Assembly: GCA_947500445.1 (NCBI GenBank)
Contig: CANMSB010000002.1
Span: forward strand, 1-64,000
Reading direction: 5' to 3'
DNA: 64,000 nucleotides
Source: an uncultured Flavobacteriaceae bacterium
Lineage (GTDB): Bacteria; Bacteroidota; Bacteroidia; Flavobacteriales; Flavobacteriaceae
The position numbers and the translations under genes were made by a program. Of the stretch, positions 1 to 64,000 are shown in pieces. The notes below the pieces were generated by a model. The model searched no databases, had not been told where the DNA came from, and saw only the letters and a list, made by a program, of their open reading frames with translations. Position 1 is the stretch's first letter. Each line of letters opens with the position of its first letter.

Positions 1-39
1 TATGAAAAAAGGGTCCGACTTTAGATAAAAGTCTAACCC
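1..39 (-). terminator. Likely bidirectional intrinsic terminator
   Basis: A stem is formed by GGGT and GACTTT at 11-22 pairing with AAAGTC and ACCC at 28-39, with a small internal mismatch. On the minus strand it is followed by six T. It lies about 100 bases beyond the stop of the histidine kinase gene, so it could end that transcript. The plus side (GTTATTTTT) is weaker but could serve a gene left of the window. Confidence 0.6.
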
Positions 40-136
40 TCGTTATTTTTAACTTACACAGTTAATGGGATAGTGTCGCACGCCCTAGAATCGCAGTAAT
101 TTGCCGTGACGCGTCCAATACAATAAGACGGCCCTG

Positions 137-1027
137 CTAGCCTACAGCTACGGGTTTGGTTTTGATTGTTAAAACGAAAGTAGTACCCACCCCTTCTTGG
201 CTTTCTATGCAGAGTTTCCCCTCTATTTTATGAAGTATTTCTTTAGAAAACAAAAGACCAAAGCCCGAACCTTCTTTATTTGTTTTGGCCGCTCTTTGAT
301 TTTCATCTAACTTACGAATAACATCTTTGTTCATACCTACTCCGTTATCCTCTATAATAATCTCGGAACTATTTTCCTGCTTTCTGTGATAGATATGAAT
401 CTCGCCTCCCTGATCGGTATATTTTACAGAATTACTCAATAAATTTCGAATGATGAACGAGATGATATCTGCATCAGATTCAACAGTCTGTTCCTTACTG
501 ATATTCAAATTAATACGCAGTTGTTTTTCTTCTATGATAGAGTCAAAGATTTGAAGGTTGCTATTGATTAGTTCATATAAATTAAAAGTTAGATAGTTCA
601 TTTGGCCTTTCTCGAACTTCGGTGCCCAATTAATCATGTCATTCAACAAATGGTTAATAGCTTCGATATCTTTCTCAATATTGTTAAAAAACTTAAAATC
701 CTCATTTTTGACAGTTGTACCATTAAGTCGTATCAACTGAATCCTCGTTTTAAGATAATTTAACGGACTTTTAATATCATGAATCAACATATTGATAAAT
801 TGATTTTTCCTGCCTATTGAAAAATCCAGTTCTTCCATGACCTTTTTTAAATGATTAAACGCTTCCTCATTTGTGCGGATTGTGCGCCTTGTTGAAAACC
901 AGCGAATAAAATATCCCATTAGCATTGCCAGTACTGCAAAATATATGTTCGAATCCAATGTGAGTGTTTTTAAGGGTATACTCCTGGAGTTATGAGACCG
1001 GAGAAAAAATACGATATACTCAGGCAT
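137..1027 (-). CDS. Sensor histidine kinase
   Basis: Membrane-attached sensor kinase of 296 residues. One membrane segment is visible at about residues 26-44. It is followed by a short linker and the dimerization/phosphoacceptor helix with the H-box HDIKSP (His83). The catalytic domain shows the N-box NLLSNSVKYT (about 195-204), the G1 box DNGVGM (227-232) and the G2 box GSGFG (253-257). There is no large extracellular or PAS sensor region, so the signal is probably sensed at the membrane or through a partner. The response regulator gene lies about 190 bases upstream on the same strand, which suggests a cognate pair. The signal cannot be inferred. Confidence 0.9.
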   Translation of the reverse strand: MPEYIVFFLRSHNSRSIPLKTLTLDSNIYFAVLAMLMGYFIRWFSTRRTIRTNEEAFNHLKKVMEELDFSIGRKNQFINMLIHDIKSPLNYLKTRIQLIRLNGTTVKNEDFKFFNNIEKDIEAINHLLNDMINWAPKFEKGQMNYLTFNLYELINSNLQIFDSIIEEKQLRINLNISKEQTVESDADIISFIIRNLLSNSVKYTDQGGEIHIYHRKQENSSEIIIEDNGVGMNKDVIRKLDENQRAAKTNKEGSGFGLLFSKEILHKIEGKLCIESQEGVGTTFVLTIKTKPVAVG

Positions 1028-1215
1028 ACGGGATGATTTCCAGCGTACAACGAGACATCATGGCCGTCTATATGTCATTTCGCTCAAATTAGAGCTTAGG
1101 AAACCAGCAAACCATACTGTAAGAGAAATAGCCCCAAATAAAATAGGGGTTTGTCTCCTGTCGATAACTTCAGAGGGTTTAAAATTTTGTGCAAAATAGC
1201 AGAAAGGGGGGGAAG

Positions 1216-1896
1216 CTAACTAAAGATAGCACTCCTTTTCAACGCAAACATAGTAAGACTATTGGGACCAGAAATCCGGAGTTTTCTACATATGCAATAT
1301 CTAACATTTTCTATTGTTTTCTTACTTCTGAAGAGAATTTCGGCAATTTCTGCGGTAGTTTTTTGTTCAGAGACCAATTTTAGTACGGTCATCTCCTTTT
1401 CGGTTAATCTCTGGAGCCTTTCAAGCTCTTTTCTGTGTAGCGTTTCATCAAGGATAATGGCGGGAACATTATGCTTTAAACAAATTGGGCTTATGTATTG
1501 TTTCCCGTACAGTACCGTTTTTATACAAGATAAGGTTTCTTCCCAGGTACACTCCTTTAGTAAGATACCATCCGCCTTGTTGGCAATGGCTTTTCCATAA
1601 TTAGAGTGGGAAATAAAGTTTCCGTACAAGATAATTTTTGTGGGTGATTCAGTTCTCTTTATTTTCTTTAGGACTTGAAGTCCATTAACTTTTGGAAGGT
1701 TAACATCGATAAAAGCAATGTCGGGCTTTAAATTCGAAATCTGCTTGATAGATTCAAAACCGTCTTTAGCTTGGCCAACTACTTTGTAATTAGTGGTGGC
1801 TTCTAACATTCTTTTCAGTCCTTCTCTGGCAATTAAATGATCATCTACAATTAATACGGAAGAGTTGTCGTTCTTCCTTTTCAAATTAACTTTCAT
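1216..1896 (-). CDS. LuxR/NarL-family response regulator
   Basis: DNA-binding response regulator of about 226 residues. The receiver domain starts with VLIVDDH and carries the acidic pair plus the phosphoacceptor Asp in FIDVNLP (about residue 64). The C-terminal part is a LuxR-type helix-turn-helix with LTEKEMTVLKLV, TTAEIAEILF and RSKKTIENV. I prefer the Met at 1896 because the receiver then begins at a usual distance; an upstream Met at 1929 would add 11 residues. It is probably phosphorylated by the kinase encoded just downstream. A degenerate relative lies upstream at 2298-2984. Confidence 0.88.
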   Translation of the reverse strand: MKVNLKRKNDNSSVLIVDDHLIAREGLKRMLEATTNYKVVGQAKDGFESIKQISNLKPDIAFIDVNLPKVNGLQVLKKIKRTESPTKIILYGNFISHSNYGKAIANKADGILLKECTWEETLSCIKTVLYGKQYISPICLKHNVPAIILDETLHRKELERLQRLTEKEMTVLKLVSEQKTTAEIAEILFRSKKTIENVRYCICRKLRISGPNSLTMFALKRSAIFS

Positions 1897-1929
1897 GGGT
1901 GAGGTTTTAAAAGGAAACCATAAGTACAA

Positions 1930-2297
1930 TATTATACTTAATCGTTATTCTTATTTGAATTATTGCGAGTTGGTCGGTAACAGAGTGTAAAATTTAGGGC
2001 CATGACAGGTTTGCGAGTTACAAAAAAAATTGAAATTTTTGCTTGTGAAATATCAATTTTACCCTAGTATTTAATATGATTTCATTTGGGTTAAAAAACG
2101 GCTTCTTTCCTAATTCCAAGGAGTCGCTTTTTCAATATATTTCTTTTTGATTTTGAGTTTCTCATTTCACGATATAAACTTTGTTCCTATTCAAAAAACA
2201 GTGAACAAAATAGATAATTGAGCTTGGGAGTTTTCGGTGATATAACTTCGAAATGTATGTTTTCATATAACAGGATTTTTTATGACTATGACGTCGG
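1930..2297. other. AT-rich intergenic stretch
   Basis: About 370 bases between the response regulator and its decayed relative. It is very AT-rich with scattered stop codons on both strands. I see no gene, RNA or clear repeat in it. Confidence 0.5.
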
Positions 2298-2984
2298 TCA
2301 AAATACAAGGCTTGACCGAACATATTTTTGATAAATGCGATAGGGAGGCTTCATAGTTAAGTTTTTTGGGCAATTTTTATTGATGAAGGCTAAAAATGTA
2401 TCAATTCTAAAGCGTATACCCTTTAAAAGAAATACTGTAAGGTTGTTAATGCAATAAGTCAGAAGGGTATTGTATATGGAATAGCTTACATTCTTTATGG
2501 TTTTTTTGCTCCTAATAATGAACTCTTCGCTTTTGTAGCCAGTCCTTTGCTTTGAGATTAATTTTACCACAACTCTCTGATTTTTAAATTGTTTGATGAA
2601 TCGCCCTAGTTCTTCCTTTTTTGGATTTTTAGCGAATGTGGTAATTAAACGAATATTCGGCTTCTTACATACAACCCTAACGTATTGCTTACCCGAAAAT
2701 GATTTAACGTTAAAATATGAAGAAAACTTCTTATGAAAACCAAGTTCTTTTAGAAGAAAGCTATTGGCCTTATCGTGCTTGGTATAATATATAAAACTGC
2801 AAAGCGGAATAAATTTTGGTAAAATATTTTTCTTCACATCTATCATCATGTGAAGTACACCGCCTTGAGGAGTATTAACGTCTACAAAAAGAAAATCAAA
2901 TTTTAGGTGTGATGTAAGTTTTATCGATTCAAGATTATTCGTTTTCAGTAATGATAAATACTTTTTTTTAATTTCTAAACTCAC
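2298..2984 (-). pseudogene. Degenerate response-regulator paralogue
   Basis: An open frame of 228 codons that aligns colinearly with the intact response regulator at 1216-1896. Shared blocks are LESIK, the FVDVN-P phosphoacceptor region, LLKE, the SGKQYV region (GKQYI in the regulator), KEEL, VVKLIS, IRSKKTI and NLTVF. The start of the receiver domain with its VLIVDDH acidic pair is absent. The TAEIAEIL recognition segment is replaced by a Lys-rich sequence. Composition is strongly Lys/Phe/Asn-biased and AT-rich. It is either a decaying duplicate or a rapidly diverging regulator with no phosphorylation site chemistry. The frame is still open, so it could still be translated. Confidence 0.6.
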
Positions 2985-3589
2985 TCTTTTTTACATTTCT
3001 TGAAAGAATCAACAATCCAACAGTCTAGCAACGGAAATTTTTAAGGTTTTTTTGCTGACCGAATGCTGTTAAACTTCTATCAAAAATTTAGGCAATATAG
3101 CCGGAACTTTGAAACCAAGATAGGACATATTGATCTATTTTTTATTATTTTATTTACAAAATTTTGACATATTCGACAAAATGCCTTAAGCTTATTCTTA
3201 CACTGAATAAGAGGTTTTTAAGCAGATGTTACCTTTCCATATTATATATCTGATTATCAACAACTTATCATTTTTTGAAGTTTAAGGTTCCATGTTTTGG
3301 GCTACACTTTTGGGCCTTTGGCTGTCAGAAATAAGAACTACACCAGTTACACATATCATTTTAGAAAATAGATTATATCATAGCGACTCAAAGAACTTAA
3401 TATTAAACCTACTCTAGTCATCAAAATTCCCCGATGCCTCATTACGTAGGTTTTTATATTATCCCAAAACTACCACAATACTTTGACGAAGAGGTTAGTG
3501 TAATATTTTTAAAAATTTAGCGCGGCTTTACCAAATGGTTACTACGTAAATTCTATGTAAAATTAATGGTTCCTCTTATTAAAAATGAA
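2985..3589. other. AT-rich gene-free stretch beside the IS element
   Basis: About 600 bases with high A+T content and no supportable gene or RNA. The right part would hold the far end of the IS200-like element, but I could not identify a convincing end hairpin there. Confidence 0.4.
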
Positions 3590-4066
3590 CTACCTCGCGA
3601 CAGAGCCATCGGGGTGTCTAAATAATTTTAGTTGATTTCTATGCAATTCTTTATAGTTTGTTCTGCCCTGATTTTGGAGATACTTCTTGATTACCTCCTC
3701 ATTGGTATACTGCCCTAGGGTATTCACGTAATATCCGCTGGTCCAGAACTTGCCGCCCCAAAGCATGTGCTTGACTTCCAGATACAAGCGGAAAATCGCT
3801 TTCGCCGTGATGGTCTTCACCGCACCGATTATCTTCTCCGGGGCGTTCACAGGAACACTCTGGATCAGAAAATGGACATGGTCCTTGTCAAGCTCGATAT
3901 CTAAAAAATAAATCTCCAACCGTTCCTCGATCTGAAGACAGATTCTTTTGAAAATTTCCGAGACCGAATCGCTCACGATATTTCTTCTATATTTGATAGG
4001 ACAAACAAAATGGTTCAAAAGCAAGCTTTTGTTATCGTTCTTATGGATATGTTCACTCATATCCAC
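3590..4066 (-). CDS. tnpA: IS200/IS605-family transposase (TnpA, Y1 HUH)
   Basis: Transposase of 158 residues, the usual size for single-domain TnpA. It shows the HUH metal-binding motif DKDHVHFL (His63, His65) and the catalytic tyrosine in IKKYLQNQG (Tyr129). The WTSGYYVNT segment is typical of the family. Such enzymes excise and insert single-stranded DNA using sub-terminal hairpins rather than inverted repeats. No TnpB or accessory gene is present. A hairpin with a bulged base sits just upstream at 4093-4112, as expected for one element end. The start could be the Met two codons downstream. All catalytic residues are present, so the protein may be active. Confidence 0.92.
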   Translation of the reverse strand: MDMSEHIHKNDNKSLLLNHFVCPIKYRRNIVSDSVSEIFKRICLQIEERLEIYFLDIELDKDHVHFLIQSVPVNAPEKIIGAVKTITAKAIFRLYLEVKHMLWGGKFWTSGYYVNTLGQYTNEEVIKKYLQNQGRTNYKELHRNQLKLFRHPDGSVAR

Positions 4067-4092
4067 GAGTATAGGAATATCAATACGCGATA

Positions 4093-4112
4093 CCCGAGGC
4101 AGAACCTCAGGG
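4093..4112. repeat. IS200/IS605-type end hairpin
   Basis: The sequence CCCGAGG-CAGAA-CCTCAGGG folds into a seven-base-pair stem with a single bulged A. This bulged sub-terminal hairpin is the form recognised by IS200/IS605 TnpA enzymes. It lies 27 bases upstream of tnpA and just past the 3' end of the TonB-dependent receptor gene, so it marks the promoter-side end of the element. Confidence 0.6.
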
Positions 4113-4123
4113 AATGATAATGA

Positions 4124-6517
4124 TTAAAACTCTATACGATAATTAATTACAGGTACAAGATTCAATTGAGATTCTTGTCTGACAACCCTATTGACCGGAT
4201 CAAAGATTTGCTGATCGATATTTTCCCTATCCGTAAGGTTTTGAACATCCAAAGAAATTATATGTGCAATTTTCGCCCTGTTGATTCTATAGTACGTGCT
4301 TACATCTAGTCTAAAATAGCTTTTAAGCTGAATGGTATTTCGCTGATTTTCCACAATACCAAAATCACCGGATCGATCAAACTCAGCAAGATCAAAGGGA
4401 GATTCCCGTTTTCCCCCGTTTAGCAATACCTTACCATTCACCCCAAGTATATTATTCCCATTTTTACCCATCGAAAATTCCTTGCCCGCAACCAAATTAA
4501 GGGTATAATTATAATTAAATCTGTTATCATACCACTGCCCATCGGCCGCCTTATACTTGGAATCAAAAAAAGAGGCCGTTGTCAAAAAGTAATATTGCTG
4601 CGAAAAAAACTTTTCAAAGGTCAATTCTAAACCGTAGTTTCTCGCGATTCCCGAGGCTACCAGTTCTAGGTCGATATACTGACCGTTAATTACTGCATCT
4701 GTTGAACTTGGGTTTTGGGCCACAGCAACTTTATTGATGTCTTGATAGTATGCCTCAATTTTTAGGTGGCCATTTTTTATTATCCGCCAATCGTATCCTA
4801 TGATATAATGTATCGCCCTCATCAAATCCAAACCTTCGTTCGGTGTGGTTGCGGTACCTGCCTCATCTTCTACGATCGTAAAGTACTGGTTTAACGGCAA
4901 CCTTCTTGAATGAATACCAATACCTGCACTTAGTGTATGTTTGGGATTTATTTTATAATCCAACCCTGCACGGGGTTCCAATCGAAAGTTGTCATTGATT
5001 GAAAAATAGGTTCCGTGAACCCCAAAGGTAGACGACAGCTTTTTATTAAATCGATATTTTGTTTGCGCAAAAAACTGGGCCATTGTTCCATTACCTTCCT
5101 GATCTATTTGCACCTCCTCAACATTGTTGATTATGATATTACTGAATACGTTATAATTCAAATAGCTTAGTATTGCCCCTGTCTTTAAGATGGTTTTAGG
5201 ATTAAATTTGTTCGTCATATTCAAGCTAAAACGAAACGCATCATTTTTTAAATTATCATTTTCACTTAAGGCGTTGTCATTTATAGTACTCACAATTGAT
5301 AGTTCGTTATCGCTCTCATTACCTGAATAAGAAACAGAAGCATCGAGGGTACTTTTGTCACTTAAGAAATGTTTTAGGTTCAAGCCGGTCATATACGTTT
5401 TCGATTCGAGCCTATCATCCTCTAACTGCCCCGGCGCAGAATCATCTTGGTTGTCCAGATTATCTTCGCTTATACCTCCTATACCCCATAGGGATAGCTT
5501 GGTTTTCTTTCCCAATGGCAAATTTATCTTAAAGGAGAGGTCCTGATACTTGGGAACAGAATTTTCGGACACTTCAACAATCTCATTTAAAAGGGTCAAG
5601 GTTGAATAACGATAATTCACCAGATAGGACCCCTTATAGTTTTCACTAAAGGGTCCTTCCAAAGCTATATCGGTGCCTAAAACACCAAATTGAAAGGCAT
5701 ACTCCCCCTTATCAACGTTCCCGTTGCGCAGATTTATGTCAAAAACACCGGATAAGGCATTACCATATTCGGCAGGAAAAGCTCCCGTAAAAAAATCTGA
5801 CTTCCCTAGCATATTTGTACTCAGTAGACTAACCGCACCGGGTGAAAAACCATCTTCAGATAAGTGGTTGGGTTCGGGCACTTCTACCCCTTCAATTTTC
5901 CATAATAGTTGATTAGGTGCATTTCCCCGTATGATGATTTCATTGGTAGAATCATCTGAATTGGTAACCCCGGCAAAGGAGAGCGCCATACGACCAGGAT
6001 CACTTATACTTGCAGGAAACCGCTTGGTCTCTTCAACACTAAAAGAACGGGCACTTACGGTCGCCAGTTTGTTATTCGGCTTGATATTATCTTTTCGTGC
6101 TATCAATACAACCTCATCCAACTGTTCCAAAGACTCCGTTAATTGTATGGTTAAATTCACCTCTTTCGCAGAACCAACTAATACTTCAGGAACCAAAGCA
6201 TCCTCATATCCTAAAAAGTTGCATAAAAAAGATTGCCTGCCAATGGGAACATTCTCTATTACAAAAAAACCATCGAAGTCTGTTATAGCCCCCTTCGGAG
6301 GGTCGGCATTCAACAAACTAATTGTAGCCCCGGTAAGTGGCCCTCCCGTAGTGGCATCGATCACCTTACCTTTAACAGTTTGGTTTAGTGTCTGCCCCAA
6401 AATGGCAGTAGGTACTAATAAAACAATCAGTGCTATTCCAATTCTAGAGAATTGATTGAATAGATTCCCGTAAGAAACGCATTTTTTGGACATATTACCC
6501 GTAGTAAAAAAAATCAA
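4124..6517 (-). CDS. TonB-dependent receptor with carboxypeptidase-regulatory-like domain
   Basis: Outer-membrane transporter of 797 residues. A hydrophobic signal segment at about residues 24-41 ends in ILGQ. It is followed by a carboxypeptidase-regulatory-like beta-sandwich (about 45-130, VKGKVIDATTGGPLTGATI). Next come a plug domain (about 150-270, including IIIRGNAPNQLLWKIEGVEVP) and a long beta-barrel ending in an aromatic residue (NYRIEF). There is no neighbouring SusD gene, so it is not a SusC/SusD pair. It could carry a siderophore, peptide or small glycan; the sequence does not say which. The true start may be the Met at 6493. It may be expressed alone, since the next gene upstream on the minus strand is about 280 bases away. 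Confidence 0.88.
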   Translation of the reverse strand: MIFFTTGNMSKKCVSYGNLFNQFSRIGIALIVLLVPTAILGQTLNQTVKGKVIDATTGGPLTGATISLLNADPPKGAITDFDGFFVIENVPIGRQSFLCNFLGYEDALVPEVLVGSAKEVNLTIQLTESLEQLDEVVLIARKDNIKPNNKLATVSARSFSVEETKRFPASISDPGRMALSFAGVTNSDDSTNEIIIRGNAPNQLLWKIEGVEVPEPNHLSEDGFSPGAVSLLSTNMLGKSDFFTGAFPAEYGNALSGVFDINLRNGNVDKGEYAFQFGVLGTDIALEGPFSENYKGSYLVNYRYSTLTLLNEIVEVSENSVPKYQDLSFKINLPLGKKTKLSLWGIGGISEDNLDNQDDSAPGQLEDDRLESKTYMTGLNLKHFLSDKSTLDASVSYSGNESDNELSIVSTINDNALSENDNLKNDAFRFSLNMTNKFNPKTILKTGAILSYLNYNVFSNIIINNVEEVQIDQEGNGTMAQFFAQTKYRFNKKLSSTFGVHGTYFSINDNFRLEPRAGLDYKINPKHTLSAGIGIHSRRLPLNQYFTIVEDEAGTATTPNEGLDLMRAIHYIIGYDWRIIKNGHLKIEAYYQDINKVAVAQNPSSTDAVINGQYIDLELVASGIARNYGLELTFEKFFSQQYYFLTTASFFDSKYKAADGQWYDNRFNYNYTLNLVAGKEFSMGKNGNNILGVNGKVLLNGGKRESPFDLAEFDRSGDFGIVENQRNTIQLKSYFRLDVSTYYRINRAKIAHIISLDVQNLTDRENIDQQIFDPVNRVVRQESQLNLVPVINYRIEF

Positions 6518-6794
6518 AAAGGTACTTAGGAAAAAGAACCTTTCATCATCACATTTTTATGATATCTCAAGAGGTCTATTTACAGACATAACCCTTGCAT
6601 TATCATTAATTATTGCATGAAACTCGAATAAGACCTTTCTAAAAAGCAAAGAAAAATCAAACCCAACTGTTCAATTTTTATCTCAAAACCGGATGAACGA
6701 TTTATTGACAAAACGAAGTTGGGTTTACTTTCTACCACTTCGTGGCAGCATTAATTATCTATTCATAGGCTCATAAAAACTCAACTTTATACCT

Positions 6795-7355
6795 TTAAAC
6801 AGATGTCATTTCCTTTCCGGTCTTCTCGGAAGCTGACTTAGAAGACTTTTTGGAAGCAGGTTGTTTCTTAGTCGCTTTTTTTGCCGAAGCAGGTTTTTTT
6901 GCCGAAGCAGAAGTCTTCTTGGAAGCTGATGAAGTAGACTTTCCCTTCGCGGTTTCCTTTTTCACCTTAGTCCCAGAAGCCTTGGCGGTAGTGGCCTTTT
7001 TCTTAGGCTCGCCTTTTTTTGCTTTTGTACCTTCTTCCACTTTGGGCAACACTTTGTCCTCTTTTGGCGTAGGATTGTTCTTTTTAAATTCTTCTTCACT
7101 AAATGTTACTCTCAGGCTAAGTTGAGAAAGGGTCTTCTCGCTATTCTCCCTGTAACTAAAGTTATCATACTTTTCCAGTTCCTTTAGTACTTTGCTATTT
7201 TTCAAATCAGAATTATCGGCTAAATCTAAAAAGAAAATAGCAGCACTTCTTCGTGTTAAAAGGTTCTCGTACGGAAGCTCCCAATTTTGTATTAAAGCAC
7301 TTTTTTTTAACTTATCAAGATGTTTTTTTACTTCATTAATTTCAGGTACATTCAT
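6795..7355 (-). CDS. Hypothetical protein with histone H1-like Lys/Ala/Ser-rich tail
   Basis: Protein of 186 residues with two clearly different halves. Residues 1-95 look like a folded, mainly helical domain (MNVPEINEVKKHLDKLKK, ENLLTRRSAAIFFLDLAD) that I do not recognise. Residues 110-186 are a low-complexity tail rich in Lys, Ala, Ser and Thr, with repeated SAKKPASAKK-like units as in histone H1-like bacterial proteins. It has no signal peptide. The gene lies 60 bases downstream of the ABC exporter gene on the same strand and probably shares its transcript. It could bind nucleic acid or another polyanion, or be linked to the exporter. Its function is unknown. Confidence 0.75.
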   Translation of the reverse strand: MNVPEINEVKKHLDKLKKSALIQNWELPYENLLTRRSAAIFFLDLADNSDLKNSKVLKELEKYDNFSYRENSEKTLSQLSLRVTFSEEEFKKNNPTPKEDKVLPKVEEGTKAKKGEPKKKATTAKASGTKVKKETAKGKSTSSASKKTSASAKKPASAKKATKKQPASKKSSKSASEKTGKEMTSV

Positions 7356-7415
7356 AACTAATTCAATTTATACATTTAAAATTTTGTGTATCTAAAGGCG
7401 CTCTTTTCACACAGG

Positions 7416-9068
7416 CTATGCAATCAACTCTTTTGGTGTATCCTCGAGCATTTTTCCGTAATCGAATTTTATCAGTCGGTCACAGTATTTATAGTAAGCA
7501 TCATCATGCGTAATCGCAATGACGGTTTTCCCTATACGCTTTAAATCGGGAATAATAGATTTGTAAAAATAAGCGCGGAACTCTGGATCTTGTTCGGCCG
7601 CCCATTCATCAAAAACAAAAATTTCCTTATCCTCTATAAGAGAATAAATCAAGGCAAGTCTTTTTTGCTGACCGCTTGAAAGGTCATGGAGTATTTTATT
7701 GTTCGCTATGTCTTGTTGTATTTTTCCTTCCAGTGCCATTTTCGAGAGAAGGGCCGTAAGTCGATCATTCGATGGAAGCAAATCAAAGTTGTCATAGTTT
7801 TCACTAAACAAATAATCATCGGCAAATATGCACGTCATTGTATTCCTATAGGCCGCGCGGTTATCATCTGTAACCAATTCGTTGTTAAAATATACCTGGC
7901 CGGATTTGGGGACATACAAACCCGACAACATGTTGATGAAAGTGCTTTTGCCACTGCCATTCCCACCGTAAATAAAAACCACTTCGCCTCTGTTTATTTT
8001 GAGATTAATAGGCTTTAATTTAAAAGCGGGATTGTTGTTTTTATCTAGATATTCATAGCTGATATTGCTAAATTTCAGCTGGTCAAAACCGGGAAACTCC
8101 CTGCTATCATTATTTTTATCCGTAAACAGGGATGTCTCCGTTATTTCCGCGAATTCATTTATTCTGTTAATAGCCACTTTAAAACGAATAAAGCTGTCCA
8201 TTAAATCAACGAAAATGCTTATGGGGCCCATCAGAAATAAAATCGTAATCAGAAAACTAGAGAGTACGGTCTGTTCAACATTGAACAGCAAGGGAAGTAC
8301 GAAGAGAATAATACCTATTCCGAAATAAAAAGAGTAATCCCCAATCAGATTATTACCAAGGTCCCCCAACTGTGCCCTCGTTAGCAATTTTATAGAATTA
8401 TGCCTGTTTTTCGCAATATGTCCGTGAAAGATGGATTCGCTTCTATTGGTATTCATCTTTATTTTTTTGAACCCCAACAAAAAGTCGTTGACGTTTCTCA
8501 TAAAAATGTCATTGAGAGATCGGGCCTCATCAATGTTTTTTTCGATAACCGCATTCCTTTTGACATAAACAAAACCAAGCACCACTATCAAAAACAAAAT
8601 GATCAGGGCCCCTTTTGGATATACCCAAAACATATAACTAACACCTACAATAATCATTACAAATGAATTGAAAAAGGAAAGGAAAACATCCGGAAAGCTC
8701 CCTAGCACACCAACATCTTCCAAGGTTGTTCGTACTCTTTCCTCTCCAAGTTTAAGATACGACTCGTAATTCGCCGATCTAAGTTTATCGAAAATTTCCA
8801 ACATCATTTCATTTCCAAAATTCAACGTCATCTTCAACATATAGGCTTGAAAGTTATAGGATATCAACAATGAGCTAACGGTAAGCACCAAATAAATAAG
8901 CCAATCGTACTCATCAAAAAAAGGCAAAGGGGTTCCGGAAATTTTATTGTTTACCAACAGCAGTAAGCTACTGCTCCACAGACCATTAATGATTGCCAAA
9001 AAACCGAGAAAGGGCAGTACGATTTTTGATTTGGACTTTAATAATTTAAGAAAATCTAGTTTCTTCAT
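7416..9068 (-). CDS. Cyclic-peptide-export-type ABC transporter (fused permease and ATPase)
   Basis: Half-transporter of 550 residues. The N-terminal membrane domain has about six helices (about 15-40, 55-75, 130-150, 152-172, 245-262 and 268-290). The ATPase domain shows Walker A GGNGSGKST (368-376), the signature LSSGQQ (463-468), Walker B EIFVFDEW (482-489) and the H-loop THDD. The DEWAAEQDP sequence after Walker B is characteristic of the SyrD/PvdE-like cyclic peptide or siderophore exporters. These work at the inner membrane. No peptide synthetase, ATP-grasp ligase or precursor peptide lies nearby, so the cargo is unknown. The only partner in the same transcript is the Lys-rich protein downstream. 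Confidence 0.88.
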   Translation of the reverse strand: MKKLDFLKLLKSKSKIVLPFLGFLAIINGLWSSSLLLLVNNKISGTPLPFFDEYDWLIYLVLTVSSLLISYNFQAYMLKMTLNFGNEMMLEIFDKLRSANYESYLKLGEERVRTTLEDVGVLGSFPDVFLSFFNSFVMIIVGVSYMFWVYPKGALIILFLIVVLGFVYVKRNAVIEKNIDEARSLNDIFMRNVNDFLLGFKKIKMNTNRSESIFHGHIAKNRHNSIKLLTRAQLGDLGNNLIGDYSFYFGIGIILFVLPLLFNVEQTVLSSFLITILFLMGPISIFVDLMDSFIRFKVAINRINEFAEITETSLFTDKNNDSREFPGFDQLKFSNISYEYLDKNNNPAFKLKPINLKINRGEVVFIYGGNGSGKSTFINMLSGLYVPKSGQVYFNNELVTDDNRAAYRNTMTCIFADDYLFSENYDNFDLLPSNDRLTALLSKMALEGKIQQDIANNKILHDLSSGQQKRLALIYSLIEDKEIFVFDEWAAEQDPEFRAYFYKSIIPDLKRIGKTVIAITHDDAYYKYCDRLIKFDYGKMLEDTPKELIA

Positions 9069-9379
9069 CTTTTAATCGAAATGCTTTTTATCCAAGAATT
9101 TGAGAAATTTTATCTTCCTCTCTTGTTAATACTAAAAGTTAACATTTAGGAATCAAAAGTAGGTCGTAAAGCTTTGTCTGAATTTAGGTGTTAACCCTCT
9201 TTTTAAAAATATGGGAAATAGATATGTCGTATCAAGGCTTTTTCAGCCTTGATACTGCAAAAAACACCTTGTCCGCTTTGTCCCAAATCATACCATAACT
9301 TACCTTGTGCGCGGATCCTGTCCGGTTTTTGTAGTGTTCCGGTAGATAAACGTAAAGCAAAAACCGGATAGGGCACTTG
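9069..9379. other. Intergenic stretch between exporter and mobile-element scar
   Basis: About 310 bases with no supportable gene. It begins AT-rich and becomes more GC-rich near 9230, where the mobile-element remnant appears to start. I searched it by eye for a copy of the tRNA 3' end that would mark an attachment site and found none. Confidence 0.4.
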
Positions 9380-9847
9380 CTAACGGTCCTTTGGAACACC
9401 GGGGTCCTTGCTTTTCCAAATTTTATAGGGCCCGTACGCTTCGGGATGCTCCTTGAAGTAATCGCCAAAATGGTCGATAATATGTTGCTGTCCCTGCTCA
9501 AAGGCTTTTCGCTTTTGACCTTGAAGCCCGTAACCCTGATATGCGAAATAGCCGATGGTGAACAGGGGCAACAACATACCGATGGCATAGAGGGTCAATA
9601 ACCACTCCGGTAGGCCCCTGGAAGCCTCGATCTTGCTTTGCTGTACCGTAATCCGTTTTTCCAAGCGGTCCGTGCTTCGTTCTTGTTCGTTAAGGAACTC
9701 CCTGATACGGTGCTCAATGTTGGAACTGTCCGCTTTCACCTTTATGGTATCGAGTTTCCCGTACAGGCTTTCCAGTTTTTTGATCGAGGCCTCAAAGCCG
9801 GATAGTTCGTCGGTGAGCAGTTCCATATATTCTTCCATCTTTTTCAT
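9380..9847 (-). CDS. Mobilization-associated coiled-coil membrane protein
   Basis: Protein of 155 residues. A long helical, charged N-terminal part (about 1-80, with heptad-like spacing such as EASIKKLESLYGKLDTIKVKA) is followed by one membrane helix (about 84-104). A short C-terminal tail reads EHPEAYGPYKIWKSKDPGVPKDR. Proteins of this design are commonly encoded directly after relaxase genes in Bacteroidota mobilizable elements. That matches its place 111 bases downstream of the relaxase fragment. With the relaxase broken, it is probably a relic, although its own frame is intact. Confidence 0.7.
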   Translation of the reverse strand: MKKMEEYMELLTDELSGFEASIKKLESLYGKLDTIKVKADSSNIEHRIREFLNEQERSTDRLEKRITVQQSKIEASRGLPEWLLTLYAIGMLLPLFTIGYFAYQGYGLQGQKRKAFEQGQQHIIDHFGDYFKEHPEAYGPYKIWKSKDPGVPKDR

Positions 9848-9958
9848 AGTGTTCTTCTTTTAACGTTCGTTATATCTCGATGCCCGTTCCCAAACTTCGC
9901 TTTATTCCTTTCTTGATAAGATTCTTGGTAAAGGTCAAGGCGAAGTTGGCACTAACCT

Positions 9959-10588
9959 CTACAGCTTTGCCAATTGGCCTTCTCCTATTGTGAGTCCTTT
10001 CGCGCTGTTATTGGAAATGGCCAAAGCGATTTTCCCTCCCGATAGGGAGCGGTGTACCGCGCTGCCTTTTAGATTGTGCCCTTTGTATTCGAAACGAAAG
10101 CCTTGCAACTTGTTCCCCTTGTTGATAAATGGAATGACCTTTACATTATATTTCTGCATTGACTTGAAGTAGGAGTCAAAATCTTTGGGCCGCTCTTTTT
10201 CCATCACGGTATCATGTATTTGTTTTATCTCGTTTCGAATGCCCTTCATTCCTAAAAGTTTCTCTTGCCTTACTTCCCTTGCCGTGGTCAGCCCCATTTC
10301 CTTGGCCACCTTTTCGGCGGCCAGTTGGCTGCGTTTTCCTATAAAGCTGTCCTTGTATGCCCTTCCATCAAAACCGATACGGTTGGCGTATAGGTGAACA
10401 GGGAAGCCTTCAGTTCCCTTGACCCTGCCCCTGGTGGAACACCACTTTTCGGGCGTTATTTTTCTTCCCAAACTGAATTCACTTCGGCGACCATTCACCG
10501 TGATACGAAAATAAAGCTGTGCCCGGCCTTGTTTGTCCAAACGGTTGCCGCGCAAATAGCAGAGTATTGCAAGGGATACATTTTTCAT
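9959..10588 (-). pseudogene. Chimeric remnant: integrase N-terminus joined to relaxase C-terminus
   Basis: An open frame of 209 codons made of two unrelated parts. Residues 1 to about 58 match the arm-binding N-terminus of Bacteroidota tyrosine recombinases (SLAILCYLRGNRLDKQGRA, FRITVNGRRSEFSLGRKITPEKWCS). From about residue 62 on it matches the C-terminal part of a Bacteroidota relaxase (ANRIGFDGRAYKDSFIGK, LQGFRFEYKGHNLKGSAVHRS). The recombinase catalytic domain, the relaxase catalytic Tyr and the HUH motif are all missing. An in-frame deletion around position 10410 explains this best. The product cannot integrate or mobilize DNA. It lies about 200 bases from the 3' end of a tRNA, a classic integration site. 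Confidence 0.75.
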
Positions 10589-10730
10589 TTTTCTATTTAA
10601 ATTAGGTTAAACTGATTGTGTCGAAATAGGGCGACCGATCCTTTAACACTGATTTTATCCCATTTTTGCGAATATCATAATGCGCACCGAATTGGATGAT
10701 ATCATTGGAATATAAATAGAACTGAAAAAA

Positions 10731-10764
10731 ATCATAAGACTGTAAATCAATGATTTACAGTCTT
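10731..10764 (-). terminator. Intrinsic terminator of the tRNA
   Basis: A perfect inverted repeat of 14 bases (10736-10749 with 10751-10764) has a one-base spacer. On the minus strand it is followed by ATGATTTTTTT. It lies 27 bases past the tRNA 3' end on the tRNA strand, so it most likely ends the tRNA transcript. The length and perfection of the palindrome would also suit a protein-binding site. Confidence 0.65.
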
Positions 10765-10790
10765 GTTTGATATGAAGTGAATTCAAAAAG

Positions 10791-10864
10791 TGGTCCCACA
10801 TGGGCTCGAACCATGGACCCTCTGATTATGAGTCAGATGCTCTAACCAACTGAGCTATAGGACC
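10791..10864 (-). tRNA. tRNA with CAU anticodon (Met or lysidine-type Ile)
   Basis: A 74-base cloverleaf on the minus strand. The acceptor stem is GGTCCTA pairing with TGGGACC plus discriminator A. The D-arm has GCTCAGTTGGTTAGAGC. The anticodon stem TCTGA/TCAGA holds loop CTCATAA, giving anticodon CAU. The T-arm contains GGTTCGAGCC. CCA is not encoded, as usual in this phylum. CAU can belong to elongator Met or to an Ile tRNA modified to lysidine, and I cannot separate these by eye. It is not an initiator form because the first acceptor pair is G-C. Confidence 0.9.
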
Positions 10865-10875
10865 GAATTAGGGCG

Positions 10876-10905
10876 CAAATTTAACTATTACCCTCAACTA
10901 CACAA
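10876..10905 (-). promoter_or_regulatory. Bacteroidota-type promoter of the tRNA
   Basis: On the minus strand TTG (10905-10903) is followed after exactly 19 bases by TAAATTTG (10883-10876). This matches the phylum's TTG-N19-TAnnTTTG promoter. The -7 box ends 11 bases before the mature tRNA 5' end. It is the best-formed promoter I found in the window. Confidence 0.7.
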
Positions 10906-11072
10906 AAATATTAGCCCTTCATTTGTATGAAATGAGCATAAACTTTTTTAAGCGTACCCTACCAAGATGATTAAAATAAGTTTATGCGAATTACTGAATG
11001 TGCAGAAATTTTTAGTTTCTTCATTTTCAGCAAACTACAAAATTTTAAACAGGTGAAAAGTAAGGCCTATCG

Positions 11073-11489
11073 CTAAGAACCGCTTTCGGCAGGTGCCTCT
11101 TGGCAGAGTTCTATCAAAACACCGTTGGTCGATTTGGGATGCAAAAAAGCGATAAGCTTATTGTCAGCACCCATTTTTGGTTCTTCGTTCAAAACACGGA
11201 ATCCTTCCGATTTGAGCCGTGCTATTTCACCTTTCAAATCGGTGACCGCAAAAGCAATATGGTGAATGCCCTCTCCCTTCTTTTCCAAAAACTTGGCAAT
11301 GGGACTATCCTCACTCGTTGCTGCAAGCAGCTCTATTTTATTGGGTCCGAACTTAAAAAAAGAGGTGATTACGCCTTCCGATGCAACGGCCTCTTCCTTA
11401 TAGGGAGGAGCGCCGAACAATGTTTCAAACAGGGCATTGGACGTTTCCAAATCCTTGACGGCAATCCCGATATGTTCTATTTTATCCAT
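11073..11489 (-). CDS. mce: Methylmalonyl-CoA epimerase
   Basis: VOC-fold metalloenzyme of 138 residues that interconverts the R and S forms of methylmalonyl-CoA in propionate and branched-chain degradation. Two beta-alpha-beta-beta-beta repeats are visible, starting at DKIEHIGIAV and GIHHIAFAV. Metal ligands are His6, His76 or His77, and Glu127 in VLIELCQ. Length is normal for the family. It is divergent from rbfA with about 85 bases between the start codons. This housekeeping order is common in related flavobacteria. Confidence 0.93.
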   Translation of the reverse strand: MDKIEHIGIAVKDLETSNALFETLFGAPPYKEEAVASEGVITSFFKFGPNKIELLAATSEDSPIAKFLEKKGEGIHHIAFAVTDLKGEIARLKSEGFRVLNEEPKMGADNKLIAFLHPKSTNGVLIELCQEAPAESGS

Positions 11490-11562
11490 AATTCCTATCG
11501 CTTAATAGGGTAAAAATACGGCTCGTAGGCGTACCAAATGGTGGTGACAGTCTTAAAAGAAC

Positions 11563-11570
11563 TATTTTTG
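11563..11570 (+). promoter_or_regulatory. -7 promoter box close to the rbfA start
   Basis: TATTTTTG fits TAnnTTTG exactly but ends only four bases before the rbfA ATG, which would give a leaderless or nearly leaderless mRNA. No clear TTG lies 19 bases upstream, so confidence is limited. Confidence 0.35.
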
Positions 11571-11574
11571 CCCT

Positions 11575-11967
11575 ATGGAAACACAACGACAGAAGAAAAT
11601 AGGCGGGGTCATTCAAAAGGATATTGTTGACATATTACAACGCGCCGCCTTGGAAGGGGGCCTAAAAGGGACTATTATCTCCGTTTCCAAAGTTTCCGTA
11701 ACCACCGATCTATCGATAGCAAAGGTATACCTCAGTATTTTTCCGAACCAGGAAGCTCCCGTCTTAATGGAGGGCATACGCTCCAACCAGGCCCTGATCA
11801 AACACGAACTGGCCCAACGAACCCGAAACCAGCTCCGCCGTGTGCCGGAACTGTTGTTCTATTTGGACGACTCCCTCGAGTATATCGAAAACATAGAAAA
11901 GTCCTTGAAAGGGGAGGAAAACCCCATAAAGAATAGGGAACTGCTCCCAAAAAGAAAAAAGTCCTAA
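11575..11967 (+). CDS. rbfA: Ribosome-binding factor A
   Basis: Small-subunit maturation factor of 130 residues. The single KH-like domain is recognisable from KIGGVIQKDIVDILQ, ISVSKVSVTTDLSIAKVYLSIF and LRRVPELLFYLDDSLEYIENI. The last motif is the diagnostic C-terminal helix region. It acts in the cytoplasm on 16S rRNA processing and cold adaptation. The next gene, a LolE-like permease, starts two bases after the stop, so the two are probably co-transcribed. Confidence 0.94.
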   Translation: METQRQKKIGGVIQKDIVDILQRAALEGGLKGTIISVSKVSVTTDLSIAKVYLSIFPNQEAPVLMEGIRSNQALIKHELAQRTRNQLRRVPELLFYLDDSLEYIENIEKSLKGEENPIKNRELLPKRKKS

Positions 11968-11969
11968 AC

Positions 11970-13175
11970 TTGAATTTTCCGTTTTACATTGCCAAGCGCT
12001 ACCTGCATTCGAAAAGCAGCCAAAACGCGGTCAATATCATTAACTTCATCACGTTTTTGGTAATCGTGATCGGTTCAGCGGCCCTGTTCATCGTTTTGTC
12101 TGGTTTCGCGGGCCTAAAAACGTTCAGCCTTTCTTTCACCAATGTTTTTGATCCTGACATAAAGGTAACTCCACAAACGGGAAAGTTTTTTACGATTTCA
12201 CCTTCCCAGGAAGAACAACTAAAAAATATGGAAGGGCTTGCTTCCTATTCCAAGGAACTGGAAGAAAAAGTATTGCTCTACCATCGGGAAAAAAGCCACA
12301 TCGCATTTGTAAAAGGGGTAGATCGCCAGTATAACAAGGTTACCGGAGTGGACAGTACCATTATTTATGGAACCTGGACCATAAACGAAGTACAGGGCGT
12401 AGCGGGAATCGAAATATCCAACTTGCTCGGTATCGGTACCGATCAGTACAGAAATCCATTGATGATCGCCGCCTTAAAACCGGGAAAAGGCTTTATTTCG
12501 CCCCAATCAAAAAAAGCGATCTACAACGAACTTCCCATTGTATTGAGCGGTGTTTACGGTGTTGAGGAGAGTTTGGACAAAAAATATGTGTTCGCCGATT
12601 TGGACAGTGTGCGACGGCTCCTTGAAAAGGACAGTACCCAACTCTCCGGTATCAACATTAAAGTACATCATGAGAAAGACATCCCCAGTATCAAAAACGA
12701 AATTGCAGCGGTATTCAATAACACGGTCAGCGTAAAAAACAGAAAGGAACAGAACAGCACCCTTTACAAAATGCTGAATACCGAAAACGTAGCCACCTAT
12801 CTTATTTTTACCTTGGTATTGGTCATCGCCCTATTTAATGTGGTCGGTGCCATAACCATGATGATCTTGGATAAAAAACAAAATTCCAAAACCCTGTACA
12901 GCTTGGGCACCACCTTAAAGGAATTGCGGCGCATCTACTTTGTACAAGGCGTGCTGGTCACCACTTTGGGCGGTGGCATCGGGGTACTCTTGGGGTCGTT
13001 GCTTATTGGATCACAGGTGTTTTTTGAGTGGTTCAAGATTACGGCTTCCTTGGCTTACCCGGTAGAATTTCAATTCATGAACGTACTCATTGTACTGGCC
13101 ACCATAATGGTTTTGGGCATTGTTGCCGCAAAAATTGCGAGCAGCCGCATCAACAAGAAACTGATTACTTCCTAG
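11970..13175 (+). CDS. LolC/LolE-like ABC transporter permease
   Basis: Inner-membrane permease of 401 residues in the FtsX/LolE superfamily. One helix is near the N-terminus (about 22-45). A large periplasmic domain (about 50-265) follows, then three C-terminal helices (about 270-295, 320-345 and 365-390). The FYIAKRYL opening is typical of lipoprotein-releasing permeases. The start is TTG at 11970, two bases after the rbfA stop; the family's conserved opening motif leaves no better start. The ATPase partner is not encoded nearby. It probably helps extract lipoproteins from the inner membrane. Confidence 0.85.
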   Translation: MNFPFYIAKRYLHSKSSQNAVNIINFITFLVIVIGSAALFIVLSGFAGLKTFSLSFTNVFDPDIKVTPQTGKFFTISPSQEEQLKNMEGLASYSKELEEKVLLYHREKSHIAFVKGVDRQYNKVTGVDSTIIYGTWTINEVQGVAGIEISNLLGIGTDQYRNPLMIAALKPGKGFISPQSKKAIYNELPIVLSGVYGVEESLDKKYVFADLDSVRRLLEKDSTQLSGINIKVHHEKDIPSIKNEIAAVFNNTVSVKNRKEQNSTLYKMLNTENVATYLIFTLVLVIALFNVVGAITMMILDKKQNSKTLYSLGTTLKELRRIYFVQGVLVTTLGGGIGVLLGSLLIGSQVFFEWFKITASLAYPVEFQFMNVLIVLATIMVLGIVAAKIASSRINKKLITS

Positions 13176-13214
13176 AAGGCGTCCGTTTTAAAAAAGATGA
13201 GGGTGTCAGCGGAA

Positions 13215-14210
13215 TTACAGACTGAACTCATAGTCGCCAAAAACCGCCAAAGCCTCCTCAAAAGCGGCAAAAACATCGGCCGAATCGTCACTCGTAACCA
13301 TTTTCATTCGGTACTCCTTAAAATTTGGAATCCCTTTAAAATAATTGGTATAGTGGCGGCGTGTCTCAAAAACACCAAGTTTTTCCCCCTTCCAGTCGAT
13401 GGCCATTTGTAAGTGTCGTTTTGCGGCGGTCACCCGTTCCTGCATGGTCGGAGGGGCCAAATGTGTTCCCGTTTCAAAATAATGCTTCACTTCCTTAAAA
13501 AACCAGGGATAGCCTATGCTGGCCCGGCCGATCATGGCCCCGTCCAAGCCGTAATCGTCCCGCATGCGTTTGGCGGCTTCCGGTGAATCGACATCACCGT
13601 TACCAAATACGGGAATATGCATCCTGGGGTTGTTCTTTACGGCAGCGATCGGTTTCCAGTCCGCATTTCCCTTGTACATCTGTGCGCGGGTACGCCCATG
13701 GATCGCAATGGACTTGCACCCGACGTCCTGAAGTCGTTCGGCAACCTCCACAATTTTTATGCTATCATGGTCCCATCCCAATCGGGTCTTCACCGTAACC
13801 GGTAATTTGGTGTGGTTTACCATGGCTTTGGTGAGCGAGACCATAAGATCGATATCCTTTAAAATACCGGCCCCGGCACCTTTGCTGACCACTTTTTTTA
13901 CCGGGCATCCAAAATTGATGTCGATAATATCGGGGTTCGATTTTTCTACGATTTCCACCGACCGTAACATCGAGTCCAAATTAGCGCCAAAAATTTGAAT
14001 TCCTACCGGACGTTCTTTTTCGTAGATGTCCAACTTCATAACACTTTTGGCGGCATCCCGAATGAGCCCTTCCGATGAAATGAACTCCGTATACACCACA
14101 TCGGCACCCTGTTCTTTGCAAAGCGCCCGAAACGGTGGGTCGCTCACATCTTCCATAGGCGCTAGAAGCAACGGAAAGTCGGGCAATTGTATGTCTCCGA
14201 TAGATGGCAT
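13215..14210 (-). CDS. dusB: tRNA-dihydrouridine synthase
   Basis: Flavin enzyme that reduces specific uridines in the tRNA D-loop. The TIM barrel shows LLLAPMEDVSDPPFR (FMN-binding start), VGIQIFG, the catalytic Cys in NFGCPVKKV (Cys102 from the chosen start), VKTRLGWD, AIHGRTRAQMYKG and GNGDVDSPEAA with the phosphate-binding MIGRASIGYPW. I chose the Met at 14210 because the conserved IGDIQLPDFPLLLAPM follows directly; a Met at 14249 would add 13 residues. It is convergent with the LolE-like gene. Confidence 0.93.
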   Translation of the reverse strand: MPSIGDIQLPDFPLLLAPMEDVSDPPFRALCKEQGADVVYTEFISSEGLIRDAAKSVMKLDIYEKERPVGIQIFGANLDSMLRSVEIVEKSNPDIIDINFGCPVKKVVSKGAGAGILKDIDLMVSLTKAMVNHTKLPVTVKTRLGWDHDSIKIVEVAERLQDVGCKSIAIHGRTRAQMYKGNADWKPIAAVKNNPRMHIPVFGNGDVDSPEAAKRMRDDYGLDGAMIGRASIGYPWFFKEVKHYFETGTHLAPPTMQERVTAAKRHLQMAIDWKGEKLGVFETRRHYTNYFKGIPNFKEYRMKMVTSDDSADVFAAFEEALAVFGDYEFSL

Positions 14211-14405
14211 TTCCTTAAAATAGGTTTTATTATCGGCAAAATTAAGCAAAAATGACGCGTAAATAACGGCGATACTTTTTCATTTGCCCACGCCGTACCC
14301 TATTTTGGATGGCCATAACCGGGTAAAAAGCTGGTGAAAATAACAAAACCCCAATACATTTAAAATGCAAAGGGTTAAAGCAAAAGAATAAAGTGGTTTT
14401 TCAAC

Positions 14406-14595
14406 ATTGTACCAACGTTATAGCGGCCAGTTGGCGGTAAAGTGCGTGGTAGTTCATAACAATTGTCGACTACCATATGCGACTGCCGACTTGTTGAATA
14501 TTTGCGCTCCGAGTACTCGGGGAAAGGCTTGTATTAAAGTACATCATTTTCAACTAATAATTGTGATCAATGACTCCGTTACGTCGGCTCATTTT
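14406..14595. repeat. Diverged intergenic repeat, copy 1
   Basis: About 190 bases that align colinearly with 17935-18103. Shared blocks include TTGTAyCArCGT, GCkGGCrGTAAA, GTrrTTCrTAA, TTGAAwAT, GTACTCG/ATACTCG, TTAAAGTrCA/CTAAAGTGCA and CGGCTCATTTTA/TGGCTTATACCATTTTA. An open frame through it (YQRYSGQLAVKC) is mirrored in the other copy (YQRSGKKLAVKC). Stop codons and drift suggest a decaying repeat rather than a gene. The rest of the 14211-14735 gap holds only AT-rich sequence with no gene I can support. Confidence 0.6.
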
Positions 14596-14735
14596 AGAAA
14601 CTAACGGGCCACATTTTCTAAAATCACTGAAAACCATGAAGGCCCCTTGTTTTTACATCCTTACATTTGAAAACGATACGATACCGTTTCAAAGCCAAAG
14701 TGGTATAACACAAAACGGGTACTTTACAGATACAT

Positions 14736-15488
14736 ATGCCAGTTAACGGAACCATTCCTTACGAACCGTCACTTTTCGGGACTCAGATAAACATACATCT
14801 GGTACTGGAATACGCTGCCTTTTTCGTCGCTTTTCGGTATTATGTATACCTTAGAAAACACCGTACGGACACGATTTCTTCCAACAACCGATTATCGATC
14901 ATTATAGGAGCCATCTTTGGGGCCTTGTTCCTCTCCCGCTTGGTGGCGTTCATGGAAAATCCCCCCGTACACCTGCAACAGGGATGGATAGCGTTATTAA
15001 ACAACAAAACGATTATGGGCGGGCTCTTTGGGGGACTTTTGGGCGTAGAACTGGCGAAAAAAGTCATTCGGGAAAAACAATCCTCGGGCGATTTGTTTAC
15101 GTTTCCCATTATACTTGGCATTATCATCGGGCGTATCGGGTGTTTTTTGAGCGGAACCAAGGAATTCACCTATGGTAAGGCCACAACACTATTTCTCGGC
15201 ATGGACCTTGGCGATGGCCTGCTCCGACATCCCATTGCTTTGTACGAGGTCGTTTTTCTAATACTACTGTTCGCCGGCTTAAAGCGGTTTGAAAAACGGT
15301 TCATCCGTTTTGAAGAAGGATTGCTTTTCAAGGTTTTTATGATCGCCTACTTTCTGTTTCGATTTTGTATCGAGTTTTTGAAACCCAATACATTTTTTAT
15401 CGCAGGGCTCAGTAGCATCCAAATATTATGTTTAATTTGTTTACTGTATTATCAAAGAACCATACGCAACGCGCTATCCCATGGCTGA
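14736..15488 (+). CDS. Divergent Lgt-like prolipoprotein diacylglyceryl transferase homologue
   Basis: Polytopic membrane protein of 250 residues with about seven helices. It shows the Lgt skeleton: MGGLFGG (94-100), GRIGCF (132-137), RHPIALYE (164-171) and a terminal YFLFRFCIEFLKP (205-217). True Lgt moves a diacylglyceryl group from phosphatidylglycerol to the lipobox Cys on the periplasmic face. Here the catalytic His of the HGGL motif is Met94, and the Asn of GRIGN is Cys136. Arg133, Arg209 and Glu213 are kept. It is therefore probably not the cell's housekeeping Lgt. It overlaps the downstream radical SAM gene by eight bases, so the two are almost certainly translated together. Substrate unknown. 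Confidence 0.82.
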   Translation: MPVNGTIPYEPSLFGTQINIHLVLEYAAFFVAFRYYVYLRKHRTDTISSNNRLSIIIGAIFGALFLSRLVAFMENPPVHLQQGWIALLNNKTIMGGLFGGLLGVELAKKVIREKQSSGDLFTFPIILGIIIGRIGCFLSGTKEFTYGKATTLFLGMDLGDGLLRHPIALYEVVFLILLFAGLKRFEKRFIRFEEGLLFKVFMIAYFLFRFCIEFLKPNTFFIAGLSSIQILCLICLLYYQRTIRNALSHG

Positions 15489-16875
15489 AAAAAACTATAC
15501 CTATTACGATTTTACGTTGAGCCTATGCCCGGAATGCCTGCGTAGGGTGGATGCAAAAATCGTGTTCGAAAACGAAAAGGTGTACATGCTGAAGCATTGC
15601 AAGACCCATGGGCGCAGTAAGGTGCTCATTGCGGACGATATTGAATATTACAAGAACATACGCAATTATAACAAAGCTTCCGAATATCCGAAAACCTTCA
15701 ATACCAAAACACACTATGGGTGCCCTTACGATTGTGGGCTTTGCCCGGACCATGAGCAACATTCCTGCCTTACCGTGGTAGAAGTTACCGACCGCTGTAA
15801 CCTTACCTGCCCTACCTGCTATGCGGGATCGTCCCCCACTTACGGAAGACACCGGACCTTAGCGGAAATAAAATTGATGCTCGATGCGATCGTAAGAAAT
15901 GAAGGAGAGCCCGATGTGGTTCAGATCAGCGGGGGGGAGCCTACGATACATCCAGAATTTTTTGAAATTTTGGACTATGCCAAATCGCTTCCGATACGCC
16001 ATTTGATGGTCAATACCAATGGAATTAAAATAGCCAAGGACCTGGACTTTGCTAAAAAACTGGCGACCTATGCCCCCGATTTTGAAATATACCTGCAGTT
16101 CGATTCGTTGGAGAATGCCGTGTTGCAAACGCTTCGGGGCGCCGATCTGGCGGAAACAAGGTTGCAAGCTTTGGAACACCTCAACCAACTCAATCTTTCC
16201 ACCACCTTGGTCGTTACCTTGCAAAAGGGACTGAACGATCTTGAAATGGGGAAAACCATCGATTTTGCGGTCAAACAAAAGTGTGTTCGGGGCGTTACTT
16301 TTCAGCCCACACAAATTGCGGGAAGGTTGGAAAATTTCGATGCCGGGGAAAACCGGATCACCCTAACGGAGGTGCGCCGGAAAATTTTGGAGCAGTCCCC
16401 TATTTTTGAACCCGACGACCTGATTCCCGTACCCTGTAATCCTGATGCCCTGGTAATGGCCTATGCCCTAAAAATCGGAAACGAAGTGAGCCCCTTGACC
16501 CGCTTCATTAACCCGGACGACTTATTGAACGAGGGCAAGAATACCATTATCTATGAGCAAGATCACGAGCTACATGGTAAAATGATAGAGCTGTTCAGCA
16601 CCGGTAATTCCGTGGAAAAAGCCTCGGAAAACCTGAAAAGCATCATGTGCTGTTTACCGGAAATCGATGCTCCGGAACTGGGGTACGATAATCTGTTCCG
16701 AATCATCATCATGCAATTTATAGATGCCCATAATTTTGATGTAAGGGCCATCAAAAAGTCCTGCGTACATATCGTGAACAAAGACTATCAAATTATACCC
16801 TTTGAGACCATGAACCTGTTCTACAGGGACGATAAGGTCGCGTACTTAAAACAACTACAGAACGAAATCGTATGA
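15481..16875 (+). CDS. Radical SAM protein of the tetraether-synthase (Tes/MJ0619) type
   Basis: Protein of 464 residues with four metal-site motifs. Cys16-Cys19-Cys40-His43 (CPEC, KHCKTHG) resembles the N-terminal rubredoxin-like site. Cys81-Cys85-Cys88-Cys96 (CPYDCGLCPDHEQHSC) would hold an auxiliary cluster. Cys106-Cys110-Cys113 (CNLTCPTC) is the radical SAM cluster. A later Cys set (VPCNPD, MCCLPE, KKSCVH) would hold a second auxiliary cluster. GGEPT is the SAM-binding motif. This layout is that of archaeal tetraether lipid synthase, which couples lipid tails by C-C bond formation, and of related bacterial proteins. Pairing with an Lgt homologue suggests lipid or lipoprotein-tail chemistry; methyl transfer is an alternative. 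Confidence 0.8.
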   Translation: MAEKNYTYYDFTLSLCPECLRRVDAKIVFENEKVYMLKHCKTHGRSKVLIADDIEYYKNIRNYNKASEYPKTFNTKTHYGCPYDCGLCPDHEQHSCLTVVEVTDRCNLTCPTCYAGSSPTYGRHRTLAEIKLMLDAIVRNEGEPDVVQISGGEPTIHPEFFEILDYAKSLPIRHLMVNTNGIKIAKDLDFAKKLATYAPDFEIYLQFDSLENAVLQTLRGADLAETRLQALEHLNQLNLSTTLVVTLQKGLNDLEMGKTIDFAVKQKCVRGVTFQPTQIAGRLENFDAGENRITLTEVRRKILEQSPIFEPDDLIPVPCNPDALVMAYALKIGNEVSPLTRFINPDDLLNEGKNTIIYEQDHELHGKMIELFSTGNSVEKASENLKSIMCCLPEIDAPELGYDNLFRIIIMQFIDAHNFDVRAIKKSCVHIVNKDYQIIPFETMNLFYRDDKVAYLKQLQNEIV

Positions 16876-17057
16876 GCGCTATATTTCTTTTGTTGTTCGG
16901 ACCGGCCTTGGTATTTTTTATCGTTGCCCTGGTGAGTTTGGTCAAAAAGAAGAAAAAACGGGCAAAGATTTTTTTTATCCTTACCGGGGTCTACCTATTA
17001 ATCAGTTTGGGTACCTGTGGCATCATGCTCGCCAACCTTTCGTTGGACGTCAAATAA
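16872..17057 (+). CDS. Small two-helix membrane protein A with S-L-G-x-C end
   Basis: Mini-protein of 61 residues that overlaps the radical SAM stop by four bases (ATGA), implying translational coupling. Helix 1 (about 3-24) is followed by the basic loop KKKKKRAK, then helix 2 (about 33-48) ending in SLGTC and a short tail. By the positive-inside rule the loop is cytoplasmic and both ends are periplasmic. Helix 2 with its basic flank and Leu-Gly-x-Cys therefore resembles a lipoprotein signal, but the -1 residue is Thr rather than Gly or Ala. It is homologous to the next two mini-proteins. Function unknown. Confidence 0.75.
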   Translation: MSAIFLLLFGPALVFFIVALVSLVKKKKKRAKIFFILTGVYLLISLGTCGIMLANLSLDVK

Positions 17058-17064
17058 TAAAGAT

Positions 17065-17268
17065 ATGCGTATCCATTTGCCATTAGAGCTCTATTTTAGC
17101 GATGCCTTCGTTTTTGGAGTAGTAATGTTACTGCCCGGGTTTTTGTTTTTATTGATTGCCATCATCCTGTTGTTCACAAAAGATAAAAAATCGGCAAAAA
17201 CGTTATTCATTATAGCGGGAATATGTTTTTTGGTATCGCTTGGGCTTTGTAGCATTGGAGGAATGTAG
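17065..17268 (+). CDS. Small two-helix membrane protein B with S-L-G-x-C end
   Basis: Mini-protein of 67 residues (MRIHLPLELYF...), starting eight bases after the stop of protein A. I take the ATG at 17065 because an upstream in-frame Met at 17017 lies inside gene A. Helix 1 (about 14-35) is followed by the basic loop TKDKKSAK, then helix 2 (about 44-60) ending in SLGLCSIGGM. It shares AK-x-x-FI-x-AG-x-x-x-x-x-SLG-x-C with its two neighbours. It is the middle member of a tandem family. Function unknown. Confidence 0.75.
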   Translation: MRIHLPLELYFSDAFVFGVVMLLPGFLFLLIAIILLFTKDKKSAKTLFIIAGICFLVSLGLCSIGGM

Positions 17269-17340
17269 TTTAAGGGACCGATTACCACGCCATGCCCTTC
17301 AACTGGGGTTTTTAAAACGCTCGGCTACTGAATCGGTTCG

Positions 17341-17425
17341 GTAGTAAACTACCCCCCCGGGGAAGCCCACGAGGCATTCGCAGGAAGCAAACGTTTAATT
17401 TCGAGGCAAGCCTTGAGGAATTAAA
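17341..17425. repeat. GC-rich tandem/palindromic intergenic motif
   Basis: Two related units, CGGGGAAGCCCACGAGGCATT-like at 17358-17378 and CGAGGCAAGCCTTGAGGAATT-like at 17402-17422, are separated by about 23 bases. The second sits inside a palindrome (TTTAATT ... AATTAAA, 17394-17425). It lies between small proteins B and C and may fold in the operon mRNA. It also resembles an intergenic mobile repeat. Confidence 0.45.
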
Positions 17426-17469
17426 TCCTTTGGCGGTGCCAATAAAATGTTTATTAAAATTGAGAACAC

Positions 17470-17682
17470 ATGTATATTGGTATTCCCTTGGAGGTAGGCA
17501 ACCTTGATGGCTTACTGACCATCATTTTTCTAATCATGCTCGGACCGCCTTTGGTCCTTGTTTTAATAGGGGTTCTCTCCCAAAAAAAGAATAAAAAAAT
17601 TGCCAAGGTATGCTATATTTTGGCGGGTGTCTATTTAGTGGTCAGCTTGGGAATATGCAGCGGTGCCCTGGGAGGGTTTTAA
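17470..17682 (+). CDS. Small two-helix membrane protein C with S-L-G-x-C end
   Basis: Mini-protein of 70 residues. A short N-terminal part (MYIGIPLEVGNLDG) is followed by helix 1 (about 15-36, IIFLIMLGPPLVLVLIG), the basic loop QKKNKKIAK, and helix 2 (about 46-62) ending in SLGICSGALGGF. It is clearly homologous to proteins A and B, with GP-x-LV, AK-x-x-x-I and AGVYL-x-x-SLG-x-C conserved. It is separated from B by about 200 bases of repeat-like DNA, so it may be a duplicated copy with its own promoter. Function unknown. Confidence 0.72.
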   Translation: MYIGIPLEVGNLDGLLTIIFLIMLGPPLVLVLIGVLSQKKNKKIAKVCYILAGVYLVVSLGICSGALGGF

Positions 17683-17724
17683 TATATCGGTTCATGGAAA
17701 AGGAATGAGATTCTTTTTAAACAT

Positions 17725-17935
17725 TGAACTCATTTAGACTTTTTGGATTGAAGCGAAAATTATCCATTTTAAGTCCTGTTGAAGACTTTTTTGAGTTTCA
17801 TAGCAGGGCTACGGGAGGAAAAAAAGACAGGGCCGAAAGAAAAAGCCAATGATTTGGCTTTTGATGAGGAGCCGGCCGGCGCGTCGAGCGAAAAGGGCAA
17901 TTTTTTAGCCAATTAAAAAAGTCTAAATGAGTTCA
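17725..17935. repeat. 211-bp palindromic element with perfect 20-bp terminal inverted repeats
   Basis: The left end TGAACTCATTTAGACTTTTT (17725-17744) is repeated exactly in inverted form at 17916-17935. The interior carries the CATAGC (17799-17804) / GCTACGG (17808-17814) core that also occurs in other palindromic elements of this window, flanked by T-runs and A-runs that can pair. No gene is inside. It looks like a MITE-like element or a large structured RNA element. Confidence 0.75.
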
Positions 17936-18103
17936 TTGTATCAGCGTAGTGGTAAAAAGCTGGCAGTAAAATGTTTAGTGATTCGTAAAGGTTGCCGAGG
18001 TATTGAAAATTATTTATTCCCAATACTCGTGGAGGAGAGGGTTTCGCTAAAGTGCAGGTTTTTAGCTAACGCCTGTGAACAACGAAGTGGCTTATACCAT
18101 TTT
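17935..18103. repeat. Diverged intergenic repeat, copy 2
   Basis: About 170 bases colinear with copy 1 at 14406-14595. It begins exactly where the palindromic element at 17725-17935 ends and runs into the 26-bp motif at 18094-18119, so three repeat types are packed together here. No gene is supported in it. Confidence 0.6.
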
Positions 18104-18119
18104 AACTTTGAAATGGTAT
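18094..18119. repeat. 26-bp ATACC...GGTAT motif (solo copy)
   Basis: The motif begins ATACCATTTTAACTTTG and ends AAATGGTAT; its outer nine bases are inverted repeats of each other. It touches the stop codon of the outer-membrane protein gene on the minus strand. Close copies form the ends of the element at 48985-49168 and another solo copy lies at 61781-61806. Confidence 0.6.
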
Positions 18120-20524
18120 TAGATGCGTTTTTGTTCATCTACTTTTTTAGATTTCTTGTTGTTTTTGATGCCCGAGTCCCCAAACCGATACCGGAAGGCC
18201 AGCCGTAACAGGCGGTTTTCCCGTCTGATACTGGCGCTATTGTCTTGATCCAAAAATTGCCGGGTATCCAAAAGATTGCCCTGATTAAAAATATCGACCA
18301 CTTCGAGGGAAAAACTTCCTTTTTTATTCCAAAGTGTCTTTCGAAATCCGATATTCAAGCCACTATACCCGTTTTGGCGGGTGTTTCCGACGATAACGGG
18401 AGTCTTATAAAAATAGAGAAGGTCGGCGGTCAAACTGCGATCTTCCAAAAATGAAAATGTATGGTTCGTTCTAAATGTCATAAGAACAATATCATTGTCG
18501 ACTATCGTTCCCGATGTCAAATCCCGAAATCGGTTCGAATATGATGATCCCGACAGGGTCAGATAGGAACTCAACCGGTTTGTAAAATTCTTATTGATGG
18601 AAAAATCCGCCCCATAGGAAATATTACGGATCAAGTTGGTACTTATAAACCGCAGCAAATTGGTTTCATTGTCCTGAAAGACTTGGTTCCGAAATTGGTT
18701 TTTCTGAACTCTATAAAAAACATCAATGGCATAACTGCGATCAAACGTGTACCCCAGTTGTACATAATTCCGCACCGCGGGCAATAGGTTGGGGTTTCCC
18801 TCCTGAACGGAGTTGACGCTCTGAAAATACTGAAAGGGGTTGATAAGATTATATCTAGGCCTATTGATGCGCCGATAGTAGTACAGCAAAATACTGTTCT
18901 TTTTGCTGGGTAAAAAGTTTACGGAGAACGAGGGGAAAAGTTCAAAGTAGCTTCTACGATTTGTTTCCATCGCCGTGTTCAACTGCCCAACGGTTTTGGT
19001 AAACTCACCCCTAAGGCCCATTTTTAACTTCCATTTTGTCCAACTGGCATTGGTACTTAAATAGGCGGCATAAATATTTTCATCATAGTCAAAAGTGCCC
19101 GATTCGGTAGGGTCTATTCCTGGCTGGTCACGATCGAACCCTTCCTGTGAAATGGTACTCTGGGAATAGATTCCCGCATATCGCAAACCGGAAGTAAGCC
19201 TCCAAAAGGTGTCCAATTTCACATTATAGTCGGACTGAAGGCTCCACAGATCGATCTTTTGCCGTGTTCCGGTCACAAAATTGTCTTGATCTGTAAGGGT
19301 ACCGTTCGCATCAAAAAAATCGGTATCCAATTCCTGCTCCCGACTATCGTCATAACGGGTATAATGGGAATTCACCGAAATCGTTCCCCCTCCCTCTCCG
19401 GTACGGTGTGTCCAATCCAGATAGACCGAGTTATTCGATCTGTCGCCGGGCGTTTCGTTCAGACTGTTAAAGCTACGTTGCAGGTTTCCGTTAGGGTCAT
19501 CGATCAGCGTTTCCGATTTGGCCATTTGATCTACTTTGGGCGCGTAGGTATTTATGGTAGAAATTCCGATGGTATTGTTTTTATCCACGGTAATGTCCAA
19601 AAAAGCGGTCAGGCTATGTTGGTTCTGCCTTCTTATGCGTTCTTGCTCCGTGGTCCAGGTCGACGCCACCGATCCGTTTTCGATAAAGTTGGCAACATCG
19701 GTATAGCGGGTCAGTTTCTTTGAGGAACCGTAACTGTAATTGATAGAAAGGTCCGTTTTGTTGCCCTTAAAATAATGGTCGGTACCAAGGGTGTATTTTG
19801 GAAAGACACCTTGGTCAAAACGCTTGAAAACAGATCCATTATACCTTGCTGTCAGGTTTTTGCTCATTTTAATGTTGATAAGCAATGCCCCCTCTGCACT
19901 ATAGTTGGCCGGCGGGTTGGTAATAATTTCAATGGCCTCCACACTACTGGCGGAGGTCCCCGATAGCAGATCGATGAGTTCCTCCTTGGGCAGGTTTACC
20001 GGTCTGTCGTTGATCAGGACCTTAATGTCATCTTGCCCTTTCACCACAATTTTGTCCTGTAAAATCACTACCGAGGGAGTCCGTTTCAAAACGTCCCAAA
20101 CATCGCTGTCCGTTAAGGAAGTATTAGCAATGGTAAAAACCAGGCGATCTACCTTCTGTTCAAAACGGGGCTGTTGCGAAACCACCACCACTTCGTCCAG
20201 CACCTGATTTGGCCGTAACACAATTTCAAGTGCAGCCAAATCCTTTGCAATTTCCAAGATTTCCGGTTCGGATTCGTTTTCAATATAACTCGCTTTAATA
20301 AAATAGCTGCCCGGAACAATTTCCCCAATACTAAAAAAACCGTTTTCATCGGCAGCGGTCCCTTTGGCCACGGTGGTGTAACTGCTATCCAAAAGAAATA
20401 TACTGGCAAAAGGAATGGTCTCCCCAGCTTCATCGACCACATTACCTGAAATTTGGTGCAGCTGGGCCTGAAGCGAACAGCTTAACAGACCCGTAAAAAA
20501 AAGTGTTAATACAAAATTTCTCAC
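18119..20524 (-). CDS. Outer-membrane beta-barrel protein, TonB-dependent receptor-like
   Basis: Protein of 801 residues. A signal peptide (about 1-20, ending LQAQ) is followed by a carboxypeptidase-regulatory-like domain (about 22-105, ISGNVVDEAGETIPFASIFL), a plug-like domain (about 110-215, with LIDLLSGTSASSVEAIEIITNPP) and a barrel that ends with the Phe-rich LRLAFRYRFGDSG segment. This form, with a reduced plug and the outer-membrane barrel-3 type C-terminus, is common in the phylum and usually lacks a SusD partner, as here. The substrate is unknown. Its stop codon touches the 26-bp repeat motif. Confidence 0.86.
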   Translation of the reverse strand: MRNFVLTLFFTGLLSCSLQAQLHQISGNVVDEAGETIPFASIFLLDSSYTTVAKGTAADENGFFSIGEIVPGSYFIKASYIENESEPEILEIAKDLAALEIVLRPNQVLDEVVVVSQQPRFEQKVDRLVFTIANTSLTDSDVWDVLKRTPSVVILQDKIVVKGQDDIKVLINDRPVNLPKEELIDLLSGTSASSVEAIEIITNPPANYSAEGALLINIKMSKNLTARYNGSVFKRFDQGVFPKYTLGTDHYFKGNKTDLSINYSYGSSKKLTRYTDVANFIENGSVASTWTTEQERIRRQNQHSLTAFLDITVDKNNTIGISTINTYAPKVDQMAKSETLIDDPNGNLQRSFNSLNETPGDRSNNSVYLDWTHRTGEGGGTISVNSHYTRYDDSREQELDTDFFDANGTLTDQDNFVTGTRQKIDLWSLQSDYNVKLDTFWRLTSGLRYAGIYSQSTISQEGFDRDQPGIDPTESGTFDYDENIYAAYLSTNASWTKWKLKMGLRGEFTKTVGQLNTAMETNRRSYFELFPSFSVNFLPSKKNSILLYYYRRINRPRYNLINPFQYFQSVNSVQEGNPNLLPAVRNYVQLGYTFDRSYAIDVFYRVQKNQFRNQVFQDNETNLLRFISTNLIRNISYGADFSINKNFTNRLSSYLTLSGSSYSNRFRDLTSGTIVDNDIVLMTFRTNHTFSFLEDRSLTADLLYFYKTPVIVGNTRQNGYSGLNIGFRKTLWNKKGSFSLEVVDIFNQGNLLDTRQFLDQDNSASIRRENRLLRLAFRYRFGDSGIKNNKKSKKVDEQKRI

Positions 20525-20666
20525 ATTTCAATATAACATGACATTAAAACTAACGTATTTTATCCGTAATTACCTACGTAAATGGTGGTCATTTTGAAAA
20601 ATGGGGCTTTGCTCCCAATATTTGATATTATTGAAGAGGCCTAGCAATACCCTTTTGTTTTTGCGC

Positions 20667-20674
20667 TATCTTTG
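20667..20674 (+). promoter_or_regulatory. -7 promoter box of lepA
   Basis: TATCTTTG matches TAnnTTTG and lies 38 bases upstream of the lepA ATG. No TTG was found at the usual 19-base spacing, so it is a partial match. Confidence 0.4.
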
Positions 20675-20712
20675 CAACGCGCATAAGCCCCTGCACTCGA
20701 AGCGTATAACAT

Positions 20713-22509
20713 ATGAAGCATATTCGTAATTTTTGTATCATCGCCCATATCGACCATGGGAAGAGTACCCTGGCGGACCGACTGTTGGACTTTACCGGTT
20801 CGGTGAGCGATCGGGAAAAAAAAGAACAATTGCTCGATAGTATGGATCTCGAGCGCGAACGGGGCATTACCATAAAAAGTCATGCCATTCAAATGGAGTA
20901 CACCTATCAGGGCGAAGAATACGTTCTTAACCTTATCGATACTCCGGGACACGTAGATTTCTCCTACGAGGTTTCCCGTTCCATTGCGGCATGTGAGGGA
21001 GCACTTTTGGTGGTCGACGCGGCACAGAGCATTCAAGCACAGACCATTAGCAATCTTTATTTGGCGCTTGAAAACGACTTGGAAATTATTCCGGTGCTCA
21101 ACAAGGTAGATTTGCCCAGTGCCAGTCCGGAGGAAGTGACCGACGATATTGTGGACCTGCTCGGGTGTAAGGCCGAGGAGGTAATTCCTGCCAGTGCCAA
21201 AACGGGTATCGGCATCGAAGAAATATTGCAGGCGATCATTGAACGGATCCCCGCACCGGAAGGTGTTTCCGACGAGCCGTTGCAGGCATTGGTCTTTGAT
21301 TCGGTCTACAATCCCTTTCGCGGTGTAGAAACCTATTTCAGGGTCATCAATGGCGAAATAAAAAAAGGACAAAAGATAAAGTTCGTTGCCACCGATAAAA
21401 GTTACTTTGCCGATGAGGTAGGTACCTTAAAACTGCAACAACACCCCAAACAAAGTATCAAGGCCGGGGATGTTGGTTACCTGATCACCGGTATAAAGGA
21501 TGCCCGTGAGGTGAAAGTGGGCGATACCATTACCGATGCGGCACAGCCCACGCAAAACGCCATTGCCGGGTTCGAGGATGTAAAACCCATGGTCTTTGCC
21601 GGAATTTATCCTGTGGACACTGAGGATTTCGAGGAACTGCGTTCCTCTATGGAAAAACTACAGTTGAACGATGCCTCCTTGGTATTCTCCCCTGAAAGTA
21701 GCGCTGCCCTAGGTTTCGGATTCCGATGCGGTTTTTTGGGCATGCTCCATATGGAAATCATCCAAGAACGACTGGAACGCGAGTTCAATATGACCGTTAT
21801 CACTACGGTCCCCAACGTTAGCTATCATGCGTATACCCGAAAAGACCCGGACACCGCTTTGATCGTTAACAATCCTTCGGACCTTCCCGACCCTTCAACC
21901 ATTGATCGCGTAGAGGAACCTTTTATAAAGGCAACGATTATTACCAAGTCCGATTTTGTGGGCAACGTGATGTCCTTATGTATCGATAAAAGAGGGTTGA
22001 TCACCAACCAAACCTATTTGACCACGGATCGCGTAGAGCTCTCTTTCGATATGCCATTGGCAGAAATCGTTTTTGATTTTTACGACCGCTTAAAAACGGT
22101 TTCAAAAGGGTACGCTTCTTTCGATTATGCCCCTATAGGCCTTCGGGCTTCCAAGTTGGTACGGGTAGATATTCTATTGAACGCGCAGCCCGTAGATGCC
22201 CTATCGGCCCTAATCCATTTCGACAATTCGGTAACCATCGGAAAAAAGATGTGCGAAAAGTTAAAAGAACTGATTCCACGGCAACAATTCGATATCCCGA
22301 TCCAAGCGGCCATCGGATCCAAAATAATTTCACGGGAAACCATTAAGGCCCTTCGTAAGGACGTTACCGCAAAATGTTATGGAGGGGATATTTCCCGAAA
22401 ACGAAAACTGTTGGAAAAGCAGAAAAAAGGAAAAAAACGCATGCGCCAAGTGGGCAATGTAGAAATCCCACAGCAGGCATTTATGGCGGTGCTGAAATTG
22501 AACGATTAA
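20713..22509 (+). CDS. lepA: Translation elongation factor 4 (LepA)
   Basis: Ribosome-dependent GTPase of 598 residues that back-translocates stalled ribosomes or helps subunit assembly. GTPase motifs are [10 protein letters not shown] (G1), DTPGH (G3) and NKVD (G4). The LepA-specific C-terminus is present, including [13 protein letters not shown]-like [17 protein letters not shown], the [29 protein letters not shown] block and a final [12 protein letters not shown]. Length and domain order are those of the full family. It is read alone and ends at a strong hairpin. Confidence 0.97.
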
Positions 22510-22548
22510 AAAAAGGCCACTCTCAATTGAAAAGTGGCCCGAATGCTA
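22508..22548. terminator. Bidirectional terminator between lepA and a small lipoprotein gene
   Basis: GGCCACT (22515-22521) pairs with AGTGGCC (22533-22539). An A-run precedes it, giving a T-run for the minus-strand gene at 22552-22818. A weaker T-rich tract follows on the plus side for lepA. Confidence 0.75.
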
Positions 22549-22551
22549 TTT

Positions 22552-22818
22552 TTAAAGTGGGTTGGATAGGACGTTTAACGCCTCGCATGTGCTATAGCCC
22601 AGCTGTTTTGGCGTTAAGCCTTCCAGTTCCGATTCTTGTAAGGTTTGCCAAACCCCGTCAACCGTTGGGGTGTAGGTGCCGTCTCCATTATCACAAATTT
22701 CAACAGAAACTTCCTGTGCCATGCAAGATTCACAACTGTAGCCACCATCAACATCACTGGAACAAGTACTAAAAGCAAAAGTTGCCGCTAGGGCCAAAAA
22801 CAAAAATGATTTTTTCAT
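22552..22818 (-). CDS. Small cysteine-rich lipoprotein
   Basis: Exported protein of 88 residues from the Met at 22818. A basic start (MKKSFLFL) and hydrophobic stretch end in FSTCSSD, an atypical lipobox. The mature part has a Cys-x-x-Cys pair (YSCESCMAQEVSVEICDNGDGTYTPTVDG) that could be disulfide-bonded. A longer frame to 22908 exists, but its extra N-terminus would hide the signal peptide. Function unknown. Confidence 0.7.
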   Translation of the reverse strand: MKKSFLFLALAATFAFSTCSSDVDGGYSCESCMAQEVSVEICDNGDGTYTPTVDGVWQTLQESELEGLTPKQLGYSTCEALNVLSNPL

Positions 22819-22996
22819 AAGAATGGTATAATTGGTTTGAATTTTGCTCCCCATTAACAGGCTCGTTACTACTATATTGCTTAAACGATTCCGTTTTTGA
22901 TAATCCATCCGTAATTTTGAGAGGCTTTAATTAAGGGTCGGGCAATATTTCCTTTCCGAAAAAGTTATATATTGAGTTTTATTTTCCCCGATAGCT

Positions 22997-23230
22997 ATGA
23001 CATTTTATATTGCCCAGTTTACAGCAAAACATCGTATTATTCAATTGCCACAACATTCCGTTTTTATATGGAAACAAGAAAGTGGCGATGTTGATCTTCC
23101 CTTATTAAAAAACAAAATTAAACGGGAGTCCGCCGTTCATTTCTTTCAAATGGTCGCCGGGGAAACCTATCCGATAGCCGATGAGGACATTTCCGTCTCG
23201 GTAGAAAAAACCGCTCCCTTCTCGGGGTAA
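22997..23230 (+). CDS. Small hypothetical protein
   Basis: Possible cytoplasmic protein of 77 residues (MTFYIAQFTAKHRIIQ...). Composition is ordinary, with no signal, membrane helix or motif I recognise. It stands alone between a lipoprotein gene and the glycosidase, with no clear promoter or ribosome-binding site. It may be a real small gene or chance. Confidence 0.4.
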   Translation: MTFYIAQFTAKHRIIQLPQHSVFIWKQESGDVDLPLLKNKIKRESAVHFFQMVAGETYPIADEDISVSVEKTAPFSG

Positions 23231-23529
23231 GGATGAGTACTTTACGTTAGCTTCTCTTGTTAAAATAAAGAAGTCCATGAACCAAACATCGGTGGTTTTA
23301 AGGATGGTTGTTTATGCGCGTTTCTGGTAATCTACAAGGCCCGAAATGCTGTTATCAGGGGTTTCCATGTCAAATTTCTTAAACGTTCCAACTTTTTGTT
23401 CGAAACCGAGAAAACCGACCGATGTTCCGGTATGAAGTCATTTTTAAAACGTTTCGTCGGGCAAGGGGCGTTAAAAAGGATGAAATAAAAAGAACTACCT
23501 TTAAACACCAACGCTCAATACGATTTGTA

Positions 23530-25167
23530 ATGGTCTTTTTTAAATATGCCGTGATGTGGTGTGTGCCCTTCGCGCTCTTTTCCCAAAACACCGCTCCCAA
23601 AATTCCACAGTGGAATACCGTCGAATTGAACTTAAAGGCCGAAAACAACTACAACAACCCCTATACGGATGTAGATGTATGGGCACAATTTTACAACGCA
23701 AAGGGCGACACGCTCGTACGCCCCGCCTTTTGGGACGGTGATAACAGTTGGAAACTCCGCTTTTCGCCACCTGATTCAACAGGACGATGGCAATGGCGCT
23801 CGAGTTGTAGTAATGACCAAGATAAAGGCCTGCACGGTGTTTCCGGTGCTTTTTTTGCTACAACATATTTGGGTGAAAATAAGCTGTTAAAGGAAGGGCC
23901 TTTACAAATATCGCCCGGGAAGCGAAACCTGATACATGAATCCGGAAAATCATTTTTAATGACCGCGGACACCCCGTGGGCCCTTCCTTTTAGGGCAACA
24001 AAAGAGCAAGCACGCATATACGCAAAAAATAGAAGGGAAAAAGGGTTTAACATGGTGCTTTTAATGACGCTCCAACCCGACACCCAAGCAAAGGGACCAA
24101 ACAAGAGAAATACGGACCAGGGCTTTAAAAGAGCTTTCAAGGATATTTCCCAAGGGCATCTCAATCAAATAAACGTATCTTATTTTCAGTATTTTGATGG
24201 CCTCGTCGATATCCTTATCGCAAACGAACTGGTTCCGGTCTTTCAACCCGTTTTTCAAGGTTTCGGATGGAAGGGATTAGCCGTCTTGGGCACCAGCGTG
24301 CAACCGGAAGAATACGTTCGATATGTAAAGTACCTTCTGGCCAGATACGGCAGTAACCCGGCCCTTTGGTTAATTTCAGCAGATCATGATGGCAACGATC
24401 CTGGAGTTGAGCTGAGTGGTGAAATGCTACAGCAATGGGATTGCTACCAACAACCGGTGGGCCTGCATTATAGCCCATGTGATGATTTTGTGGCCGAATG
24501 GTCAAAAAACGACCCCAACAAACGTTGTATGCACTTTAACAAGTCGCATCAGGACAAAGAATGGGTCGATTTTCAATGGGCACAGACCGGCCACGGCAAA
24601 ACACATCAATACCATAAAGTAGCGGCGATGTACGATAATGTCCCCACAAAGGCCGTTGCCAACGGAGAACCCACTTATGAGGGAATGAACGGCGGCCAAA
24701 ACGGTTGTGGGTGGTGGCAAGGGCAAGACGCATGGATGCAACTCATGCATGGCGGTACTATGGGCATCGTTTATGGGGCGGCGAGCCTTTGGCAATGGAA
24801 AATTACCGGTGCCGAAACCGGATGGGATCCTTGGTCCGATCAAATGGTATCATGGGAAGAGGCTTTGCACCTTGATGGTGCCACTTATGCTGGAACGGTC
24901 GGTAAAATTTTAAAAGGTGTCGATTTTACGGACATCCAAAAACGATGGGATATGGCTAACGGAAAACCGTTACTCATGAAAGAGGGGGAAGTATACCTAT
25001 CATATCTCGAAAACGGAGGGAAGATTACGATAGAAAACGTTCCGCAAAAACTAAATTACCGATGGATCGATCCCAAAACAGGAATTCCCAAGCAAATAGG
25101 GAAGGTTACCAGCAACACCTTTAGTTCTCCCAATACCGATCCTTGGGTGCTTTTAATCACGTTCTAG
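23530..25167 (+). CDS. Secreted glycoside hydrolase, GH140-like (DUF5060 + DUF4038)
   Basis: From the Met at 23530 the protein has a signal peptide ending in ALFSQ. An N-terminal beta-sandwich of the DUF5060 type (WNTVELNL ... VWAQFYN, FWDGDNSWKLRFSP) comes next. The catalytic TIM barrel is of the DUF4038/apiosidase family, with candidate acid residues Asp in LISADHDGND and Glu in ANGEPTYEG. A C-terminal beta-sandwich with putative collagen-binding likeness ends it. Known relatives release apiose or similar branched-sugar units from plant polysaccharides; the substrate here is an inference. The frame extends upstream to 23422, but that extension precedes the signal peptide. No other polysaccharide-locus genes are adjacent. 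Confidence 0.85.
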   Translation: MVFFKYAVMWCVPFALFSQNTAPKIPQWNTVELNLKAENNYNNPYTDVDVWAQFYNAKGDTLVRPAFWDGDNSWKLRFSPPDSTGRWQWRSSCSNDQDKGLHGVSGAFFATTYLGENKLLKEGPLQISPGKRNLIHESGKSFLMTADTPWALPFRATKEQARIYAKNRREKGFNMVLLMTLQPDTQAKGPNKRNTDQGFKRAFKDISQGHLNQINVSYFQYFDGLVDILIANELVPVFQPVFQGFGWKGLAVLGTSVQPEEYVRYVKYLLARYGSNPALWLISADHDGNDPGVELSGEMLQQWDCYQQPVGLHYSPCDDFVAEWSKNDPNKRCMHFNKSHQDKEWVDFQWAQTGHGKTHQYHKVAAMYDNVPTKAVANGEPTYEGMNGGQNGCGWWQGQDAWMQLMHGGTMGIVYGAASLWQWKITGAETGWDPWSDQMVSWEEALHLDGATYAGTVGKILKGVDFTDIQKRWDMANGKPLLMKEGEVYLSYLENGGKITIENVPQKLNYRWIDPKTGIPKQIGKVTSNTFSSPNTDPWVLLITF

Positions 25168-25183
25168 CTGTTTCAAAACCTAT

Positions 25184-27037
25184 TCAGTTTCCCGAAGATT
25201 CTTCTACCAAAAGCTCCGTGTCGAATACCTTGCCCATGTAAACCAATTTAAACCCTTCGGTAATATTGTCGATTTCAGTGGCGTATGAAGGAATAATAAT
25301 CAAATTGCCATCCGGTGTCTTTAAAAAGATAGGGATGATGTCGTCATCTTCTTTGGTAAAGGCGATCAGTTCCTCAAAATGTTCCTGATTCTTTAAATCG
25401 ATTTCATTTATTGCAGGATAGTTCCGTGTAGCCTCCATAAGCTTTATAAAATCATCGGTATGTGAAAAAAGGCCCTCCCTAGGGTTATTTTCCGGATCGT
25501 TCATTTCGTCAGCATTGACTAGGCGGAAAAACCCGTTCTCGCCGAATTGTTCCTTGAACCGATCGATAGCGAATTGATTGATATCCGAATTGCCGGTAAG
25601 GGCCATCAAATAGCCTACGTTACTAAGCTCGAGGTTGTCCGAAAGATTATCGGAATAAATGTTGGCGTTTACAGCTTGTAATCCCAACTTTTTGGCTTTT
25701 TCAATATGGTTCCGGTTGTTATCGATCAACACGACATGTCGTCCGTTCTTATGAAGATATTCCGCTATCAAACGGGAAACTTTGGAAGCCCCGATGATCA
25801 ATATCCCCTCCGATTTTCTTAAAAACACTCCGATCGCCTTCGCAAACAATCTAGCGGTAGTGGCATTTAACAATACCGTTCCCAGAACGATCATGAACAC
25901 CAAGGGCGTAATATATTCGGCTCCGGGTTCCCCGTTGGCAAGCAATTTGGAACCGAACAGGGATGCAATTCCCGCAGCTACGATACCCCTTGGTCCTACC
26001 CAACCGATAAACAGTTTTTCATTAAACTTTAAATTCGATCCTGCCGCACTCAAAAAAACACCCAAAGGTCGGATGACGAACACAATGATCAAAAACAGTC
26101 CCAAAGTTTCCCAATTGTAAATCAACTCCAAATCGCTGATATTAATATTGGCCGCCAGCAAAATGAACAAAATGGAGATGAGCAACACGCTAAGTGATTC
26201 CTTAAAATACAACAGTTCCTTTAGGTTCGGCAAATTCATGTTTCCCATCACCATTCCCATGACCACGACCGCCAAAAGCCCCGATTCGTGTGCAAAAATA
26301 TCGGACTCCACAAATACCAATAACACTACCGATAACGATACTACGTTCAATAAATAATGCGGGATAAAATTCTTTTTAATGGCAAAGGCCAAGGCATGGG
26401 CAAACGTAAAACCGAAGGTAAAACCGAACAATAAAATTTTTCCAAACTCGATAAGGGCCATTTGGGTATACCCCTGCCCCTCGCCGACACTGATAAACTC
26501 GAACACCAGTACGGCCGCCAAGGCCCCGATCGGGTCTATTAGAATACCTTCCCATTTCAATACCGCCGAAACATCCTTTTTCAAGGGAATGTTTCTTAAA
26601 ATAGGGGTGATGACCGTAGGACCGGTAACAATGATCAATGCGGAAAACAAAAAGGAAATCTGCCAACTGAGTCCAAAAATATAATGTGCGGCAAGTCCGG
26701 CCCCAAAAAAGGTGACCAAACTGCCCAAGGTGATCAATTTGGTAATTACCGGGCCTACATTACGGATTTCCGACTGCTTTAACGTCAGGCCGCCCTCAAA
26801 CAGAATAATACTAATGGCCAAGGATACGAAATAATAAAGGCCATCACCGGGGAAAAGTCCGGCGCTCCCGTTCCATATCGGTTCGATCAATTTTTGCCCA
26901 TCATCCGTGTAGAGCGTGGCGAGCGGCCCTACTAAAAGACCGATCAGTATTAGAGGTAAAATAGCCGGTAATTTCAGCCGCCAAGCGACCCATTGTGCGA
27001 TAATTCCTAAAATAATGATTCCGGCAAGCTCGAGCAT
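25184..27037 (-). CDS. CPA1-type sodium/proton antiporter with TrkA domains
   Basis: Inner-membrane antiporter of 617 residues. About 12 helices span residues 1-400, with the conserved FEGGLTL and IDPIGALAAVLVFE motifs. They are followed by a Rossmann nucleotide-binding TrkA-N domain (about 410-530, ILIIGASKVSRLIAEYL) and a TrkA-C-like tail. The cytoplasmic domains probably gate the transporter by binding NAD(H) or a nucleotide. It would regulate Na+ and pH. It lies on the minus strand next to the APC permease gene. Confidence 0.9.
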   Translation of the reverse strand: MLELAGIIILGIIAQWVAWRLKLPAILPLILIGLLVGPLATLYTDDGQKLIEPIWNGSAGLFPGDGLYYFVSLAISIILFEGGLTLKQSEIRNVGPVITKLITLGSLVTFFGAGLAAHYIFGLSWQISFLFSALIIVTGPTVITPILRNIPLKKDVSAVLKWEGILIDPIGALAAVLVFEFISVGEGQGYTQMALIEFGKILLFGFTFGFTFAHALAFAIKKNFIPHYLLNVVSLSVVLLVFVESDIFAHESGLLAVVVMGMVMGNMNLPNLKELLYFKESLSVLLISILFILLAANINISDLELIYNWETLGLFLIIVFVIRPLGVFLSAAGSNLKFNEKLFIGWVGPRGIVAAGIASLFGSKLLANGEPGAEYITPLVFMIVLGTVLLNATTARLFAKAIGVFLRKSEGILIIGASKVSRLIAEYLHKNGRHVVLIDNNRNHIEKAKKLGLQAVNANIYSDNLSDNLELSNVGYLMALTGNSDINQFAIDRFKEQFGENGFFRLVNADEMNDPENNPREGLFSHTDDFIKLMEATRNYPAINEIDLKNQEHFEELIAFTKEDDDIIPIFLKTPDGNLIIIPSYATEIDNITEGFKLVYMGKVFDTELLVEESSGN

Positions 27038-27143
27038 GGTTCCAATTTTAAACTAAAAATAGTGATTTCTGGCCTAGTGTTCACAGCGAAAGTACAGCCA
27101 AACAGCCTTTGGGAAAGAAAATAAAAAAGTAGCGCCTGTTCGT

Positions 27144-29345
27144 TTAGTCCCGCATGGTCAACCGCAATACCGAACAGGCCGATTGTTCGGTAAACCGGTC
27201 CTTCCCGGTCCCGAACAGCACGCTAATCCAATTGTCCTTTTGTGGAGTACCCAAAATCAGCAGATCAAAACTTGCCGATTTTTTAGAGATTGTGGCAATA
27301 GGATCGTCGTCCTTTTCGATGACGACCTTGCTTTTGGTGTCCACTTTTTTCAATAAGGTAGTGGCATGTTCCTCCATGGCGGTAATTTCCGCATCCGGTG
27401 TTTTTTCCGGAACTACATGCAATAAGGTTAAGGAAGCGTTGTAAAAGTGGCAGATACGATCCGCCACGGCAATAAAATTTTTGTCTTTTCGCCCTGGACG
27501 CAATGCCAATAAAACTTTACCGATATGCCGTACCCCATCATCCTTAAAAAGGGCAAAATCGGAATTGATATGGGTCAGCAACCAACCGATAGGGTTGCTC
27601 ACTAAAATACCGCTATGGGCACGACCGTTCCACCCCATGACCAACCAATCGCAATGGGTCTGATTACTAAGCTCATGAATGGTATCGGACATTTCATGGG
27701 TTACCGCCGACTCAAAATCGATGGCCACCTCCTTGGCCTGCGCCAATCTGGAAATCCGACGTTCCAACGACACCACTTTGGGGTTCTCCTCTACCATGGC
27801 ATCCAAAAAGGTCTGGTTGGGAACCTCGGTGATGTTCACTACCTGAACCGTATCCCGCTTATTGATCGCGGTCGCAATTTCTACCAACATTTCGGGAGAA
27901 GCCTCATTCCCGAGCAAGGGCACCACCACCCCGGCATTGGACATCAACTTTCCGTCCAAGTTTTTGTTTTCGTTGTTTTGGTTGCTGCGATAGGTAATCT
28001 CCTGTTGTCCCTTTCTTTTGTAAAACAGATACAATGCCGGCCTGTGGCCATATTTTCTTAAAATTCCCGTACGGGTGGCATTCTTTCCAAACTTTAAATA
28101 AATGATCGCGCCCAACACAAAAATGGCTACGATGGCCAGCATTGGCCCAAGACCCAGAAAAATAAGGAGCGCCACACCACTAAAGATACCGAACAACTGT
28201 ACAAAGGGATATAAGGGTGAACGGTACGGAGGGCGATACCATTGCGCGGAGGTTTCCCGGAGCACGATCACACATGCATTTACAAAAATGAACATCATCA
28301 CCATAAAGGCACTGGCCAATTTTGCGATTTTTTCGACATCCAGAAACAAAATTACCAAAGCCATAACCGTACAGGTCATGATAATGGTCACCACAGGGGT
28401 CAAGTATTTGGAATGTATCTTGCCCATCCAATCGGGCAATAACTTGTCTATGGCCATGGCGAATGGAAAGCGCGAAGCTGCTAAAACTCCAGAATTCGCC
28501 ATAGAAATCAATGTGATCACACCGATCATCGCCGCGGCATATCCGATATAGGTACCTCCCAACATATGGGCTATAGTGTAAATTGGTTTGATATCCGTAG
28601 AAAGGGAATCCAAGGGAATATTTCCGACCAGCACAAAGGCCATAAACACATAAATACTGGTCATGATCAATAGCGATAAGATCATGGCCAAAGGCAGGTT
28701 CCTGCTCGGGTTCTTAATTTCACCGGCAATGGCAGCAACTTTGGTCACCCCCGCATAGGAAATGTATACGAAGGCCACCGTAGAAAATAGGCCCATTTTT
28801 CCTTCCGATAAAAAGGGGTCCAACAGAGATGCCTTTACATTGGGGAGCCCAAAAAGTAAAATTAGGCCAAGGGTAACAATGCTTATGGTAACGATCACCA
28901 ATTGCACCTTTCCTACTTTTTTAACACCGAGAATGTTCAGAAACAGGATGAGGACCAAAAAAAATACTGCGATATACTTGGTCAGCCCCAACTCAATATT
29001 GGCCAATATAGATAAATAGGCCCCAAACCCGACAAGGGCAAAAGCCGACTTTAACAACAGGGAAAGCCATAGTCCGATGCCGGCAATGGTTCCGAAAAGT
29101 GGTCCAAAAGCACGTTCAATATACACATAAGTACCACCCGAAGAGGGCATTGCGGTGGCCAATTCCGATTTTGAAAGGGCGGCAGGTAGAATACATACCG
29201 CAGCCAGTAAATAGGCCAGCCAAACCGAAGAACCTGTTTTCGCCGCGGCGAGCCCTGGAAGCACAAAAATACCGCTGCCCAGCATTCCGCCGATACTAAT
29301 GGCGATAACGGCGGTCAGGGATAGACTACGTTCGAGTTTTTTCAA
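27144..29345 (-). CDS. APC-family amino acid permease fused to universal stress protein domains
   Basis: Protein of 733 residues. Residues 1-440 form about 12 helices of an amino acid/polyamine/organocation permease, with the SIGGMLGSGIFVLPG motif in the first helix. Residues about 455-733 are two tandem universal-stress-protein-like folds (VPLLGNEASPEMLVEIA, LLALRPGRKDKNFIAVAD) including LLILGTPQKD. The start is TTG at 29345; the next in-frame Met falls inside the first helix. USP fusion may link transport to nucleotide state or stress. The transported substrate is not clear. Confidence 0.88.
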   Translation of the reverse strand: MKKLERSLSLTAVIAISIGGMLGSGIFVLPGLAAAKTGSSVWLAYLLAAVCILPAALSKSELATAMPSSGGTYVYIERAFGPLFGTIAGIGLWLSLLLKSAFALVGFGAYLSILANIELGLTKYIAVFFLVLILFLNILGVKKVGKVQLVIVTISIVTLGLILLFGLPNVKASLLDPFLSEGKMGLFSTVAFVYISYAGVTKVAAIAGEIKNPSRNLPLAMILSLLIMTSIYVFMAFVLVGNIPLDSLSTDIKPIYTIAHMLGGTYIGYAAAMIGVITLISMANSGVLAASRFPFAMAIDKLLPDWMGKIHSKYLTPVVTIIMTCTVMALVILFLDVEKIAKLASAFMVMMFIFVNACVIVLRETSAQWYRPPYRSPLYPFVQLFGIFSGVALLIFLGLGPMLAIVAIFVLGAIIYLKFGKNATRTGILRKYGHRPALYLFYKRKGQQEITYRSNQNNENKNLDGKLMSNAGVVVPLLGNEASPEMLVEIATAINKRDTVQVVNITEVPNQTFLDAMVEENPKVVSLERRISRLAQAKEVAIDFESAVTHEMSDTIHELSNQTHCDWLVMGWNGRAHSGILVSNPIGWLLTHINSDFALFKDDGVRHIGKVLLALRPGRKDKNFIAVADRICHFYNASLTLLHVVPEKTPDAEITAMEEHATTLLKKVDTKSKVVIEKDDDPIATISKKSASFDLLILGTPQKDNWISVLFGTGKDRFTEQSACSVLRLTMRD

Positions 29346-29456
29346 CGGTTTCGTTCGTTTTGCGCTAAAATAGGGCTTTTAAAACGAATACCGTAGCGTT
29401 GAAATAAGTGTTAAAGCGGTATCGGATTTTAGGACGGTTTGCCTAATTTGCCGTTT

Positions 29457-30317
29457 ATGCGACTCTACCCTATTGAAACCGGAAATTTTAAGCTCGATGG
29501 TGGTGCCATGTTCGGTGTGGTGCCCAAAGCCATTTGGCAGCGCACCAACCCTGCCGATAGCAATAATAGAATTGATATCGCCGCGCGCAGTCTGTTGATC
29601 GAAACGGGAAATCGGTTGATCTTGATCGACGCCGGAATGGGAAACAAACAATCCGATAAATTTTTTGGGCATTATGCCAAATGGGGAAATCATACCTTGG
29701 ACACGTCACTTGCGCAATATGGGTTTCACCGAAACGATATTACCGACGTGTTTTTGACCCACCTTCACTTCGACCATTGCGGAGGATGTATTCAATGGAA
29801 CAAGAACCGGACAGGCTATGAGCCTACTTTTAAAAATGCGGCATTTTGGACGAATAAGGACCATTGGCAGTGGGCCACCAAACCCAACGCAAGGGAAAAA
29901 GCATCTTTTTTGACCGAAAACCTGATTCCGATGCAAGAAAGTGGACAACTCCAATTTGTGCATAAAGGCGACCAAGCCTTTGTTCCGGAATCGGAATTGG
30001 GCTTTGGCATTCTGTTCGTGGATGGCCATACCGATAAACAAATGCTCCCGCACATTTCATACCAAGGGAAAACCATCGTTTTTGTGGCGGACCTCATCCC
30101 TACCGTCGGGCACATACCCTTACCCTATGTTATGGGATACGATACCCGACCATTGCTCACTTTGAACGAAAAAGCACTTTTTTTGGAACAAGCTGTGGCA
30201 CAGGAGTATTTCCTATTTTTCGAACACGACGCACACAATGAAATTTGTACCTTGCAACATACCGTAAAAGGTGTCCGACTAAACACAACCCTAGCCTTTG
30301 ATGCGCTTTTCAATTAA
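29457..30317 (+). CDS. Metallo-beta-lactamase-fold hydrolase
   Basis: Zinc hydrolase of 286 residues from the ATG at 29457 (a TTG at 29439 also starts the frame). The metal-binding motif is THLHFDHCGG, followed by the later ligands in DGHTDKQ and VADLIPT and a final His in FEHDAHNE. There is no signal peptide. Relatives include lactonases acting on quorum signals and other ester or lactone hydrolases, so the reaction is uncertain. It overlaps the following SMP-30-like lipoprotein gene by 17 bases, which may reflect translational coupling. Confidence 0.83.
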   Translation: MRLYPIETGNFKLDGGAMFGVVPKAIWQRTNPADSNNRIDIAARSLLIETGNRLILIDAGMGNKQSDKFFGHYAKWGNHTLDTSLAQYGFHRNDITDVFLTHLHFDHCGGCIQWNKNRTGYEPTFKNAAFWTNKDHWQWATKPNAREKASFLTENLIPMQESGQLQFVHKGDQAFVPESELGFGILFVDGHTDKQMLPHISYQGKTIVFVADLIPTVGHIPLPYVMGYDTRPLLTLNEKALFLEQAVAQEYFLFFEHDAHNEICTLQHTVKGVRLNTTLAFDALFN

Positions 30318-31203
30318 TTTTCCAAAACGACCGATTTTCTTTTTTCTATGCAGCCTTCCATTGGTTTCCTGTGGTACACAACAATTGAAAAGTTCCGATT
30401 TTACCGAAGCCTTTGCCTTTACCAAAGGAATTGAGGGGCCCGCGGTGGATGGAAAAGGAAATTTATATGCCGTCAATTTTAAGGAAGAAGGAACTATAGG
30501 GATCGTAAACGCCAAAGGGAAAGGACGCATTTTTCTGAAATTACCGAACAATAGCGTAGGCAACGGTATCCGTTTTGATAGGGCCGGAAACATGTTCGTT
30601 GCCGACTATGTGAGCCATACCGTTTATAAAGTTCCAAAAGGGACCAACACACCTTTGGTTTGGGTTCGCGAGCCTAAAATGAACCAGCCGAACGACTTGG
30701 TCGTAGTAGCCGACGGAACGCTGTATTTATCCGATCCGGACTGGAAAAACAAGAACGGCAAGCTATGGATGGTGAACCCTGAAAAGAACGTCGTTCTTTT
30801 AGAAGATAACATGGGCACTACGAATGGTTTGGAGGTGGACCCGTCGGGAAAATTCTTGTACGTAAACGAATCGGTACAACGAACGATATGGCGCTACCAG
30901 ATTATGGAAAACGGGCGGTTGTTCGACAAAACCCGCTTCATGACGTTTCCCGATTTCGGACTGGACGGCATGCGTTGCGATGAAAAGGGCAATTTGTATA
31001 TTACCCGGCATGGAAAGGGAACGGTTCTTATCGTTTCACCAGATAAAGAAATCATAAAAGAAGTAGATTTAAAGGGAAAAAAGCCCTCAAACATTACCTT
31101 TGGCGGTAAAAATGGCCGAACATGCTATGTTACCATGGCGGACCGGGGCTGTTTTGAACAATTCAGGGCGCCCTATAAAGGGGCCTACTTTCGAAAAGAA
31201 TAA
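30301..31203 (+). CDS. SMP-30/gluconolactonase-like lipoprotein
   Basis: Protein of 300 residues from the ATG at 30301. The signal ends with lipobox LVSC (Cys24). The rest is a six-bladed beta-propeller with repeated motifs such as VDGKGNLYAVNF, NGIRFDRAGNMFVADY, NDLVVVADGTLYLSDP and TNGLEVDPSGKFLYVNE. Metal-binding Asn and Asp residues are in NGL and GMRCDEKG. It likely hydrolyses a sugar lactone in the periplasm or outer membrane. The neighbouring metallo-hydrolase may work with it. Confidence 0.82.
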   Translation: MRFSINFPKRPIFFFLCSLPLVSCGTQQLKSSDFTEAFAFTKGIEGPAVDGKGNLYAVNFKEEGTIGIVNAKGKGRIFLKLPNNSVGNGIRFDRAGNMFVADYVSHTVYKVPKGTNTPLVWVREPKMNQPNDLVVVADGTLYLSDPDWKNKNGKLWMVNPEKNVVLLEDNMGTTNGLEVDPSGKFLYVNESVQRTIWRYQIMENGRLFDKTRFMTFPDFGLDGMRCDEKGNLYITRHGKGTVLIVSPDKEIIKEVDLKGKKPSNITFGGKNGRTCYVTMADRGCFEQFRAPYKGAYFRKE

Positions 31204-31220
31204 TTTAAACTTTTAAGGAT

Positions 31221-32852
31221 ATGACATTGACGTTTTCAAGAATTCTTGGGCTTTCGGCAACAACATTTTTAATGGGCTGTGGCGCTACCTCCCTGGTATC
31301 GACACCGATAGCCAATATCGATTCCACTCCACTAAAAATAGCCGAACTTTCAGAAACGGAAAAACGAAATTGGGGTCACCTGGACCTCGTTACCGATACC
31401 ATACCCGGTATGAGTGTCGACAAAGCCTATGCCGAACTTATCGGAAATAAAAAGGGAACCAAGGTTATCGTTGCCATACTGGACTCCGGAATGGACCTAA
31501 AACACGAAGATCTAGTTAACGTGCTATGGACAAATACGGACGAAAAACCGGGCAACGGTAAAGATGACGATGGAAATGGCTATGTGGACGATGTTCACGG
31601 TTATGATTTTTTGGGACCCAGTTACAATGAACAATTGGAGGCCGCACGTATACTTCGGCTCCAAATCGGTGACGCCGAAATGCAGGCAAAAGCAAAACAA
31701 AAGATTGATGCGGACACCCAAAAATACCTTGGATACAAAAACCAGCTCGATCAAATGTATCCCGCCATTGAAAATGCGGACAAGGCCATCGCCGCCCATT
31801 TGGGTAAAAAAGACTACACCAAAAAAGAAGTTTCGGCCATAGAAACGCAGGACCAATCGTTATTGCAAAGCAAATCGATCATATCGCAAATGTTTCAATA
31901 CGGAGATTCCATATCCGATGTTCTGGAAGATATGAAAGGGGATCTCACCAGTATTGGCGAACAATTGAACTATAATCTAAAAGTAGATTTTGATGGTAGA
32001 AAAGCCGTTGGCGACGACCCTTACGACTTTAACGATCGTGGTTATGGCGACGGCGATCCTCAAAACACGGTGGACGACGAAAGTCACGGCACCCATGTAG
32101 CGGGAATCGTAGGTGCGCAACGCAATAACGGAAAAGGGGCCAACGGAATCGCCAATAATGTTGCCCTAATGAGCATTCGTGCCGTTCCCAATGGTGATGA
32201 ATACGATAAGGATATCGCCCTTGGTATCCGGTACGCAGTGGACAACGGTGCCAAGGTAATCAACGGTAGTTTTGGAAAAGCGTTTTCGCCAAATGCTGAA
32301 TGGGTGTACGATGCCATCAAATATGCCGCGGAAAAGGATGTGTTGATCGTGCACGCCGCAGGTAACGATGGAAAAGACCTTGATGATACCACAAATACGA
32401 ATTATCCCAATGATCACAAATACGGTTCGGGCGGTGAAATTGCCAACAACTTTATAGAAGTAGGTGCCCTAACATCAAAATATGGTTCGGAGATGGTCGC
32501 TAGTTTCTCTAACTATGGAGGAAAAAATGTGGACGTGTTCGCGCCGGGAGGAAAAATCTATTCCACCATGCCGGGCAGCAAATACGATTTTAACAGTGGT
32601 ACGTCCATGGCCGCTCCCGGAGTTGCGGGGGTAGCTGCACTGATCCGTTCACAATATCCAAAGCTGAGCGCCGCCCAGGTAAAAAAGATCATCCTGAAAT
32701 CGGGACTGTCCCCAAAGGCGGAAGTAATTTTAGGCGGAGATACGGCCAAGACCGCTTCGCTAAACGAAATTTCAACATCGGGACGTATCGTAAATGCCTA
32801 CAATGCCCTGATTATGGCCGCGGCAGTGGACTCGGGAAAAATGACCTTGTAA
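31221..32852 (+). CDS. S8 family subtilisin-like serine protease (lipoprotein)
   Basis: Extracytoplasmic protease of 543 residues. The signal ends with FLMGC, so lipid attachment at Cys20 is likely. The catalytic triad is Asp88 (AILDSGMD), His289 (ESHGTHVAG) and Ser462 (NSGTSMAAPG). About 200 residues lie between Asp and His, where ordinary subtilisins have about 30. That insertion is helical and charged (about 135-250). A putative Asp/Asn calcium site (GKDDDGNGYVDDV) follows the first motif. SD-like AAGGAT precedes the ATG. Confidence 0.93.
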   Translation: MTLTFSRILGLSATTFLMGCGATSLVSTPIANIDSTPLKIAELSETEKRNWGHLDLVTDTIPGMSVDKAYAELIGNKKGTKVIVAILDSGMDLKHEDLVNVLWTNTDEKPGNGKDDDGNGYVDDVHGYDFLGPSYNEQLEAARILRLQIGDAEMQAKAKQKIDADTQKYLGYKNQLDQMYPAIENADKAIAAHLGKKDYTKKEVSAIETQDQSLLQSKSIISQMFQYGDSISDVLEDMKGDLTSIGEQLNYNLKVDFDGRKAVGDDPYDFNDRGYGDGDPQNTVDDESHGTHVAGIVGAQRNNGKGANGIANNVALMSIRAVPNGDEYDKDIALGIRYAVDNGAKVINGSFGKAFSPNAEWVYDAIKYAAEKDVLIVHAAGNDGKDLDDTTNTNYPNDHKYGSGGEIANNFIEVGALTSKYGSEMVASFSNYGGKNVDVFAPGGKIYSTMPGSKYDFNSGTSMAAPGVAGVAALIRSQYPKLSAAQVKKIILKSGLSPKAEVILGGDTAKTASLNEISTSGRIVNAYNALIMAAAVDSGKMTL

Positions 32853-32865
32853 TCCATTCGTTTGG

Positions 32866-33053
32866 TTAAACCCGGATTATGTATTAGAACTTCGTAATGA
32901 AGCTTTTAGCCGCGATAAAATATGACATTTTATGAATGTAAGCATAGCCCCGAAACTTCGGGGGCTACGGTTACATTTAAAAATGTAGCGCAGCACCATA
33001 GTTTGAAGTAGCTGGAAGCTGTAATAGATTTTCTAATGCATAAGCGGGTTAAA
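32866..33053 (+). repeat. MITE-like element, copy 1 (188 bp, expanded loop)
   Basis: Ends TTAAACCCGG and CGGGTTAAA frame an imperfect palindrome. Apart from the loop the sequence is almost identical to 57061-57237. Copy 1 alone carries an extra CCCCGAAACTTCGGGG hairpin in the loop between CATAGC (32943-32948) and GCTACGG (32964-32970). It lies between the S8 and M1 peptidase genes. There is no open frame inside. Confidence 0.82.
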
Positions 33054-33081
33054 TTCCGTTTTTCATAAATATCCTAATATA

Positions 33082-34953
33082 ATGAAATACAAAATTCTAA
33101 AAACCACCTTGTTCCTTGCCTTTGTCATTCAGGTCGGTACTGCCTTTGCACAACCTATCGATGGTTATTGGCAGCAACATGTCGACTATAACATGGAAGT
33201 GCAGATAGATGTGGAAACCTACCGCTACGAGGGCACGCAGAAGCTCGTCTATACCAACAATTCCCCAGATGCCTTGAGCCGGGTCTATTTTCATTTGTAT
33301 TTCAATGCTTTTCAACCGGGCAGTGAAATGGATATGCGCCTGCAGAGCATTACAGATCCCGATAGCCGTATGATCAACGCCGATCGTACTAGCCGGATAG
33401 CAAGTCTGTCGGATACCGAAATCGGATTTCTGCATTGCGAATCCCTCACCCAGGATGGGCAAAAAGTGTCCTTTCAGGAAGAAGGTACGGTGCTGGTCGT
33501 AGCTTTGGCAAAGGCCATTGGCCCCGGTGAAAAAAGCATTTTCGATATGGACTTTAAAGGTCAAGTGCCTTTACAAATTCGCCGATCGGGCCGCAATAGT
33601 GCCGAGGGCGTTGCGCTTTCTATGAGCCAATGGTATCCAAAACTTGCCGAATATGACAGGGAAGGGTGGCATGCGAACCCCTATATCGCCCGTGAATTCC
33701 ATGGGGTTTGGGGCGATTTTGATGTAAAACTCACCATTGATAAAAATTTTACGGTCGGGGGAAGCGGTTACCTGCAAAACCCACAAGAAATCGGTCATGG
33801 CTATGAAGCTCCCGGAACGAAAGTAAAGAAGGCCAAGGGCAAAACGCTGACCTGGCATTTTAAGGCGCCCAAGGTACACGACTTTATGTGGGCGGCGGAC
33901 CCGGACTATGTACACGATACGCTACAGGTAGTGAATGGGCCTATGCTCCATTTCCTATATAAGAGTGACGAGAAAATTGTGGATAACTGGAAAAAGCTAC
34001 AGCCAAAAACGGCAGAACTCATGCAGTTTTTCAATAGTAACATTGGGGCCTATCCTTACGACCAATATTCCGTAATACAGGGAGGTGATGGTGGAATGGA
34101 ATATGCCATGAGTACCTTGATTACCGGAAACCGAAAGTTTGGAAGTTTGGTAGGGGTTACCGCCCATGAAATGGCGCACTCTTGGTTTCAACATATTCTT
34201 GCGACCAACGAGGCAAAACACGAATGGATGGATGAAGGGTTTACCACCTTTATTTCTTCCCTGGCCATGAACCAAGTTATGAAGCAGGGAAAGCCAAACC
34301 CGTTCGAAGACACCTACAATGGGTATTACAATCTTGTAGCTTCGGGACAGGAACAACCGCAGACCACCCATTCCGATCGCTACACAACCAATTTTGCGTA
34401 TGGAAAGGCGGCCTATGATAAAGGCTCTGTTTTTTTATCACAACTTGGGTATATCATCGGGCAAAACGAGCTTATGGAAACCCTAAGGCAGTATTATCGG
34501 GATTTCAAGTTCAAACATCCGGTGCCCAACGATATCAAACGAACGGCCGAAAAAGTATCGGGCATGGAACTGGATTGGTATCTTACCGATTGGACACAGA
34601 CCACCAACACCATCGATTACGGAATAAAAAACGTAACCACAAGTGATGGAAAAACCAAAGTAACGCTAGAGCGTATCGGATCCATGCCAATGCCTATCGA
34701 TGTTCTAGTGGTTTATAAGGACGGCACACAGGAAACCTTTTACGCCCCATTGCAAATGATGCGGGGCGAAAAAGAAAACCCCTATCCGCAGTTGGAGCGT
34801 ACGGTTTTACCCGACTGGCCGTGGGCGTTTTCAGAATATGTTTTTGAAATCGATACGCCCAAGGAGAACGTCGAGGGCATTCTGATCGACCCTTCGCAGC
34901 TCATGGCGGACGTAAATGCGCAAAACAATTTTTACACCTCGCAAACACCTTGA
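33082..34953 (+). CDS. M1 family aminopeptidase-like metallopeptidase
   Basis: Secreted zinc peptidase of 623 residues with signal peptide ending FAQ. The metal site is His362, His366 and Glu385 in VTAHEMAHSWFQ ... MDEGFT, matching HExxH-18x-E. The usual GGMEYAM/GGDGGMEYAM exopeptidase loop is present (about 333-342), so it probably trims N-terminal residues from peptides. N-terminal saddle and C-terminal helical domains are of normal length. It is preceded by the MITE-like copy 1. Confidence 0.92.
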   Translation: MKYKILKTTLFLAFVIQVGTAFAQPIDGYWQQHVDYNMEVQIDVETYRYEGTQKLVYTNNSPDALSRVYFHLYFNAFQPGSEMDMRLQSITDPDSRMINADRTSRIASLSDTEIGFLHCESLTQDGQKVSFQEEGTVLVVALAKAIGPGEKSIFDMDFKGQVPLQIRRSGRNSAEGVALSMSQWYPKLAEYDREGWHANPYIAREFHGVWGDFDVKLTIDKNFTVGGSGYLQNPQEIGHGYEAPGTKVKKAKGKTLTWHFKAPKVHDFMWAADPDYVHDTLQVVNGPMLHFLYKSDEKIVDNWKKLQPKTAELMQFFNSNIGAYPYDQYSVIQGGDGGMEYAMSTLITGNRKFGSLVGVTAHEMAHSWFQHILATNEAKHEWMDEGFTTFISSLAMNQVMKQGKPNPFEDTYNGYYNLVASGQEQPQTTHSDRYTTNFAYGKAAYDKGSVFLSQLGYIIGQNELMETLRQYYRDFKFKHPVPNDIKRTAEKVSGMELDWYLTDWTQTTNTIDYGIKNVTTSDGKTKVTLERIGSMPMPIDVLVVYKDGTQETFYAPLQMMRGEKENPYPQLERTVLPDWPWAFSEYVFEIDTPKENVEGILIDPSQLMADVNAQNNFYTSQTP

Positions 34954-34991
34954 ACAAATCAGTTCCAATCGTTTAAAGAAGTATCGGAAGT

Positions 34992-35378
34992 ATGTCAAAA
35001 CCGGCCCTTGGTTTTTCCAAGAACGAAAAGTTAAAAAGTAGAAAATCCATTGAACGGCTTTTTGTCGAGGGCAATTCGGTGTCGAAGTATCCCATAAAAC
35101 TAATGTACATCACGGCGGACCCTGATCAACAGGCGCCAATAGTGGCCGGGGTCACCGTCCCAAAACGAAACTTTAAGAGCGCCGTAACGCGAAACCGTAT
35201 AAAAAGATTGCTTCGGGAAGCCTATCGTTTGAACAAAGCGCTGGTTTTTAACAATACCGAAAGAAGATTTGCGTTCCTATTTTTATACCTTGGTAAAGAG
35301 GAACCGACCTTTGAAAGAATATCGGAGGCCATGAAAAAAGTATTGACCCGTTTTATTGATGAAACGGAGCGGCGCTAA
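34992..35378 (+). CDS. rnpA: Ribonuclease P protein component
   Basis: RNA-binding subunit of 128 residues that helps RNase P cleave tRNA 5' leaders. It has the LKSRKSIERLFVEG start and the conserved AVTRNRIKRLLREAYR motif. No rpmH is adjacent, which is usual in Bacteroidota. It starts 38 bases after the M1 peptidase. Confidence 0.95.
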   Translation: MSKPALGFSKNEKLKSRKSIERLFVEGNSVSKYPIKLMYITADPDQQAPIVAGVTVPKRNFKSAVTRNRIKRLLREAYRLNKALVFNNTERRFAFLFLYLGKEEPTFERISEAMKKVLTRFIDETERR

Positions 35379-35484
35379 TGAGGTGGTTTAGCCTTTTTCA
35401 ATAGTATTGTTCCTATAAATCTGATCAAGTTTCAAAAATGCGTTGTCCCGTGCATTCGGAACAGGGCATCAAAACCCAGCGAAC

Positions 35485-37116
35485 ATGACAAGACCGATCC
35501 GCAAAAAAGTATTCATTTCCATTTTTGCACTATCCATTTTTTTTGCCGGTACTGGCTTTGTTAAAAGTGATTTCTTCGAAATCGCGAAACAGATCGAAAT
35601 ATTTACTACCCTGTTCAAGGAGTTGAACATGAACTATGTAGATGAGACCAATCCGGCCGCTTTAATGGATACCGCCATTAAAAACATGCTCGACGATCTG
35701 GACCCCTATACCAAGTTCCTGAACGAACAAGATGTGGAGGCCTATCGTATCAACAACGCAGGGGCTTACTCCGGTATCGGGGCAACGGTACGGTCCTATA
35801 AGGATAAGCTCGTCATCATAGAGCCCCATCAAGGCTACCCCGCGGACAAGGCTGGCTTAAAAGCGGGAGACGAGATCATAAAAATCGGCGATATCGTAGT
35901 GGCCGATTTTGAGGACAATGCCAGTGAGCTGCTAAAAGGAGCGAACAACACCACCCTTGAAGTAACGTACAGAAGGCAGGGGGAAACAAAAACGACAAAA
36001 ATTTCCAGGGCCGCTGTCGAGGTCGATGCGGTACCTTTTTACGAAATGGTAAACGCACAAACAGGATATATCGTACTATCAAAATTTAACGCAAAAGCTT
36101 CAAGTCAGACCAAAGAGGCATTGCTCGATCTAAAGGAAAAAGGCGCGCAAAAAATCGTTTTAGATCTTCGGGGAAATCCCGGAGGGCTGCTATCCGAAGC
36201 CATCAATGTTACCAACCTCTTTATTCCCAAAGGAGAATTGATCGTGACCACAAAAAGTAAGGTGAAAAAGTTCAATAGGGAATACAAGACCAAAAACAAG
36301 GCTGTTGATACTGAAATTCCATTGGTCGTTTTAGTGGACGGCTCCAGCGCATCGGCCAGCGAAATTGTTTCGGGCAGTCTGCAGGACTTAGATCGTGCGG
36401 TGGTCATGGGGGCCAGAAGTTTTGGAAAAGGCTTGGTACAACGCCCTATGAAGCTCACCTATGGCACCCAATTAAAAGTAACCATTAGCCGTTACTACAC
36501 CCCCTCTGGAAGGTGTATACAATCCTTGGATTACTGGAACCGCGATGCCGACGGAAAAGCGGTCAAAAACACCGCATTCAAAGATTTTAAAACACGTAAA
36601 GGTAGAAAGGTACAAGACGGAGGTGGTGTACTTCCCGATGTGGAAATCGCTTCGGTAAAAGCCAATGAACTGACCGTGGCCCTATTGAACAACAGTGTTA
36701 TCTTCGACTATGCCACTCAGTATTATTACCGCAATCAACTGAGCGATATCGGAAACTTTACATTTACCGATGCCGACTACAAAGCATTTAAGACCTATGT
36801 GTCCGACAGCGATTTTTCCTTTGAGACCAAAACCGAAAAAGCCCTAAAAAACGCGTTGACGGCAAAGGAAAAAGTCATTTTTAACGAAACCATCGAAAGT
36901 GATTTTGAAGCATTGCTCACCAATATCGAACAAAGCAAACTTTCGGCCTTGGGTACCTACCAACGCGAAATTCAAAAGAAATTGGAGGACGAAATCGTAA
37001 AACGCTATTTTTATCGGGAAGGGCTCTACCAATACTATCTTAAAAATGATGAGGCCATACTGGCCGCCACCGAACTTTTGGGCGACTCCTCCAAATACAA
37101 TGGCATACTGCAATAA
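35485..37116 (+). CDS. S41 family C-terminal processing peptidase
   Basis: Exported protease. From the ATG at 35485 (a TTG at 35443 also opens the frame) it has a signal/anchor (about 8-24). An N-terminal helical region follows, then a PDZ domain (about 85-165, YSGIGATVRSY, ADKAGLKAGDEIIKIGD). The peptidase core has the catalytic Ser in DGSSASASEIV and Lys in GARSFGKGLVQ. A long C-terminal helical extension follows. It cleaves periplasmic substrates at C-terminal tails. It is likely transcribed with rnpA. Confidence 0.92.
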   Translation: MTRPIRKKVFISIFALSIFFAGTGFVKSDFFEIAKQIEIFTTLFKELNMNYVDETNPAALMDTAIKNMLDDLDPYTKFLNEQDVEAYRINNAGAYSGIGATVRSYKDKLVIIEPHQGYPADKAGLKAGDEIIKIGDIVVADFEDNASELLKGANNTTLEVTYRRQGETKTTKISRAAVEVDAVPFYEMVNAQTGYIVLSKFNAKASSQTKEALLDLKEKGAQKIVLDLRGNPGGLLSEAINVTNLFIPKGELIVTTKSKVKKFNREYKTKNKAVDTEIPLVVLVDGSSASASEIVSGSLQDLDRAVVMGARSFGKGLVQRPMKLTYGTQLKVTISRYYTPSGRCIQSLDYWNRDADGKAVKNTAFKDFKTRKGRKVQDGGGVLPDVEIASVKANELTVALLNNSVIFDYATQYYYRNQLSDIGNFTFTDADYKAFKTYVSDSDFSFETKTEKALKNALTAKEKVIFNETIESDFEALLTNIEQSKLSALGTYQREIQKKLEDEIVKRYFYREGLYQYYLKNDEAILAATELLGDSSKYNGILQ

Positions 37117-37260
37117 GATTGTCTTTGTTTTGAGCTGCTTATAAAAGGAATTCGTTCGATACGGGTTGTCGTAAGGTATCCCTGGGAAAAAACGGTAGTA
37201 ATTTTGTTACCCATTGGGCGCCCTGGAGCGCTCAATTTCATTATGGTTTTATCGTGCTGC

Positions 37261-37437
37261 TTAAACCCGCTTTATGCATTGGAAAATCTATTACAGCTTC
37301 CTGCTACTTCAAAATATGGTGCTGCGCTACATTTTTAAATGTAACCATAGCGGTGCTATGCTTACATTCATAAAATATCATATTTTATCGCAGCTAAAAG
37401 CTTCATTACGACGTTCTAATGCATAATCCGGGTTAAA
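37261..37437 (-). repeat. MITE-like element, copy 2 (177 bp, inverted)
   Basis: Reverse-complement copy of the elements at 32866-33053 and 57061-57237, ending TTAAACCCG at the left and CGGGTTAAA at the right. It differs from copy 3 at about ten positions and has the short loop. It lies in the 400-base gap between the S41 peptidase and the sugar cluster, where no gene is visible. Confidence 0.82.
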
Positions 37438-37513
37438 CGTTTCAGTAATATCCTCCCCGCTTCTGACAAAATCCGATTTAGAATTTCCGTAACTTAGGTC
37501 TATATTGCTCAAC

Positions 37514-38551
37514 ATGAAAGGACCTGGCATTTTTTTAGCGCAATTCGCGGACGATATTCCGCCGTTCAATACCATTGCCGGGATGGCCAAATGGGCGTCC
37601 GATCTAGGGTATAAAGGGGTACAGATACCCACATGGGACACACGGCTTTTCGATTTGGAAACGGCCGCTTCCTCAAAAACATATTGCGACGATTACAATG
37701 GAATTTTGGCCGAAAACGGGCTTCAGGCCTGTGAACTGGCCTCTTACCTGCAGGGGCAGGTTTTGGCCATGCACCCTGCCTACCAAAAATTGTTTCAGGC
37801 ATTTTATCCAAAAGGCCTAAATGCAAAAGAGGCTATGGTATGGGCCACGGACCAACTTCAAAAAACCATAAGCGCCTCGGTACATTTCGGCACCGATAAT
37901 ATTTCCGTTATGTCCGGTGGCCTCGCTTGGCCCTATATTTATCCTTGGCCGCAGCGTTCGGCAGGCCTGGTAGATGATGCCTTTAAAGAACTGGCCAAAC
38001 GTTGGTTGCCCATCTTGGATATGGCACAAGAGCATCAAATTACGTTCGGTTACGAACTGCATCCGGGATCAGATCTATATGATGGCGCTACCTATCAACG
38101 CTTTTTAGAAGAAACCAATGGGCATCCCGCCGCTTGTTTGACCTATGATGCAAGTCACTTTTTATTGCAACAATTGGACTATATCGAATTTATCAAATAT
38201 TTCAAGGACCGTATCAAGGCCTTTCATGTAAAGGACGCCGAATTTCGACCCGATGGTATGACCGGTGTCTATGGCGGTTACCAAGATTGGAAAAAACGAG
38301 CGGGCCGTTTTCGATCTCTAGGGGACGGACAAGTAGATTTCAAACAGCTATTTACCCTTCTGACCGATGCCGGTTTTGATGGTTGGGCCATTATGGAATG
38401 GGAGTGTTGTATTAAAAGCTCCGACCAGGGGGCCTTGGAGGGAGCACCCTTCATTAAAGCGCATATGATCAAGGCTTCGGAAAGGTCCTTCGATGATTTT
38501 GCCAAAAGCGATACTAATACCGACCTGAACAAAACCATTCTGGGCATCTAA
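37514..38551 (+). CDS. Sugar phosphate isomerase/epimerase (TIM-barrel)
   Basis: Xylose-isomerase-like TIM barrel of 345 residues from the ATG at 37514 (TTG at 37505 is an artefact of extension). Metal and substrate residues are in FGYELHPGSDL, TYDASHFLLQQ, FHVKDAEF and AIMEWEC. Proteins of this type interconvert ketoses or act on inositol intermediates. It is the first gene of a plus-strand sugar cluster that continues with an oxidoreductase and an IlvD-like dehydratase. Confidence 0.88.
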   Translation: MKGPGIFLAQFADDIPPFNTIAGMAKWASDLGYKGVQIPTWDTRLFDLETAASSKTYCDDYNGILAENGLQACELASYLQGQVLAMHPAYQKLFQAFYPKGLNAKEAMVWATDQLQKTISASVHFGTDNISVMSGGLAWPYIYPWPQRSAGLVDDAFKELAKRWLPILDMAQEHQITFGYELHPGSDLYDGATYQRFLEETNGHPAACLTYDASHFLLQQLDYIEFIKYFKDRIKAFHVKDAEFRPDGMTGVYGGYQDWKKRAGRFRSLGDGQVDFKQLFTLLTDAGFDGWAIMEWECCIKSSDQGALEGAPFIKAHMIKASERSFDDFAKSDTNTDLNKTILGI

Positions 38552-38592
38552 CGATTCAACACAATACGAACCGGGCAAGCTCCGTAAAAGCA

Positions 38593-39726
38593 ATGAAAAA
38601 ATCCGTCAACATCGGCATAATAGGTTCTCAGTTTATGGGCAAGGCCCATAGCAACGGTTACTTGAAACTCCCCCATTTCTTTGAATTGGAAGGAAAACCG
38701 AACATGCATACCGCTTGTGGCAGAAATGGAACGGCCCTAGAAGCGTTTTCCAAAAAATACGGATGGCAACACCAAGAGACCGATTGGAAGCGAATGGTAC
38801 GGAACGATGCCATTGACCTTGTAGACGTATGCACGCCGAACAACCTCCACCGGCCCTGCGTTTTGGAAGCGGTAGCACATGGCAAACATGTGCTTTGCGA
38901 AAAACCCATGGCCATGAATTATGTGGAGGCCCTAGAAATGTACGAGGCCGCTGAAACTGCCGGGGTAGTACATATGATGATATTCAATTACCGGTTTGTC
39001 CCGGCATTGGCATTGGCCAAAAAACTTATCGAATCTGGAAAATTAGGGGCCATCCATCATTTTAACGCCGTCTATTATCAGGACTGGTTGGTGGATCCCA
39101 AGTTTCCCATGGTTTGGAGGCACGACGCCAAAACCACAGGTTCCGGCGCACATGGCGACATGAATGCGCACATCATTGATCTGGCACGTTTTCTGATCGG
39201 TGATTTTGAAGCCGTTACCGGGTTGCAGGAAGTTTTTGTAAAAGAGCGTCCCCTTCAAAACGGAAAGGGAACCGGTAAGGTTACGGCCGACGATACCACC
39301 CTTTTTATGGCGCGTTTTAAAAATGGAGCATTGGGGTCTTTCAATGCATCGCGTTTTGCCAATGGCTTCAAAAATCACTTAAGACTTGAAATTTTCGGTA
39401 GTGAAGGCAGTATTTGTTTTAATCTGGAGCGCCTGAACGAACTACAATATTTCAGTTCGTCCGATGACCCATCACTTCAAGGCTTTAAAACTATTTTGGT
39501 AACGGAAAACAGCCACCCCTATATCGACGCCTGGTGGCCTCCCGGCCATATTATCGGTTGGGAACATACCTTCGTACACCAGTTTGCACAACTGATCGAC
39601 GGCATTGCAAAAAAGGAACAAGTGGTCCCAAATTTTTACGATGGCCTCTGCTGCCAGGAAGTATTGGACGCGGTAACCCTTTCGGCCAAAAAAGAAGCAT
39701 GGATTTCAATAAACAACAATAAATAA
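38593..39726 (+). CDS. Gfo/Idh/MocA family NAD(P)-dependent oxidoreductase
   Basis: Dehydrogenase of 377 residues. The N-terminal Rossmann motif is IGIIGSQFMGKAHSNGY, followed by VDVCTPNNLHRP and the family motif EKPMAMN. The C-terminal part is the alpha/beta sugar-binding domain. It probably oxidizes a sugar or polyol carbon, such as C1 or C3, for entry into the catabolic pathway. It sits about 40 bases after the isomerase and 25 before the dehydratase, in the same transcript. Confidence 0.9.
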   Translation: MKKSVNIGIIGSQFMGKAHSNGYLKLPHFFELEGKPNMHTACGRNGTALEAFSKKYGWQHQETDWKRMVRNDAIDLVDVCTPNNLHRPCVLEAVAHGKHVLCEKPMAMNYVEALEMYEAAETAGVVHMMIFNYRFVPALALAKKLIESGKLGAIHHFNAVYYQDWLVDPKFPMVWRHDAKTTGSGAHGDMNAHIIDLARFLIGDFEAVTGLQEVFVKERPLQNGKGTGKVTADDTTLFMARFKNGALGSFNASRFANGFKNHLRLEIFGSEGSICFNLERLNELQYFSSSDDPSLQGFKTILVTENSHPYIDAWWPPGHIIGWEHTFVHQFAQLIDGIAKKEQVVPNFYDGLCCQEVLDAVTLSAKKEAWISINNNK

Positions 39727-39751
39727 CCAGTAGCATAAGAATAAACGACCT

Positions 39752-41443
39752 ATGAGCGAGATCAATAAATATAGTAAACATGTAACACAAAACGACGAAA
39801 GGCCCGGAGCACAATCCATGCTTCATGCGGCCGGACTTTCCACCGATGATCTTAAAAAAGCGCAGGTCGGTATTGTCAGTTGTGGTTGGGAGGGAAACCC
39901 GTGCAACATGCACCTCAACGCACTGGCCAAAGAAATGAAGCATAACGTGGTCGAAAACGACCTGGTGGGCCTAATCTATCACACCTCCGGGGTAAGTGAT
40001 GCCATTTCTATGGGGACCACTGGTATGCGCTTTTCACTGCCCTCGAGGGATATTATTGCGGACTCCGTGGAAATGGTTACCTCGGCGCAATGGTATGATG
40101 CCACTATCGCCGTAGTCGGTTGTGATAAAAATATGCCCGGTGCCCTAATGGGCATCAACCGGGTAAACCGTCCGGGGATTATCGTGTATGGCGGGACCAT
40201 AAAAAGTGGGTGCCATAATGATAAAAAGCTGGACATCACCTCTTCTTTCGAAGCGGTAGGGCAAAAAATGTCGGGTCAGATCACACCAGAGGAATTTAAA
40301 AATATCGTTCGCAATGCCTGTCCAGGTCCAGGTGCCTGTGGCGGTATGTATACCGCAAATACCATGGCATCGGCCATAGAGGGCTTGGGCATGAGCATGC
40401 CCTTTAACTCCTCGTTCCCGGCCGTAAGCCAACAAAAGGCCGATGAGGCCAATAACATTGGTGCCGCCATCAAGAATATTCTTGAAAAGGATATCAGACC
40501 AAAAGACATCCAAACCCGTGAGGCGTTCGAAAATGCACTTCGGTTGATCATCGTTTTGGGAGGATCTACCAATGCGGTCATTCATATGATCGCCCTGGCG
40601 AAATCGGTAGGCGTACCCTTGACCATGGACGATTTTCAACAAGCGAGCAATACCACACCATTGTTGTCGGACCTTAAGCCCAGCGGCCAGTTTGTAATGG
40701 AAGAGCTTAACGATGTCGGTGGTGTTCCAGGGGTAATGAAAATGATGCTGAAAGAAGGCCTGTTGCATGGTGACTGTATGACGGTTACCGGCAAAACCTT
40801 GGCAGAAAACCTTGGTGAGGTCGCGCACCTAGAAGAAGGACAAAAAGTTGTAATGCCACTGGACAAACCCCTTAAAAAGGAAGGACACCTGCAGATCCTC
40901 TATGGGAATCTGGCGAAAGAAGGGGCCGTAGCAAAAATTACGGGAAAAGAAGGGGAAATATTCGAAGGAACCGCCAATATCTTTGATTCGGAAGATGAGG
41001 CCAACTCCGCAATTCTTGATGGAAAGGTTTCAGCGGGAGATGTGGTCGTTATCCGGTATTGCGGACCAAAAGGAGGACCGGGAATGCCCGAAATGTTAAA
41101 GCCCACGGCGTCCATTATGGGAATGGGGCTCGGTAAAAAAGTGGCCCTTATTACCGACGGTAGGTTTTCCGGCGCCACACATGGTTTTGTTGTAGGCCAT
41201 GTTACTCCCGAAGCGCAGACCGGTGGTGCATTGGCGCTGATAAAAAATGGGGACATCATTAAAATTGATGGCGTTACCAACACCTTGGAGGTGAAACTGT
41301 CGGAAAACGAGCTGGCCCGGCGCCGGGCCGATTGGAAAGCACCAAAAATTAATGCCGAACATGGGCTTTTGCTCAAATATGCGCACTTTGTGGCCACTGC
41401 CTCCGAAGGATGCGTCACCGACGAACTGAACAAGGAACTGTAA
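39752..41443 (+). CDS. IlvD/Edd family dehydratase, probably a sugar-acid dehydratase
   Basis: Iron-sulfur dehydratase of 563 residues. Cluster and active-site motifs are [17 protein letters not shown] and [12 protein letters not shown], plus [11 protein letters not shown]. IlvD acts in branched-chain amino acid synthesis, and Edd-type relatives dehydrate aldonates. No other ilv genes are near, while isomerase, lactonase and dehydrogenase genes surround it. A role in aldonate dehydration is therefore favoured. A housekeeping IlvD role cannot be excluded from sequence alone. Confidence 0.85.
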
Positions 41444-41525
41444 GCATAGTGTTTGTGGCCAAAGCCATGCTTTGGAACCGCACAACGGTACAGAATCATT
41501 AAAGTACTTCAACTAAAAAAATAGT

Positions 41526-42344
41526 ATGATCGACAAAGAAAAACATGAATTTTTGAAAACCAAAGCGAACGATATCCGTAGGGAAATCGTAGCCATGGTG
41601 CACCGTGCGAACTCGGGCCATGTTGGCGGGAGCTTGGGTGCGGCCGATATCGTTACCGCGCTGTATTATCACGTCATGCGGCACGACCCGGACAAACCCG
41701 AGTGGGACGACCGCGATCGCTTTATCCTCTCCAAAGGACATTGTACACCGGTCATCTATGCCGCGCTGGCCGATTGTGGTTATTTTCCCAAAGAAGATCT
41801 TTTGGAGTTCCGTCGACCGGGATCCCATTTGCAAGGCCATCCCTATCAACCCAAGACCCCAGGTATCGACGCCAGTACGGGCACTTTGGGTATCGGTATC
41901 TCAACGGGTGTAGGTATGGCGCTCGGTGCAAAACTTAAAAAACAAGAGCACTACTACTATATTCTCTGTGGTGATGGTGAAATTCAAGAAGGGCAGGTTT
42001 GGGAAGCGGCCGCTTTTGCCAACAAGTACAAGTTGAACAATGTGATAGGCTTTGTCGATCGAAATTACCTGCAGACCGACGGGTATTCCGAAAAAGTAAT
42101 GCCGATGGACCCTTTGGCCCCAAAGTGGGAGAGTTTCGGATGGAAGGTATTTACCATTGACGGGCATGATTTTGAAGATATCATATCCACCATCGAAAAA
42201 GCAAAAAAAGAGGACCGCCCGGTAATGATCATCGCCAATACCACCAAAGGAAAAGGGGTGTCGTTCATGGAAGGCGAAGCCGAATGGCACGGTAAACCGC
42301 CGGCAAAAGAACATTTTGATAAAGCAATGTTAGAACTCAAGTAA
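41526..42344 (+). CDS. Transketolase, N-terminal subunit
   Basis: Thiamine diphosphate-binding half of a split transketolase, 272 residues. The ThDP motif is GDGEIQEGQVWEAAAFANKYKLNN. SSGHVGG-like NSGHVGGSLGAAD and SKGHCTPVIYA are also typical. The C-terminal half is encoded by the next gene, two bases on. Split transketolases in sugar clusters often serve a dedicated pathway rather than the pentose phosphate cycle. Confidence 0.9.
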   Translation: MIDKEKHEFLKTKANDIRREIVAMVHRANSGHVGGSLGAADIVTALYYHVMRHDPDKPEWDDRDRFILSKGHCTPVIYAALADCGYFPKEDLLEFRRPGSHLQGHPYQPKTPGIDASTGTLGIGISTGVGMALGAKLKKQEHYYYILCGDGEIQEGQVWEAAAFANKYKLNNVIGFVDRNYLQTDGYSEKVMPMDPLAPKWESFGWKVFTIDGHDFEDIISTIEKAKKEDRPVMIIANTTKGKGVSFMEGEAEWHGKPPAKEHFDKAMLELK

Positions 42345-42346
42345 CT

Positions 42347-43276
42347 ATGGAATACAAAGCAACAAAACAAGGCTATGCCGATGCGTTACGGGAATTGGGA
42401 CGTGAAAATGAGAACATATTGGTCATGGATGCCGATGTGGCCAAAGCGACCCTTACCGAACAATTTGAGGCCGAATTTCCAGATCGTTTTTTCAATTGTG
42501 GCGTACAGGAACAAAACATGTTATCGGCCGCGGCCGGACTGGCGTTGGAAGGTTTTATCCCCTTCGCCTCTACTTTTGGAGTATTTGCCACCTGTCGTGC
42601 AGGCGACCAAATGCGCAGCAGTATCGCCTATCCCAAACTGAACGTTAAAATCGGCGTTACCCATTGTGGAATAAGCGTTGGTGGGGATGGGGCATCGCAT
42701 CAATCCAACGAGGATATTGGTATGGCGCGCACTTTGCCCAACATGACCGTTATTGTCCCCGGTGACTACGAAGAATCACGTTTGGCCACCCATGCGGCCG
42801 CCAAAATGAAGGGCCCCGTATACCTCCGCTTTGGAAGGGACAAATACCCGGTCGTTTCCGAAATTCACGGCTCCTTTGAAATCGGAAAGGCCAAAACCAT
42901 TCGGGAAGGATCGGACCTCACTATTATAACGACCGGTATATTGGTAAACGAAGGCCTGCTTGCGGCAGCCGTTCTGTCCGAACAGGGCTACTCCGTACGT
43001 GTGGTACACATGCATACGATCAAACCCATCGATACCGATGCCATTTTAAAAGCGGCAAGGGAAACAAAAGGAATCGTTACGGCGGAAGAACACTCCATTT
43101 TGGGCGGTCTTGGCGAGGCGGTAGCGGCCATCGTATCCGAAAATCATCCTTGTCCCGTACAACGTGTCGGCGTAATGGACACCTTTGGAGAATCAGGGCA
43201 AAGCCAGGAATTGTTGGACATTTATGGGCTACGTGCACCGAATATTGTTGAAAAGGCCTTAAAAATACTACGCTAA
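42347..43276 (+). CDS. Transketolase, C-terminal subunit
   Basis: Partner of the previous gene, 309 residues, containing the pyrimidine-binding and C-terminal domains. MDADVAKATLTEQF and FNCGVQEQNM carry the Glu that activates ThDP; HSILGGLGEAVAAI is in the C-terminal fold. Its stop overlaps the ATG of the next gene by one base (TAATG), indicating coupling. Confidence 0.9.
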   Translation: MEYKATKQGYADALRELGRENENILVMDADVAKATLTEQFEAEFPDRFFNCGVQEQNMLSAAAGLALEGFIPFASTFGVFATCRAGDQMRSSIAYPKLNVKIGVTHCGISVGGDGASHQSNEDIGMARTLPNMTVIVPGDYEESRLATHAAAKMKGPVYLRFGRDKYPVVSEIHGSFEIGKAKTIREGSDLTIITTGILVNEGLLAAAVLSEQGYSVRVVHMHTIKPIDTDAILKAARETKGIVTAEEHSILGGLGEAVAAIVSENHPCPVQRVGVMDTFGESGQSQELLDIYGLRAPNIVEKALKILR

Positions 43277-44307
43277 TGGAAGCACTGGTCAAATATGACA
43301 AAGGGCCGGGCAATGTAAGGCTTCAGGAAATGCCCGAGCCTAAGGTCGAGAACGGCATGGTATTGTTGGAGGTCAATTCCTGTGGTATTTGCGGTACCGA
43401 CCTTCACGTATACCACGATACCTTTAAAAATTATCCTCCCGTTATTCTCGGACATGAGTTTTCGGGAAGGGTCGTTGACAAAGGGAACCATACGGATGGG
43501 ATAGCCCTAGGTCAACGTTATTCCGTATTGGGTGCGCTTACCGTTATTTGTAACGACTGTGAGTATTGCCACAGTGGCGAATTTATGTTCTGCAAGGCCA
43601 AACGCGGCATGGGACATGGGGTAAACGGGGCGTTTACCAAATACGTAGCGGCCCGGCCCGATCAATTATATGCCACCGCGGACCACGTAAGCGACGATGT
43701 TTCAGCGTTAGTGGAGCCTTTTGCCGTGGCCGTGCACGCGGTAGGGGAAATTGCCCATTTGCAGTTTGGCGATACCGTGCTTTTGTCGGGACCCGGACCG
43801 ATCGGGATGCTGTTGCTCAAAATGCTTTTGGCGCAAGGGATAAAAACGATTGTTGCCGGAACCAGTGAAGATGCCGACAAACTCGAAACGGCAAAAACAT
43901 GGGGCGCACATACCGTTGTTAAAGTAGATCAAGAAGATCTGCAGGCGATAGTGAGGGATGAAACCCAGGGAAAAGGGGTCGATATTGCCTTTGAAACGGC
44001 CGGCGCCGCGGCATCGGCGGCCAATTGTTTGCAAGCGATACGGCCTTTAGGGCAATATGTTCAAGTAGGACACTTTGGCAAGGACATCCGCATACCTTTT
44101 GATCTATCGGCCTTTCGGCAATTGACCATAAAAGGATCTGTTGGGTACACCAGGGCCACATGGGACCGTGCCATAGAAATCATAAACCAGGGAACCATAC
44201 GGTTGGAAGATGTCATCACGCACCGGATGCCCTTGACCGATTGGAAAAAAGGATTTGAACTTATGGAGCAAAAAAAGGCTTTGAAAATTCTCCTTAGCCC
44301 GCAGTAA
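43276..44307 (+). CDS. Zinc-dependent alcohol/polyol dehydrogenase (MDR family)
   Basis: Medium-chain dehydrogenase of 343 residues. The catalytic zinc site is CGICGTDLHVY with GHEFSGRV. The structural zinc site is CNDCEYCHSGEFMFC. The nucleotide motif GPGPIGML marks the Rossmann fold. It resembles sorbitol and threonine dehydrogenases. In this cluster it may oxidize a polyol to a ketose that feeds the split transketolase. Confidence 0.9.
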   Translation: MEALVKYDKGPGNVRLQEMPEPKVENGMVLLEVNSCGICGTDLHVYHDTFKNYPPVILGHEFSGRVVDKGNHTDGIALGQRYSVLGALTVICNDCEYCHSGEFMFCKAKRGMGHGVNGAFTKYVAARPDQLYATADHVSDDVSALVEPFAVAVHAVGEIAHLQFGDTVLLSGPGPIGMLLLKMLLAQGIKTIVAGTSEDADKLETAKTWGAHTVVKVDQEDLQAIVRDETQGKGVDIAFETAGAAASAANCLQAIRPLGQYVQVGHFGKDIRIPFDLSAFRQLTIKGSVGYTRATWDRAIEIINQGTIRLEDVITHRMPLTDWKKGFELMEQKKALKILLSPQ

Positions 44308-44404
44308 ACGATGTTTCCGGACTTGAACTTCTTTTTGAGAGGCGAAAATGCAATAAAAGCATCTTGAAATAGGGTGCCGGAACAACTACCGATTCCAATC
44401 GATT

Positions 44405-44842
44405 ATGGATGAAAGGACGCGTGCAACAAAAGACTGGAAACGCCATTGGAAATGGATACTTCCCGTAACGGTGTTTTGTTTGGTGTTGCTATATAGCCTT
44501 CCAAAGGGAATCGGGACCAACGTACTTCATATCGCTGCCGGTTATGCCGATAAGGAAGTATGTGACAAGGCCTTGGTTTTGGCAGATAAGAACACTAGGG
44601 TAAGGGAACAGCTGGGAGCCTTGGAACCCCTTGGTGCGCTTGCTATTTTTGAAGGCCATGTACGTTATTCAAAGGCGAAGGATTCCGTTTTTATGGCACT
44701 TACCATAAAAGGGGCCAAAGGAAAAGGAAAGTTGGACGTACTAGCGTACAAAATGGATACGTTATGGGCGCTTCAAAAAGTCGCCGTTCGTTTAAAAGAA
44801 CCGAAGTTTAGAAAAGAAACAATAAGCGTATTAGAAAAATAA
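44405..44842 (+). CDS. Coa1/Tim21-like membrane protein
   Basis: Protein of 145 residues with one N-terminal helix (about 15-31) and an extracytoplasmic domain that resembles the cytochrome oxidase assembly factor Coa1 family. The marks are VREQLGALEPLGALAIFEG, ALTIKGAKGKGKLDVLAY and LWALQKVAVRL. A role in respiratory complex assembly is known for family members in other organisms. Its presence within a sugar cluster is unexpected. It directly precedes a palindromic element at 44842. Confidence 0.7.
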   Translation: MDERTRATKDWKRHWKWILPVTVFCLVLLYSLPKGIGTNVLHIAAGYADKEVCDKALVLADKNTRVREQLGALEPLGALAIFEGHVRYSKAKDSVFMALTIKGAKGKGKLDVLAYKMDTLWALQKVAVRLKEPKFRKETISVLEK

Positions 44843-44949
44843 TACCATTTTTGCTTTAAAATTACACCAATAAAATGCCGTCATTTTTTGCTTGGACGAA
44901 AACGGAAAAGGGCCATTTTTGACGGGTAATTTTAAGGTAGAAATGGTAT
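44842..44949. repeat. 108-bp palindromic element with ATACC-type ends
   Basis: ATACCATTTTTGCTTTAAAA at the left pairs with TTTTAAGGTAGAAATGGTAT at the right, with two mismatches. The ends resemble those of the element at 48985-49168. It lacks the CATAGC core. It overlaps the stop of the Coa1-like gene by one base. Confidence 0.65.
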
Positions 44950-45037
44950 AAATGAGGCTTCTAGGAACACATCGACCCTGCCATGTGTCGGCAACCGGTG
45001 AACATTGAAGCGATCGTAAAGCGCGAAACCAATACAA

Positions 45038-45925
45038 ATGATGATAAAAGGTACGGCCGAACTATTGTTGGACACGAACGCTGTCTTAGGGGAGGGTCCT
45101 GTTTGGGACTGGAAAAAACAACAGCTTTTTTGGGTCGATATCGAGGGCACCAAACTGCATAGGTACGATCCGAAGGATGGGAAACATCGGTTCTGGGATT
45201 TTGAACAAATGATCGGTGCCGCGGTTCCCGATGAAAACGGCACATTTTTACTTGCTATGGAGTCCGGTTTGGCCACTTTTGACCCGGACAGCGGAAAGTT
45301 GGCCGAACTTCCCGTATTGCAAAATTCGAATACCGCAATGCGTTACAACGATGGTAAGGTAGATCCCCAGGGGCGTTTCTGGATCGGTAGCATGCACAAA
45401 CAGGTAGCACCCGAAACGGGAGCCTTCTATTGTGTTGACGCGGATTGGAACGTAAGCGAACAAATATCGAAAACGACCATTTCCAACGGTATGGCGTGGA
45501 CTTCCGACCAACGATGGTTCTACTATATCGATACGGCCAATTATGAAGTTTGGCGTTTTACCTTTCATCCCGAAACAGGGGATATTTCCAATAAAGAAGT
45601 CGCGTTTTCAGTACCAAAATCCTATGGCGGACCGGACGGGATGTGCATCGATTCGGACGACATGCTGTGGATCGCGCACTGGGGCGGGCACTGTGTTCGT
45701 CGGTGGGACCCCAATACAGGCTCCGTTTTGGAACAGGTAACGGTCCCAGCGCCCCACGTTACTTCCTGTTGTTTTGGTGGGGAGCACTTGGATACACTGT
45801 ACATTACCACCGCAAAAAGTGGGTTGGACGATACGCAACGTACTGCCTATCCAAAAAGTGGCGGACTCTTTACATACGTTCCCAAAACGGGAGGGACTCC
45901 TATCCATTATTTTAAAAAAAGTTAA
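45038..45925 (+). CDS. SMP-30/gluconolactonase family lactonase (cytoplasmic)
   Basis: Six-bladed propeller of 295 residues without a signal peptide. Metal-binding Glu is in LLLDTNAVLGEGPVW, Asn in YNDGKVDPQGRFW and NGMAWTSDQ, and Asp in GGPDGMCIDSDD. It would hydrolyse the lactone made by a sugar dehydrogenase to the aldonate that the IlvD-like enzyme uses. Its stop overlaps the start of the SDR gene by one base. Confidence 0.9.
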   Translation: MMIKGTAELLLDTNAVLGEGPVWDWKKQQLFWVDIEGTKLHRYDPKDGKHRFWDFEQMIGAAVPDENGTFLLAMESGLATFDPDSGKLAELPVLQNSNTAMRYNDGKVDPQGRFWIGSMHKQVAPETGAFYCVDADWNVSEQISKTTISNGMAWTSDQRWFYYIDTANYEVWRFTFHPETGDISNKEVAFSVPKSYGGPDGMCIDSDDMLWIAHWGGHCVRRWDPNTGSVLEQVTVPAPHVTSCCFGGEHLDTLYITTAKSGLDDTQRTAYPKSGGLFTYVPKTGGTPIHYFKKS

Positions 45926-46707
45926 TGCAACACAAAGGAATCAAAGATAAGGTCGCTATAGTCACCGGAGCCGCAGATGGTATCGGCTACGCTATTGTAG
46001 CGGCGCTTTTGCAAGAAGGCGCAAAAGTGATATTAAACGATGTAGATGCCGACAAAGCGGCCAATGCTATAAAAACTATTTCACAGCAGCATCCCAATTG
46101 TTGTATGGCCGTTCCCGGCGACGCAGGGGCCATTTCGACCATCGATTCCATGGTGGATGCTGCCTACGACACCTTTGGAAGGCTTGATTTTGTTGTCCCA
46201 AATGCCGGAATCACCTTATTTGGGGATTTCCTGACGTTTACACCGGAAGCCTTTCAAAAAGTGGTCGGACTCAATCTGCAAGGGGCATTTTTTCTGGTAC
46301 AACGGGCCGCGAAACGTATTATTTCGGAAAAGGGGAAGGGAAAAGTGGTGTTAATGTCATCAACGGTGGGTATTCGCGCCTATAAACACTTGACCACCTA
46401 TGCGATGACGAAATCGGCCTTGCGGACCATGGCGGTGAACTTGGCATACGAATTGGGTTCCCGGGGCATCAATGTTAATGTAATCGCACCAGGGGCGACC
46501 CTTACCGAAAGAACACGGCAAGAACAACCGGATTATGAAGGAATGTGGCGCCAATTGAACCCCAACGACCGGGTAGGAACCCCACAGGATATCGCGCAAA
46601 CCTGTCTGTTCCTGCTTTCCGATGCCGCAATCCATATCAATGGCCAAACCATAACCGTGGACGGGGGTTGGATTACCGCCGGAGGATACCCTGAGGACAT
46701 TGAATAA
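45925..46707 (+). CDS. Short-chain dehydrogenase/reductase
   Basis: NAD(P)-dependent SDR of 260 residues. Cofactor motif GAADGIGYAI, NAGI, active-site Ser in VLMSST and YAMTKSAL (YxxxK). The DGGWITAGG end is typical of classical sugar dehydrogenases. It likely oxidizes an aldose to its lactone, the substrate of the neighbouring SMP-30 enzyme. Confidence 0.9.
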   Translation: MQHKGIKDKVAIVTGAADGIGYAIVAALLQEGAKVILNDVDADKAANAIKTISQQHPNCCMAVPGDAGAISTIDSMVDAAYDTFGRLDFVVPNAGITLFGDFLTFTPEAFQKVVGLNLQGAFFLVQRAAKRIISEKGKGKVVLMSSTVGIRAYKHLTTYAMTKSALRTMAVNLAYELGSRGINVNVIAPGATLTERTRQEQPDYEGMWRQLNPNDRVGTPQDIAQTCLFLLSDAAIHINGQTITVDGGWITAGGYPEDIE

Positions 46708-46883
46708 CTGATTTTCGTCCTAAGATACCCTTGTAATGCTTTAACAGGTATTTTCCTTTTCCTTGGTTCCATTTTACGATAGGCACACTGCATTTAAAGG
46801 GTAATGATTGCGGTTCAAATCGATAATTCCCTACAAGGATTTACGTTTAAGGGTCCTAGACCCGCGTTCTTTGTCCTTAAAAA

Positions 46884-47990
46884 ATGGATTCACTTTCTCT
46901 AGGTGATGTATTCACGCTTTTCCTTATTACCGCAACATTTCAAGGCTTTCTGTTGGGTTGTATCGTTCACCGGCAAAATGCCCGAAACAAAAACCCGAAT
47001 CGCTACCTAGTGCTGCTTTTATACATTGCCTCCTTCTCCCTACTGCTTTATCTGTTGATCGTACCTTTACATCTTCTCCCACATAGGGCCATAGTGTTCT
47101 TGGATTCTTTTGCATTTTTGTTCGCGCCCCTGCTATTCTTGTTTGTCCGAAAAACACTTGCTTTTTCAGCCCTAGAACGAACCTGGAGCACGCTTCTTTT
47201 TACGCCCGCCTTCCTACATTTTTGTTATGGACTCACGCTCTTTAGGTATTCCGAACAGCAAATGGACCAATTGCTCCAAGCCAAGGCATTCACCGCTGAA
47301 TGGACCGTTATATTTATCCTTTTGATCCTTTGGAGCGCATGGCTGTGGTGTTTAACAGCCGGTCTGGTATATCGGCGGTATACCCAAAACCCAAAAAACA
47401 CCAACCGGTACCAGCTAAGATTTCTTATTGTTTTTCTCATCGCTTTGTTCTTGGGCATCGGTATTAGTGCCTGTTTTGCGTTGGACTTCTTTTTTGGAAT
47501 TCAAATACTTCCTTTTACAAAAACCTATATCGGATGGATTCTCGTTCCATTCGTAATTTACGGGGCTACCTATTCACTTATAGATCGGCCGGAACTTTTA
47601 AGGACCGTTCGTCCCCGGGTACGAACCTCTTTAAACGATTCCCCTGAACTGAAACAGATAAAGGCCGCCCTGGAACATGGGATGCGGGCGGAACATTTGT
47701 ACCGAAACCCGACACTGTCGCTAAAGGAACTCTCGGAAAAACTTCAAATCGGCCAAACCAAACTCTCCAAAACCATCAACCAATGCTATCACTGTAATTT
47801 CTATGATTTCGTTAATCGGTACCGGCTTCAAGATTTTGTCGAAAAAATATCCTTGAACGAACATAAAAAAAGCACCTTGATCGGTATCGCTTACGATGTA
47901 GGGTTCAACTCTAAAACCACTTTCAACAAATCCTTTAAACGCCGATTCAAAATAACCCCCAAACAGTATATCGACCGCTTTGTAAAGTAG
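46884..47990 (+). CDS. Membrane-bound AraC-family transcriptional regulator
   Basis: Regulator of 368 residues. About seven membrane helices occupy residues 8-245. The C-terminal AraC helix-turn-helix (about 262-368) shows LSLKELSEKLQIGQTKLSK and the second motif IAYDVGFNSKTTFNKSFKRRF. Such regulators sense a membrane or periplasmic signal and control nearby catabolic genes. It lies directly after the sugar cluster, and probably regulates it. The signal is unknown. Confidence 0.88.
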   Translation: MDSLSLGDVFTLFLITATFQGFLLGCIVHRQNARNKNPNRYLVLLLYIASFSLLLYLLIVPLHLLPHRAIVFLDSFAFLFAPLLFLFVRKTLAFSALERTWSTLLFTPAFLHFCYGLTLFRYSEQQMDQLLQAKAFTAEWTVIFILLILWSAWLWCLTAGLVYRRYTQNPKNTNRYQLRFLIVFLIALFLGIGISACFALDFFFGIQILPFTKTYIGWILVPFVIYGATYSLIDRPELLRTVRPRVRTSLNDSPELKQIKAALEHGMRAEHLYRNPTLSLKELSEKLQIGQTKLSKTINQCYHCNFYDFVNRYRLQDFVEKISLNEHKKSTLIGIAYDVGFNSKTTFNKSFKRRFKITPKQYIDRFVK

Positions 47991-48067
47991 TACGCCTACA
48001 TGCGCACGAACGACCGCACGGATTGCATGTTGTACCCTTGTTCCATGTTTAATTTAAATCGAAAACA

Positions 48068-48985
48068 ATGAAAACAACATCAATGATCCGCAACATCCAT
48101 TTTCCCATTGCAATCACCTTCCTCATGTGGCTTACGGGCTGTATAGCAGATTATAAGGGAGGAGGTCCCTCCAAAACGGAAACCCGTTCCGAACTTCGAC
48201 AGCTGCTATCCGAATTTGCCGTCAGCGAGGAGGAAAAAAATGCAGAAGCCCATCGAGCCTTGTACCTTTCGGACGCCGCAACCGTTAATTTCGTCTTGAA
48301 AAACAATGGCAGCCCAAATACCGCTACCCTGACCAGGAACCAATGGATCGGTTTTTTTACGAGTTGGGACTACGAGTACTTCCCCGTTTATTCCGATATT
48401 GAATTTACCATCAAAAAAGGCATGGCACTGGACAGCCATCTTTTCCAAGGATTTCGGGATGGTGAAGAAGATCTGTTCGGTAATGATCTTTTTATGTATG
48501 TAAATACCAATGAGGGATGGAAAATTGTAAGCTTGTCCGCTACCATTACCGCACCGGACGACCCTACGGACTATACCGACTTGCAAATCGATTCAGACCC
48601 GGAAACCCTTTTCAAGGAGTTAAAAAACGCCTTCGACTCGAAAGATCAAGATGCGTTCGACCAAAGCTTTATCGCTCCGAACGCACCCTGCTTTCGCTTT
48701 AAAAACCGTTTTACCGAAAGCTTTACCGCGGATGCGCATACAGCAGGGGTTTTCTTGCATCAATTGGATGGCATCGATGCAAACGCCCAAATTGATTTCC
48801 GCAACATAAAACTATCGATAAAAGATGGCTATACCGCTAGGGCAAGTGCTTCGTATACCATTGCGCTTGGCAGGCGAACAATCGAAAAAGGGAACCTTTT
48901 GGCAACCTTTATCGGCACACCGGAGCAAGGATGGAAACTTTCCGCTATGGTATTTTCCATCGATAAGAGCTTAGCGAGCTATTGA
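48068..48985 (+). CDS. Lipoprotein with two NTF2-like domains
   Basis: Protein of 305 residues. The signal ends with lipobox LTGC (Cys25). The mature part contains two SnoaL/NTF2-like cone folds: about 42-165 (RSELRQLLSEFAVSEEEKNAEAHRALY) and about 178-300 (LFKELKNAFDSKDQDAFDQSF). They suggest a ligand-binding or scaffold role on the outer membrane or in the periplasm. It is followed immediately by a repeat element. Function unknown. Confidence 0.75.
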   Translation: MKTTSMIRNIHFPIAITFLMWLTGCIADYKGGGPSKTETRSELRQLLSEFAVSEEEKNAEAHRALYLSDAATVNFVLKNNGSPNTATLTRNQWIGFFTSWDYEYFPVYSDIEFTIKKGMALDSHLFQGFRDGEEDLFGNDLFMYVNTNEGWKIVSLSATITAPDDPTDYTDLQIDSDPETLFKELKNAFDSKDQDAFDQSFIAPNAPCFRFKNRFTESFTADAHTAGVFLHQLDGIDANAQIDFRNIKLSIKDGYTARASASYTIALGRRTIEKGNLLATFIGTPEQGWKLSAMVFSIDKSLASY

Positions 48986-49168
48986 TACCTTTTTAACTTT
49001 GAAATGGCAGTTATAGAAATTGAATTATTTTTTAGTTGTTCAAGGCAAAAAGCCTGTCCCCAGCTTGACTGGGGATCTAGCATAGCCTTAGCTACGGTTC
49101 TATTTTTTAACGAAGAACAGCTGAAAAAGAAACCATTTATTCCTGTTATTTCAAAGTTAAAATGGTAT
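48985..49168. repeat. 184-bp palindromic element with 26-bp-motif ends
   Basis: Left end ATACCTTTTTAACTTTGAAA and right end with the inverted TTTCAAAGTTAAAATGGTAT differ at one position. The interior has a GTCCCCAGCTTGACTGGGGA hairpin and the CATAGC (49081-49086)/GCTACGG (49091-49097) core. It has no gene. It starts at the stop codon of the NTF2-like lipoprotein gene. Confidence 0.75.
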
Positions 49169-49531
49169 GCTATAGGGTTGACACTTGGTCGCCGTATATT
49201 TGGTATAAACTCGCGACGTTTCAAAGTTTTGAACAGGCCTCCAATATAGAATGCTAAGGTATTTTTGTGGCCTGTTCTTTACCTTTGGGCCTTTAGGTTT
49301 TGCCATACACCGCCGCAAGTCGGTCAAAAATTTAACCAAGCCGTTGTCCGTTTAAAACGCATAGGCTTATAGGGAAAGAATGAAAATATTTTCCAAAAAC
49401 CCGGCAAATTGAGGGGTTAAACAGCGCCTAGTAGATTATCTTATGGGTTATAAATCACCAAGTATCAATGGCGACAGACATCTTGTTACGAGTGGTATAA
49501 AGTGCTTCGTTTCAATCAACAACCATGACCA
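49169..49531. other. Gene-free stretch with a terminator-like inverted repeat
   Basis: About 360 bases. GAACAGGCC (49231-49239) is repeated inverted as GGCCTGTTC (49269-49277), separated by 29 bases. Otherwise no gene, RNA or known repeat was seen. Confidence 0.4.
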
Positions 49532-50461
49532 ATGAACAAAATGTATAAGCGTATCGACATCAAAACAGTATGGCTACCAATGGTCGCACTTTTGTTCGCT
49601 ATGGCGCCAGCTAACGCACAATCCCGATCAGCTTGCTCCGATCTGCTTTGGGAACAAGTTGGGGGACGTCCATCTGAAGCGGAATCGGAAGGAAGCCAAT
49701 TTGAAATTATTGATGAAAGCAGGAAGGGTTTTCTAAAAATAACAAGAACCGAGGAAGGTTGTGGCTGCTATGGCGAAACGACAGCGGCGGCTTACAAAGG
49801 TTCCGACGGATCCTATACCGTATTGAAAACGGATCGGGACGACTGTGCTTCCAGCAAAACGGTGGCATCGAACAAGGCGCTTCGATCAATTTTACCCGAA
49901 GGTTTTGGTATGCACACCTTCGGTCCGAACATCCTGATCGACTCCAGCAGTGCCGCGAATGCCTTATTTTATTTAGACATTGCCCCTCCAAGAACCGGAA
50001 CGGACACGACCGTAAAACTAGGGTACATACCCGTAGGGATTCGCGTTTCCGATTCGTTGCTTTCGTTAGAGGGGTATGGGTTGATAGAAGGTGAGCACGG
50101 CCCCAATTATCGGTTTCAGGACGCATTCCCGTTTTTCTTTGATCAACTTCAAGACAGTACAGCGCTAACACACCTCATAAACGAAGATTACCGGAACCTC
50201 ACCCCTGAAGATCAAAACACGATCGAAAAATTTGTAGGTGCCCAAAAAAGCCTTAAAAATAGGAAAGCGCTTTCGGCGGCAATTGCGGAACTATGGAAAG
50301 CATATAAGGTGTACGAACAGTTATCCTATGATGGGGTCGTTCTTGGTTGGAACAGGGAGCAACAGCGCTTTTTTATAAAGGAAAAACTAAAAAAAGTAGG
50401 TCCCTCGTTATCCTTTTACGCATTCGTAAAACAACTGCCCTACTTGCATGCAATTTGTTGA
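49532..50461 (+). CDS. Secreted protein of unknown function
   Basis: Protein of 309 residues with signal peptide ending ANAQ. The mature N-terminal part has several Cys (SRSACSDLL, EEGCGCYGETT, DDCASSK), suggesting disulfides. A beta-rich region is followed by a helical C-terminus (about 205-309). I recognise no domain. The fructosamine kinase gene starts six bases after the stop, so it may be co-transcribed. Confidence 0.75.
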   Translation: MNKMYKRIDIKTVWLPMVALLFAMAPANAQSRSACSDLLWEQVGGRPSEAESEGSQFEIIDESRKGFLKITRTEEGCGCYGETTAAAYKGSDGSYTVLKTDRDDCASSKTVASNKALRSILPEGFGMHTFGPNILIDSSSAANALFYLDIAPPRTGTDTTVKLGYIPVGIRVSDSLLSLEGYGLIEGEHGPNYRFQDAFPFFFDQLQDSTALTHLINEDYRNLTPEDQNTIEKFVGAQKSLKNRKALSAAIAELWKAYKVYEQLSYDGVVLGWNREQQRFFIKEKLKKVGPSLSFYAFVKQLPYLHAIC

Positions 50462-50467
50462 CTTGGG

Positions 50468-51334
50468 ATGGAAGCTAACCTGAAGAAACATCTGGAGTAC
50501 CTGCTGTGCGTTCGTATTTTGAACATACGTACCCTTTCCGGTAGTGCGCTGTCCGAGACGTATCTTTTGGAAACGGAAACCGAACGTTTTTTCTGTAAAA
50601 TACACCGTGGCCCACAGGCATTGGATATGTTTCGCTCCGAACAAAGCGCGCTAAAGGCCATTGCCGCCACAAAGACCGTTGCAACCCCTACCGTACGGCT
50701 TTGCGAGGGTTTGGAAAAGGGTGCGCTACTGCTGATGGACTTTGTGGCCCCCAAACGACCGGAACCCAACGAAATGGAAGCTTTGGGCCATCAGTTGGCG
50801 GCCCAGCACAAACTGTCCCATGCCCCTACTTTTGGATGGGAAGCGGACAATTTTATCGGAAGTTTGCCACAATCCAATACCAGGGATAAAAACTGGGCGG
50901 CTTTTTATGTTCGGGAAAGGTTGCTACCGCAACTGCGTAGGGCCTTGGATGCGCAACTCCTAAAAACAAACGACATCCCAAGCGAAGCCGTACTACTAAA
51001 AACCTGCGAAAATACGTTTCCAGAAGCCGTCCCCTGCTTGCTGCACGGAGATCTTTGGTCGGGCAATGTTATCATCTCGAACACGGGAACGCCCTATCTT
51101 ATCGATCCAGCGGTATATTATGGCCACTATGAGGTAGATTTGGCAATGACACGCCTTTTTGGCGGGTTTCCCGAAGTATTCTACCGGGCCCATGCTTCGC
51201 ATTTCCCCGTTGCGCCCTACGAAAAAGAACGGAACGAACTCTATCAGCTCTATTATCTTTTGGTCCATTTAAATTTGTTCGGGAGCTCCTATTATACACA
51301 GGTATCCCATATTTTAAAACGCTATTTCAACTAG
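50468..51334 (+). CDS. Fructosamine kinase family protein
   Basis: Protein of 288 residues with the aminoglycoside-phosphotransferase-like fold. The catalytic loop is LLHGDLWSGNVI and the metal-binding Asp is in LIDPAVYYGHYEVDLAM. Family members phosphorylate fructosamines or ribulosamines on glycated proteins for repair. It is followed after two bases by the HEAT-repeat gene. Confidence 0.92.
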   Translation: MEANLKKHLEYLLCVRILNIRTLSGSALSETYLLETETERFFCKIHRGPQALDMFRSEQSALKAIAATKTVATPTVRLCEGLEKGALLLMDFVAPKRPEPNEMEALGHQLAAQHKLSHAPTFGWEADNFIGSLPQSNTRDKNWAAFYVRERLLPQLRRALDAQLLKTNDIPSEAVLLKTCENTFPEAVPCLLHGDLWSGNVIISNTGTPYLIDPAVYYGHYEVDLAMTRLFGGFPEVFYRAHASHFPVAPYEKERNELYQLYYLLVHLNLFGSSYYTQVSHILKRYFN

Positions 51335-51336
51335 AT

Positions 51337-51858
51337 ATGGAAAATTTTGAAAACGCCCTAATGGGAGGACATCCCAATTCCTTGGGAAATACGGTGGAAG
51401 TCGTGGCCACTGTCTTAAAACGTCCCGAACGTTTCGAAGAATTGTTCAACTGTTACTTCAGTGAGGATGAAGTGGTGCGCCTTCGCGTTTCCAATGCGAT
51501 GAAACGCATCGGTAAAGAACAAAAAGCGCTATTGGTCCCCTATATCGATCGTTTTCTCGACGTTATTTCAACAATTGAACAGGCATCCACCCAATGGACC
51601 TTGGCCCAGTTGTTTTTGTTGTTAGAACACGATTTGAGCGCACTACAACTACGGAAGGCAAAAGAGCTCCTGATAAAAAACCTTGGCCGCTATGACGATT
51701 GGATTGTACTCAATACCACTATGGAAACCCTGGGACGTTGGGCCAAGAAAGATGCCAAACTAAAGCAATGGTTGATTCCCCAGTTGGAACGTTTGAGCAA
51801 AGATCAGCGAAAATCCGTTCATGGAAGAGCAAAAAAAATACTCCTTAAAATCCAGTAG
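51337..51858 (+). CDS. HEAT-repeat protein
   Basis: All-helical protein of 173 residues with repeated helix pairs (VRLRVSNAMKRIGKEQ, WTLAQLFLLLEHD, ILNTTMETLGRWAKKDAK-like VLNTTMETLGRWAKK). No signal peptide. It probably mediates protein contacts; partner unknown. It starts two bases after the fructosamine kinase stop. Confidence 0.8.
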   Translation: MENFENALMGGHPNSLGNTVEVVATVLKRPERFEELFNCYFSEDEVVRLRVSNAMKRIGKEQKALLVPYIDRFLDVISTIEQASTQWTLAQLFLLLEHDLSALQLRKAKELLIKNLGRYDDWIVLNTTMETLGRWAKKDAKLKQWLIPQLERLSKDQRKSVHGRAKKILLKIQ

Positions 51859-51885
51859 AATTTCCGTAATTTTAAGAAAAAAGTA

Positions 51886-54030
51886 ATGAAGAAGGTTCCG
51901 AATACGAGAGCTATTACCGTGTTCTTCAATAGTTTGGTGTTGCTGCTTATCCTTATCGGCTGTGAAAGCCCCGAAAAGGAGAGTCCTTCGCAATCCATGT
52001 ACACCACTTGGAGCTCGTACTTGGGCGATCCGGGAAGAACCCACTACTCCACATTGTCACAGATTACAAAAAAGAATGTTGGTCGGTTAAAAGTCGCCTG
52101 GTCCTACGAGGCTAGCGATTGGGGCCAAATGCAGATGAACCCCTTGGTCGTCGATAGTATGCTCTACGGTGTTACCGCTGCATTGCGCGTAGTGGCCCTT
52201 CATGCGGGAACCGGCAAGGAAATTTGGCAATTCGGAGATTCGGTAAAAGTTTGGCATTCCACCAGTCGAGGGGTTTCCTATTGGGAAAAGGGGAACGACA
52301 AACGTATTTTATGCACCCGCGGTAGCGACCTTTACGCTTTGGACGCCCTTACCGGAAAACCCGTTCCCGGTTTTGGGGAAAACGGTCGTGTAGATATGCG
52401 CTCGGGCCTTTCCGAAAAAGCCAAGAACAAGTTTGTAATTTCCAATACGCCGGGCACCGTTTATAAAGATTTGATCGTAATGCCCATACGGGTTTCCGAG
52501 GGGCCCGGCGCTCCTCCGGGCGATGTTATGGCGTTCAACATCCTGACTGGGGAGGTGGAGTGGGTTTTTCATACGATACCGGCTACCGGTGAAGCGGGCG
52601 CCGACACCTGGGGAAATCCAGAGATCAGAACGCACGAGCTTGTTGGTGCTGCCAATAGTTGGGCGGGTATGGCCGTAGATGACGAGGCGGGAATCCTTTT
52701 TGTGCCCACTGGCTCCGCAGCTCCCGATTTTTACGGGGGTCCCCGCAAGGGAAGTAATCTCTATGCCAACAGTTTGGTAGCCCTTAACGCGGCTACCGGG
52801 GCCTATTTGTGGCATTTTCAATTTACCCATCACGATATTTGGGACCGCGATCTGCCCGCTCCGCCAAATTTATTGATGGTGGAAAGGGATGGAAAAAAAG
52901 TACCTGCGGTCGCTCAGGTTACCAAACAGGGATATGTGTATGTTTTTGACCGAAAAACAGGTGTTCCCCTCTTCGATATCGAGGAAATGCAGGTGCCGGC
53001 ATCTACCCTTGAAGGCGAAACCGCCTGGCCAACACAGCCTTTTCCGGTTGCTCCCAAACCCTTTGCACGCCAGTCGACCGACCTCAGCGAAGACCAATTG
53101 AGTCCGTTTGCCAAAAACAAGGAGGAACTACTTAGCATGTTCCGAAAAGCGGATAAACGCATTTATGCACCACCAAGCCTATCGCCCGTTCTTTTACTTC
53201 CAGGATATGACGGTGCCGCGGAATGGGGAGGTGCGGCCGTTGATCCAGAGGAGGGGATACTTTATGTAAACAGCAACGAAATGCCGAGAATACTGCAAAT
53301 GGGAAAGGCAACGGAAAAACCCATTGGCCTGCCCTTGGGGGAAGCGGTATATGGTCAATATTGTGCCAGCTGCCATCAAGCGGGCCGACAAGGTATGGAG
53401 GCCAGTGGGTTTCCGTCATTGCTCGATCTAGAGCTTCGCAAGGAGAAAAGCGAGGTCTCCGATATTATTGCGCACGGCAGGGGAATGATGACCGGTTTTC
53501 CGGACATTCCAAAGGAAGAAAAAGAGGCGTTGTTACGCTTTCTTTTTAATGAAGAGGTAAAACATAGCGTTACCGAAAGTAGTGCGACATCAACTGCCGA
53601 AAAAGTCCCATACGACCATAAGGGATACAACAAGTTTTTGGATAGCGACGGATTGCCCGCGATAGCCCCACCTTGGGGTACCTTACATGCAATCAATTTA
53701 AATACTGGAGAGTATATTTGGTCCGTTCCTTTCGGGAATACCCCGGAATTAGGAGAAAAAGGCGTCGGTACCGGTACCGAAAACTATGGCGGGCCCGTAG
53801 TTACCGAAAACGGATTACTCTACATTGCGGCTACCCGCGATGGATATTTTAGGGTGTATGACAAGCAAAACGCCACCCTCTTGTGGGAGTACAAATTGCC
53901 GGCTCCGGCCTTCGCCACACCGGCCATGTACGAGCTGGACGGAAAACAATACATCGCCATCGCTTGTGGGGGCGAAAAATTAGGTACCAAAAAAGGAAAT
54001 CAGATCATCGCTTTTGCACTATCGGAATGA
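51886..54030 (+). CDS. PQQ-dependent dehydrogenase with an inserted cytochrome c domain (lipoprotein)
   Basis: Periplasmic quinoprotein of 714 residues. The lipobox LIGC is at Cys26. An eight-bladed propeller is indicated by repeats such as GRLKVAWSYEA, LDALTGKPVPGFGENG, VALNAATGAYLWHFQ and HAINLNTGEYIWSVP. Within it (about 480-560) lies a cytochrome c domain with heme-binding Cys493-x-x-Cys496-His497 and a likely Met ligand in GMMTGFP. Relatives oxidize sugars or alcohols and pass electrons to the respiratory chain. Its stop overlaps the next gene's start (ATGA). Confidence 0.9.
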   Translation: MKKVPNTRAITVFFNSLVLLLILIGCESPEKESPSQSMYTTWSSYLGDPGRTHYSTLSQITKKNVGRLKVAWSYEASDWGQMQMNPLVVDSMLYGVTAALRVVALHAGTGKEIWQFGDSVKVWHSTSRGVSYWEKGNDKRILCTRGSDLYALDALTGKPVPGFGENGRVDMRSGLSEKAKNKFVISNTPGTVYKDLIVMPIRVSEGPGAPPGDVMAFNILTGEVEWVFHTIPATGEAGADTWGNPEIRTHELVGAANSWAGMAVDDEAGILFVPTGSAAPDFYGGPRKGSNLYANSLVALNAATGAYLWHFQFTHHDIWDRDLPAPPNLLMVERDGKKVPAVAQVTKQGYVYVFDRKTGVPLFDIEEMQVPASTLEGETAWPTQPFPVAPKPFARQSTDLSEDQLSPFAKNKEELLSMFRKADKRIYAPPSLSPVLLLPGYDGAAEWGGAAVDPEEGILYVNSNEMPRILQMGKATEKPIGLPLGEAVYGQYCASCHQAGRQGMEASGFPSLLDLELRKEKSEVSDIIAHGRGMMTGFPDIPKEEKEALLRFLFNEEVKHSVTESSATSTAEKVPYDHKGYNKFLDSDGLPAIAPPWGTLHAINLNTGEYIWSVPFGNTPELGEKGVGTGTENYGGPVVTENGLLYIAATRDGYFRVYDKQNATLLWEYKLPAPAFATPAMYELDGKQYIAIACGGEKLGTKKGNQIIAFALSE

Positions 54031-55211
54031 AAAATATACTGATTATTTTTTTATTGCTTTTCACGTTTGGCCTAACGGCCCAACAACCCTATCAAAAGGG
54101 GGTAATCATCGATTCTGTTCCCGTTAACGGTTCGGACGTAGAGCAGTTTGCCCTGTACTTGCCCAAAACCATGAAGGCGGGCGAAAAGGCACCTATCGTC
54201 TTCTTGTTCGACCCTCAAGCGCAAGGCAAGACCGCCATAGCGCCCTTTATTTCCTCCGCTGAAAGTCATGGGCTTATAGTAGTCTGCGCAAATCACATTC
54301 GAAATGGTCCCTATGAGCAAAATTTTGCCAAAGCGGAGCGGTTGTTCGCACATGTACTTTCCAATTTTTCCATTGCGGAAAATCAAATCTATTTAGCAGG
54401 GTTTTCAGGAGGTTCGCGTTTAGCCACCGCAATCGCCGTACTTACCGATCAAATGGCAGGGGTCATTGCATGTGGTGCCGGTTTCTCCCAACACCCAATG
54501 CATGGCCCTAGCGACCAACACTTTTCATACATAGGAGTTTGCGGCACCAGGGATGTCAACCTTACGGAAATGTTCGGGGTGGTCTCTTACCTGGATACTA
54601 TTGATTTTGATCATACGCTATTGACTTTTGAAGGAGGCCATCGGTGGCCCCCTTCGGAAGTGTTGCATCGTGCTTTTGACTGGTTGGTTATCCGCAATCA
54701 AGACAAAACGGGCGGGACATTGCCAAAAACGTTTTTGGAAACCGCCTACTCCCGCGCCCAGGAAGGAATCCGCACGGCGGCCAAAAGCGGACTTTTATTA
54801 CAGCAAGCAAACGCTTATGAGCATACCATCGCCACCTTCGGCCCTTTTTTCCAAACGGACAGTATTGCCGACGCCATGGGCGTACTCAAGGCCAGCAAGG
54901 GGTACAAAAGCCAGAAAAAAGCCAGAAAAACAGCGCTTGCCAAAGAAACACAATTGGTGAGCACGATTTCCGACCGTTTTTATCAGGACTACCAAAAACC
55001 GGAAAAGGCTCGCCTTTCGTGGTGGCAGAAACAACTCGATAATTTAAACGCGGAAGCGTTGCGAAATACGGAAATGGAACGAATGGCCGATCGTATCAAA
55101 AACAGAATCTATATCATGACCATTGAACGCGCGCGCGCAGAAAACCCGAAACCTTCAGAAGCGCAAATCAAGCTCTGCAATAACATCAATCGTTTGGTAT
55201 ATGCCGAATAG
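54027..55211 (+). CDS. Secreted alpha/beta-hydrolase-like protein with helical C-terminus
   Basis: From the ATG at 54027 the protein has 394 residues. Signal peptide ends TAQ. The alpha/beta hydrolase core shows PIVFLFDPQAQGK, the nucleophile elbow AGFSGGS and a late His in FEGGHRWPP. Residues after about 240 are helical and charged. It overlaps the PQQ dehydrogenase stop by four bases (ATGA), so the two are translationally coupled. It could hydrolyse an ester or peptide; the substrate is unknown. Confidence 0.8.
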   Translation: MKNILIIFLLLFTFGLTAQQPYQKGVIIDSVPVNGSDVEQFALYLPKTMKAGEKAPIVFLFDPQAQGKTAIAPFISSAESHGLIVVCANHIRNGPYEQNFAKAERLFAHVLSNFSIAENQIYLAGFSGGSRLATAIAVLTDQMAGVIACGAGFSQHPMHGPSDQHFSYIGVCGTRDVNLTEMFGVVSYLDTIDFDHTLLTFEGGHRWPPSEVLHRAFDWLVIRNQDKTGGTLPKTFLETAYSRAQEGIRTAAKSGLLLQQANAYEHTIATFGPFFQTDSIADAMGVLKASKGYKSQKKARKTALAKETQLVSTISDRFYQDYQKPEKARLSWWQKQLDNLNAEALRNTEMERMADRIKNRIYIMTIERARAENPKPSEAQIKLCNNINRLVYAE

Positions 55212-55232
55212 GCCTTCCCCTATTCGAATCCT

Positions 55233-56795
55233 TCAATCGTCGGAACACGGAATTTCCATAAAGCCTCCCTTATCGCGCAACAACATGCGATAAGCGTTCA
55301 CGCTATCCCGAACGTTAACATTCGACCTTTGATAATCCGGGGTATATTCCACGTTGTCCCAATAATCGGTCCTAGGCTTTTTTGCACGCAAGTCTCCCGT
55401 AGCTTCCATCCAGGCTTTGAGCGCGTTTCGCAAACGCTTAAGCGCTACTTCATGTTCGGGGTTCTCCACTTCGTTTTGGAGGTTATACGGATCTTTCGCT
55501 AAAACATATAGCTCCTCGGCCGGGCGTTTTCCGAAAGAAAGGTCAAAATAGTCCCTATCGTCAGCTTTTCCCTCCATTTGCATGATCAAAAACTTGGAAA
55601 TGGAATTGTCAACATCCCCATACTGGCCTACCGATTGGTGTACCTTAGGGTCCCCTGCCGGCCAGCGGTCGGGCTCAAAATTTTTGATGTACAGGTATTC
55701 CTCTGTTCTAACCGCACGGGCGGGATAGCTTAAATTTCCTTTACGGACATTGGCATGCCTTTCGCGTTCCAAAAACACGGTGTCCCGTTGCTGGGCCATG
55801 CCCGTTTCTCCCTCAAAAAGCGGTAATAATGTTTGCCCTACGAACGATTTTGGGACTTCGATACCGGCAGCCTCTAAAAAAGTAGGCGCAAAGTCGATAA
55901 AATTCACAAATTCCGAAATCCTTTTTCCTCCTTCAATACGCCCTTTCCAGTACATGGCGAGCGGCATTCTTGTCCCATAATCGTAAAGGTTCGCTTTCGC
56001 TCGGGGGAAAGGCATGCCATTATCGCTGGTCATTACTACGATGGTGTTGTCCAAAAGACCTTCCTTCCGCAGCCTCTTGAGTATTGCGCCCGACTCCCTA
56101 TCAAAACGCTCTACTTCAAAATAATAATCCAACATATCGTTACGTACGCAGGGTACGTCCAGCAAAAAATCGGGAACGATTACCTCATCGATATCCATTC
56201 CGGTTTTGGCGCCCGAATTCCTTTCGTACGTTCTGTGAGGGTCGTTACTCCCGAACCAAAAGGCGAAAGGCGCATCCTTTTGGGCATTTTCCAAAAAGCT
56301 TTTAAAGCTACCGTATTCCTTCCCCGCGGGATTATGTTGGTAGCCACCGGCCTTATAATCTCCCGGACCCCATCCTTTTCTGCTCCTTCCGGTATAATAG
56401 CCGGACTCTTGTAATAGCGACATCCAATTTTTAAACTTTTTTGGAATCACCGACCACAGGTTACCGGCACTTTCCATCTGATGCGGATACCGTCCCAATA
56501 AAATACTGGCTCGCGAAGGGGAACAGGAAGGGGATGCGCAATAGGCGTTATCAAAAACAGCGCCTTCCGCTGCCAACCAGTCGAAGGTGGGGGTGCGAAC
56601 CAAAGGGTCCCCATAATACCCTGCATGGGGATATGACCAATCGTCAGCAATAAGAAAAATGATGTTGGGACGCGCTTTCTGAGAGCTTTCCATAGCTATC
56701 TTTTTCGTACGGCTCGACATTACCAACAAGGGAAACATCGTGCCAAGGAGCAAAAAACGACCGAAAGTTCTGAAACAGCTGTTTTTTAATTTCAT
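55233..56795 (-). CDS. Secreted type I sulfatase
   Basis: Protein of 520 residues with an N-terminal hydrophobic signal (about 12-27). Metal-binding Asp51 and Asp52 are in LIADDWSY. The signature CSPSRASILLGRYPHQ has Cys91, which is converted to formylglycine. MTSDNG supplies later metal ligands. It resembles heparan/N-sulfoglucosamine-type and other polysaccharide sulfatases. It probably removes sulfate from algal or animal glycans. It is convergent with the hydrolase gene. Confidence 0.93.
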   Translation of the reverse strand: MKLKNSCFRTFGRFLLLGTMFPLLVMSSRTKKIAMESSQKARPNIIFLIADDWSYPHAGYYGDPLVRTPTFDWLAAEGAVFDNAYCASPSCSPSRASILLGRYPHQMESAGNLWSVIPKKFKNWMSLLQESGYYTGRSRKGWGPGDYKAGGYQHNPAGKEYGSFKSFLENAQKDAPFAFWFGSNDPHRTYERNSGAKTGMDIDEVIVPDFLLDVPCVRNDMLDYYFEVERFDRESGAILKRLRKEGLLDNTIVVMTSDNGMPFPRAKANLYDYGTRMPLAMYWKGRIEGGKRISEFVNFIDFAPTFLEAAGIEVPKSFVGQTLLPLFEGETGMAQQRDTVFLERERHANVRKGNLSYPARAVRTEEYLYIKNFEPDRWPAGDPKVHQSVGQYGDVDNSISKFLIMQMEGKADDRDYFDLSFGKRPAEELYVLAKDPYNLQNEVENPEHEVALKRLRNALKAWMEATGDLRAKKPRTDYWDNVEYTPDYQRSNVNVRDSVNAYRMLLRDKGGFMEIPCSDD

Positions 56796-56812
56796 AATTG
56801 AGGTATTTTAAA

Positions 56813-56975
56813 TGAAGTGGTTTAAACTTTTTGTTTGGAACCGAAAATGAAGGCTTTTGTAGCCTGATGAAGTCATTTTTTAGTAGCATAGCCTTAGCTA
56901 CGGTATTCAAAAATGGCAAAGTCAGGGTACAAAATGCGAAATTTGTAGGTAAAAGAAAAAGTTAAAACCACTTCA
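56813..56975. repeat. 163-bp palindromic element
   Basis: Left end TGAAGTGGTTTAAACTTTTT (56813-56832) is inverted at 56956-56975 with one mismatch. The interior has CATAGC (56887-56892)/GCTACGG (56897-56903) with the same AGCATAGCCTTAGCTACGG core as the element at 48985-49168. It lies upstream of the sulfatase gene. Confidence 0.75.
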
Positions 56976-57060
56976 ATGGGCTAGATTCCAAAATGACCAA
57001 GGGAAATACCGTAGTAGACAATGGGTCTACTAAAAGTACTAAAAATGCCCAATACCGTAT

Positions 57061-57237
57061 TTAAACCCGGATTATGCATTAGAACTTCGTAATGAAGCTT
57101 TTAGCTGCGATAAAATATGACATTTTATGAATGTAAGCATAGCACCGCTACGGTTACATTTAAAAATGTAGCGCAGCACCATAGTTTGAAGTAGCTGGAA
57201 GCTGTAATAGATTTTCTAATGCATAAAGCGGGTTAAA
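57061..57237 (+). repeat. MITE-like element, copy 3 (177 bp)
   Basis: Ends TTAAACCCGGATTATGCATT and its inverted counterpart at the right (24-base terminal repeats with few differences). The interior is a nested imperfect palindrome with CATAGC/GCTACGG core at 57138-57153. TA flanks both ends, which is compatible with a two-base target duplication. It lies 90 bases upstream of the acyl-CoA synthetase ATG. Together with 56813-56975 it fills most of the 530-base gap. Confidence 0.82.
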
Positions 57238-57326
57238 TAGCAACACCGGGTTTTTGGGACAAATTTGTTGTAGCATTTGTCCTATATTGTTGTTCTAATG
57301 TTTAAAAAACACCTTAGTTTTAAAAC

Positions 57327-58817
57327 ATGATAGAACTTCTGAACAGGGCCGTTTCCTTTGCCGAAAGAACAGCGCTTGTTTCCAACGGGAAGCGGTATAC
57401 CTACCAAAACCTATTGGACGCATCGCAAAATGTAGCGGGAAACTTGCTGAATGGAGCAACGGATTTGAACGAGGCCAGAATCACCTTTTTGGTACCGCCC
57501 TCTTTCGAGTACACCGCCGTGCAATGGGGCATATGGGCCGCCGGAGGTATTGCGGTGCCACTTTGCGTGCTGCACCCGTTACCTTCCATACAATATGTTG
57601 TGGAAGACACCCGAACCAATGTGGTTGTAGCACATACCGATTTTATCGATTTTCTAAAGCCTTTGGAAAAAGAAACCGGTATTGCCATAATACCCTTATC
57701 CGAACTGCTCAAAAAAAACACGGCATCACTTCCCGATATTTCCTTGGAGAGACGTGCCATGATCTTATACACCAGTGGTACCACCAGTAAACCAAAGGGG
57801 GTGGTAACCACCCATGCCAATATTGAAGCCCAGATCGTTACTCTTGTAAGTGCTTGGGAATGGCGAAAGGAGGACGCCATCTTGAATATTTTGCCCCTAC
57901 ACCATGTACACGGCATCATCAATGTAATGAGCTGTGCGCTCTGGAGTGGAGCATCCTGCGAATTTTTGCCCAAATTTGATGCAAAACAGGTGTGGGATGC
58001 CATTGCGTCGGGACGCCTAACACTGTTTATGGCGGTACCGACCATTTATTACAAACTGATCTCCTTTTGGGAGAGCGCCTCGCGAGAAGCAAGGGAACGA
58101 CTATCAAAAACGAGTTCCGAGTTGCGGTTAATGGTTTCAGGTTCGGCCGCCCTGCCGGTTCCCGTTTTGGAAAAATGGCGGAGCATCACCGGGCTAACTT
58201 TACTGGAACGGTATGGTATGACCGAAATCGGAATGGGGCTTTCCAATGCCTATTCCGGTGAGCGCAGGCCGGGGCATGTAGGCCTTCCCTTGCCCGGGGT
58301 AAAAATGCGCTTGGTAAACAGCGACAACAAAACGGTCAAAGAAGGGGAGCCGGGTGAATTTCAAATACAAGGGCCCAGTGTGTTTCAGGAGTATTGGAAA
58401 AAGCCGGAGGCGACCAAAAAGGCCTTTACCGATGATGGATGGTTCATTACCGGAGACATCGGAATGTACCATAACGGCATGTATAAGATTCTCGGCCGCG
58501 ATAGTGTCGACATCATTAAATCCGGAGGGTACAAAATCTCCGCATTGGAAATTGAGGATGTACTACGAAAATATGAGGGTATAGCGGATTGCGCCGTGGT
58601 GGGGCTACCGGACGAGGAGTGGGGCGAAATCATCGGAGCCTGTGTGGTATCCAACACAAAAACCATTGATGCGGAAGCGGTGAAACACTGGCTCAAAGAG
58701 CGGCTGCCGGGTTACAAAATACCCAGAAAGTTCGTGCAACGGCCGTCCTTGCCCAGAAATGTGCTGGGCAAAGTCACCAAAAATGAATTAAAAAAGAACT
58801 GGCCCAACGACAATTAG
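57327..58817 (+). CDS. Class I adenylate-forming acyl-CoA synthetase (MatB/4CL-like)
   Basis: Ligase of 496 residues. ATP-binding P-loop YTSGTTSKPKG (about 147-157), the YGMTEIGM motif, TGD in FITGDIG and the C-terminal catalytic Lys in NVLGKVTKNEL. GRDSVDIIKSGGYKIS resembles malonyl-CoA synthetase-type enzymes. It activates a carboxylic acid to its CoA thioester. The following symporter may import the acid. MITE copy 3 is upstream. Confidence 0.9.
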   Translation: MIELLNRAVSFAERTALVSNGKRYTYQNLLDASQNVAGNLLNGATDLNEARITFLVPPSFEYTAVQWGIWAAGGIAVPLCVLHPLPSIQYVVEDTRTNVVVAHTDFIDFLKPLEKETGIAIIPLSELLKKNTASLPDISLERRAMILYTSGTTSKPKGVVTTHANIEAQIVTLVSAWEWRKEDAILNILPLHHVHGIINVMSCALWSGASCEFLPKFDAKQVWDAIASGRLTLFMAVPTIYYKLISFWESASREARERLSKTSSELRLMVSGSAALPVPVLEKWRSITGLTLLERYGMTEIGMGLSNAYSGERRPGHVGLPLPGVKMRLVNSDNKTVKEGEPGEFQIQGPSVFQEYWKKPEATKKAFTDDGWFITGDIGMYHNGMYKILGRDSVDIIKSGGYKISALEIEDVLRKYEGIADCAVVGLPDEEWGEIIGACVVSNTKTIDAEAVKHWLKERLPGYKIPRKFVQRPSLPRNVLGKVTKNELKKNWPNDN

Positions 58818-58895
58818 GCAAACCCTGTTTGCTTCGTAAAAGCCCATGAACACCATCTTTCGGCGCTAAATGTTGAAGATGAAAACATCAGATCT

Positions 58896-59015
58896 ATGGA
58901 TTTTCTTACCGTATTCCCCTATGTGGGTATTTTGGTTCTTGTGCTGCTCAATGCCATTTTGGTATTGAAAAGGGATATTACCGTGGATGACAGCGACCAT
59001 AATCCAGAACATTGA
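58896..59015 (+). CDS. 39-residue symporter accessory membrane protein
   Basis: A short gene translating to MDFLTVFPYVGILVLVLLNA, a single hydrophobic helix, followed by ILVLKRDITVDDSDHNPEH and TGA. It has one membrane helix with a basic then acidic tail. Its TGA overlaps the ATG of the symporter (TGATG at 59013-59017), so the two are translationally coupled. Small one-helix partners encoded just before sodium/solute symporters are known in several groups. I infer the same role here. Confidence 0.7.
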   Translation: MDFLTVFPYVGILVLVLLNAILVLKRDITVDDSDHNPEH

Positions 59016-60544
59016 TGGACTATTTTAACGAACATTGGGTCACACTCGTACTTACGGCATTTTACGTTGGGGGTTGCCTCTATATCGGATGGTTTTTTAA
59101 AAAGAAGGCGTCGCAAGGCGTAGAGGGATATTATGTTGCCAAACGGGAAATCCCGGGTTGGGTGATTTCGCTCGCTTTCTTTTCCACCTCTGCCAGTACC
59201 AACACCTATATCGGCCAAGCGGGAAAATCCTTTCAATATGGTCTTTCCTGGGCCTGGATGGGTTTGATATGGACATTTTTCTGTATCGTTTCTTGGCAGC
59301 TACTCGGGCCAAAAATGCGATCACAGACCGCACGGTTAAAATCATTTACCATTCCCGATTATTTTCATTTACGGTACAAGAGCAATATGGCCAAAAGCAT
59401 CCGGGTGCTTTCGGCATTGATCATCTTGTTCGCCACAATTTGGTATATGGTAGGCATCGCAAAGGGTTGTGCCCATGTATTGACCTCGGTACTCGATATT
59501 CCCTACGAATACGGAGCCTTTGCCATTATTGCCGTTACCTGTGCCTATACGATATGGGGCGGCATGTATAGTGTGCTATGGACCGACGCCATACAGGGAA
59601 TTATCATGTTCGGAGTAGCCATTTTGATGTTGGCCATTCCTTTCATGTATGCCGGTGGAACGGCCAATTTGATGGAGGCCATTGGCAATACCGAACATGT
59701 AACACAACAGGGCGAACCCATGAGATCGGGCCTGGTCACCTTTGGGGAGCTGGTTTCCTTTTTATACATCCTCGGCATTGGTTTGGCCGTAGGCATGAAA
59801 CAGATTTCCGAACCAAAAAATTTAATCCGGTTTTACTCGATCAACAATGCCAAAAGCATGCGTTTTGCCATGATTTGGACTCCGATTTTTCTAGGTATTT
59901 CCTTAGTTTGCGTAATGGGGCTCGGTGCTTTGGTCCACGGTATGGTCAACGCCGAGGAAGCCGGGTATTTGATCCACCACACCGATGAGGTGGTCGGTTT
60001 TATGCTGGACAAGTACGATAACAAATTTGTGAACGGTATCTGTGTCGCCGGTCTGTTCGCCGCGGGAATGTCTTCCCTGGCTTCCGTCATCATCATTATC
60101 GGAACCGCTTTTGTAAAAGATATTTGGCATGTGGTACGACCCATGGATACGTCAAAAATTATTCCCAGAACAAAATGGTTTATGGCGGGCTATTGTGTGC
60201 TGGTGTATGTATTAACGCTATATCCGATGGCGGGCATTGTTGAGCTTACGGCTTTCGCCGGCGCCGTATTTGCCGCTAGCTTTTTTCCGGCTATTTTCGG
60301 GGGGCTATACTTAAAATGGGGTACCGACCTGGGCGCTTTGGCCTCCATGGTGATGGGAATGCTTGTCAATGTGGTCTGGCGCTTCGGGTTTCGTTTCGAA
60401 TATGCGGCGCTCAAAGATATCCATGAGGTCATCCCCGCCTTTTTAATGGCCATGCTCACCTACATCTTGGTAAGCTTGTGGAGCGGTAAAAGAAAGCCCG
60501 ACGACGCCCATTTAAAACTGGTTTTTGGTACTCCCAAAGAATAG
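59015..60544 (+). CDS. Sodium/solute symporter (SSS family)
   Basis: Polytopic transporter of about 509 residues with about 13 helices. Typical motifs are FFSTSASTNTYIGQAGKSFQYGLSWAW-like sodium-site region, LFAAGMSSLASVIIIIGTAFVKDI and the GGMYSVLWTDAIQ segment. I take the ATG at 59015 rather than the TTG at 59012. It probably imports an organic acid, sugar acid or amino acid with Na+. The preceding acyl-CoA synthetase suggests a carboxylate substrate. Confidence 0.9.
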   Translation: MDYFNEHWVTLVLTAFYVGGCLYIGWFFKKKASQGVEGYYVAKREIPGWVISLAFFSTSASTNTYIGQAGKSFQYGLSWAWMGLIWTFFCIVSWQLLGPKMRSQTARLKSFTIPDYFHLRYKSNMAKSIRVLSALIILFATIWYMVGIAKGCAHVLTSVLDIPYEYGAFAIIAVTCAYTIWGGMYSVLWTDAIQGIIMFGVAILMLAIPFMYAGGTANLMEAIGNTEHVTQQGEPMRSGLVTFGELVSFLYILGIGLAVGMKQISEPKNLIRFYSINNAKSMRFAMIWTPIFLGISLVCVMGLGALVHGMVNAEEAGYLIHHTDEVVGFMLDKYDNKFVNGICVAGLFAAGMSSLASVIIIIGTAFVKDIWHVVRPMDTSKIIPRTKWFMAGYCVLVYVLTLYPMAGIVELTAFAGAVFAASFFPAIFGGLYLKWGTDLGALASMVMGMLVNVVWRFGFRFEYAALKDIHEVIPAFLMAMLTYILVSLWSGKRKPDDAHLKLVFGTPKE

Positions 60545-60564
60545 ATCATCTCTGAAAAATGGTA

Positions 60565-61767
60565 TTAATCCCTAAAGACCGAAGCTTGGGACAGTTGTAA
60601 CAACCCTTGACCCTCCTGTTTCCACAAACGTTTGGTCCGTAGGTAGCGGTCTTTGTTGAAAGCATCAAAATTTTCGGCCGTGTCGTCCATACTGCTCACG
60701 TGCACCTTGCCGGACGAGTGGATAAACTCGTTGTTTCCGATCCACATACCTACATGCACTACTTTCTCGGCCGTAGCGTCGGTCGCCTTTCTTCCAAAAA
60801 ACAGCAAGTCGCCTTTTTGCAAGGCATCAAAGTTTTTGAGGGTATCGACCAGCGTTCCCGTGTGCACTTGCTGCGAAGCGTCGCGTGGGATTACCATTCC
60901 GTTCAGAAAAAATATTGTTTTCGTGTAGCCGCTACAATCAACGCCCTTGGGCGAGGTGCCGCCCCACAGATAGGGCAGTCCCATAAACCTTTTTGATGTC
61001 CGTACCAACCCCTCAACACCATTGTCCGCTCCTTTCAGCCATTCTTCGTACAAAACCGCTGCCACCCTATTGATATACCCGATACGCGCATCGGGAAACT
61101 GTACTTTATAATACCCTTCTTGCTCTTCGAGCAATTGCAGAACGTTCCCCGCAACGAGGTCGGATATTGGCTTGGTGTTATCTGCCGGGGTTTCATACGC
61201 CTGTCCGTAAGTTTCCGTAAACATCACTTTAGGACCGGTCTTCCAACCCTTCCATTGATTTTCATCCATCAATACAATTCCACCATGATCGACCCAGGCC
61301 AAATACCGGTCAGGTGTCTGGATCAAATACCATTCGCCATCTCTTTTAAGGACGTTTACCGGGGTCCCCAAAGTTGCTTGGGTAGCCAGTTCGGCAGAAT
61401 GCTTGGGGTTGCTGCGCAGGTTCGCTACCGAAATGGTAATAAGCCCTTTCGTCTTTCCGGCTAAATCGGCATTTGGCAATAACTGAACGCTGTCGACATA
61501 TGAAATGTTTTTGGCAGTCAATTTTTCCTTTAGGGCACTTACTGCTTCCGGTAGGTTGCTTTCTCCTTTCAACACATAAACATCCCCTTGTTTTTCAGGG
61601 GCTATCTGAAACAGGGCTACCCGTTTATCGGGGGCGTACGCTTCCTTTATTTCAGAAATTTCATCTTTGAAATGTGCTTGTTCCGGTTCACCATCAAGGG
61701 GCTTACAGGAAACGAAACAAAAGCCAAACGAAACGAAAAAGCATACAAGAACGATAATGGCGCGCAT
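60565..61767 (-). CDS. NlpC/P60 peptidoglycan hydrolase lipoprotein with SH3 domains
   Basis: Protein of 400 residues. The signal ends FVSC (Cys21). SH3-like cell-wall domains occur at about 108-165 and 180-240. The NlpC/P60 catalytic domain is C-terminal with Cys278 (KGVDCSGYT), His338 (VVHVGMW) and a polar third residue near His350. It cuts peptide stems of peptidoglycan in the periplasm. An AAAATGGTAT repeat fragment lies at its stop and a 26-bp motif copy lies just upstream of its start. Confidence 0.92.
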   Translation of the reverse strand: MRAIIVLVCFFVSFGFCFVSCKPLDGEPEQAHFKDEISEIKEAYAPDKRVALFQIAPEKQGDVYVLKGESNLPEAVSALKEKLTAKNISYVDSVQLLPNADLAGKTKGLITISVANLRSNPKHSAELATQATLGTPVNVLKRDGEWYLIQTPDRYLAWVDHGGIVLMDENQWKGWKTGPKVMFTETYGQAYETPADNTKPISDLVAGNVLQLLEEQEGYYKVQFPDARIGYINRVAAVLYEEWLKGADNGVEGLVRTSKRFMGLPYLWGGTSPKGVDCSGYTKTIFFLNGMVIPRDASQQVHTGTLVDTLKNFDALQKGDLLFFGRKATDATAEKVVHVGMWIGNNEFIHSSGKVHVSSMDDTAENFDAFNKDRYLRTKRLWKQEGQGLLQLSQASVFRD

Positions 61768-61780
61768 GATAAGTGGGTTT

Positions 61781-61806
61781 ATATCATTTTAACTATGAAA
61801 TGGTAT
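61781..61806. repeat. 26-bp ATACC-type motif (solo copy)
   Basis: Matches the motif at 18094-18119 in 24 of 26 bases (ATATCATTTTAACTATG ... AAATGGTAT). It lies 14 bases upstream of the NlpC/P60 gene start on the minus strand. Confidence 0.5.
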
Positions 61807-61928
61807 TACCACAAAAGTAAAGAAATTAACCCCTGGTTTTTCCAGTTCACAAGGCTAACAAAGCCATAAGCGGGCGGGCTTCTTTTAAGGCTTATCGGCC
61901 CACGTTGTCTTCATCGGAGAACAAAGCT

Positions 61929-64000
61929 TTATCCGACTATTTGCCGTTGCGAAACAAAAGGTTGGTGGTAGTACCGTTGTCCGGTAGCCTGGTACAACGC
62001 ATTGGCCAACGCCCCGATTATCGGTGGCAATGACGGCTCTCCCAGCCCGGTAGGGTCGATTCCGTTATCCACAAAAAATGTGGCGATTTCCTTTGGGGCC
62101 TGCCGGTGACGGATCAACGAATAGGTATCAAAGTTTTGTTGCTCCGGTTTCCCGTCCTTAAAGGTCAGTTGACTATAGGTAGCATGTCCTATTCCATCGA
62201 TAATACCGCCTTCGATCTGATTTTTTGCACTCAATGGGTTTACGACTATTCCGCAATCTACGGCACACCAAACTTTTTTGATGACCGGCGTGTCGCCATC
62301 CATCTCGATATCCAATACCTGGGCCACATAGGAGTTATGGCAAAAATAAGCGGACACGCCCCTTGCGGAGCTGCCTTTTACGCCAGGCTTCCAATTCGCT
62401 TTTTCCCGCACCAGCTCCAACACCCCTGCATAACGTTTCGCATCGTAATCATTATTCTCAATGGCGCCAACGGGATCTTTCGCGGCCCTTTCCAACAGTT
62501 CCAGCCGAAATGCTATAGGATCTTTGCCCGCGAGTTCCGCAACCTCGTCCATAAACGATTGTTCCGCACCGGCAATAAAATTAGATCGCGGAGCCCGCCA
62601 GGCACCGGTAGTGACGTTTGATTCGAACGACTGTTTTTCCGCCAAATAATTATCGACGGCACCGGCGGGAAAGCGGTTTTCGAATACCAGATCATCGTTT
62701 GTTCCCACACCTTTCACATGCCATGCGATCAATGCCCCATTTTCATCCAAACCCGCTTTGTAATGTACTTTGTACGCCGGCCGATACGTACCCTGGGTCA
62801 TATCGTCCTCTCTGCTATACACCAATTTTACGGGAGCGTTCATCTTTTTCGATATTACGGCCGCTTCAACTCCAAAATGACCGTAGAGCCGACGGCCAAA
62901 ACCACCGCCCATACGCGTCATCATAATATCGATCTGCTCCACCGGCATTTTCAAGACCGATGCCAGGGTCAATTCTAAAAATTCCGGGGTTTGGATGGGT
63001 CCTTTTAAAATGGCTTTTTCGGCAGTGACATCTGCGAAAAAATTCATCGGCTCCATAGTATTGTGCGCCAGAAAAGGGGCGCTATAGCTGCGTTCGATAA
63101 CTTTTGCGGCCTTTTTGAACGCACTTGCAACATTTCCATCCTCACGGGCGGGCGCCACGCCGTTCAAATTCAATTTTCCGTCCAGGCCATCGTTGTGATC
63201 GCCAGTACTTTCCGCTTGCGACGCTTCTTCCCATTGTACCTCCACCGCTTTTTTGGCTTGCATACATTGCCATGTAGATTCGCCCACTACCGCTACCAAT
63301 TTTGCAATGCCACCACCATCGGACCATTGCTTTTCCACGCCTTCCGGGTATACCTCAATTGGAAATACATCCTTAATACCGGGCATGGCTTTTGCTTTAC
63401 TCGCGTCCATTTCCTTGAACTGCATACCGAACGCGGGCGGATGGATGATCATGGCCGTGAGCATGCCCTCCTCCGCGATGTCCAGTCCGAACAAGGGCTG
63501 GCCCGTAACGATTTTTGGTCCGTCCACATTTTTTTTATCCGTTCCGATAAGGTTAAAATCCGCTGTTTCCTTTAAAGCGACCTCTTCGGGCACTTCGACC
63601 GTTGCGGCCGCTGAGGCCATTTCCCCATACCCTGCCGATCGGTTACTGCCCTCATGGGCAAGTATCCCGTTTTTTGCAACAATTTCGCCCACCGGAACCT
63701 GCCATTGTGCCGCCGCGGCGGTCATCAGCATTTGTTTGGCGGTGGCGCCGGCCATACGCAAGGCCTCCCATCCTTGGCGTATCGATTGGCTTCCTCCTGC
63801 CAACTGTCTTGTAAAAATGGCCGTGTTCAAAGGGGCCTGTTCAATGATTACATCTTTCCAGTCGATATCTAACTCTTCGGCAATGATCATCGGCATGGCC
63901 GTTTTTACATTTTGTCCGATTTCGGGATTTGGCGACATAATGGTAACCAGACCATTATCCGCAATTTTTAAAAAGCCATTGATATTGAACCATTCTTTGG
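61929..64000 (-). CDS. Xanthine dehydrogenase-family molybdopterin-binding subunit (IorB-like), N-terminus beyond window
   Basis: The frame runs without a stop into the right edge of the window (KEWFNINGFLKIADNGLVTIMS precedes the visible Met), so the 5' end is missing. The seen part has the molybdenum cofactor-binding motifs of isoquinoline/aldehyde oxidoreductase large subunits, such as EIGQNVKTAMPMIIAEEL, RMGGGFGRRLYGHFGVEAAVIS and GAWRAPRSNFIAGAEQSFMDE. It oxidizes an N-heterocycle or aldehyde in the periplasm. The small iron-sulfur subunit is probably encoded upstream, beyond the window. Confidence 0.88.
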   Translation of the reverse strand, partial: KEWFNINGFLKIADNGLVTIMSPNPEIGQNVKTAMPMIIAEELDIDWKDVIIEQAPLNTAIFTRQLAGGSQSIRQGWEALRMAGATAKQMLMTAAAAQWQVPVGEIVAKNGILAHEGSNRSAGYGEMASAAATVEVPEEVALKETADFNLIGTDKKNVDGPKIVTGQPLFGLDIAEEGMLTAMIIHPPAFGMQFKEMDASKAKAMPGIKDVFPIEVYPEGVEKQWSDGGGIAKLVAVVGESTWQCMQAKKAVEVQWEEASQAESTGDHNDGLDGKLNLNGVAPAREDGNVASAFKKAAKVIERSYSAPFLAHNTMEPMNFFADVTAEKAILKGPIQTPEFLELTLASVLKMPVEQIDIMMTRMGGGFGRRLYGHFGVEAAVISKKMNAPVKLVYSREDDMTQGTYRPAYKVHYKAGLDENGALIAWHVKGVGTNDDLVFENRFPAGAVDNYLAEKQSFESNVTTGAWRAPRSNFIAGAEQSFMDEVAELAGKDPIAFRLELLERAAKDPVGAIENNDYDAKRYAGVLELVREKANWKPGVKGSSARGVSAYFCHNSYVAQVLDIEMDGDTPVIKKVWCAVDCGIVVNPLSAKNQIEGGIIDGIGHATYSQLTFKDGKPEQQNFDTYSLIRHRQAPKEIATFFVDNGIDPTGLGEPSLPPIIGALANALYQATGQRYYHQPFVSQRQIVG

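Follow-up and report, generated by a model that had tools for sequence, protein, structure and literature searches.

Why should an Lgt-family membrane protein, a Tes/TrsS-type radical SAM (rSAM) protein and three two-helix small membrane proteins share one operon? The five ORFs lie at 14736-17682 on the plus strand of the window, the whole 64,000-nucleotide stretch of DNA from an uncultured marine Flavobacteriaceae bacterium that was analyzed here. We conclude that the operon is a conserved three-part module of an Lgt-like protein, an rSAM protein and small membrane proteins. We give an even chance to its being a dedicated membrane-lipid module, in which the Lgt-like protein would lipidate a C-terminal Cys of the small proteins and the rSAM protein would modify lipid tails.

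Operon layout and co-inheritance

The genes and the conserved Cys codons of the small proteins are located as follows:

14736..15488, plus strand: ORF 1, Lgt-family integral membrane protein (250 aa; PF01790 match)
15481..16875, plus strand: ORF 2, Tes/TrsS-type rSAM protein (464 aa; PF04055 and PF23545)
16872..17057, plus strand: two-helix small membrane protein A (61 aa; C-terminal motif LGTCG)
17016..17018, plus strand: conserved Cys49 codon of protein A (TGT)
17065..17268, plus strand: two-helix small membrane protein B (67 aa from ATG; C-terminal motif LGLCS)
17248..17250, plus strand: conserved Cys62 codon of protein B (TGT)
17470..17682, plus strand: two-helix small membrane protein C (70 aa; C-terminal motif LGICS)
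17656..17658, plus strand: conserved Cys63 codon of protein C (TGC)

An alternative GTG start at 17017 would extend protein B to 83 aa. The ORF list confirms the five plus-strand genes of the initial annotation, as well as the overlaps of 8 and 4 bases that it described among the first three. Direct repeats suspected to flank the operon at 14.4 and 17.9 kb were unsupported when examined.

Of 299 genomes of the family, 37 have a near-complete rSAM match; these 37, and no others, carry the Lgt-like gene, and the sole rSAM remnant seen is in a genome that lacks it. Among 395 genomes of the phylum, rSAM is present in 34, the Lgt-like gene in 33 and both in 32 (Fisher p 1.4e-43, uncorrected for kinship). 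The two rSAM-only genomes have Tes-type enzymes, one over the Tes cut-off and one slightly under it, and genome G315 carries the Lgt-like gene with rSAM absent. From 68 genomes with a match, 56 rSAM loci were examined: 52 have the Lgt-like gene within 1.5 kb flanks (BLAST), two more have it at or slightly past the flank edge, and the remaining two have it on a different contig of the same genome. In genomes G330 and G559, both genes are present but on separate contigs. The Lgt-like gene is upstream of rSAM at 78 of 80 loci from named genomes; at the other two, the contig starts at or beside the rSAM gene. One to four small membrane proteins accompany the enzymes in the module, which cultured flavobacteria such as Zobellia uliginosa and Maribacter stanieri also carry. 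It is found in other families and in Actinomycetota as well, with the Lgt-like genes on M. avium and M. branderi plasmids belonging to it. This conservation across loci excludes a chance arrangement. The neighborhood search proposed in the initial annotation could have contradicted the grouping of Lgt-like, rSAM and small proteins; it upheld it, and the small proteins are part of the module.

At many Flavobacteriaceae loci the operon sits amid LepA, tRNA-dihydrouridine synthase and an ABC permease (names assigned by eye), and this housekeeping block supplies the most recurrent genes within 8 kb, the module aside. In G330, neither the flanks of rSAM nor a 20-kb scan around either enzyme gene revealed a small GxC protein, an absence that carries little weight because the same scan missed the known small protein of locus L160. 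Relatives of the rSAM protein on Mycolicibacterium and haloarchaeal plasmids adjoin methyltransferase-domain proteins, and no Lgt is annotated within 5-7 kb of them; lipids are therefore not necessarily the substrates of the rSAM family at large.

Relationships of the two enzymes

The Lgt-like protein exceeds the Pfam LGT (PF01790) cut-off (77.7 vs 24.9 bits), misses the curated Lgt equivalog TIGR00544 (45.9 bits vs a cut-off of 118.9) and matches E. coli Lgt 5azb by profile (E 3.5e-17). Excerpts of PMC13251419 list Y26, H103, R143, N146, G154 and R239 as required in E. coli Lgt, link R143 and R239 to phosphatidylglycerol and consider His103 possibly important for protein-substrate binding. 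Three of these six are retained, as R133, G147 and R209 (R143, G154 and R239 in E. coli), and their equivalents are present in 129/129 Lgt-like relatives; the position equivalent to E243 is Glu in 123 and Asp in six. The other three are substituted. Tyr26 is replaced by H21 (His in 125/129) and Asn146 by C136 (Cys in 129/129, and in 11 of 18 other Lgt proteins from these genomes). The His103 column falls on M94 by MAFFT (M, V, L, A or T in 129/129; Y in nine, H in seven and F in two of the 18 other Lgt proteins) and on F98 by HMMER (F in 107/129), with no His in either column among the 129 sequences. The same excerpts describe His103 and Asn146 as variable in other Lgt proteins too, with F, Y or W at the His103 position in some true Lgt. 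The argument from these residues, with the phospholipid-binding arginines kept and the protein-substrate site altered, is thus only suggestive, since His103 and Asn146 vary elsewhere and the His103 column is uncertain. In a phylogenetic tree, 24 module Lgt-like rows form one clade (100/99), separate from 18 of 19 other Lgt rows, with one odd long-branch protein inside it.

Among solved structures, the rSAM protein is closest to Tes (7tol, E 4.3e-66). Foldseek gives its predicted model a TM of 0.79 with 7tom, against 0.43 for MoaA, the runner-up among other proteins. The top NCBIfam score of the rSAM protein is to the TrsS model NF045646 over residues 12-454, at 324.4 bits below the cut-off of 490; on the Tes model NF045702 it reaches 279.7 bits against a cut-off of 450, where a Tes-type enzyme from the same phylum scores 493.8. 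The Cys/His positions named in the initial annotation are all where it placed them: in 19 aligned homologues of 60-91% identity, C16, C19, C40, C81, C85, C88, C96, C106, C110 and C113 show no variation and H43 almost none. The protein has the rubredoxin-type C-x2-C-x20-C-x2-H, an N-terminal cluster of Cys plus a His, and CX3CX2C; the C81/C85/C88 group is missing from the Actinomycetota and L163 members. The likeness to Tes claimed there thus stands for the fold but not for membership in Tes, given the score and an Ile (I431, invariant in the 19 homologues) at the position of Tes Tyr459. By curated cut-offs, the module is neither Lgt, Tes nor TrsS. The 23 module rSAM rows group together in their tree (94/88), which has three deep groups in common with the Lgt tree.

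Viperin (PADLOC pVip) was rejected as the family of the rSAM protein, the match being limited to the radical SAM core (residues 101-236). In anti-phage and phage libraries, rSAM matches were confined to that core, the Lgt-like protein had none, and the small proteins gave two weak matches to entries of unknown function.

The small membrane proteins and the putative reaction

Proteins A, B and C fall in one family with 136 non-redundant small proteins. The small proteins differ in sequence and helix number and diverge too far for BLAST to recognize them; at loci where the rSAM protein is 74-91% identical to that of the window, they are 25-66% identical. The conserved Cys is present in 99% of the 136 aligned sequences. 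It closes the last helix in 150/158 small proteins vs 14/118 control membrane ORFs; GxC occurs in 138/158 vs 1/118, and Lys/Arg are more numerous ahead of the last helix than behind it in 156/158 vs 25/118, the 158 being related rather than independent sequences and the controls being ORFs without Lgt-like proteins. The usual C-terminus is therefore a basic loop, the last transmembrane helix, G-x-C and a short tail; the five Actinomycetota proteins examined terminate in helix-(A/G/V)-G-x-C-T-G-(L/I)-N-P. No N-terminal lipobox was seen by eye in proteins A, B and C. As judged from sequence, the last helix is the layout of a lipoprotein signal shifted to the C-terminus, and the near-invariant Cys at its end is a probable acceptor site for the Lgt-like enzyme.

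This Cys, absent from the initial annotation, is the most telling feature of the small proteins. Two library models were set aside. NF058595 ("lipo-invert putative C-terminal anchoring domain") gave 12.4 bits for protein A against a cut-off of 37 and also a weak match for the small protein of L160; it exceeded its cut-off in 0/26 genomes and matched weakly in all 14 control genomes, which marks such matches as noise of hydrophobic stretches. Pfam DUF4064, the best Pfam match (E 0.0003), was under cut-off and was not used.

In the topology and order of steps that we infer, the small membrane proteins would be the acceptors, each presenting a basic cytoplasmic loop, a hydrophobic helix and a C-terminal G-x-C at the periplasmic face. 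The Lgt-like enzyme would transfer a glycerol-linked lipid from a phospholipid donor onto that Cys. The Tes-like rSAM protein would act on the donor or the attached lipid, abstracting hydrogen from one of its hydrocarbon chains and modifying that chain, most likely via carbon-carbon coupling. The fullest version of this scheme, in which lipid tails are welded so that the proteins become anchored to membrane-spanning or cross-linked lipid in mesophiles, we consider unlikely.

Several observations are counterpoints to the lipid-module reading. The rSAM protein is presumably cytoplasmic and the Cys is predicted to be periplasmic; the rSAM protein is under the Tes and TrsS cut-offs; half of the essential Lgt residues are replaced; and a genome with no small protein seen (G330) and one without rSAM (G315) exist.

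The variation of the small proteins in sequence and helix number would also suit a rather unlikely alternative, in which the product of the two enzymes is an unusual free membrane lipid. The Lgt-like protein would move a glycerol-lipid group to a small acceptor, and a subunit or chaperone role would fall to the small proteins, their Cys being structural or used for binding. Tes, the nearest fold, works on lipids, and both enzymes occur in G330 with no small protein found nearby. Against this, the Cys and the basic-helix-GxC layout are preserved while nearly all other small-protein sequence changes, so that an acceptor site fits better than a generic subunit.

Peptide maturation is common among rSAM enzymes, and the small ORFs, which follow the rSAM gene in tandem and diverge fast, could encode precursors whose peptide the rSAM protein modifies in a RiPP-like manner, with the Lgt-like protein lipidating or anchoring products that may be membrane-active. 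We regard this as distinctly unlikely: the closest fold is Tes and no peptide maturase, the listed matches to peptide-maturase models lie on the radical SAM core, and no core-peptide motif besides the Cys motif is evident by eye. Nor was a peptidase or dedicated exporter recognized by eye among the 25 most recurrent neighbor clusters, the housekeeping ABC permease aside.

The abundance of conserved Cys in the rSAM protein, together with the substituted Lgt residues, could instead indicate that the small-protein Cys serves the rSAM protein as a redox, metal or sulfur-carrier site and that the Lgt-like protein binds lipid as a scaffold without catalysis. This is very improbable, as a lone Cys at the predicted periplasmic face is poorly sited for a cytoplasmic rSAM protein and the Lgt arginines are retained in all 129 Lgt-like relatives. 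Chance adjacency, or passage within the recurring LepA block, has next to no chance of being correct, being contradicted by a pairing that holds in other families, in Actinomycetota and unlinked, and by the rSAM remnant without an Lgt-like gene.

If the lipid-module reading is true, a widely shared gene set would provide an undescribed route to attach or reshape membrane lipids. Lipidation of the Cys would be a C-terminal counterpart to lipoprotein maturation, and coupling of tails by the rSAM protein would give membrane-spanning or cross-linked lipids in ordinary flavobacteria. The role of bacterial Tes homologues is described as experimentally unconfirmed in the consulted portions of PMC8941075, PMC9433317 and PMC11868695. 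For one branch of them, the module points to an enzyme partner, to a protein that may be the substrate and to one residue to mutate, so that the role can be tested directly.

Comparison with known systems

Literature searches of openly licensed PMC papers showed no Lgt/rSAM module of this kind among the papers listed. Mss, Tes and Ger are the subject of the membrane-spanning lipid reports PMC13274423 and PMC11868695, with Mss matches in 7 of 273 Bacteroidota MAGs; their excerpts do not mention pairing with Lgt. PMC10025309 deals with the lipids of soil Bacteroidetes; in its excerpt, iso-diabolic acid is confined to the reference list. Searches not aimed at that subject alone turned up no description of membrane-spanning lipids from these bacteria.

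The Lgt-like protein resembles E. coli Lgt (5azb/5azc), whose active site faces the periplasm (PMC4728403, in excerpt), in PF01790 and in the R143, G154 and R239 equivalents. It differs in its replaced His103 and Tyr26 equivalents and sub-cut-off equivalog score, and in a candidate acceptor Cys that is C-terminal, in proteins without a visible N-terminal lipobox.

According to excerpts of PMC9433317, the Tes structure (MJ0619, 7tol/7tom) has the C-x2-C-x20-C-x2-H rubredoxin spacing and an active site that accepts two lipids, and Met439 and Tyr459 are completely conserved in archaeal Tes. The module rSAM protein shares the fold, this spacing and CX3CX2C; its C81/C85/C88 and conserved His resemble the Tes N-terminal cluster, and M411, invariant in the 19 homologues, aligns with the labile Met439. 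It differs from Tes in its score, in the Tyr459 to Ile change, in a Glu for the Cys of the FCTYN motif and in its own conserved late Cys set (C319, C390, C391 and C428). The module protein comes with an Lgt-like partner, which is missing from both genomes of the phylum that carry a Tes-type enzyme.

TrsS (NF045646) is the best NCBIfam model for the rSAM protein, which nevertheless falls short of its cut-off. The plasmid relatives L183 and L184, under both cut-offs and somewhat closer to TrsS than to Tes, pair with a methyltransferase-domain protein and, unlike the module, have no Lgt-like or GxC partners.

Haloferax AliA/AliB were dropped as a parallel, since the excerpt of the review PMC12186497 does not name them Lgt homologues. 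A further known protein is MSMEG_5408, the second mycobacterial Lgt homologue, for which excerpts of PMC13251419 report Y26H and N146C, as in the module Lgt-like protein. We would guess that it is a member of this module, which may offer a role for this odd homologue.

Genes and protein families of the operon

The module, an Lgt-like gene joined with a radical SAM (rSAM) gene and one or more small membrane protein genes, is real and conserved, and is made of divergent relatives of Lgt and of tetraether synthase (Tes, MJ0619). In the window its five ORFs have the coordinates and overlaps reported in the initial annotation:

14736-15488, plus strand: ORF 1, Lgt-like protein, 250 residues
15481-16875, plus strand: ORF 2, rSAM protein, 464 residues
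16872-17057, plus strand: ORF 3, two-helix small protein A, 61 residues
17065-17268, plus strand: ORF 4, two-helix small protein B, 67 residues, extra cysteine (C54) within helix 2
17470-17682, plus strand: ORF 5, two-helix small protein C, 70 residues, extra cysteine (C48) within helix 2

Just 3' of the operon is a 49-base imperfect inverted repeat (78%), at 17721-17769 and 17891-17939.

The membrane protein encoded by ORF 1 belongs to the Lgt family: it exceeds the Pfam cut-off of PF01790 and scores far under the cut-off of the curated Lgt equivalog model. A second Lgt-family gene is found on another contig of the same genome, with a family score of 195 bits versus 77 bits for ORF 1. The Pfam domains PF23545 and PF04055 identify ORF 2 as a radical SAM protein, which reached the cut-off neither of TrsS (324.4 bits, cut-off 490), one of the two best curated models, nor of Tes (279.7 bits, cut-off 450). 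Its closest solved structure is M. jannaschii Tes. The claimed likeness to Tes is upheld by the predicted structure (mean pLDDT 72, pTM 0.78; pLDDT <50 at residues 65-94, 107-121 and 350-396, cluster loops among these), which matches 7tom with a TM of 0.79, the next different protein being MoaA at 0.43.

The sections of the Tes study on metal sites (PMC9433317) describe a rubredoxin domain (C9-x2-C12-x20-C33-x2-H36), an N-terminal cluster (C73, C77, C80 and a His), a separate CX3CX2C motif and a C-terminal cluster in which Met439 is labile. ORF 2 has identical rubredoxin spacing (C16-x2-C19-x20-C40-x2-H43), and its M411 aligns with Met439. In an alignment of 19 homologues C81, C85, C88, H91 and H94 are invariant, as is C96, an additional Cys opposite a Leu in Tes. 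The late cysteines C319, C390, C391 and C428 are invariant too, and two Tes residues are replaced, Tyr459 by Ile431 and the FCTYN Cys by Glu. Given Ile431, the Glu in FCTYN and the late cysteines of its own beside the shared sites, the rSAM of the module is, judged by its sequence, Tes-like yet a separate subfamily. The rSAMs of locus L163 and of the Actinomycetota loci L186, L187 and L188 are without the CPYDCGLC stretch of the N-terminal cluster, and retain the rubredoxin and CX3CX2C sites.

Linkage, co-inheritance and distribution

Linkage was assessed at 56 loci (L003-L058) out of 68 genomes with an rSAM match, the remainder being without a locus. BLAST placed the Lgt-like gene inside the 1.5 kb flanks in 52/56; in L057 and L058 it lies at the edge of the flank or past it, and in genomes G330 and G559 on a different contig from the rSAM. 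Among 80 named loci, the best 80 of at least 580 confirmed stretches, the Lgt-like gene is upstream in 78 (about 2.3 to 4.8 kb ahead of the rSAM start in L097, L098 and L111), and in the remaining two the contig starts at or beside the rSAM gene. All 80 encode at least one recognisable small protein, and loci having any such gene carry one to four. The hosts include Maribacter, Zobellia, Arenibacter, Tenacibaculum, Winogradskyella, Flavobacterium, Aquimarina, Lewinella, Fulvivirga and Saprospiraceae. Many named loci have recurring surroundings, which by eye we take to be LepA, dihydrouridine synthase, RbfA and an ABC permease and which could by themselves yield linkage; such shared housekeeping surroundings are ruled out as its cause because the pairing is kept in other families, when unlinked, and in another phylum.

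The proposed co-occurrence of the rSAM with the Lgt-like gene was borne out by a survey of two genome draws, overlapping in some genomes, whose union has the rSAM in 68, the Lgt-like gene in 66 and both in 65 (Fisher p values are too optimistic given kinship). In the family draw (n=299) the rSAM was matched in 38 genomes, including G186, where the gene is divided between two contigs, and the Lgt-like gene was present in 37, every rSAM-match genome except G072. There no Lgt-like gene was found and the rSAM is a remnant (contig 7, 758597-758978) in two pieces, one carrying a stop, which is consistent with joint loss. The phylum draw (n=395) gave the rSAM in 34, the Lgt-like gene in 33 and both in 32; the rSAM-only genomes G361 and G588 carry Tes-type enzymes (493.8 and 441.9 bits, Tes cut-off 450; 31% identity), and the sole Lgt-only genome (G315) has Gln at the position where 125/129 carry His21. 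Co-inheritance is clear at genus level too, with an rSAM match in 32/236 and the Lgt-like gene in 31/236 genera of the family draw.

In phylogenetic trees with midpoint rooting only, the module Lgt-like proteins (24 rows) form one clade (100/99), separate from the 19 rows of other Lgt proteins that these genomes encode. The one exception among those 19 is from locus L218 and falls inside the module clade on a very long branch: a 576-residue protein (1465-3195) whose Lgt domain is N-terminal and is followed by a long tail with no recognised Pfam family. The module rSAMs (23 rows) form one group (94/88) against 5 outgroup rows, with long branches flagged. Three deep groups are common to both trees: L163 with Actinomycetota, L160-L162, and the remainder.

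Phyla other than Bacteroidota were sampled through plasmid records only; the rSAM search matched 10 records, of which 7 were inspected. A Persicobacter (Bacteroidota) plasmid record has all three parts. On the plasmids of M. avium and M. branderi the Lgt-like gene comes first, then two small protein genes and the rSAM; Nonomuraea has a single small protein gene ahead of the Lgt-like gene, again with the rSAM last. Five Actinomycetota small proteins have proline-rich N-terminal parts and end in helix-(A/G/V)-G-x-C-T-G-(L/I)-N-P. After the rSAM, L186 encodes a further small membrane protein (6356-6787) with a DTRLVLAYL stretch, shared with a small membrane protein directly after the rSAM on the minus strand of L163. 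On M. vanbaalenii and two haloarchaeal plasmids, loci with no annotated Lgt, rSAM relatives adjoin methyltransferase-domain proteins, so that here the rSAM superclass has another partner. In the two plasmid relatives that were scanned, the TrsS score is slightly above the Tes score, both under cut-off.

rSAM relatives with methyltransferase-domain proteins in the Mycolicibacterium/haloarchaeal plasmid set
L183, 6968-9336: rSAM relative and methyltransferase-domain protein
L184, 5001-7164: rSAM relative and methyltransferase-domain protein
L185, 4974-7084: rSAM relative and methyltransferase-domain protein

The C-terminal cysteine and the Lgt-like active site

A near-C-terminal Cys is present in 99% of 136 non-redundant members of the recognisable small protein family, and Gly at Cys -2 in 99%. 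Seventeen loci (L041-L045, L047-L058) are without a recognisable member; in 13 of these, small multi-helix ORFs adjoining the rSAM have a Cys at the last-helix end, the remaining sequence being different. A uniform scan detected such a small ORF in 134/137 loci, missing L043 (contig end), L044 (from G330, small protein not visible) and L057 (gene further along, visible in L160). The 137 exclude L058, L161, L162 and L163, where the rSAM expression gave no match; L161-L163 each have a small protein with a C-terminal helix and G-x-C, and L058 and L161 are one and the same site.

The control set (n=118) came from these same loci and held other ORFs predicted to have two or more helices, with a short tail at the C-terminus. 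Operon and control ORFs were compared for Cys at the helix end (150/158 and 14/118), GxC (138/158 and 1/118) and more Lys/Arg before the last helix than after it (156/158 and 25/118); helices were called by a simple hydropathy scan, and because the sequences are related these counts are not independent. Of the 8 operon ORFs that lack this Cys, some resemble unrelated neighbours, and the one in L120 is a paralogue of the small proteins in which Phe replaces Cys. By the positive-inside rule the basic flank of a helix is cytoplasmic, so the Lys/Arg excess predicts the Cys on the periplasmic side, where Lgt acts. Basic region, hydrophobic region, small residue and Cys appear in the order of a lipoprotein signal peptide, whereas the small residue is at -2 and not, as in a lipobox, at -1. 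The C-terminal Cys is a strong candidate for the acceptor site.

Sections of PMC13251419 (see also PMC4728403) list Y26, H103, R143, N146, G154 and R239 as needed by E. coli Lgt. Among 129 module Lgt-like members (<200 residues or <150 bits excluded, e.g. L115 and L124, where the gene is split), the R143, G154 and R239 equivalents are retained in all, and at the Y26 position 125 have His, 3 Tyr and 1 Gln. The N146 equivalent is Cys in 129/129; this is not special to the module, since 11/18 other Lgt proteins from the same genomes also have Cys. The MAFFT column of H103 holds Met, Val, Leu, Ala or Thr in 129/129, versus Tyr, His or Phe in the 18 others; HMMER, unlike MAFFT, pairs H103 with F98, and module members have a His in neither column. 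The same sections state that His103 is poorly conserved across Lgt proteins and may serve protein-substrate binding, and that the arginines position phosphatidylglycerol (PMC13251419). Loss of His103 with retention of the arginines is, short of proof, the pattern expected of a lipid transferase whose protein acceptor differs from that of Lgt.

Proposed mechanism and known systems

Most likely, on present sequence evidence, the Lgt-like enzyme would move a glycerol-linked lipid onto the C-terminal Cys and the rSAM would act on the lipid chain. For Bacillota Mss, PMC13274423 proposes condensation of phosphatidylglycerol-containing monomers. Phosphatidylglycerol is the donor of Lgt as well, and we infer from this shared use that a common donor lipid would be a natural link. 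In L162 the rSAM is followed by an ICMT/PEMT-family methyltransferase (4784-5374; PF04140 and PF04191 exceed the Pfam cut-off), as it is, judged by eye, in L160 (from about 10868) and L161 (from about 10938); this rSAM group is at 38-40%, and the window operon is without the methyltransferase. The methyltransferase likewise points to chemistry on lipids or on a lipid-anchored Cys. L160 and L161 have a small Cys-rich membrane protein between the methyltransferase and the Lgt-like gene.

We found no earlier description of the module in the literature searched. For MSMEG_5408 of M. smegmatis, PMC13251419 reports the replacements Y26H and N146C, the same two as in the module Lgt-like proteins. Each part is related to a known kind, and what would be new is their combination and the C-terminal acceptor.
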